Of a stretch of DNA of 21,689 nucleotides, positions 1-21,689 are shown piece after piece. Within the stretch, counting starts at the first letter, position 1. Each line of letters opens with the position of its first letter. Source of the DNA: a virus; IMG/VR virus record IMGVR_UViG_3300023178_000307, positions 1-21,689 of that record. One strand, written 5' to 3'. Below the pieces are notes generated by a model that saw only the letters and a list, made by a program, of their open reading frames with translations, was not told the DNA's origin and made no database searches. Position numbers and translations under genes: made by a program.

Positions 1-13
1 AAATGAAGTTATA

Positions 14-33
14 AACAATTGCTAGAAATTGTT
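14..33 (-). terminator. AT-rich hairpin at the end of the tape-measure-like gene
   Basis: Inverted repeat AAACAATT / AATTGTTT (13-20 and 27-34) with a six-base loop that contains the TAG stop codon. On the minus strand it is followed by TATAACTTCATTT, which is not a clean U-tract. It may be a weak terminator or an mRNA-end structure; the window ends 12 bases further on. Confidence 0.25.
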
Positions 34-1440
34 TGACGTTGGTCTAAACGGAACGTCGTTAACAATTGTTAGCGGTGATCTAAGTGCTTGGTATATCGAA
101 GCAAGCAAAGATTTCATCTCCTTTACGTCCTTAGAAGTCATTGTGTCGGAAGATGCAGGAGTATTTGATGCAGAAGATTCTTTTGACTTTTTTGCTGGTG
201 TACTGCTTGTTGGAGAAGAGGATTCTTTCAGAGCTGCGGTTGCTTGATTAATTTTTTCCAAAGCATTAGAAGATTTATTAGCACTAGAACCACCACTACC
301 TTCGCTTTCTTTATTAAATGGTTTTGTTACTCTCTCCTTTAGCTCTTGCGAGGTACTTACAACTTGACTCATAGCATCAGATCCTTTTTTCCTTGCATCT
401 TCTATTTTTGATTTAACCAAAGCTGTTATATCATTTACGCCGGATATACCTGACTTAAGTTTAGATTGTTCTGAAACCAAATCTTGTTTAGGCGTCACCT
501 CAGATTTTTGAGGTACAACTGGTGTTGAGGTCTTGAGAACTTCGGTATCCTTTATTGTCTCCACTTTAGGAACGCTTGGGTTTGGAGTCTTGAGAACCTC
601 TGTATCCTTTATCGTCTCTACCTTAGGAGCATTCGAGGCCGAAGATAACTTTTGAAGATCCTCTTGAGTAAAATATTCTCGGTCTCTTTCGCTGAGGAAA
701 TAATCAAATTCATCCTTTAGGTAATCAGGATCAGCCAAAAGCTCCTGCTGGTCACTTTCGTCTAGGTCATTTTTAGAATACTCTATAAACTCGCTAATAA
801 GCTTTGAGTCGGATGTAATCTTAGAAAGTGCAGCTTGCAATGGGTTTTGTTGTACAATTCTTCCAAGTTTTATATTTTTTTCTCTCTCTTCCGCAAGCAT
901 CATATCCATCATCTGCTGCTCCATAGTCCTAACTTTATTGCCTTTATCTAACTTAACAAGCTCTGGTCCACCCTCACCAACAACCGCAATACCATCACCC
1001 TCAACAGTACCACCCTGTTTCAGTCCATTAATTTTTGGTATAACATCAGAGAAAACATTTTTTACACCACTACTCAGGATACCTTTAAAATCTATTGGCT
1101 CTCCGGATTTTACTTGTGCAATTTGACTAGGTAAATTTGAAATAAAATTAGAGGAGGATTCAATAAGAGACTTGGAAATACTATCCTTTAAATCGCTGAT
1201 GAGCTTATCATTCTCAGAAGTTATCGTTTTAGTAAAAGACTCGGTAAATCCCTTAAAAGCCTTTTCCAAATCTTGCCCGCTGGGCATAGCTCCTTTTTTA
1301 ATATCACTTGTCAGATTCTTTATACTCTCGGAGGATTCTATATTAGCCTTAGTAGATTCCTTAAGCTCTTGATAAAGTGAATCAAAATTTGAAGAAAGAG
1401 TAGTAAGTTCTCTTAGCAATTTGTCAGATCCGTTTACCAT
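22..1440 (-). CDS. Tape-measure-like tail protein (472 aa)
   Basis: Probably the tail tape measure protein, which sets tail length and fills the tube before ejection. Residues 143-170 carry a motif frequent in tape measure proteins: GGTVEGDG, then AVVGEGGPELVKL and a GNKV ending. The rest is mostly helical or low complexity: an N-terminal coiled-coil-like region (1-110), an acidic middle (220-265), and a Ser/Thr/Lys/Pro-rich region (270-440) with a 19-residue tandem duplication. No clear membrane helix is visible. The gene is complete; its ATG is preceded by 47 non-coding bases holding a TATATA box inside an inverted repeat. Its position after sheath, tube and the two-frame chaperone candidate is the classic place for a tape measure gene. 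At about 1.5 Angstrom per residue it would fit a tail near 70 nm, shorter than T4 (gp29 is about 590 aa). It could instead be another hub or scaffold protein that shares the motif. Confidence 0.6.
   Translation of the reverse strand: MVNGSDKLLRELTTLSSNFDSLYQELKESTKANIESSESIKNLTSDIKKGAMPSGQDLEKAFKGFTESFTKTITSENDKLISDLKDSISKSLIESSSNFISNLPSQIAQVKSGEPIDFKGILSSGVKNVFSDVIPKINGLKQGGTVEGDGIAVVGEGGPELVKLDKGNKVRTMEQQMMDMMLAEEREKNIKLGRIVQQNPLQAALSKITSDSKLISEFIEYSKNDLDESDQQELLADPDYLKDEFDYFLSERDREYFTQEDLQKLSSASNAPKVETIKDTEVLKTPNPSVPKVETIKDTEVLKTSTPVVPQKSEVTPKQDLVSEQSKLKSGISGVNDITALVKSKIEDARKKGSDAMSQVVSTSQELKERVTKPFNKESEGSGGSSANKSSNALEKINQATAALKESSSPTSSTPAKKSKESSASNTPASSDTMTSKDVKEMKSLLASIYQALRSPLTIVNDVPFRPTSNNF
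530..630 (-). repeat. 57-bp tandem repeat inside the tape-measure-like gene
   Basis: Two imperfect direct copies, about 530-573 and 587-630, offset by 57 bases, encode the repeated unit VPKVETIKDTEVLKT plus a four-residue Pro-containing linker. Differences between the copies are mainly at third codon positions, so the duplication is kept in frame and is not recent. Confidence 0.85.
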
Positions 1441-1458
1441 TAACAGATTGGGTTATTT

Positions 1459-1475
1459 TCTGATTATATATCAGA
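1459..1475 (-). promoter_or_regulatory. Late-promoter-like TATATA box in a dyad
   Basis: In the 47-base gap before the tape-measure-like gene the minus strand reads TCTGATATATAATCAGA. GATATATAA resembles the T4 late promoter box TATAAATA and recurs before other genes here. It sits inside a six-base inverted repeat (TCTGAT / ATCAGA). The box is about 23 bases before the ATG, a plausible spacing for a short late leader. Confidence 0.45.
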
Positions 1476-1487
1476 CATTAACGATTA

Positions 1488-1763
1488 TCACTTATTGTTA
1501 AAGCTAAAGACCTCGGTCTGGCCACTCTCCTGGAGTTTTTTCTTGTTCTCCTCTTCAACAGAGTCGTTTAATTTATCTAGCCAAATCTGATATTCATAAA
1601 AAGGAACTGACTCTAGCCAATTAGGATCTATTGTGTGTTCTCTCCAAAGACGGAACTTGAGATCAAAATAATTCTCTAAAGATATCTGAAATAACGAAAA
1701 GAGATCTGAACCCGGAGGGAAAGTAAATTGGAGCGGTGACCTCCCCAGCACCGCAAGAATCAC
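1488..1763 (-). CDS. Downstream frame of a probable frameshifted tail chaperone/baseplate protein (91 aa)
   Basis: This frame overlaps the end of the preceding ORF by 101 nt and contains no ATG. Its only plausible own start is a GTG at 1763 with no good ribosome site. Residues 17-75 look like real protein: PPGSDLFSLFQ, then NYFDLKFRLWREH, then DPNWLESVPFYEYQIWLDKLN. It ends Lys/Asn-rich. It is in the +1 (equivalently -2) frame relative to the upstream ORF. Re-pairing of tRNA-Pro from CCC to CCT at 1719-1716 would give a continuous YFPPGSDLFSLF. Together with its place just before the tape-measure-like gene, this suggests the extension half of a tail assembly chaperone pair, like lambda gpG-T or Mu gp41-42. 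Independent translation from the GTG, or a sequencing indel, remain possible. Confidence 0.6.
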   Translation of the reverse strand: MILAVLGRSPLQFTFPPGSDLFSLFQISLENYFDLKFRLWREHTIDPNWLESVPFYEYQIWLDKLNDSVEEENKKKLQESGQTEVFSFNNK

Positions 1764-2475
1764 ATTTTACTCTTACCCTTAGATTTGTTCCTATCTTGAT
1801 TTTTTCTGCTAATTCAAAATAAGCAGAAAACTCCTCCTTTGTCCATTCTTCCAAAGAAGAAACCATAGTCTCCTTGATTTTAAAATAATCAAGACCTCTC
1901 CAATCATTAAAATAAAATGGAGCTATTTTTATAAAACTCTTGTCGACTTCTTCACCCTTTGCAACACAATCAGCAACAAAAGATGATATTGCTTTTGTTA
2001 CACCAATTGACGGTGGCGACATTTTTATAGTTTTCCCTATTCTTCTAATAGGGAAAACAAAACCTCTTTCGGTAGTGGAATAATATTTAAGCAAATCCCG
2101 ATCTATATCATAATTGCTCAACACACCAGTTCTAAGCTCAATACCTTCCATCCCAGAGCATCCTTTTGTAGTGCATCCACCTTCAGGGTTTACAATAATC
2201 CTGTTTTCCCCCTTAACAAAAGTTAAGTCCCTTATAGCCATGATGATAAAGAACCTATCTTCTTGCTTTAGGTCCCGGTAAGACACAAGACCTCCGTTTT
2301 CCTCAAACTTAACTTTACAGCATGCCTCAAGAATGAAATTAAGCTTGTTATCTATATCTAGCATGTCATCCTCATCTATTGTTGAGAATTGTCGTATTTC
2401 CCTGACCTCCGCTGGTCTGATAGCTATTCTTGTTGCTTCCGGATAAAATAATCCCTGAGAGGGTAACATCCCCAT
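1663..2475 (-). CDS. T4-like baseplate-hub or tail-assembly chaperone protein with Cys pairs
   Basis: The ORF can open at a TTG (2493), but I prefer an ATG at 2475 or 2469, because LPSQGLFYP is the usual kind of N-terminal motif in this type of phage protein. With TTG numbering it is 276 aa. Two cysteine pairs, C107-x4-C112 and C244-x2-C247 (KCDSCGAG), suggest a zinc-ribbon arrangement. The middle is helical with RDLKQEDRFFIIMAIRDL. The family assignment is by general resemblance to T4-type baseplate/hub proteins and is not firm. The beginning lies inside the preceding 118-aa gene in another frame, so the two are translationally linked. The end overlaps the 91-residue frame; ribosomal slippage at codon 259 would give a product of about 334 aa. 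Placement between tube and tape-measure genes favours a tail-assembly role. Confidence 0.5.
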   Translation of the reverse strand: MGMLPSQGLFYPEATRIAIRPAEVREIRQFSTIDEDDMLDIDNKLNFILEACCKVKFEENGGLVSYRDLKQEDRFFIIMAIRDLTFVKGENRIIVNPEGGCTTKGCSGMEGIELRTGVLSNYDIDRDLLKYYSTTERGFVFPIRRIGKTIKMSPPSIGVTKAISSFVADCVAKGEEVDKSFIKIAPFYFNDWRGLDYFKIKETMVSSLEEWTKEEFSAYFELAEKIKIGTNLRVRVKCDSCGAGEVTAPIYFPSGFRSLFVISDIFRELF

Positions 2476-2728
2476 CGAGGTTTTTCCACCCAAGGTCTAA
2501 TGGTTTAGATTCGGCCTCTTGCACATAAGGTTGACTTTCAACTTTACCTTCATGAATGTTACCAAGAGGGTCTTCTGTATTTTCGGGCTGCTTTTCTGGA
2601 TAAATATTTTCTTGTAGCTCTGTATCCAGATTCAAGCCATCTGGTTCATCATATTTAATACCACCAGCGATTTCTTTTTCCCTGAGTATTTCTTCTGGAG
2701 AAAGGTTATTATCGGACATATTTGACAT
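2372..2728 (-). CDS. Acidic, disordered small protein of unknown function (118 aa)
   Basis: I do not recognise this protein. It starts at an ATG with an A-rich lead-in (AAAGAAA) and is acidic and Pro/Glu/Asn-rich in residues 8-75, then Gly/Ser/Thr/Asn-rich with SGIILSGSNKNSYQTSGGQG near the end. No hydrophobic core is obvious, so it is probably largely disordered. Its last 100 or so bases overlap the start of the next gene in a different frame. It is the first gene after the tube pair and has its own promoter-like box, so it probably belongs to the tail-assembly group, perhaps as a small chaperone or a structural linker. Confidence 0.6.
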   Translation of the reverse strand: MSNMSDNNLSPEEILREKEIAGGIKYDEPDGLNLDTELQENIYPEKQPENTEDPLGNIHEGKVESQPYVQEAESKPLDLGWKNLDGDVTLSGIILSGSNKNSYQTSGGQGNTTILNNR

Positions 2729-2736
2729 TTTCTTTA

Positions 2737-2751
2737 TATACCGTTGGTATA
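2737..2751 (-). promoter_or_regulatory. Promoter-like TATATA box with inverted repeat
   Basis: The minus strand reads TATACCAACGGTATATAAAG just before the ATG of the 118-aa gene. TATACC and GGTATA form a perfect six-base inverted repeat around a three-base loop, overlapping the ACGGTATATAAAG box. The box is only about 6 bases from the ATG, so a transcript from it would be nearly leaderless. It could also be an operator. The other bases of this 67-bp gap are AT-rich without further clear signals. Confidence 0.35.
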
Positions 2752-2795
2752 AAAAAACCAGAAATTATAGAAAAAAATTGGAGTTAAGTTCCGTA

Positions 2796-3374
2796 TTAAA
2801 GGAATAGGTCGTTCCAGTAATCTGACTTCCATGTAGTATCAATGGTATAAAGAGCATCTCCGATATCGTAAGAAAGGTTCATTGGAGTAATTGGCTCTAC
2901 CAAGAAACAATTGTTCAGTGTTATCCTCCTGAAGACATCACCTTGTTTATTAAAAACAGAAACTACCATAGAACCAACATAATCTCTTTTAAGACCCATT
3001 GCTCCAGTTAATGGATTGTAAATTAAATCAGACCATTGTCTTAAAACCTTATAAAGAACCATAGAATTGTCCTCATTAAGGTTCACTTCGAAAGACATAT
3101 TAAACTGTACATCAGATGTAGATGGTTCACCACCAGCATACCTTCTTTCAGCAAACTTGTAATATTGGGTAACAGCATCAGCTGGCTGTATATCAACTTG
3201 TAAGGCAGAAATACTCTTCACTTGCTGAGTAAGTATATTCTCACCCTTAAATGTAGTATTAGCAAGATTGATACCGTTAGGTGGAGTTATAAGAACCTCA
3301 AACTGGTTTAAGAAAACCGGCTCGTAGTTATTCCTTGCTGCCTTAGAGTTGTTAAAATGTGGTAAACCTGCCAT
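2796..3374 (-). CDS. Tail tube protein, gp19-like, second copy (192 aa)
   Basis: Tail tube subunit that polymerises into the inner tube through which DNA passes. It matches the T4 gp19 type by length (163 in T4, 192 here), the MAGLPHF start, an EPVFLNQFEVLI strand, RYAGGEP, the conserved WSDLIYNPLTG segment (residues 114-125), and VFNKQGDVFRRITL near the end. It clearly resembles the neighbouring 184-aa protein across its full length, roughly half of positions by eye, with a longer loop near residues 35-50. It ends DYWNDLFL, close to its partner's DYWDDLFL. It follows the other tube gene by 17 bases. One copy may be the main tube and the other a minor or terminal ring. Confidence 0.88.
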   Translation of the reverse strand: MAGLPHFNNSKAARNNYEPVFLNQFEVLITPPNGINLANTTFKGENILTQQVKSISALQVDIQPADAVTQYYKFAERRYAGGEPSTSDVQFNMSFEVNLNEDNSMVLYKVLRQWSDLIYNPLTGAMGLKRDYVGSMVVSVFNKQGDVFRRITLNNCFLVEPITPMNLSYDIGDALYTIDTTWKSDYWNDLFL

Positions 3375-3385
3375 TTATGCTTTGT

Positions 3386-3398
3386 TATATTTTATAGG
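3386..3398 (-). promoter_or_regulatory. Weak late-promoter-like box before second tube gene
   Basis: The minus strand reads CCTATAAAATATA across the end of the first tube gene and the 17-base gap. It is close to the T4 late box TATAAATA but lacks the CGGA lead seen at other sites. It is about 12 bases from the ATG. Composition alone could explain it. Confidence 0.25.
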
Positions 3399-3946
3399 AA
3401 TAAATCGTCCCAGTAATCAACTGCCCAAGTCATATTAATCTCATAGAGCGTAGTACCATTTACGTATTCTAGCTCCATAGGATCAATTGCTTTTAGTGGG
3501 AAGCAATCCTTAAGAGTAATTCTCCTAAATACATCACCATTTTTATTGAAGACAGACACAACGATTGTCCCAGTATAATCTGCTTTAATTCCTTGCGCCC
3601 CTGTCAATGGATTGTAAATTAAATCAGTCCACTGTCTCATCGTCTTAAAGACGTACATTGAATTAGCATCGTCAAGGTTGACAGTAAACTTTAAACCAAG
3701 ATCCAGAGTTGTTGTATCTGGTTTACCTCCAGCATAGTTCCTCTTTGCAAACTTATATTTCTGAGATACAAAGCTAGGGTTTTTATCCACATCCAAACCA
3801 CTTACAGAAACAACTTGTTCTAGTAGCACTGGACCTCCAGAAACAGCCGCAGGTGGTATAACATTTACCTCAAATTGGTTAAGGTAAACCGGCTCAAATT
3901 TATTAACCGAGTTTATGGAATTTTGGTAATGTGGTAAACCAGCCAT
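3392..3946 (-). CDS. Tail tube protein, gp19-like, first copy (184 aa)
   Basis: Tail tube subunit of the contractile tail. The MAGLPHYQNS start, EPVYLNQFEVNVIPP strand, RNYAGGKP, WTDLIYNPLTGAQG (near residue 111) and VFNKNGDVFRRITL are shared with the next gene, and the general layout is that of T4 gp19. It lies directly after the sheath gene, as in T4. It has the best-looking late-promoter box in the window and an AAGGA stretch about 12 bases before the ATG, so it is probably the highly expressed major tube protein. This choice between the copies is inference. Confidence 0.9.
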   Translation of the reverse strand: MAGLPHYQNSINSVNKFEPVYLNQFEVNVIPPAAVSGGPVLLEQVVSVSGLDVDKNPSFVSQKYKFAKRNYAGGKPDTTTLDLGLKFTVNLDDANSMYVFKTMRQWTDLIYNPLTGAQGIKADYTGTIVVSVFNKNGDVFRRITLKDCFPLKAIDPMELEYVNGTTLYEINMTWAVDYWDDLFL

Positions 3947-3966
3947 TTAGTCTTGTCCTTTTTTTA

Positions 3967-3976
3967 TATTTATCCG
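3967..3976 (-). promoter_or_regulatory. Late-promoter-like CGGATAAATA before the tube genes
   Basis: The minus strand reads CGGATAAATATAAAAAAAGG, about 20 bases before the tube ATG. GATAAATA differs from the T4 late box TATAAATA at one position. This is the best promoter candidate in the window, and it fits the need for many tube subunits. Confidence 0.5.
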
Positions 3977-3979
3977 AAT

Positions 3980-3995
3980 TTTCAATTTTTTGAAA
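3980..3995 (-). terminator. AT-rich hairpin just after the sheath stop codon
   Basis: Perfect inverted repeat TTTCAA / TTGAAA with an AAAA loop (minus strand), directly after the sheath stop codon and directly before the CGGATAAATA box. It has no GC-rich stem and no U-tract, so it would be a weak terminator at best. It could instead mark or protect an mRNA end. Confidence 0.25.
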
Positions 3996-6900
3996 TTAAG
4001 CGAATTGGATAAATCCTCCAGCAGCGATACCACCAGTTCTTGTAACAGTAATTCTGTTTATGAACTTCTGAATACCTCTAGCAGGTTCGATAATTACATC
4101 AATAATACCGATGTTCTGATCGATAATAGAAGGAGGGTTGTTAGAAGAATCCATGATTACTTGGTAAGCATAAATACCACCACCAGCTCTAACTCCATCT
4201 AAGTAGTTATCTACAAGGGTTTTGATCTCTAGTCTTATAGAATCTTCATTGAAATCAAATAGGTAGTTAGCCATGATCTCTTCAACGTCATTCTCAACAC
4301 TGATGAGAAGGTCCCTCACGTGTACTAAATTAAATGCCGAATTAACAGTTTGATAAGCTGTTTGGTTACCAAAGACAACTACACCAAGGCCTCTCTTCTT
4401 AATTATAGGGTTAAGACCTACTGGCTCCAACCATCCTCTATCTTCGTCAGTGAAATCATATTCGAGTCCGACAAGGTTTTGTCCTGAGATTACCCCTCTC
4501 TTCTGACCTGCTATAATGCTGTAAGGTTCGCCATTAGCAAATTTTCTAACAAAGTTGTTGGAGATATAAGCTGCAGGAGGAACGTTTACATTTCTATTAT
4601 TTTCCCTTACCGTTAAGTATGGCGTATAGAAAGCAGCGTATTTGGCTCCTTGATCTTCAGTAGGTAAACTGAAAGTGTAAGAAGGATTAAGAGATAAGTT
4701 ACCACCTTCCGAAATATATTGTGCCTTCAGTGAAGGATATGGGTTAGTTTGTGTTGGTGCATCAGTAAACCTAGGGTCTGTTGACTCCCTAAACTGCTCC
4801 ATCGAAGGAGCGTTAATTAAAGCAAGAGCCTTCTGTCTCATCATTGCCAACTTACTAAGCTGATATTTAGAGTTAGGCAAAATCTGACCACTGAAGGTAT
4901 CTACGATGTATCTGAACGAGATCACATCCTTAGCAGCAAGTGTCGCTGCAATGTTTGTGTTGTACATTACATCCAGTAGTTCAGATACTCTAGCATCAGT
5001 ACCATTTGGCCTGTGGGAATCCCTCATTGTAAACCCATTCAGGTATGTGAAGTCGAAAGACCTAGTAAACTGAGGTATTGACTTAAACTTCTGAACTTGA
5101 ATCGGACTCCCCGCATAGTAATAAAGAGGCCTTGCAGTTGTTACTTGCACAACGTTTGGTGTTGTTGTTTGAGCAACCGAGGTAACTCTCGTTAACCTAT
5201 ATTGTCTATTACTACCAACGGTTTCACAAATATCCTGGTCAGTAGATACTATAAGATCACCAACAGATATTGGGGATGATGGTGAAGAAGATATAGTGAA
5301 ATTAGTCGGATCTATTTGTGTTATCACATCGATAAACTGGTTAATAGAGCCTACAGATGAAACTATATCAGTCTTACCCGCAGCTACTGGAAGACCAATA
5401 TTGTCAGAAGCAAAAGGTTTGCTGCCAGGTAAACCCGTGGAGAATGCAGTATAATCTACCAAATTGTCTGGATTTTGTCTAGCAACGTTATCAAACTGCC
5501 TAGCATATGCTACAGCAAATTGGTCTCTATCAATTGTGCTTTCGTATGAAATATAATTAATGGAACTTCCAGTTTCATTTAACCAAATCTGGTCTCCATC
5601 CTCAAGTTCACCGTAAAGCAAGTCCTGGTAGAATGCTGTAGACAATTGTCCAGTTAAGGCGTTACTAGCTGTTCCACCGGTTACTGAACTAACTGATGTA
5701 ATATCTAAATAATCAGAAGATGCAAATTGATAATAGTCAGCAGAAATGTTTCCAGATGTAGCTCCCACCATATTGCTATATGGAGTAACTGAGACACCTT
5801 GAGCAGAGTATGATGCAGTATCAAGTGGGTGTGTCCATGTTAGGAGCACTTCTCCACCCGTTTGAATAACACCAGACACTCTTAGTTTTACTAGGTCATT
5901 TTCGGAGAATTGGTTTATAACTGAACCAGTTAACCCAGATAAACCAGTAACTCTACCCATAATGTAAGGCGAAGAGGTAGCGCTTGGAGTTGCAAAAGAT
6001 ACCAATTCGTTTTTCTCTGCTGTAGTAAGGGAAGCACCGGTAACTCCGCTGTTAGTTACTACATAATGTAAACCTCCATACTTAAGGGAAGGATCATAAC
6101 CATCGAAAGCTGTTGCTCCTACACCATATGTAGAGGTAGCTCCAATAGTTAGTAGTGTACCAACATTTATAGAATCCGGTGATGATCCACTAGCACCAGT
6201 AGCTGCATCGGTTATTGTCGTAACATTTTGTGAGTATAGGTAATCAGCAGTAAGATTCTGATCATAGCTTAAGAAATTAAGTCTTGCATCAACAATGTCC
6301 CTATCTGCCGTAAGCTCGTCAATTAAGTGGTGTCCTACAAGGTCAATCTTATAAGGATTAGTACAGATATCATCCATTGCATCCTCATCAACAGCACAGA
6401 ATAAACCGGTAGAAGGAGTATTATTGTTAATAAGCGTTTGGATGTATTGGTTATTACCATTCAGGTCAACAAAATCTGGGATTAAACATCCTGTGGTTGA
6501 AGTAACAATATTCACATCAGGTTGTGATAAGAAATTGTTGATCTGGCTTTTTATAAATCCATTTCTTGTAAAGTATGAACTCCATTTAGGGTCTAAAGAT
6601 AGTGTCTCGTAATCAGTCCAATCTCCAGATACTGAGATAACATCTATAAAGTAATCCGAAATGTAATCATATGGGTGCATGAAGCTAGGAACGTTGTCCG
6701 CTCCATACCAATCTAAGGCAAAAACATCATATCCTTGTAAAGGTTGAACCGCATCAGTTGATTTCCTAACAATGACACTTATTGCTTCCTTACCAAGGTT
6801 AACAAGGTTAAAAAGTCTACCAGTATCTACAGCAGAAAGTGTAGCTAAGAAGTAATCGGTATCAGCAAACCAAAATCTCTCCTTATTATAGAAGGAGGAA

Positions 6901-7292
6901 TATAGCCTGGAGGTAAGAACCCCGTTAGATTGCTCAGTATCAATCGAATAACCAAAATAGTTAACCACATCAGCTGTAGGGCTATCTATATCATTATTCA
7001 AATTCAACAAATTCAGAGCAAATACTGGGCCAGTATTTAAACACGCAAATATTGAGCGGTGGAAGTAAGATCCTTTAGCCTCTAAAGTCTTATCTATATC
7101 ACCAAAAATTGCTACCGCTGTAGTTACATCCGGTAAATACACGGGAGCATTAAAAGGTCCTTTATTCGAAAATCCCACCACCAATCTTATAGTCTGAGAC
7201 GTAAGAATGACGTTTTCTGAAGCGTCAAACTCAAGCGTATAGACTCCTGATGCTTTAAATTGGGATAAATCCAGTTTGATTTTCTTTGCCAT
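3996..7292 (-). CDS. Contractile tail sheath protein, gp18-like (1098 aa)
   Basis: Main subunit of the contractile tail sheath, which shortens to drive the tube through the host envelope. The N-terminus (SGVYTLEFDASENV, then RLVVGFSNKGPFNAPVYL, then FHRSIFACLNTGPVFALNL) is the T4-type sheath pattern. The C-terminal part (NLVHVRDLLISVENDVEEI, then YLFDFNEDSIRLEIKTLVDN, then INRITVTRTGGIAAGGF) is the conserved domain that joins neighbouring subunits. It is much longer than T4 gp18 (about 659 aa). The extra sequence is mainly in the middle, roughly residues 360-740, which is rich in Ser, Thr and Gly and likely forms beta domains on the tail surface. It sits between terminase and tube genes as in T4. 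The ATG is preceded by ATATCTCTTGTACAATA, similar to the leader of the gp14-like gene. Confidence 0.93.
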   Translation of the reverse strand: MAKKIKLDLSQFKASGVYTLEFDASENVILTSQTIRLVVGFSNKGPFNAPVYLPDVTTAVAIFGDIDKTLEAKGSYFHRSIFACLNTGPVFALNLLNLNNDIDSPTADVVNYFGYSIDTEQSNGVLTSRLYSSFYNKERFWFADTDYFLATLSAVDTGRLFNLVNLGKEAISVIVRKSTDAVQPLQGYDVFALDWYGADNVPSFMHPYDYISDYFIDVISVSGDWTDYETLSLDPKWSSYFTRNGFIKSQINNFLSQPDVNIVTSTTGCLIPDFVDLNGNNQYIQTLINNNTPSTGLFCAVDEDAMDDICTNPYKIDLVGHHLIDELTADRDIVDARLNFLSYDQNLTADYLYSQNVTTITDAATGASGSSPDSINVGTLLTIGATSTYGVGATAFDGYDPSLKYGGLHYVVTNSGVTGASLTTAEKNELVSFATPSATSSPYIMGRVTGLSGLTGSVINQFSENDLVKLRVSGVIQTGGEVLLTWTHPLDTASYSAQGVSVTPYSNMVGATSGNISADYYQFASSDYLDITSVSSVTGGTASNALTGQLSTAFYQDLLYGELEDGDQIWLNETGSSINYISYESTIDRDQFAVAYARQFDNVARQNPDNLVDYTAFSTGLPGSKPFASDNIGLPVAAGKTDIVSSVGSINQFIDVITQIDPTNFTISSSPSSPISVGDLIVSTDQDICETVGSNRQYRLTRVTSVAQTTTPNVVQVTTARPLYYYAGSPIQVQKFKSIPQFTRSFDFTYLNGFTMRDSHRPNGTDARVSELLDVMYNTNIAATLAAKDVISFRYIVDTFSGQILPNSKYQLSKLAMMRQKALALINAPSMEQFRESTDPRFTDAPTQTNPYPSLKAQYISEGGNLSLNPSYTFSLPTEDQGAKYAAFYTPYLTVRENNRNVNVPPAAYISNNFVRKFANGEPYSIIAGQKRGVISGQNLVGLEYDFTDEDRGWLEPVGLNPIIKKRGLGVVVFGNQTAYQTVNSAFNLVHVRDLLISVENDVEEIMANYLFDFNEDSIRLEIKTLVDNYLDGVRAGGGIYAYQVIMDSSNNPPSIIDQNIGIIDVIIEPARGIQKFINRITVTRTGGIAAGGFIQFA

Positions 7293-7315
7293 TATTGTAC
7301 AAGAGATATTTTTGC

Positions 7316-7330
7316 CTACTATATATCTAA
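7316..7330 (-). promoter_or_regulatory. Late-promoter-like box before the sheath gene
   Basis: The minus strand reads TTAGATATATAGTAG, about 27 bases before the sheath ATG. The GATATATA core is shared with boxes at 1465-1472 and 12584-12591. A second copy, CGATATATAC, lies at 7371-7380. It fits strong late expression of sheath. Confidence 0.42.
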
Positions 7331-7339
7331 ACCAAAACC

Positions 7340-7355
7340 AGCATTTTTGTATGCT
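7340..7355 (-). terminator. Small hairpin between terminase and sheath genes
   Basis: Inverted repeat AGCAT / ATGCT with a six-base loop, followed on the minus strand by GGTTTTGGTTTAG. It lies between the large terminase stop and the sheath promoter box, the place for a terminator, but the stem is only five pairs. The 103-bp gap holds this and two TATATA boxes, with nothing else evident. Confidence 0.25.
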
Positions 7356-7370
7356 ACTCGGTTAGTAATT

Positions 7371-7380
7371 GTATATATCG
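7371..7380 (-). promoter_or_regulatory. Distal TATATA box before the sheath gene
   Basis: The minus strand reads CGATATATAC, preceded by C at 7381, about 80 bases before the sheath ATG and just after the terminase stop codon. It shares the (C)CGATATATA pattern of the other boxes. It may be a second start point for sheath transcription or a chance AT-rich match. Confidence 0.3.
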
Positions 7381-7395
7381 GAAAAAGCAAATTAT

Positions 7396-9192
7396 TTAGA
7401 GCAACTGACTGAAAGAGCTATAGAACCCTCCCTCTTTGGTTGATGCTCCATCCTCACTATTTTCTTCCATCTTTAGATCTATAAGATCCCGGTAGGTAGA
7501 TTCACCAAGCTCATCATACAATTCACCAACAAGATCATAAAAATCGGAGGATTCAAACATCCCAGAAAGATTTACAATCGTCATTGCTACATCATCGTGT
7601 CCAGATTGACTTGAATAAGTTCCCCTAGTGTTAAGACCGAAAGAGAATAACTCAGGTACAGTCCAAGTAGATTCGTTTATTATTACCCTATTCATCCTCA
7701 TCTGAGATCTAAGAATCTCACAGTATTTCATCTTGTTTTTCTCGTTGTACTTTATACCAGGCTTTCTCGTCCTAGCAGATTCTGTGTGCTTTGTGTGTAC
7801 AAAGATTTCGAGAGGAAAGTCGTCATTTAAAATGAGCTTGTCTATAAGCAATTCACCTTTAAAGTTAATCTCTAAAAGTACCCTTACATTTTCTGGATTG
7901 AAGAACTTAACAACCAAGGCTTCGAGGATTTTTTTAAAATCCTCAACCTCAATTTCATTATCCCTATAAATGCCAACCTGTAGAAGCCCGAAAAAGTCAG
8001 ACTCATCTTGGAAATCATCCATGGCCTCTATTACTTTTTTTGGCAGAGGTACCACCTTAAAAATATTAAGAACTGTAAAATCCCCCTTTCCGCCACCAGC
8101 TAAGTCAATCGAAATAACAAATCTATTATTGAAAAGAGTATCAGTATTCAAACTGAATTTTGGATGCCATCTAAAATTGTCATACGGAAGTCCAACATCC
8201 TCTAGAACATCAATGTCCCTCCATTCATATTCAACCTCGTTTGCTTTAATTTTTTTAAGCTCGTTAGATCCTAGAAGCAATGTAGAGGAACTTAAAAACT
8301 GGTTGCCGTATTCCTGATTAAACAATTCTTGAGAACCTAGGTTAGCGATTTCTTGTTTTTTCCATTCTTCGTCCCTTCCGGGAACTTGCCACCAATCAAC
8401 CCTTATAGGATTAAAGCTATTTTCACCATCAACAGCACCTTTATAAATTTCATAGAATTTATTCATTCCATTTGGGGTTGATGTAATAATAATTCTAGAA
8501 ACCTTAGAAGAAGATACTGTAGGATATGTTGATCTAAAAAACGATTCTATAAAATTTGGGTGGATATGAGCAAATTCGTCCATATAAAGAAAGTGAATTG
8601 TAAAACCAATTGCGGATGTTTTTGTAGTAGTTTTTGCAATTGCTCTACACCCGTTATCAAACTTCATAGACATCACATTGTTTACTACCATACCAGGTTT
8701 TAAGAACCACGGCAGACCTCTTACTATTGCTTTGATCTTATCCATCAGTTCTTCTGCAGTAGAACCAACGTTTGCTAAGATCATTGCATTTTTATCGTGA
8801 TTGAAAAGAAGATACCAAACAAGGACAATAGCTGAAGTAATTGATTTTCCAACCTGTCTAGGTGCTAAAAATATATTAAATCTATTAGCTTGATACTCAC
8901 GGAGAACTGATTCTTGGTAGTCACGAAGTTTTACATAAAAAAGACCGTCATCAGTCATGACCCTACAGTACTTAGAAAAATAAACAACATCTTTTGCGCA
9001 TCTTTCCATCTCTAAAATCTCGTCTTGTGTATACTCATACAAAAGATTTGACATCTTAAGCTCTGGGTCACCATCATGAAAGGGGTTATCAACAGACTTG
9101 TAATCAAGCCCCTCCTCTTCAACCCTAAATAGAAGTTCCTCTATTCTTTTGGTACTCCAGTAATTGGAATCTTTCTCTTCTTTTTCGGCCAT
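7396..9192 (-). CDS. Large terminase subunit, gp17-like (598 aa)
   Basis: DNA packaging motor: an N-terminal ATPase drives DNA into the prohead and a C-terminal nuclease cuts the concatemer. ATPase motifs: Walker A APRQVGKS (110-117), Walker B FLYMDE (201-206), and the coupling motif TSTPNG (237-242). Nuclease acidic residues in RNase-H-like positions: D363 in SIDLAGGGKGDFT, E441 in LLEINFKGE, and D533/D534 in GHDDVAM, which matches the terminal HDD of T4 gp17. All key residues are present, and the length is close to T4 gp17 (about 610). It starts two bases after the gp16-like stop codon with no ribosome-binding site, so translation is probably coupled. In T4-like phages this pairing implies headful packaging. 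Confidence 0.96.
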   Translation of the reverse strand: MAEKEEKDSNYWSTKRIEELLFRVEEEGLDYKSVDNPFHDGDPELKMSNLLYEYTQDEILEMERCAKDVVYFSKYCRVMTDDGLFYVKLRDYQESVLREYQANRFNIFLAPRQVGKSITSAIVLVWYLLFNHDKNAMILANVGSTAEELMDKIKAIVRGLPWFLKPGMVVNNVMSMKFDNGCRAIAKTTTKTSAIGFTIHFLYMDEFAHIHPNFIESFFRSTYPTVSSSKVSRIIITSTPNGMNKFYEIYKGAVDGENSFNPIRVDWWQVPGRDEEWKKQEIANLGSQELFNQEYGNQFLSSSTLLLGSNELKKIKANEVEYEWRDIDVLEDVGLPYDNFRWHPKFSLNTDTLFNNRFVISIDLAGGGKGDFTVLNIFKVVPLPKKVIEAMDDFQDESDFFGLLQVGIYRDNEIEVEDFKKILEALVVKFFNPENVRVLLEINFKGELLIDKLILNDDFPLEIFVHTKHTESARTRKPGIKYNEKNKMKYCEILRSQMRMNRVIINESTWTVPELFSFGLNTRGTYSSQSGHDDVAMTIVNLSGMFESSDFYDLVGELYDELGESTYRDLIDLKMEENSEDGASTKEGGFYSSFSQLL

Positions 9193-9194
9193 TG

Positions 9195-9968
9195 TTAATC
9201 AAATAAATCATCTTCTACCTCCAAGCCAGTATCTTCTTCATCCAAAGAGATGTTTCTGCTTGCATCGATTTCTGCTTTCTTTTTAGCATTTACTACTGCG
9301 TTATCGTCAACATCCTCAACCCTTACATCCTCAATTTCAGCCCCTATAATATCCCTTAAACCCTCCATTAATCCCTTAGTTCCTCTAACCTTAATTCCCC
9401 CAGATTCGTTAGTGGATGGGTTATAGACATTCTTTCCGTCTTCTCCAGGTTCAAGTTGAAATGATCCTGAATTGCTTTTTTCCTCCAATTGGGTAGCTAT
9501 TGATTTGTAACCATCCTCCATCTTTTGCACATATGTTTGGTAGTCTTTAGGCATTTGCATAATTTGAGATTGCAATTGTGCAAGAACCTCAAACATTCTT
9601 GGATTGGCGTTTCCAAGATCTATTTCTTCAAGTAGCTTGGTTATAGCGTGCTGTGCAGTTTTAAGTTGAAGCATCATAGAGGCGATGTTCATCGAATCAA
9701 TCTTCTTCTTGTATTCGATGTAATCGGTTTGGTCTATGAGGTTCTCATCAAGATAAAACTTAACTATGGAATCAAGAACTCCCTTAGCATCAGTACCCGT
9801 AGTTTGAGTAGCCTCACTAAAGTTCATAAGTTCCGTGGTTTTTAGCCTAGGAAGCTCATCTGCTGTTACTGCATCAAAATCAAGATTTTCATCTTGCAGT
9901 ATAGAATCAAGACTTTCTTTTATCTTTTCTTCGACTACCCTTTCTGGTTTCGGTTTTCTTCTTGGCAT
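9195..9968 (-). CDS. Small terminase subunit, gp16-like (257 aa)
   Basis: Recognises phage DNA and regulates the large terminase. Identification rests on its place directly before gp17 and on a helical core (about residues 75-170), in which NPRMFEVLAQLQSQI followed by YQTYVQKMEDGYKSIATQL matches the coiled-coil part of T4 gp16. It is longer than T4 gp16 (about 164 aa): a basic PRRKPKPERVVEEKIKESL start may bind DNA, and the C-terminus is highly acidic and ends DLEVEDDLFD-like, possibly to contact the large subunit. There is no enzyme motif. It lies 14 bases after the gp14-like gene in a neck-terminase operon. Confidence 0.8.
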   Translation of the reverse strand: MPRRKPKPERVVEEKIKESLDSILQDENLDFDAVTADELPRLKTTELMNFSEATQTTGTDAKGVLDSIVKFYLDENLIDQTDYIEYKKKIDSMNIASMMLQLKTAQHAITKLLEEIDLGNANPRMFEVLAQLQSQIMQMPKDYQTYVQKMEDGYKSIATQLEEKSNSGSFQLEPGEDGKNVYNPSTNESGGIKVRGTKGLMEGLRDIIGAEIEDVRVEDVDDNAVVNAKKKAEIDASRNISLDEEDTGLEVEDDLFD

Positions 9969-9982
9969 ATCAATTCTGTTAA

Positions 9983-12538
9983 TTACCTATTTCTTGCGAA
10001 TTTAGGTAGGATCAATTGTGGTTTAGCGTTATCTATAATATATGCTAGTTGTTCATCCCTTACAGTGTTCTGGTTAAGGACAATTGATTGTTTATCAATA
10101 TCTATCATGTTCTTAAACAGTCTTACATTCGATAAAAGGAGCGGGGATGTGTAAATCTTGTAAGCGTTATTATCCGTCCCATAGAATGGGTTGTTTACGT
10201 TTGTCTCAATATCAGAGGGAGCATCAAAAATGTAAGATTTGGTTAACGTCCTATAATCTTCGTGCACTTTAACTAAATCTGATGATTGTTGTGCACCTGG
10301 ATTTGTTGGATCATACGACATTTTCCAGATGTTAATTCCCATCTGCTTATACTTGTTACTTATATTAACAACCAATCCATACCACTCTCCCTGCTCTGGA
10401 GTAAATTGCAATCTGGAATCATACGTAAGATCGTTTAAGATAATCTCAATGCTTCCTTGTTGTACATAATTATTATTTGCAGCATCGTTGGTACCAGAAT
10501 GCACTAAGTCTATCCTCATGCCTTTTAACAAACCAGAGCCATCGATATAGGTTCCATCAATTAGATTCCTTGCTTGTGCCTTTTGCATTTTCCAATTTGC
10601 AGTATTCTTAGCATAAGGAAGATTTGGATTTGCAACAGAAAATTTAAACTCATCAGGAGTAGTTAGAACCTTGAATCCTCCCGAATGGTTAGCATCAGTA
10701 CTAATTGCAACATACCCTTCCGGGTTATCCGAAAATTGCCTAAATGGGGTTAAATTGTGTTTATATGGGTGAGAGCTGTATAAAATTTGGTTAGCATCCT
10801 CTGAGACTTTTGTGATTGGTGCTGGAGAGTATGGTTTTTTAGCCAAGCTATCCTCATTAATATAGTTCTTCAAACTAAACCAACAGGTGTAGGATACCTC
10901 ACCATCGCTCTCCAATAGAGGTCTGTTTTTATACCTAAGTGCTTCTCGATACTTGTTAGGCTGATATACGAATTCTGAATCAGAAACAAAAGCATCCGAC
11001 ATATCGTAGTAGTTGTTAAACACTATTGTCCAGTTGTTATTGAGATCATACCCAACTATAGGAAGATTCTTATAGATATAAGACCTGGTTGGGTCCTCTT
11101 GTCTTCTTTGCGTACTATCGGAGTATTGCTCTGGCTTAGCTATTTTTTGCTCTTCAGCTTCAACCTCTGCACCAAATAGCTTTTCTGTAGTAAGTGCAAT
11201 TCCATCTAATTCCTCTTTGTAAGCAGGGTCTTTGAAATACGTATTAGACTTAGGACTATATTTTTTAAGCTCTATTTTGTAGTAAACCGGAGAATACATG
11301 AAATCCCTGAACAAGTAGGTAGAATTTATTTCATAGATCCTATTGGTTAAAGGGAAGTAAATAATATCTCTCTTCCTTGGTTGTGAGCCTCTTCCAAAAA
11401 TGTTTTCGAAATAGGTCTTATCTATATGAATCTCGAACGGTTCGTCAAACTGGATTCCGAAGGGATCATAATTTGTTCGGTTATCTGGAAATTGATTTGA
11501 AGGAACCATTACCTTCACACATTGTTCATCTACAACATCAAATAAAGTATACTCCTTCAACACTACGTCTTTACCTCTAGCTTGTGGTTGCACTGAATAA
11601 TAATTTGTCTCAAACCCAAATACCTTGTTTACAACCAAGCTTAAATCCTTATACAGGTTAACAGCCTTGTTTATTGCATAGGGATTAAAAGTGTAGTTGC
11701 AATCATCAAAAACAACTGGTCTGTTTGACTTCTCATTAGAGCAATTTGGTACAGGTCTATTAATAACCAAGTTATCTATTGAACCAGAAGGTCCACTAGG
11801 TCCAGTAGCATAGGTAAGATCAAGATCGAAATCAAGGATTACTATTGAAGGATCTATAGGTTCATCTGTCTCATAAGCCAGTGTTCCGTCCGTATTTACT
11901 ACAACGGAAGTAAATCTAAATTCCGGGTAAAATGATTTTGAAGGATCAAGCGGAATTGAGAAGATTGTCGAATCGTTGTTGGAGGTATAACCCTGAGAAA
12001 ATCCAGTTAATGCAGTTCCAACATTAGCCCAAAGGGACCAACTTTTCCCGTCAACAGAATATCTAAAATCAATTGCAATGTCATTTGGAATAGCTGCTGT
12101 TGGATCACCAAGATTTACAGGATCACCCAAAACAGCACCTGCTGTTTCTATTATCCACCCATTGAAGGCTTGTACATAGTTAAATGGGCTATCCCAAGTG
12201 AGAACCCTATAATTACCTATGTATGTGAAATTTAATGAGCTTTCGAATTGCTGTATTCTTTCAGCATACCAGGTAGCATCAGAACATGGTAAGTAATAGT
12301 AAACCCCATCGTCAGCAAGAGCTGTGTGATAACCATTACAACCAAGTTGCTCAGCACGTGCCATAGCAGCTCCAGTGGTTCCAAAATAGTTATCTGTACT
12401 CTGGTGAAAAACCTTGGTAGTATTCTCCAAATTGTCTTGGTATCTAAATCTAGGATCCGAAAGATCCCTCTGATCGCCGTTGCCGTTATAAACGGGGATA
12501 CCTTTTTTTGGAAATCTATTTTCTGGGTAAAAAGCCAT
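9983..12538 (-). CDS. Neck protein, gp14-like, with N-terminal extension and LamG-like C-terminus (851 aa)
   Basis: Head-tail neck component. The middle (about residues 280-435) follows the gp14 pattern: VNKVFGFETNYY, a region around FDEPFEIHIDKTYFENIFGR, then KRDIIYFPLTNRIYEIN and YYKIELKKYSP. T4 gp14 is about 256 aa, so roughly 600 residues are extra. The N-terminal part (40-95) has the pattern EQLGCNGYH to YYLPCSDATWYAERI, frequent in phage appendage proteins. A short collagen-like GPSGPSGS (246-253) links it to the gp14 part. The C-terminal part (about 540-840) looks like a concanavalin/LamG fold (TCWFSLKNYI, GEWYGLVVNISNKY, LLSNVRLFKN), often a sugar-binding domain. Its position before gp16 and gp17 matches T4. 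The ATG follows a promoter-like box and a hairpin. It may form a neck collar or whiskers. Confidence 0.72.
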   Translation of the reverse strand: MAFYPENRFPKKGIPVYNGNGDQRDLSDPRFRYQDNLENTTKVFHQSTDNYFGTTGAAMARAEQLGCNGYHTALADDGVYYYLPCSDATWYAERIQQFESSLNFTYIGNYRVLTWDSPFNYVQAFNGWIIETAGAVLGDPVNLGDPTAAIPNDIAIDFRYSVDGKSWSLWANVGTALTGFSQGYTSNNDSTIFSIPLDPSKSFYPEFRFTSVVVNTDGTLAYETDEPIDPSIVILDFDLDLTYATGPSGPSGSIDNLVINRPVPNCSNEKSNRPVVFDDCNYTFNPYAINKAVNLYKDLSLVVNKVFGFETNYYSVQPQARGKDVVLKEYTLFDVVDEQCVKVMVPSNQFPDNRTNYDPFGIQFDEPFEIHIDKTYFENIFGRGSQPRKRDIIYFPLTNRIYEINSTYLFRDFMYSPVYYKIELKKYSPKSNTYFKDPAYKEELDGIALTTEKLFGAEVEAEEQKIAKPEQYSDSTQRRQEDPTRSYIYKNLPIVGYDLNNNWTIVFNNYYDMSDAFVSDSEFVYQPNKYREALRYKNRPLLESDGEVSYTCWFSLKNYINEDSLAKKPYSPAPITKVSEDANQILYSSHPYKHNLTPFRQFSDNPEGYVAISTDANHSGGFKVLTTPDEFKFSVANPNLPYAKNTANWKMQKAQARNLIDGTYIDGSGLLKGMRIDLVHSGTNDAANNNYVQQGSIEIILNDLTYDSRLQFTPEQGEWYGLVVNISNKYKQMGINIWKMSYDPTNPGAQQSSDLVKVHEDYRTLTKSYIFDAPSDIETNVNNPFYGTDNNAYKIYTSPLLLSNVRLFKNMIDIDKQSIVLNQNTVRDEQLAYIIDNAKPQLILPKFARNR

Positions 12539-12557
12539 TATCTACAAGATATTATTA

Positions 12558-12577
12558 ACAGACAAAGCTCGGTCTGT
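12558..12577 (-). other. Hairpin in the leader of the gp14-like gene
   Basis: Inverted repeat ACAGAC / GTCTGT with an eight-base loop, located between the promoter-like box and the ATG of the neck gene and 30 bases after the end of the glycosyltransferase operon. It could be a stabilising 5' mRNA hairpin or a weak terminator of the upstream operon. It is followed on the minus strand by TAATAATATCTTG, not a U-tract. Confidence 0.35.
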
Positions 12578-12579
12578 AT

Positions 12580-12592
12580 GTTTATATATCCG
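12580..12592 (-). promoter_or_regulatory. Late-promoter-like CGGATATATAAAC before the neck gene
   Basis: The minus strand reads CTACGGATATATAAACATAC. The CGGATATATA box matches the tube box CGGATAAATA at nine of ten positions. It lies 42 bases before the neck ATG and probably starts the neck-terminase transcript separately from the glycosyltransferase operon. Confidence 0.45.
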
Positions 12593-12607
12593 TAGAAATA
12601 AAAGAGG

Positions 12608-13789
12608 TTAAGATAGGTGATTTTGTATCAGATCGTCGATATAGGTTTGAACAACCTCTGGGGTAATTGTTTTTGTACATTCAAACATCCTTTCGGTATC
12701 CTTTAACCTCGGACACCAATTCCAATCCCCCTTATCAAATTTTATTGAGGTATCACTAAAGCAACCATGGCAGACATCGCGGTTTATGATTCTATAGTTT
12801 TTAGTAGAAAATTCACACGCGGGATCCGAAAAACCAGATATCATTACAACTGGCTTGTGTAGTGACCAAGCAAGCCAGCTTAGACCAGACCCTATTCCAA
12901 TAAAGAAATCGGAGTGATAAATGTCAATGGCTCTTTGTAAAATATCAATATCTCCAGTTTTGTCAATCACTCCATTTAAATTTGTTCCCTGCTTTTGTAC
13001 AACAACAACCTTATAACCTATTGAATTTAAATAATCGGTAATCTTCTGCCAGCCGTCCTCATAGTGCCAATGTTTAGCATTAGCGGTAGAATCCATAGCC
13101 AAACACACATACTTTCCGTCAATAGTTGAGTTTGTGTTTTGTATTGTTAGTGGTACACTTTCGTTTAATAGGTCACCTTCAACATCTATTCCTAAAATAT
13201 CCCCAGCAACCTGCTGTAACGAAATAGCTCTAGGATCCCTCCTATGTCTATCGCGGTCATTCTCGTCATACCACCCCACACCAAATGTAATTTTTGTATT
13301 GATCTCTCTTGACCCGGGTGATCTAAACCTTATGGAAGGATAATAGTTAGCAAGAAGCTCATTCCAAAATGTAGTAACATAGAGGTCACAGTCATATTTT
13401 CTTCTGAATTTTTCTATGACGGGCATCCAAGCTAGAGTGTCACCAAGTGAGTTGCTATCAACACTAATACAAACTTTTTCCTCACTAATTACGTCTTCCA
13501 GATCTCTCTGGTAGATTAATTCATCATTATCGTAAGCCTCTAATCTCCAAGGAGTAAACCATTTTCTATAAAGCCTTGTAAAAAGTCCAGCAGAAATTTC
13601 ACCTGTATACCCATATGTACCAGTACTTAAATCCATGAACTTTATTGTACAAGGTTTAGCATTATTTGGTCCTATGCAATCAACATTAGCACCATTATCA
13701 AAAGTAAGTTCAAAAGTGTAGGGGTGTCTAAACCTTACAAAGTCCGCTTTTTTTAAGCTCTCATAAACTTTTAAGCCTCTATTTTTCAT
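12608..13789 (-). CDS. TibC/Aah-type protein O-heptosyltransferase (GT9-like, 393 aa)
   Basis: Very like the bacterial autotransporter heptosyltransferases (TibC, Aah), which use ADP-heptose to modify serines of AIDA-I and TibA. Visible features: an N-terminal beta region (1-100); a GT9-like first Rossmann part with VDSNSLGDTLAWMP (110-123), where D111 or D117 would be catalytic; YVCLAMDSTANAKHW (227-241) in the second half; the donor-site stretch DFFIGIGSGLSWLAWSLHKP (294-313); then SGFSDPACEF. Four cysteines follow, C340-x2-C343-x15-C359-x11-C371 in contexts VCHGCF, NWCPR and FECTK, corresponding to the iron-binding finger of TibC. Length is close to TibC (about 400). It overlaps the GT4-like gene by 4 bases (ATGA), so translation is coupled. 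No heptose-synthesis genes are visible, so the donor would come from the host. Phage substrate is unproven; the Ser-rich fibre upstream is the obvious candidate. Confidence 0.87.
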   Translation of the reverse strand: MKNRGLKVYESLKKADFVRFRHPYTFELTFDNGANVDCIGPNNAKPCTIKFMDLSTGTYGYTGEISAGLFTRLYRKWFTPWRLEAYDNDELIYQRDLEDVISEEKVCISVDSNSLGDTLAWMPVIEKFRRKYDCDLYVTTFWNELLANYYPSIRFRSPGSREINTKITFGVGWYDENDRDRHRRDPRAISLQQVAGDILGIDVEGDLLNESVPLTIQNTNSTIDGKYVCLAMDSTANAKHWHYEDGWQKITDYLNSIGYKVVVVQKQGTNLNGVIDKTGDIDILQRAIDIYHSDFFIGIGSGLSWLAWSLHKPVVMISGFSDPACEFSTKNYRIINRDVCHGCFSDTSIKFDKGDWNWCPRLKDTERMFECTKTITPEVVQTYIDDLIQNHLS

Positions 13790-14838
13790 CTTAAATCTAA
13801 TATGTCCTTAATTTTTTCCGTATCTGCAGGTATATCTAAAAAAGCACCGCTAGGGCTAAGATAGCTTACCAATGGATTCTGATCATAAGAATCCATGTAT
13901 GGATCAAGTCTTCTCATTAAAATCGGTAGTTTCCATGAAAGAGTCTCCTTTATAACAATGGGATTTAACTCCCAATTAGAGGTAAAAACAAAAAGGTCAG
14001 CCGCACTATAGAAAAGATCCGCATCATCTCTTTCACCCCATAATTTGCAATTATCAGGTAGTGTTTCTAAAAGTGGTTCCCAATAGCTTTGAAAATTTGG
14101 TGCAGTATTTCCTATAAAGTGAAATTGTATTGGGTAGTCAATGAGATTTCTAGCGTGCTCTATAAGCTCACCTTGGTTTTTACCTGGTGTGAATAAACCG
14201 ATATTTATTACATGCTTTTTGTTTGGATCTAGACCAAGACTCTCTAAGGCAGATTTTCTATCAGGTCTTTTAAAATCCTCAATTGGGTATTCTAAAATGT
14301 CTGTCGGAACACCAAGATCTTTAAATTTGTTACACATCCATTGATTTACCATAACCAGTTTATCCGGACAATATATCTTATCTGATGGGGAAATATTTGA
14401 GCTGTGGCAAGTTTCAACTATGCAATATGGTCTATCCAGTGCATATATTTTGTCAATAATCGACGGGTCTACAAAAAATTCAACAAAATCATCAAAATGG
14501 ATAACGTCAGGGTAAATTCTATCAATTAAATCAAGTATCTCTGTCTTATCTTCCCCCAAACAATGGAATCTAGAACCAATCCTTTCCTTTATCCTATTTC
14601 TCTGTACAACATATTCCTCCGATGTATTGTTATATTGTATGCAATAAACTTCAGCTTCTTCGTTAAAAGACTCTATTTTTTTGTACAGGTATTGAGGCAT
14701 TCCTCCAGTTGAAAGATGTGGAGCAACGAAAAGAATTCTCTTTTTTCCACCGGTTTTTTCATCCAATGTTTTTTGTATAGAATTGATTGTTCTTACCAAT
14801 TCATATTTGGTTTTTCTTAAAGCCTCAATCTCTTTCAT
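13786..14838 (-). CDS. GT-B glycosyltransferase, GT4-like (350 aa)
   Basis: Retaining glycosyltransferase of the GT4 type, adding a sugar from a nucleotide donor. The N-terminal Rossmann part starts at RILFVAPHLSTGGMPQYLY (34-52), with the glycine-rich loop expected in GT4 enzymes. The C-terminal part has INIGLFTPGKNQGELI (211-226), DADLFYSAADLFVFTSNWE (272-290) and the EX7E donor motif E290-x7-E298 in NWELNPIVIKETLSWKLP. The first 30 residues form a charged helix. At 350 aa it is compact but complete. It begins 3 bases after the 91-aa gene and overlaps the heptosyltransferase gene by 4 bases, so it likely acts in the same modification pathway, perhaps extending or starting a glycan. Donor and acceptor cannot be read from sequence. 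Confidence 0.87.
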   Translation of the reverse strand: MKEIEALRKTKYELVRTINSIQKTLDEKTGGKKRILFVAPHLSTGGMPQYLYKKIESFNEEAEVYCIQYNNTSEEYVVQRNRIKERIGSRFHCLGEDKTEILDLIDRIYPDVIHFDDFVEFFVDPSIIDKIYALDRPYCIVETCHSSNISPSDKIYCPDKLVMVNQWMCNKFKDLGVPTDILEYPIEDFKRPDRKSALESLGLDPNKKHVINIGLFTPGKNQGELIEHARNLIDYPIQFHFIGNTAPNFQSYWEPLLETLPDNCKLWGERDDADLFYSAADLFVFTSNWELNPIVIKETLSWKLPILMRRLDPYMDSYDQNPLVSYLSPSGAFLDIPADTEKIKDILDLR

Positions 14839-14841
14839 TTA

Positions 14842-15117
14842 TTATTCTTTAGTGTAAATACCAGTTTCAAAATTTAACTGGCCTTCCCCATATTTCTGAA
14901 TGATCTCATCTATTACATCCTTCTCCTGTGTGTCCAGTTCTTCTGACTTTTGAAGCAATGATATCAGAGTTGCCTCTATTGGCTCGAGTTCTTTTACCAG
15001 AAAATGCTTTCTAATATTCAGTCTACCTATCGATTCAACATTTTCTAAAATCTCGGTTCTTAAGGAGTTAATTTTTTCCAACTCCTCAGATGTTATTTTT
15101 GTTTGATTGTTTTCCAT
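14842..15117 (-). CDS. Small helical protein of unknown function (91 aa)
   Basis: I do not recognise a function. Residues 7-70 are highly charged and form a probable coiled coil (EELEKINSLRTEILENVESI to LLQKSEELDTQEKDVIDEI). The end, KYGEGQLNFETGIYTKE, is a compact tail of a kind often seen on small phage proteins. There is no signal peptide or membrane segment. The gene lies between two glycosyltransferases (10 bases after one, 3 before the next), so it could be a partner that holds these enzymes together, but this is inference from position only. Confidence 0.7.
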   Translation of the reverse strand: MENNQTKITSEELEKINSLRTEILENVESIGRLNIRKHFLVKELEPIEATLISLLQKSEELDTQEKDVIDEIIQKYGEGQLNFETGIYTKE

Positions 15118-15127
15118 ATGTTTTTAT

Positions 15128-16330
15128 CTAAATTTCACCAGGAAAGTAAGCGTCTTCCATAGTTTTTAAATTATTTTGGTCTGTTCGGGTTTCAATTAGT
15201 TCCACAAATTTCATCGATTCTTTGTACAGAAATTCTACATAATCAGAGGTATCCTTGTAACAAGAGGTCCAGAGTAAAAAATGAAATCTAGGAAATGGGC
15301 ATATCCTATCATCTCTCATGAGCATTGATGTTATTTCATACATCCTATGAAATTTTTGGTCCTCCAAGAGCATCTCTGCCAAAATAACCCAGTGCTCGTT
15401 TCTATCCGGACAATACCAGTCAGCTTGTTCAAGCCTTTTATATGCGAGATCTCGATTTCCTATAAATCTATGTGCTTGTCCGATAAGAACTATAGAAAGG
15501 TAACACATCTCATCAAACACTGTAGGAGGTGAGTCATTATCATAAACTGGAAATTTCCTTCTCACATAATGTTCAAGGTAATATATAGTCCTTCTAGCGT
15601 ATTCATCACTATGATTTTTGCCAAACGGGAGATTTCCATTCTGATAAATATCAGCATAACTTTTACCAATATAGAAAAGATGGTAATCATCCTCTTTTAT
15701 CTTCCCAGAACAAACCTGATCAGCTTCAAGTAAAAGAGCATCATTTAAAAACTTTAAAGGGTCTTCCCAAGTTTTACCGTCATTTGTAATGATATGTCTA
15801 AACCCACGGGGTAAGTTAATTACCTGAAAATTACCCTCCCCTTCTTTGTGACCAGAAAGATAAATTGTCTCATGCCTTTTGTCGTGCTTGAAATACCATG
15901 GCAATTTTGCATTCCAAAGCCAAGTTCTATAATATATTCCACCCGGGTCCTGAGCGGTAATATTAAAACTTTGAATAGATGTGTCGTTAATCAAAGACCA
16001 ATCAAAATTATCATCAACAGCCAGTTGTTCATCTGCATCCATCCTTAAAATCCAATCACAACCATGATCAGCTTTTAAACATTCTTGCAAAGTGTGATCC
16101 CGATTAAATCCAGGATATTGCCATTCAGTTTCATACAGGTATCCAGGTATCCCCTTTTGAGAAAAGAAATTTCTAATAAGACCTTGGGTACCATCAGTAG
16201 AGCCGTTATCTTGTATAACCCAATAATCGATGTATCGATAGCAGGATTCAAGCATTCTCAGAATAACACGGGATTCATTAGCTACCATGGCATTCATGCA
16301 AATTTTAGCCCTCTTATTCATCATATACAT
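15128..16330 (-). CDS. GT2-family glycosyltransferase with helical TPR-like C-terminus (400 aa)
   Basis: Inverting GT-A glycosyltransferase. Motifs: KICMNAMVANESRVILRML (9-27), the nucleotide-binding DNGSTDGT (41-48), and the metal-binding DxD in RMDADEQL (97-104, D98/D100). The C-terminal third (about 265-390) is helical and TPR-like (IGQAHRFIGNRDLAYKRLEQ, HWVILAEMLLEDQKFHRMYE), a layout known in GT2 proteins that modify peptides. ATG codons at 16330, 16324 and 16321 are possible starts; MNKRAKI from 16321 looks most natural. The start overlaps the end of the previous glycosyltransferase by 17 bases, so expression is coupled. The acceptor is unknown. A protein acceptor fits the neighbouring TibC-type enzyme. 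Confidence 0.87.
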   Translation of the reverse strand: MYMMNKRAKICMNAMVANESRVILRMLESCYRYIDYWVIQDNGSTDGTQGLIRNFFSQKGIPGYLYETEWQYPGFNRDHTLQECLKADHGCDWILRMDADEQLAVDDNFDWSLINDTSIQSFNITAQDPGGIYYRTWLWNAKLPWYFKHDKRHETIYLSGHKEGEGNFQVINLPRGFRHIITNDGKTWEDPLKFLNDALLLEADQVCSGKIKEDDYHLFYIGKSYADIYQNGNLPFGKNHSDEYARRTIYYLEHYVRRKFPVYDNDSPPTVFDEMCYLSIVLIGQAHRFIGNRDLAYKRLEQADWYCPDRNEHWVILAEMLLEDQKFHRMYEITSMLMRDDRICPFPRFHFLLWTSCYKDTSDYVEFLYKESMKFVELIETRTDQNNLKTMEDAYFPGEI

Positions 16331-17612
16331 AATTCAAAACCTGTTCATCCTCCCAGAACTTTATATCACTAAGGTCACTATTCATTATAGCCTCTTGGTG
16401 CCTATTAGTTCTCTTTTCTTCGTCCCACTCCCAATCATGGAACCCCAAATCAATTATCCTGTTATGTATTGCTTTGTTATATTTCTCTTTCAAAATTCTA
16501 GAAATTCTATTAATTTCGAAAGAGTTATAGCTAACAGTCCCGGAGCCATTACTATATTGAATATATAGCAAATCCTTAATATGGACTATCCTTGTTTCGA
16601 GAAAAGTTTTAATGATTAATTCTAGATCATCCGCTATTGGTAGGCTTTCAGCATGCCCTCCGATTTTTTTATAAATATCAGACCTCCAAGCCCTAACATG
16701 ATTTGGCATTGAAATATTAAATCTAATAGTAATCGGATTTATAGAGGGATAGTGATGTGTTAGATATCTTTTACCCTTTATATTAACCCAAGAGTGTCCA
16801 GAATACCCAAAGTTAAAGTTGTTGCCTTCAACACCATAGAAATTACCATCGTATTTTTCATCTTTGCTACCATATCTTCTAAATTTCCCATTCTCAAACA
16901 TTTCTGTACAGTCACTGTAAATGAATCCAGCGTCAGGGAATTTATCGCTAGCAGATTTAATTTTAGCCAAGCAATTATCCAATAAATAGTCATCATGGTC
17001 AAGTTCTACCAACCATTTACCACTAGACAAAGAGCAGGCCCTCTTCTTAGCCATTCCTACAAATCCCCCGGTATTTGGTGTTATTCTATATGGTTTAACC
17101 CTTAAATCCCTGGAAGCTATCTTTTGAAGATCATGCCATAAGTCGTTATGGTCTGAAGGCGAATCGTCTACAACAACCCACTCCCAATCTGTTTCACTCT
17201 GATCTACTATTCCTTGATAAGTTCTAAATATTCTCTCCCCCGTTTTGAAAGCAGGGGTAAAAATGCTGAAAAGAGGAATGTGTGGGTTTGTACGAACGTC
17301 TACTGCCTTAACCACCACATCATTAGCAAGTGTGTCAGGATCTGGGATTTGATCGTATTCTATAACCATTCTATCAAAATGCGAATGTATTTGATCATAC
17401 TTACTACCAATAAAAACGAAAACATCAGGAGTGTGTTTGATGTTTAAATCCGATAGTACATTATTGTCTACATCAATTATGCCAATAGAAATCAAATTCA
17501 CCCACTGCATGTTATTTTCTACCGAAGAATAAACTGTGGTAACGAATTCATAATTGCCACTAGGCTTATCCCAACCAAAAACAATAGCAGTCGGTCTTTT
17601 AACAATTAGCAT
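16314..17612 (-). CDS. GT2-family glycosyltransferase with extra N-terminal domain (432 aa)
   Basis: GT-A glycosyltransferase. The catalytic domain starts near residue 112 (IPLFSIFTPAFKTGERIFR), with WEWVVVDDSPSD (143-154) for nucleotide binding and LVELDHDDYL (201-210) as the DxD-type metal motif. A YSDCTEMFENGKF segment and HVRAWRSDIYKKIGG (about 309-323) are typical of GT2 enzymes. The first 110 residues form a small alpha/beta region (FVFIGSKYDQIHSHFDRMV) that I cannot name. The end is basic, then acidic. It starts one base after the dioxygenase-like gene and overlaps the next glycosyltransferase by 17 bases, in the middle of the modification operon. Sugar and acceptor are not deducible. 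Confidence 0.86.
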   Translation of the reverse strand: MLIVKRPTAIVFGWDKPSGNYEFVTTVYSSVENNMQWVNLISIGIIDVDNNVLSDLNIKHTPDVFVFIGSKYDQIHSHFDRMVIEYDQIPDPDTLANDVVVKAVDVRTNPHIPLFSIFTPAFKTGERIFRTYQGIVDQSETDWEWVVVDDSPSDHNDLWHDLQKIASRDLRVKPYRITPNTGGFVGMAKKRACSLSSGKWLVELDHDDYLLDNCLAKIKSASDKFPDAGFIYSDCTEMFENGKFRRYGSKDEKYDGNFYGVEGNNFNFGYSGHSWVNIKGKRYLTHHYPSINPITIRFNISMPNHVRAWRSDIYKKIGGHAESLPIADDLELIIKTFLETRIVHIKDLLYIQYSNGSGTVSYNSFEINRISRILKEKYNKAIHNRIIDLGFHDWEWDEEKRTNRHQEAIMNSDLSDIKFWEDEQVLNYVYDE

Positions 17613-18191
17613 TTATTTTTCCGTGTTGAAAAAGAAAACCTGGAATAGCCTACCGTCATTTTTATCCAGTCCGAAATAGTCCAAAGAAACGTGAAATAAA
17701 TCACCCCGATAAATTACCAGCCTATTATAAATATTTCCAATTTTATCAACCATTTCCCATTTGGTCATATCCTGGGATTCTATATTAACAGGGGCTGCTT
17801 TAGCTACCTCATCAGGATGCTCAGAATTTCTCCACCTATTAAGACCAGTTTCTTTATGCCTAAAAAGACCAGTACCTGCAGAAAGTGGTGCATCTGGTGT
17901 TAAATAAAGAACTCCTGCCCAATCTGTTGTGTCATCGCTATGGATCCAGGATCTGTCAGCAGCTACTGTATATTGAAAGGACCCAGTTGAATCATCACCC
18001 CACCAAGTAACCTCTCCGCCATAAGGTCTAATTATATCCTGAATAGAATTCTTTACGTTATCTGCTAAAAAAGATACCGTTCTTTGTCCGGGGTAATTTC
18101 CACGAGCACTAAATTCTTGGGCTAAAGCAAATGATCTTACATCATCGGGATTTTTATAGAAATCGTCTATAATGATTGTTTGGACCTTCAT
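17613..18191 (-). CDS. 2-oxoglutarate/Fe(II)-dioxygenase-like protein (192 aa)
   Basis: Small double-stranded beta-helix protein with the pattern of Fe(II)/2-oxoglutarate oxygenases: HxD at H84-S-D86 in WIHSDDTTDWAGVLYL, a distal H167 in YRGDLFHVSLDYFG, and R181 in GRLFQVFFF as the possible 2-oxoglutarate anchor. The spacing and the short length resemble the DUF6445-type group rather than classic P4H. The N-terminal VQTIIIDDFYKNPDDVRSFA is also typical of this group. It would hydroxylate or otherwise oxidise a substrate in the cytoplasm. It lies between the fibre genes and four glycosyltransferases and abuts the first of these, so fibre or glycan modification is a reasonable guess. Host metabolite modification is the alternative. 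Confidence 0.78.
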   Translation of the reverse strand: MKVQTIIIDDFYKNPDDVRSFALAQEFSARGNYPGQRTVSFLADNVKNSIQDIIRPYGGEVTWWGDDSTGSFQYTVAADRSWIHSDDTTDWAGVLYLTPDAPLSAGTGLFRHKETGLNRWRNSEHPDEVAKAAPVNIESQDMTKWEMVDKIGNIYNRLVIYRGDLFHVSLDYFGLDKNDGRLFQVFFFNTEK

Positions 18192-18206
18192 ATAGAATTA
18201 CAATAA

Positions 18207-18224
18207 TGATTTATTCTTATACGC
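18207..18224 (-). promoter_or_regulatory. Possible promoter before the modification operon
   Basis: The minus strand reads GGCGTATAAGAATAAATC in the 59-bp gap before the dioxygenase-like gene. It contains TATAAG and AATAAAT but lacks the CGGATAWATA form. It is the only gap of any size between the fibre gene and the neck gene, so an operon start here is plausible. Confidence 0.25.
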
Positions 18225-18250
18225 CAAACAATCCAAAGGTTTTCAATTAT

Positions 18251-18505
18251 TTAAAGTAATCCTGGGAATTCATTAACCTTTTGAGTTGTATTGGGGTTAC
18301 TAACTATCGAATTAGAATTACCTAGAATATCGGACATAGAAAAAATCACACTCGGAATATGATCACCAGTAGATTTGGAATAATCATATGTATTTAAAAC
18401 AATACCCTCCTTATTGATAATTTCAATTCTCGAAATTTCTTCACCTCCAACAAAATTATTGGCCATTTGTAAAAGTGACATGTCTACCTTAGGTACTTCC
18501 TTCAT
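18251..18505 (-). CDS. Small protein of unknown function after the fibre gene (84 aa)
   Basis: I do not recognise it. It starts with a Met 12 bases after the fibre stop codon, without a ribosome-binding site. It has a helix (DMSLLQMANNFVGGEE) followed by a beta pair (ISRIEIINKEGIVLNTYDYS) and an Asn/Ser/Pro-rich tail. There is no signal peptide or transmembrane segment. Small genes directly after phage fibres are often fibre chaperones or attachment proteins, but no specific feature here shows that. Confidence 0.6.
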   Translation of the reverse strand: MKEVPKVDMSLLQMANNFVGGEEISRIEIINKEGIVLNTYDYSKSTGDHIPSVIFSMSDILGNSNSIVSNPNTTQKVNEFPGLL

Positions 18506-18517
18506 AGCATTAATCTA

Positions 18518-21500
18518 TTACTCACAAGAGTATCCAGGAACGTTATATGTTGTTCCATCACAATCAATTCGGAACCACACATTAGGTTCTGCAAGATAAA
18601 CGTCAGGATTAGTCCCGTAGTACAATGTTGGGTTACCACCTTCAGTAGATGTACACGTTCCATCACACGGAATTGTTGCTGCTGCTCCTTGTGCTCCTTG
18701 TGCTCCTGCTGCTCCTGCTGCTCCCTGTGCTCCGTCAGAACCAGAAGCAGCAGCTGCTCCTGATATCCGAGCAATATTAATAACAGCATCAGTGATCGCT
18801 ACAGTTCCAGTACCGCTACTATCCATCCGTGCTGCATTTACCTCCATTCTTATAGTATCATTCGTATTTAAATAGAAATAACCAGTGGTTAGCGTATTAA
18901 TTTCATCATTATAAAGCTGTCCTCTTGAGTAAGTATCAGACTTAGAAGAATCTACAACAGCACCATTAATATAGAGATTTTGCTGCATTGTTGATCTAGA
19001 ACCACTCCTACTTGCTCCAACAATGTAATTTACATTAGAGCTAATTATATAATATCCATCTTGCAGAATCTCAATAAGAGCAGTATCATTCGTATGATCG
19101 TAAATTAAGGCGTTGGTTGAAGGGTCTAAACCATATTGTGTATGCGAAACTTTAATATCTGCTGTGGTACCTTGGGTAGAGAAATTAGTTACATTTAAAG
19201 TACCATCATCATACCCATTAAATCTATCTACACTACCTCCAACACCAGAACTTCCTGATGATCCAGAAGAACCAGAACTTCCTGAGGATCCAGAAGAACC
19301 AGAACTTCCTGATGATCCAGAAGAACCAGATGTTCCTGAAGAACCACTAGATCCTGAGGAACCACTAGAGCCTGACGATCCTGATGTTCCTGATGAACCA
19401 GAAGAACCACTAGAGCCTGATGATCCAGAAGAACCTGAGGATCCTGAGGATCCTGAAGAACCACTAGATCCTGAGGAACCACTAGAGCCTGATGATCCAG
19501 AAGAACCTGATGTTCCAGAACTTCCTGGTGCTCCTACTCCTGCAATTTGAATTAATATATCATCACCTGTAGTAGGCGACCATCCTGTACCTGACAAATG
19601 ATCTAAATCAAATTCCCAATATGATCCGTTATCAACACCAACTGAGATTTGCGTATAATAAAGTACGTTAGATCCACCAACTAATCGCGTTATTTTCCAT
19701 AGGGTTCCGTTGCCTAAACTATTAAAAATGTTTACATAATTAGGTCCTGATATGGGGTTTTCATTTATCAATAAGACAAAGGGTGATGCAGGTAAATTAG
19801 ATCCGGAGCTATTTCTAGCTTCTCCACTTGCTGGAGATCCTCCGGATGTTGTCCAATCCCAGGTATTGTCTATTACATATCCTGAAGTACCAGAAATTCC
19901 TGATGATCCTGATGATCCCGAAGAACCACTAGAGCCTGATGTTCCCGAAGATCCACTAGAGCCTGAAGAACCACTAGATCCAGAAGAACCACTAGAGCCT
20001 GAGGATCCTGAGGTTCCTGAAGAACCTGAAGAACCACTAGAGCCTGACGATCCAGAAGATCCTGATGTTCCTGCATCACCAATTACATTAAGTCCTACCC
20101 AATAATCTTCACCATCGGTAAGGGATCCAGATCCACCTCTATCTATATACTCTAAACCTAGTTGAAACCATGTACTATTAGTTGGAGGATTTTTTGTTGC
20201 ACTGGTTACATAATATGATGCAAATTGAGAATTTCCTGGGGTTAAGAACTGTATAATTCCTCTTCTTGGACCAGGGTTTGCTATCTCATCGAAGATATCT
20301 AACGTCTTAGTAACATTTACTGAATTAGTAGAAGTTGTACTAATCGCAGCACCTGTAACACTGTTTAAGCTTGCATTATTTAATACAAATTGTTGGGATG
20401 ATGGTGCTACTGTAATGTTCGTACTGCTTGAATCGTATTCAGAAAAGAATCCTAAATAATTTGTGCCATCAATACCTGATGTTCCGGAAGAACCACTAGA
20501 TCCTGAAGAACCTGATGTTCCTGAAGAACCTGATGATCCTGAAGAACCAGAGGAACCTGATGAACCAGAGGAACCTGATGAACCAGAAGAACCAGAAGAA
20601 CCTGAAGATCCTGATGATCCAGAAGAACCACTAGATCCAGAAGAACCTGATGTTCCTGAAGACCCTGAAGATCCTGAAGATCCACTTGACCCTGAAGATC
20701 CAGAAGAACCACTAGATCCTGAAGAACCGCTAGATCCTGAGGTTCCTGAGGAACCTGAAGATCCTGAAGATCCACTTGACCCTGAAGATCCAGAAGAACC
20801 ACTAGATCCTGAAGAACCTGAAGAACCAGAAGAACCTGACGATCCTGAAGATCCAGAAGATCCACTCGTGCCTGAAGAACCTGAAGAACCTGAAGAACCT
20901 GAAGAACCTGAAGAACCTGACGATCCTGATGATCCTGATGATCCAGAGGAACCTGAAGATCCTGAAGATCCACTAGATCCTGATGAACCTGAAGATCCTG
21001 AAGTTCCTGAAGATCCAGAAGAACCACTAGAGCCTGAAGAACCTGAAGATCCTGATGATCCAGAAGAACCACTAGATCCAGAAGAACCTGATGTTCCTGA
21101 AGAACCACTAGATCCTGAAGAACCTGATGAACCTGAGGATCCTGAAGTTCCTGATGAACCAGAAGAACCACTAGATCCTGATGATCCGGAAGATCCACTA
21201 GAACCTGAAGTTCCAGAGGCTCCAGATACACCAGAGGAACCTGATGATCCACTTGTGCCGGAAGAACCTGATGATCCTGAAGAACCTGATGATCCTGAAG
21301 ATCCACTTGTGCCTGAAGAACCTGATGATCCTGAAGATCCTGAAGAGCCACTAGATCCTGATGATCCTGAAGTTCCTGAAGATCCTGAAGAGCCACTAGA
21401 TCCTGAAGAACCCGAAGAACCCGAAGAACCTGATGATCCTGAAGAACCGCTAGATCCTGAAGTTCCTGAAGAGCCACTAGACCCTGAAGAACCCGAAGAA

Positions 21501-21689
21501 CCTGATGATCCTGAAGATCCAGAAGAACCACTAGATCCTGAAGAACCTGAAGAACCTGAAGAACCTGAAGAACCTGAGGATCCTGAGGTTCCTGACGATC
21601 CAGAAGAACCGCTAGATCCTGAAGAACCGCTAGATCCTGAAGTTCCTGAGGAACCTGAAGATCCTGAAGAGCCACTAGATCCTGATGAT
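18518..21689 (-). CDS. Giant Ser/Gly-repeat fibre protein with C1q-like domain, 5' end outside window (at least 1056 aa)
   Basis: One uninterrupted frame runs from the right edge (first full codon at 21688) to the stop at 18518; I translated it across the shadow ORFs. Residues counted from the edge: GSS/GTS block 1 (1-405, with one GVSGAS break near 21218-21232), beta domain A (406-539), block 2 (540-603), beta domain B (604-721), block 3 (722-815), C-terminal part (816-1056). A and B resemble each other, each ending in a Trp strand, a Gly loop, a GDD/GED turn and a Gly-Xaa junction into the next repeat. The C-terminal part looks like a C1q/TNF jelly roll (SHTQYG, DGYYIISSNVNY, YSRGQLYND, NDTIRMEVNAA, VINIARIS), then GAQGAAGAAGAQGAQGAA collagen-like, then a tip with four Cys ending PGYSCE. 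A TTG at 19771 is not the true start. It is probably a trimeric tail or head fibre that binds the host or surrounding glycans. Confidence 0.85.
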   Translation of the reverse strand, partial: SSGSSGSSGSSGSSGTSGSSGSSGSSGSSGSSGTSGSSGSSGSSGSSGSSGSSGSSGSSGSSGSSGSSGSSGSSGTSGSSGSSGSSGSSGSSGSSGSSGSSGSSGTSGSSGSSGSSGSSGSSGSSGTSGSSGSSGSSGSSGSSGTSGSSGSSGVSGASGTSGSSGSSGSSGSSGSSGSSGTSGSSGSSGSSGSSGSSGTSGSSGSSGSSGSSGSSGSSGSSGSSGSSGTSGSSGSSGSSGSSGSSGSSGSSGSSGSSGSSGSSGSSGSSGSSGTSGSSGSSGSSGSSGSSGSSGSSGSSGSSGSSGSSGSSGSSGTSGSSGSSGSSGSSGSSGSSGSSGSSGSSGTSGSSGSSGSSGSSGSSGSSGSSGSSGSSGSSGSSGSSGSSGSSGTSGSSGSSGSSGTSGIDGTNYLGFFSEYDSSSTNITVAPSSQQFVLNNASLNSVTGAAISTTSTNSVNVTKTLDIFDEIANPGPRRGIIQFLTPGNSQFASYYVTSATKNPPTNSTWFQLGLEYIDRGGSGSLTDGEDYWVGLNVIGDAGTSGSSGSSGSSGSSGSSGTSGSSGSSGSSGSSGSSGSSGSSGTSGSSGSSGSSGSSGISGTSGYVIDNTWDWTTSGGSPASGEARNSSGSNLPASPFVLLINENPISGPNYVNIFNSLGNGTLWKITRLVGGSNVLYYTQISVGVDNGSYWEFDLDHLSGTGWSPTTGDDILIQIAGVGAPGSSGTSGSSGSSGSSGSSGSSGSSGSSGSSGSSGSSGSSGSSGSSGTSGSSGSSGSSGSSGSSGTSGSSGSSGSSGSSGSSGSSGSSGSSGSSGVGGSVDRFNGYDDGTLNVTNFSTQGTTADIKVSHTQYGLDPSTNALIYDHTNDTALIEILQDGYYIISSNVNYIVGASRSGSRSTMQQNLYINGAVVDSSKSDTYSRGQLYNDEINTLTTGYFYLNTNDTIRMEVNAARMDSSGTGTVAITDAVINIARISGAAAASGSDGAQGAAGAAGAQGAQGAAATIPCDGTCTSTEGGNPTLYYGTNPDVYLAEPNVWFRIDCDGTTYNVPGYSCE
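19244..19525 (-). repeat. GSS/GTS coding repeat, block 3
   Basis: About 94 codons of Gly-Ser-Ser with a few Gly-Thr-Ser. At DNA level the unit is built from GGATCTAGTGG- and TCTTCAGG-like pieces, so CTAG and GATC are frequent. It lies between beta domain B and the C1q-like domain. Confidence 0.95.
19880..20071 (-). repeat. GSS/GTS coding repeat, block 2
   Basis: About 64 codons of Gly-Ser-Ser/Gly-Thr-Ser between beta domains A and B, with GISGTSG just before domain B. It is made of the same nine- and eighteen-base pieces as the other blocks. Confidence 0.95.
20474..21689 (-). repeat. GSS/GTS coding repeat, block 1 (runs off the edge)
   Basis: At least 405 codons of Gly-Ser-Ser with scattered Gly-Thr-Ser and one Gly-Val-Ser-Gly-Ala-Ser interruption. 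Around two thirds of residues carry a hydroxyl. Synonymous codons vary (TCT, TCA, TCC, AGT; GGA, GGT, GGC), so the protein sequence seems more conserved than the DNA repeat. The other frames stay open through the block and give spurious ORFs on both strands. Confidence 0.95.

Follow-up and report, generated by a model that had tools for sequence, protein, structure and literature searches.

Next to the gene of a giant Ser/Thr-rich fibre, this viral locus carries a set of glycosylation enzymes, which raises the question of whether these enzymes sugar-coat the fibre. The window, as we call the whole stretch of DNA analysed, comprises positions 1 to 21,689 of IMG/VR virus record IMGVR_UViG_3300023178_000307. 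A sequence-only reading had proposed a self-contained TibC-type glycosylation system for the fibre, following the logic of the Fap1/GspB adhesins. The link between enzyme and repeat was supported by several sequence comparisons, while the self-containment and the likeness to Fap1/GspB were not.

The fibre and its operon

The fibre repeat is in collagen register (Table 1). Pfam Collagen (PF01391) matched six stretches of the fibre (E 5.5e-82, 269.9 bits against a cut-off of 27.2), and the runs hold 201 Gly triplets in total. Among 202 three-residue steps, 161 are GSS, 22 are GTS and none is GST, and Ser takes the Y position in 186 of the 193 triplets of the three long runs. Ser and Thr make up 61.6% of the residues within the runs, with 66.7% as the ceiling, so the earlier estimate of two thirds was about right. 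Proline is present in one triplet (GAP) among the 202 steps; the X/Y positions thus lack the Pro-richness of other collagen-like proteins.

Table 1. Features of the fibre and glycosylation module, with positions in the window
Feature	Position	Strand	Details
Collagen-like fibre	18518-21688	-	1056 aa, 5' end cut by contig end
Fibre Gly-X-Y run	20459-21682	-	136 triplets
Fibre Gly-X-Y run	19874-20080	-	23 triplets
Fibre Gly-X-Y run	19229-19534	-	34 triplets
Fibre Ala/Gln-rich short Gly-X-Y run (stub)	18680-18760	-	8 triplets
Fibre head and Cys-containing tip	18518-19225	-	
Frame of 84 aa separating the fibre and oxygenase genes	18251-18505	-	no match in family searches
DUF6445 protein, 2OG-Fe(II)-oxygenase-type pattern	17613-18191	-	PF20043 E 4e-15
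GT2 glycosyltransferase GT2a	16314-17612	-	PF00535 E 1e-10
GT2 glycosyltransferase GT2b	15128-16330	-	PF13704 E 5.6e-7
Conserved protein of 91 aa, flanked by GT2b and the GT4-like gene	14842-15117	-	
GT4-like glycosyltransferase	13786-14838	-	PF00534 E 1.8e-10
TibC/Aah-type protein O-glycosyltransferase	12608-13789	-	TIGR04414 279.5 bits, 4rap E 1e-57
Neck / head-closure protein adjoining the module	9983-12538	-	PF11649 E 8.7e-6, phrog_679 E 9.2e-9

Fap1 and GspB are serine-rich repeat adhesins with their own transferase clusters. Our locus is like theirs in having a Ser/Thr-rich surface protein gene beside glycosyltransferases, but its repeat keeps to a Gly-X-Y register with a match to Pfam Collagen, and for this reason we rejected a fibre of the Fap1/GspB type. 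Profile searches with the window's operon returned no GtfA/GtfB-type model, the kind known from Fap1/GspB.

The model of the fibre head was all-beta and of low confidence (mean 41.6, with 50-69 in blocks of residues 51-150). Its Foldseek matches were TNF/C1q-type, with Bacillus anthracis BxpB among them at rank 25. Since the model is weak, these matches are only a hint that the head may adopt this trimer-forming fold.

Five other fibres (L008, L009, L013, L014, and L020) have repeats that are Ala/Gln-rich in the available part. They look like a counter-example and count against the proposal, but some 50 tip residues can be aligned between them and the window fibre, and their contigs end inside the repeat, so that triplets further upstream may be of another kind. 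The window fibre tip also comes after a short Ala/Gln-rich stretch.

Profile matches confirmed the operon content described earlier: a 2OG-oxygenase-like protein, two GT2 enzymes, a GT4-like enzyme, and a TibC/Aah-type enzyme. In the DUF6445 protein, H84-x-D86...H167...R181 is invariant in seven sequences that are 71-98% identical to the window. HxD...H...R is the active-site pattern of 2OG-Fe(II) oxygenases. The fold model, in which we sought a double-stranded beta-helix, was unusable (pLDDT 44.8). PDB matches of the GT2 enzymes were weak: chondroitin synthase (E 8e-6) and 6h1j (E 1.2e-5) for GT2a, and GmaR as the single match for GT2b (E 2.7e-4). The PDB search with the GT4-like protein returned no match; its gene overlaps the TibC-like gene by four bases. 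The 91-aa protein, which like the 84-aa frame was missing from the earlier description, is also present in five relatives without a TibC-like gene beside the neck gene (L146, L148, L150, L151, and L152). A PF03420 profile search of the window's own record gave no match, and neither did its controls.

The weak matches of GT2a include polysaccharide and teichuronic-acid enzymes as well as chondroitin synthase, as would be expected if the glycosyltransferases remodelled the polysaccharide of the host surface, to change the receptor or exclude superinfecting phages, and lay near the fibre because that region collects such genes. PMC7029224 proposes this for pelagimyophages, whose host-recognition region contains glycosyltransferases. 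Against it, TibC-family enzymes are by precedent protein glycosyltransferases, and the distribution of the enzyme given below also speaks for a protein target; we regard host-surface remodelling as unlikely here.

The TibC-like enzyme, its known acceptor and its donor

Judged by its sequence, the last product of the operon belongs to the TibC/Aah heptosyltransferases as a phage representative of that family. Its residues 30-385 exceed the curated cut-off of 200 bits for TIGR04414 (hepto_Aah_TibC), and the phmmer alignment to TibC begins at TibC residue 43. The known enzymes of the family have an N-terminal beta-barrel domain, form dodecameric rings, and transfer heptose from ADP-heptose. The accessible part of PMC4358343 gives the roles of the TibC residues: catalytic Asp110, donor-binding Thr226, Lys230, Arg286, and Trp305, and the iron-finger Cys. 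Equivalents of D110, T226, K230, R286, and W305 are all in the window protein, whose catalytic Asp is D117. Its iron-finger residues C340, C343, C359, and C371 (TibC 339, 342, 358, and 370) are invariant in 15 phage sequences, and all 62 phage rows, among them the window, keep the catalytic Asp, the Lys, the Trp, and the four Cys. The adenine-contacting Arg of TibC is present in the window but kept in just 16 of those 62 rows; thus, the donor may differ in other phages. In other phages, 16 of 70 ORFs fuse a GT4-like domain to the TibC domain.

As for the acceptor, a figure legend in PMC4358343, where E. coli BL21 was the strain employed for TibC, has TibC modifying a short synthetic peptide with SSGG in its sequence. 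The strand-loop-strand acceptor (TIGR04415) was found in none of 43 phage records, which are fragments and include the window, and the E. coli control was positive.

The claim of a self-contained system found no support in the genes for ADP-heptose synthesis. Neither rfaE domain II nor gmhA was found in the two longest near-identical relatives (G001 and G002, both fragments), and the gmhA profile search of 31 records gave no match in the window either. It matched four of the 31, with W03 over the cut-off and G025, G026, and G029 below it (184-188 vs. 209.45 bits). The search for rfaE domain II, covering 33 records other than the window, gave weak matches in five and none over the cut-off.

Enzyme and repeat in viruses and bacteria

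We followed the earlier suggestion to search phage genomes for co-occurrence of such fibres and TibC-like genes. Of 50 viral records selected for a Ser/Thr-rich Gly-X-Y repeat, 14 had a member of the TibC family (12 of these over the cut-off), against one of 83 selected for G-[AP]-[QE] repeats and none of 17 random picks (arbitrary 15-mer). The first two sets differed with a Fisher p of 3.3e-6, and a length-stratified permutation reached the difference in 2 of 20,000 cases. The Ser/Thr pattern, which demands seven triplets, had at least 120 loci, of which we tested the first 50 in numerical order; for the control pattern, which demands four, we tested 83 of the loci among the matches listed (L324-L406). 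Length strata were used because the control records were shorter (median of 21.7 kb vs. 42.2 kb). The association is with Ser/Thr Gly-X-Y and not with collagen-like repeats generally, which argues against host-surface remodelling.

The pairing was also seen within records. In 13 of 20 records, the repeat lay in the stretch surrounding the enzyme, whereas 20 offset stretches of these records all lacked it; the offset stretches were chosen by the analyst about half a record away, and five of the records had been picked by repeat and 15 by enzyme. A scan of viral contigs gave 163 stretches encoding a relative of the enzyme, of which 80 were kept. Among isolated phages of the branch, Microcystis phage Mel-JY01 has both a TibC domain and Gly-X-Y runs rich in Ser/Thr in its record.

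The pairing has exceptions on both sides. The TibC family was missing from 36 of the 50 Ser/Thr Gly-X-Y records, many of them fragments, so the repeat can exist without the enzyme. In six terminase-anchored relatives, the region upstream of the neck gene, 2.6 kb or longer in each, contained no TibC-like gene; two of these relatives (L146 and L150) have Ser/Thr-rich runs, and the L150 record has a TibC domain elsewhere. Conversely, among 34 distinct TibC-like loci, 12 had no run in the stretch examined, some of these stretches being short. The same was true of the stretch around the enzyme in five of the 14 enzyme-bearing repeat records (G037, G039, G045, G046, and G068), and in G026, G027, and G030, each with a second TibC-family gene, no Ser/Thr Gly-X-Y run lay around that second gene. 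The strict repeat pattern was absent from 10 of 30 long records, and nine of these ten nevertheless had the enzyme. The 12 loci without a repeat and the 36 records without the enzyme would fit an enzyme acting on another phage or host protein, such as globular fibre domains, with the repeat as a bare spacer. We find this improbable: the Gly-Ser/Thr-x triplet is what the fibres of phages were seen to have in common with the small partner proteins of bacteria described next, and the canonical acceptor repeat was not found in the phage records.

On the tree, TibC and 42 bacterial rows stand on one side of a branch (support of 100), and all 62 phage rows and 21 bacterial rows on the other. A Gly-X-Y run was nearby in 16 of the 21 bacterial rows on the phage side vs. 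none of the 42 on the TibC side, and this acceptor split amounts to one event (1 change). The trees were built without L571, L561, L527, L468, and L536, without proteins of fewer than 240 matched residues, and without rows more than 90% alike. At eight of these 16 loci, small and apparently exported proteins rich in GTS/GSS/GTA triplets lie 59-218 bases from the enzyme match. Such proteins, outside phage fibre regions, show the same pairing, which is a further point against host-surface remodelling. TIGR04415 was found in none of 17 TibC-locus genomes with a Gly-X-Y run near the locus vs. 16 of 33 others; these 50 bacterial and archaeal genomes were the analyst's choice, with all 17 that have the run and 33 of the 63 others.

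Seven loci counted among the 17 (L499, L506, L510, L527, L530, L535, and L538) have larger partners that look fibre-like by eye, and they may be phage contigs in MAGs.

In the Methylobacter luteus family, 95 of 121 genomes matched TIGR04414 at E <= 0.001 and just nine exceeded the cut-off, four of which were already known from the earlier bacterial search. Seven of the nine encode a Gly-Thr/Ser-x protein within 1.5 kb of the enzyme. The strict pattern gave two GTS matches, both about 0.55 kb from the enzyme, and the backwards control pattern matched two of the 121 genomes (G304 and G322). A tenth, partial TIGR04414 match (G294, 113 bits) had no repeat within the 2.5 kb examined.

Enzyme and repeat could also co-occur without function, both marking the same large-genome phage lineages. 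The single change of acceptor label on the tree and the higher frequency of the enzyme in long records of the repeat-picked set agree with this. However, the association holds across length strata, the repeat lies close to the enzyme within records, and the pairing returns in the Methylobacter luteus family, which together make a purely lineage-driven pattern very improbable.

Proposed mechanism and known systems

Since the pairing recurs across many viruses and in some bacteria as well, the fibre is suggested as the target. We think it likely that, in the infected cell, the TibC-like enzyme puts a sugar on serines of the adjacent Gly-Ser-Ser/Gly-Thr-Ser repeats, most likely heptose from the host's ADP-heptose. 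The GT4 enzyme, together with both GT2 enzymes in the window's lineage, would extend or add to the glycan, and the 2OG-oxygenase-like protein may hydroxylate the fibre or the glycan. The sugar would hydrate, stiffen, and shield a nearly proline-free collagen-like stalk; as proposed earlier, it may also keep off proteases or antibodies or imitate host surfaces.

With somewhat less confidence, though still on balance, we favour a wider reading: the TibC/Aah family would have a second, largely viral branch with collagen-register Gly-Ser/Thr-Ser acceptors. Phages, in some lineages with a GT4-like domain fused into one polypeptide, would make glycosylated collagen-like fibres with it, and in some Gammaproteobacteria (e.g., Methylobacter and Methylomicrobium) it would act on small exported GTS-repeat proteins.

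If true, this would be a new substrate class for TibC-type enzymes and would reveal that large uncultured phages coat fibres with sugar. It would also hint at how giant proline-free Gly-Ser/Thr-Ser fibres fold and persist, and the enzyme-substrate pairs would be testable in methanotroph isolates, such as Methylomicrobium sp. RS1 and Methylobacter luteus. Our literature search, with subscription journals mostly outside its reach, found no account of a phage TibC-type enzyme or of Gly-X-Y acceptors for the TibC family.

Compared with TibC and AAH (TIGR04414; PDB 4rap and 4rb4), the phage enzyme shares the over-cut-off family score, the catalytic Asp, the donor-binding Thr, Lys, Arg, and Trp, and the four iron-finger Cys. 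Unlike them, the phage enzymes lie across a fully supported branch, come without the strand-loop-strand acceptor in the phage records searched, and have as partner a collagen-register Ser/Thr repeat, with GT4 as a partner or fusion. Moreover, the stereoselectivity position holds Gly here, Pro in TibC, and Ser in AAH.

Glycosylated collagen-like proteins are known from BclA of Bacillus spores (available text of PMC8968730), and mimivirus collagen comes with its own modifying enzymes (available text of PMC9546862 and PMC8968730). Our locus would share with them a collagen-like stalk as sugar target, virus-encoded collagen-modifying enzymes and, if the low-confidence model is right, possibly a TNF/C1q-type head. 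It differs in a stalk nearly without Pro, with Ser at Y, and in a TibC-type (GT9-like) enzyme. In mycobacteriophages, glycans are also placed on virion proteins, as would be the case here. According to the available part of PMC12619734, which cites Freeman 2023, they sit there on capsid and tail-tube C-termini, whereas our locus points to a fibre repeat and uses another enzyme family.

Co-occurrence of the enzyme and the repeat in viral records

We searched whole viral records with TIGR04414 (the Aah/TibC enzyme model); the samples were the first rows of longer scan results, and the records were mostly fragments. The enzyme was found in 14 of 50 records picked by seven Ser/Thr Gly-X-Y triplets (12 over the cut-off), whereas it was found in 1 of 83 picked by four triplets of the collagen-like control G-[AP]-[QE] (Fisher 3.3e-6) and in none of 17 picked by an arbitrary 15-mer. 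This is the co-occurrence search proposed by the sequence-only reading, in which the adjoining enzyme glycosylates a Ser/Thr-repeat fibre, and its outcome favors that idea. When permuting within four length classes, the observed count was reached 2 times in 20,000; in records > 100 kb, the enzyme was present in 6/8 Ser/Thr-picked vs. 0/5 control-picked. In nine of the 14 records, the sequence retrieved on either side of the enzyme included the repeat; in the other five it did not.

In the reverse direction, the strict seven-triplet pattern was present in 20 of 30 records (98–735 kb) chosen via enzyme or terminase loci, some of them near-identical. The enzyme was present in 29, and the sole record without it (G028) also lacked the strict repeat. 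A run of at least ten triplets was found in 22 of 34 distinct enzyme loci from a viral-contig scan. The repeat occurred in 13/20 enzyme-centred intervals vs. 0/20 elsewhere in the same records (sign test 2.4e-4). TIGR04415, the known strand-loop-strand acceptor, matched 0/43 phage records, and the E. coli positive control matched. Several phage records held three (G011, G012) or two (G006, G007, G026, G029, G030) TibC-family matches, some partial or below cut-off.

Bacterial relatives and the enzyme tree

A single scan across genomes of bacteria and archaea yielded 87 relatives of the enzyme, of which 80 were kept; 17 of these loci had a Ser/Thr-rich Gly-X-Y run. In the 50 genomes searched, TIGR04415 matched 0/17 with the run vs. 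16/33 others (Fisher 2.9e-4). In eight loci (L500, L501, L502, L504, L520, L523, L524, L531), a repeat ORF lay 59–218 bases from the enzyme match. These small partners (roughly 100–290 aa) carry GTS, GSS, GTA or GTN stretches and, by eye, a lipobox-like or signal-like N-terminus; Pfam Collagen was over cut-off in the three scanned (L501, L524, L531).

TIGR04414 was over cut-off in 9/121 genomes of the Methylobacter luteus family, and a Gly-Thr/Ser-x protein lay within 1.5 kb of the enzyme in seven of them (4/5 among those newly found); the two lacking one were L579, an outlier at 654 bits, and L584. The strict pattern matched three of the nine and 0/112 others; two matches were ~0.55 kb from the enzyme and the third (G199) was an unrelated Gly-Thr-Gly repeat. 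These methanotroph genes with small, apparently exported partners are apparently a bacterial version of the phage pairing. Two loci filed under archaeal MAGs (L510, L535) showed fibre-like Gly-X-Y proteins by eye besides a TibC-like gene, and are possibly misbinned phage contigs.

Trees had 125 rows, or 126 with TibC (quick IQ-TREE, SH-aLRT support only). A branch with support 100 separated 42 bacterial rows and TibC from 62 phage and 21 bacterial rows. A Gly-X-Y run lay near the enzyme in 16/21 bacterial rows on the phage side vs. 0/42 on the TibC side. Because the acceptor label switches a single time across the tree, this division counts as one event, and p-values computed from it exaggerate how independent the rows are. 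The stronger argument is that the repeat recurs in seemingly unrelated partners, namely phage fibres and small proteins of bacteria. The window's group (10 phage rows) clustered with five gammaproteobacterial rows (L500–L504) and a further row from a phage (support 93 in the 125-row tree, 97 in the 126-row tree), and all five had GTS/GSS proteins within 1 kb.

Gene neighborhood and phage affinity

The genes discussed all lie on the minus strand of this 21,689-base viral record; beyond the terminase, a sheath and two tube-like proteins were named by eye. The best terminase and neck matches among named phages (25 of 2505 and 30 of 31 matching records listed) were large phages, mostly of Bacteroidota hosts (Flavobacterium, Tenacibaculum, Prevotella, Chryseobacterium; also "Sphingomonas phage PAU" as recorded), and uncultured huge phages. 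All were < 60% identical, and none listed was an isolate from the window's own lineage. The label "T4-like" is fair, and a Bacteroidota host is our guess. In 13 loci (L106, L108, L112–L116, L118–L120, L134, L137, L138), terminase-to-sheath spacing was ~1.6 kb larger than in the window, perhaps an inserted gene.

Features of the window (gene order) and of other records
Record	Feature	Coordinates	Strand
Window	Fibre	18518-21688	minus
Window	84-aa frame		minus
Window	DUF6445 protein	17613-18191	minus
Window	GT2a	16314-17612	minus
Window	GT2b	15128-16330	minus
Window	91-aa protein	14842-15117	minus
Window	GT4	13786-14838	minus
Window	TibC-like enzyme	12608-13789	minus
Window	Neck protein	9983-12538	minus
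Window	257-aa protein (no PHROG match)		minus
Window	Terminase		minus
G025, TibC-carrying phage	gmhA-like	C1:115697-116164
G026, TibC-carrying phage	gmhA-like	C1:209835-210305
G029, TibC-carrying phage	gmhA-like	C1:97896-98366
W03, TibC-carrying phage	gmhA-like	C1:430182-430640
G027 (L192), 290-kb phage	rfaE-domain-like match, two in-frame TAA codons	C1:175170-175571
L523, methanotroph family	TibC-like gene and small repeat protein	8923-11125
L531, methanotroph family	TibC-like gene and small repeat protein	9842-11912
L580–L583, L585–L587, methanotroph family	TibC-like gene and small repeat protein

A TibC-like gene was present in 51 of 80 terminase-anchored loci, directly before the neck gene in 45. 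These 51 held the window-type GT4 in 44, the 91-aa protein in 41, DUF6445 in only 20 and GT2a in only 18. Of the other 29, 23 extend only a short way past the neck gene on its upstream side, and six (L136, L146, L148, L150, L151, L152) had no TibC-like gene in at least 2.6 kb there. A window-GT4-like domain shared one polypeptide with the TibC domain in 16/70 TibC-containing ORFs (near-copies included), which argues for joint action of the two.

Nine ORFs of about 1200–1600 aa chain TibC with other domains (L036, L051, L064, L067, L069, L071, L075, L477, L186), GT4-like in the first eight; an FkbM-like domain in long TibC ORFs was seen by eye and in the Mel-JY01 annotation "methyltransferase FkbM" only. 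The DUF6445 protein has a DUF6445 match and an HxD...H...R oxygenase-type pattern, and adjoins glycosyltransferase annotations in some cyanophages; its PHROG label, "minor coat protein", may be wrong.

The enzyme, its donor and the fibre

The window enzyme scored 279.5 bits with TIGR04414 (cut-off 200) and matched the TibC structures 4rap/4rb4 (E about 1e-57). Excerpts of PMC4358343 name the catalytic-Asp mutant D110A, and D117 of the window enzyme aligns with the catalytic position carried as Ala in 4rb4. It retains 5/5 catalytic and donor-contact positions and 4/4 iron-finger Cys, with Gly at the heptose-stereochemistry position. The adenine-contacting position is other than Arg in 46/62 phage rows, so their donor may be a different one.

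In the best-supported reading from sequence, the TibC-like enzyme would transfer sugar onto repeat Ser of the fibre. More tentatively, the GT4 and GT2 enzymes could extend the glycan and the DUF6445 protein could hydroxylate. GT2b had one PDB match, weakly to GmaR (E 2.7e-4), a flagellin-modifying protein; this likeness is a weak lead. Since gmhA, one step in ADP-heptose synthesis, was not found in the window or its two longest near-identical relatives (G001, G002), nor rfaE domain II in those relatives, ADP-heptose would come from the host. The gmhA-like gene was over cut-off only in W03; those of G025, G026 and G029 (wider terminase lineage), below it, fit heptose as the sugar in an uncontrolled comparison.

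The runs of the window fibre comprise 202 three-residue steps (GSS 161, GTS 22, GST 0). In 164 distinct Ser/Thr-rich runs from 185 loci, X was Ser 4850 and Thr 4712 times, and Y, nearly fixed as Ser, was Ser 9072 and Thr 392 times.

According to excerpts of PMC4358343, TibC modifies a short synthetic peptide containing SSGG, so a whole folded beta-helix acceptor seems not to be required. "Serine-rich" holds for the fibre, whereas the proposed likeness to Fap1 is less apt: the repeat is in collagen register, and Pfam Collagen matches at E 5.5e-82. For the collagen-like protein BclA, a review (PMC8968730) cites the belief that glycosylation improves the protein's hydration network.
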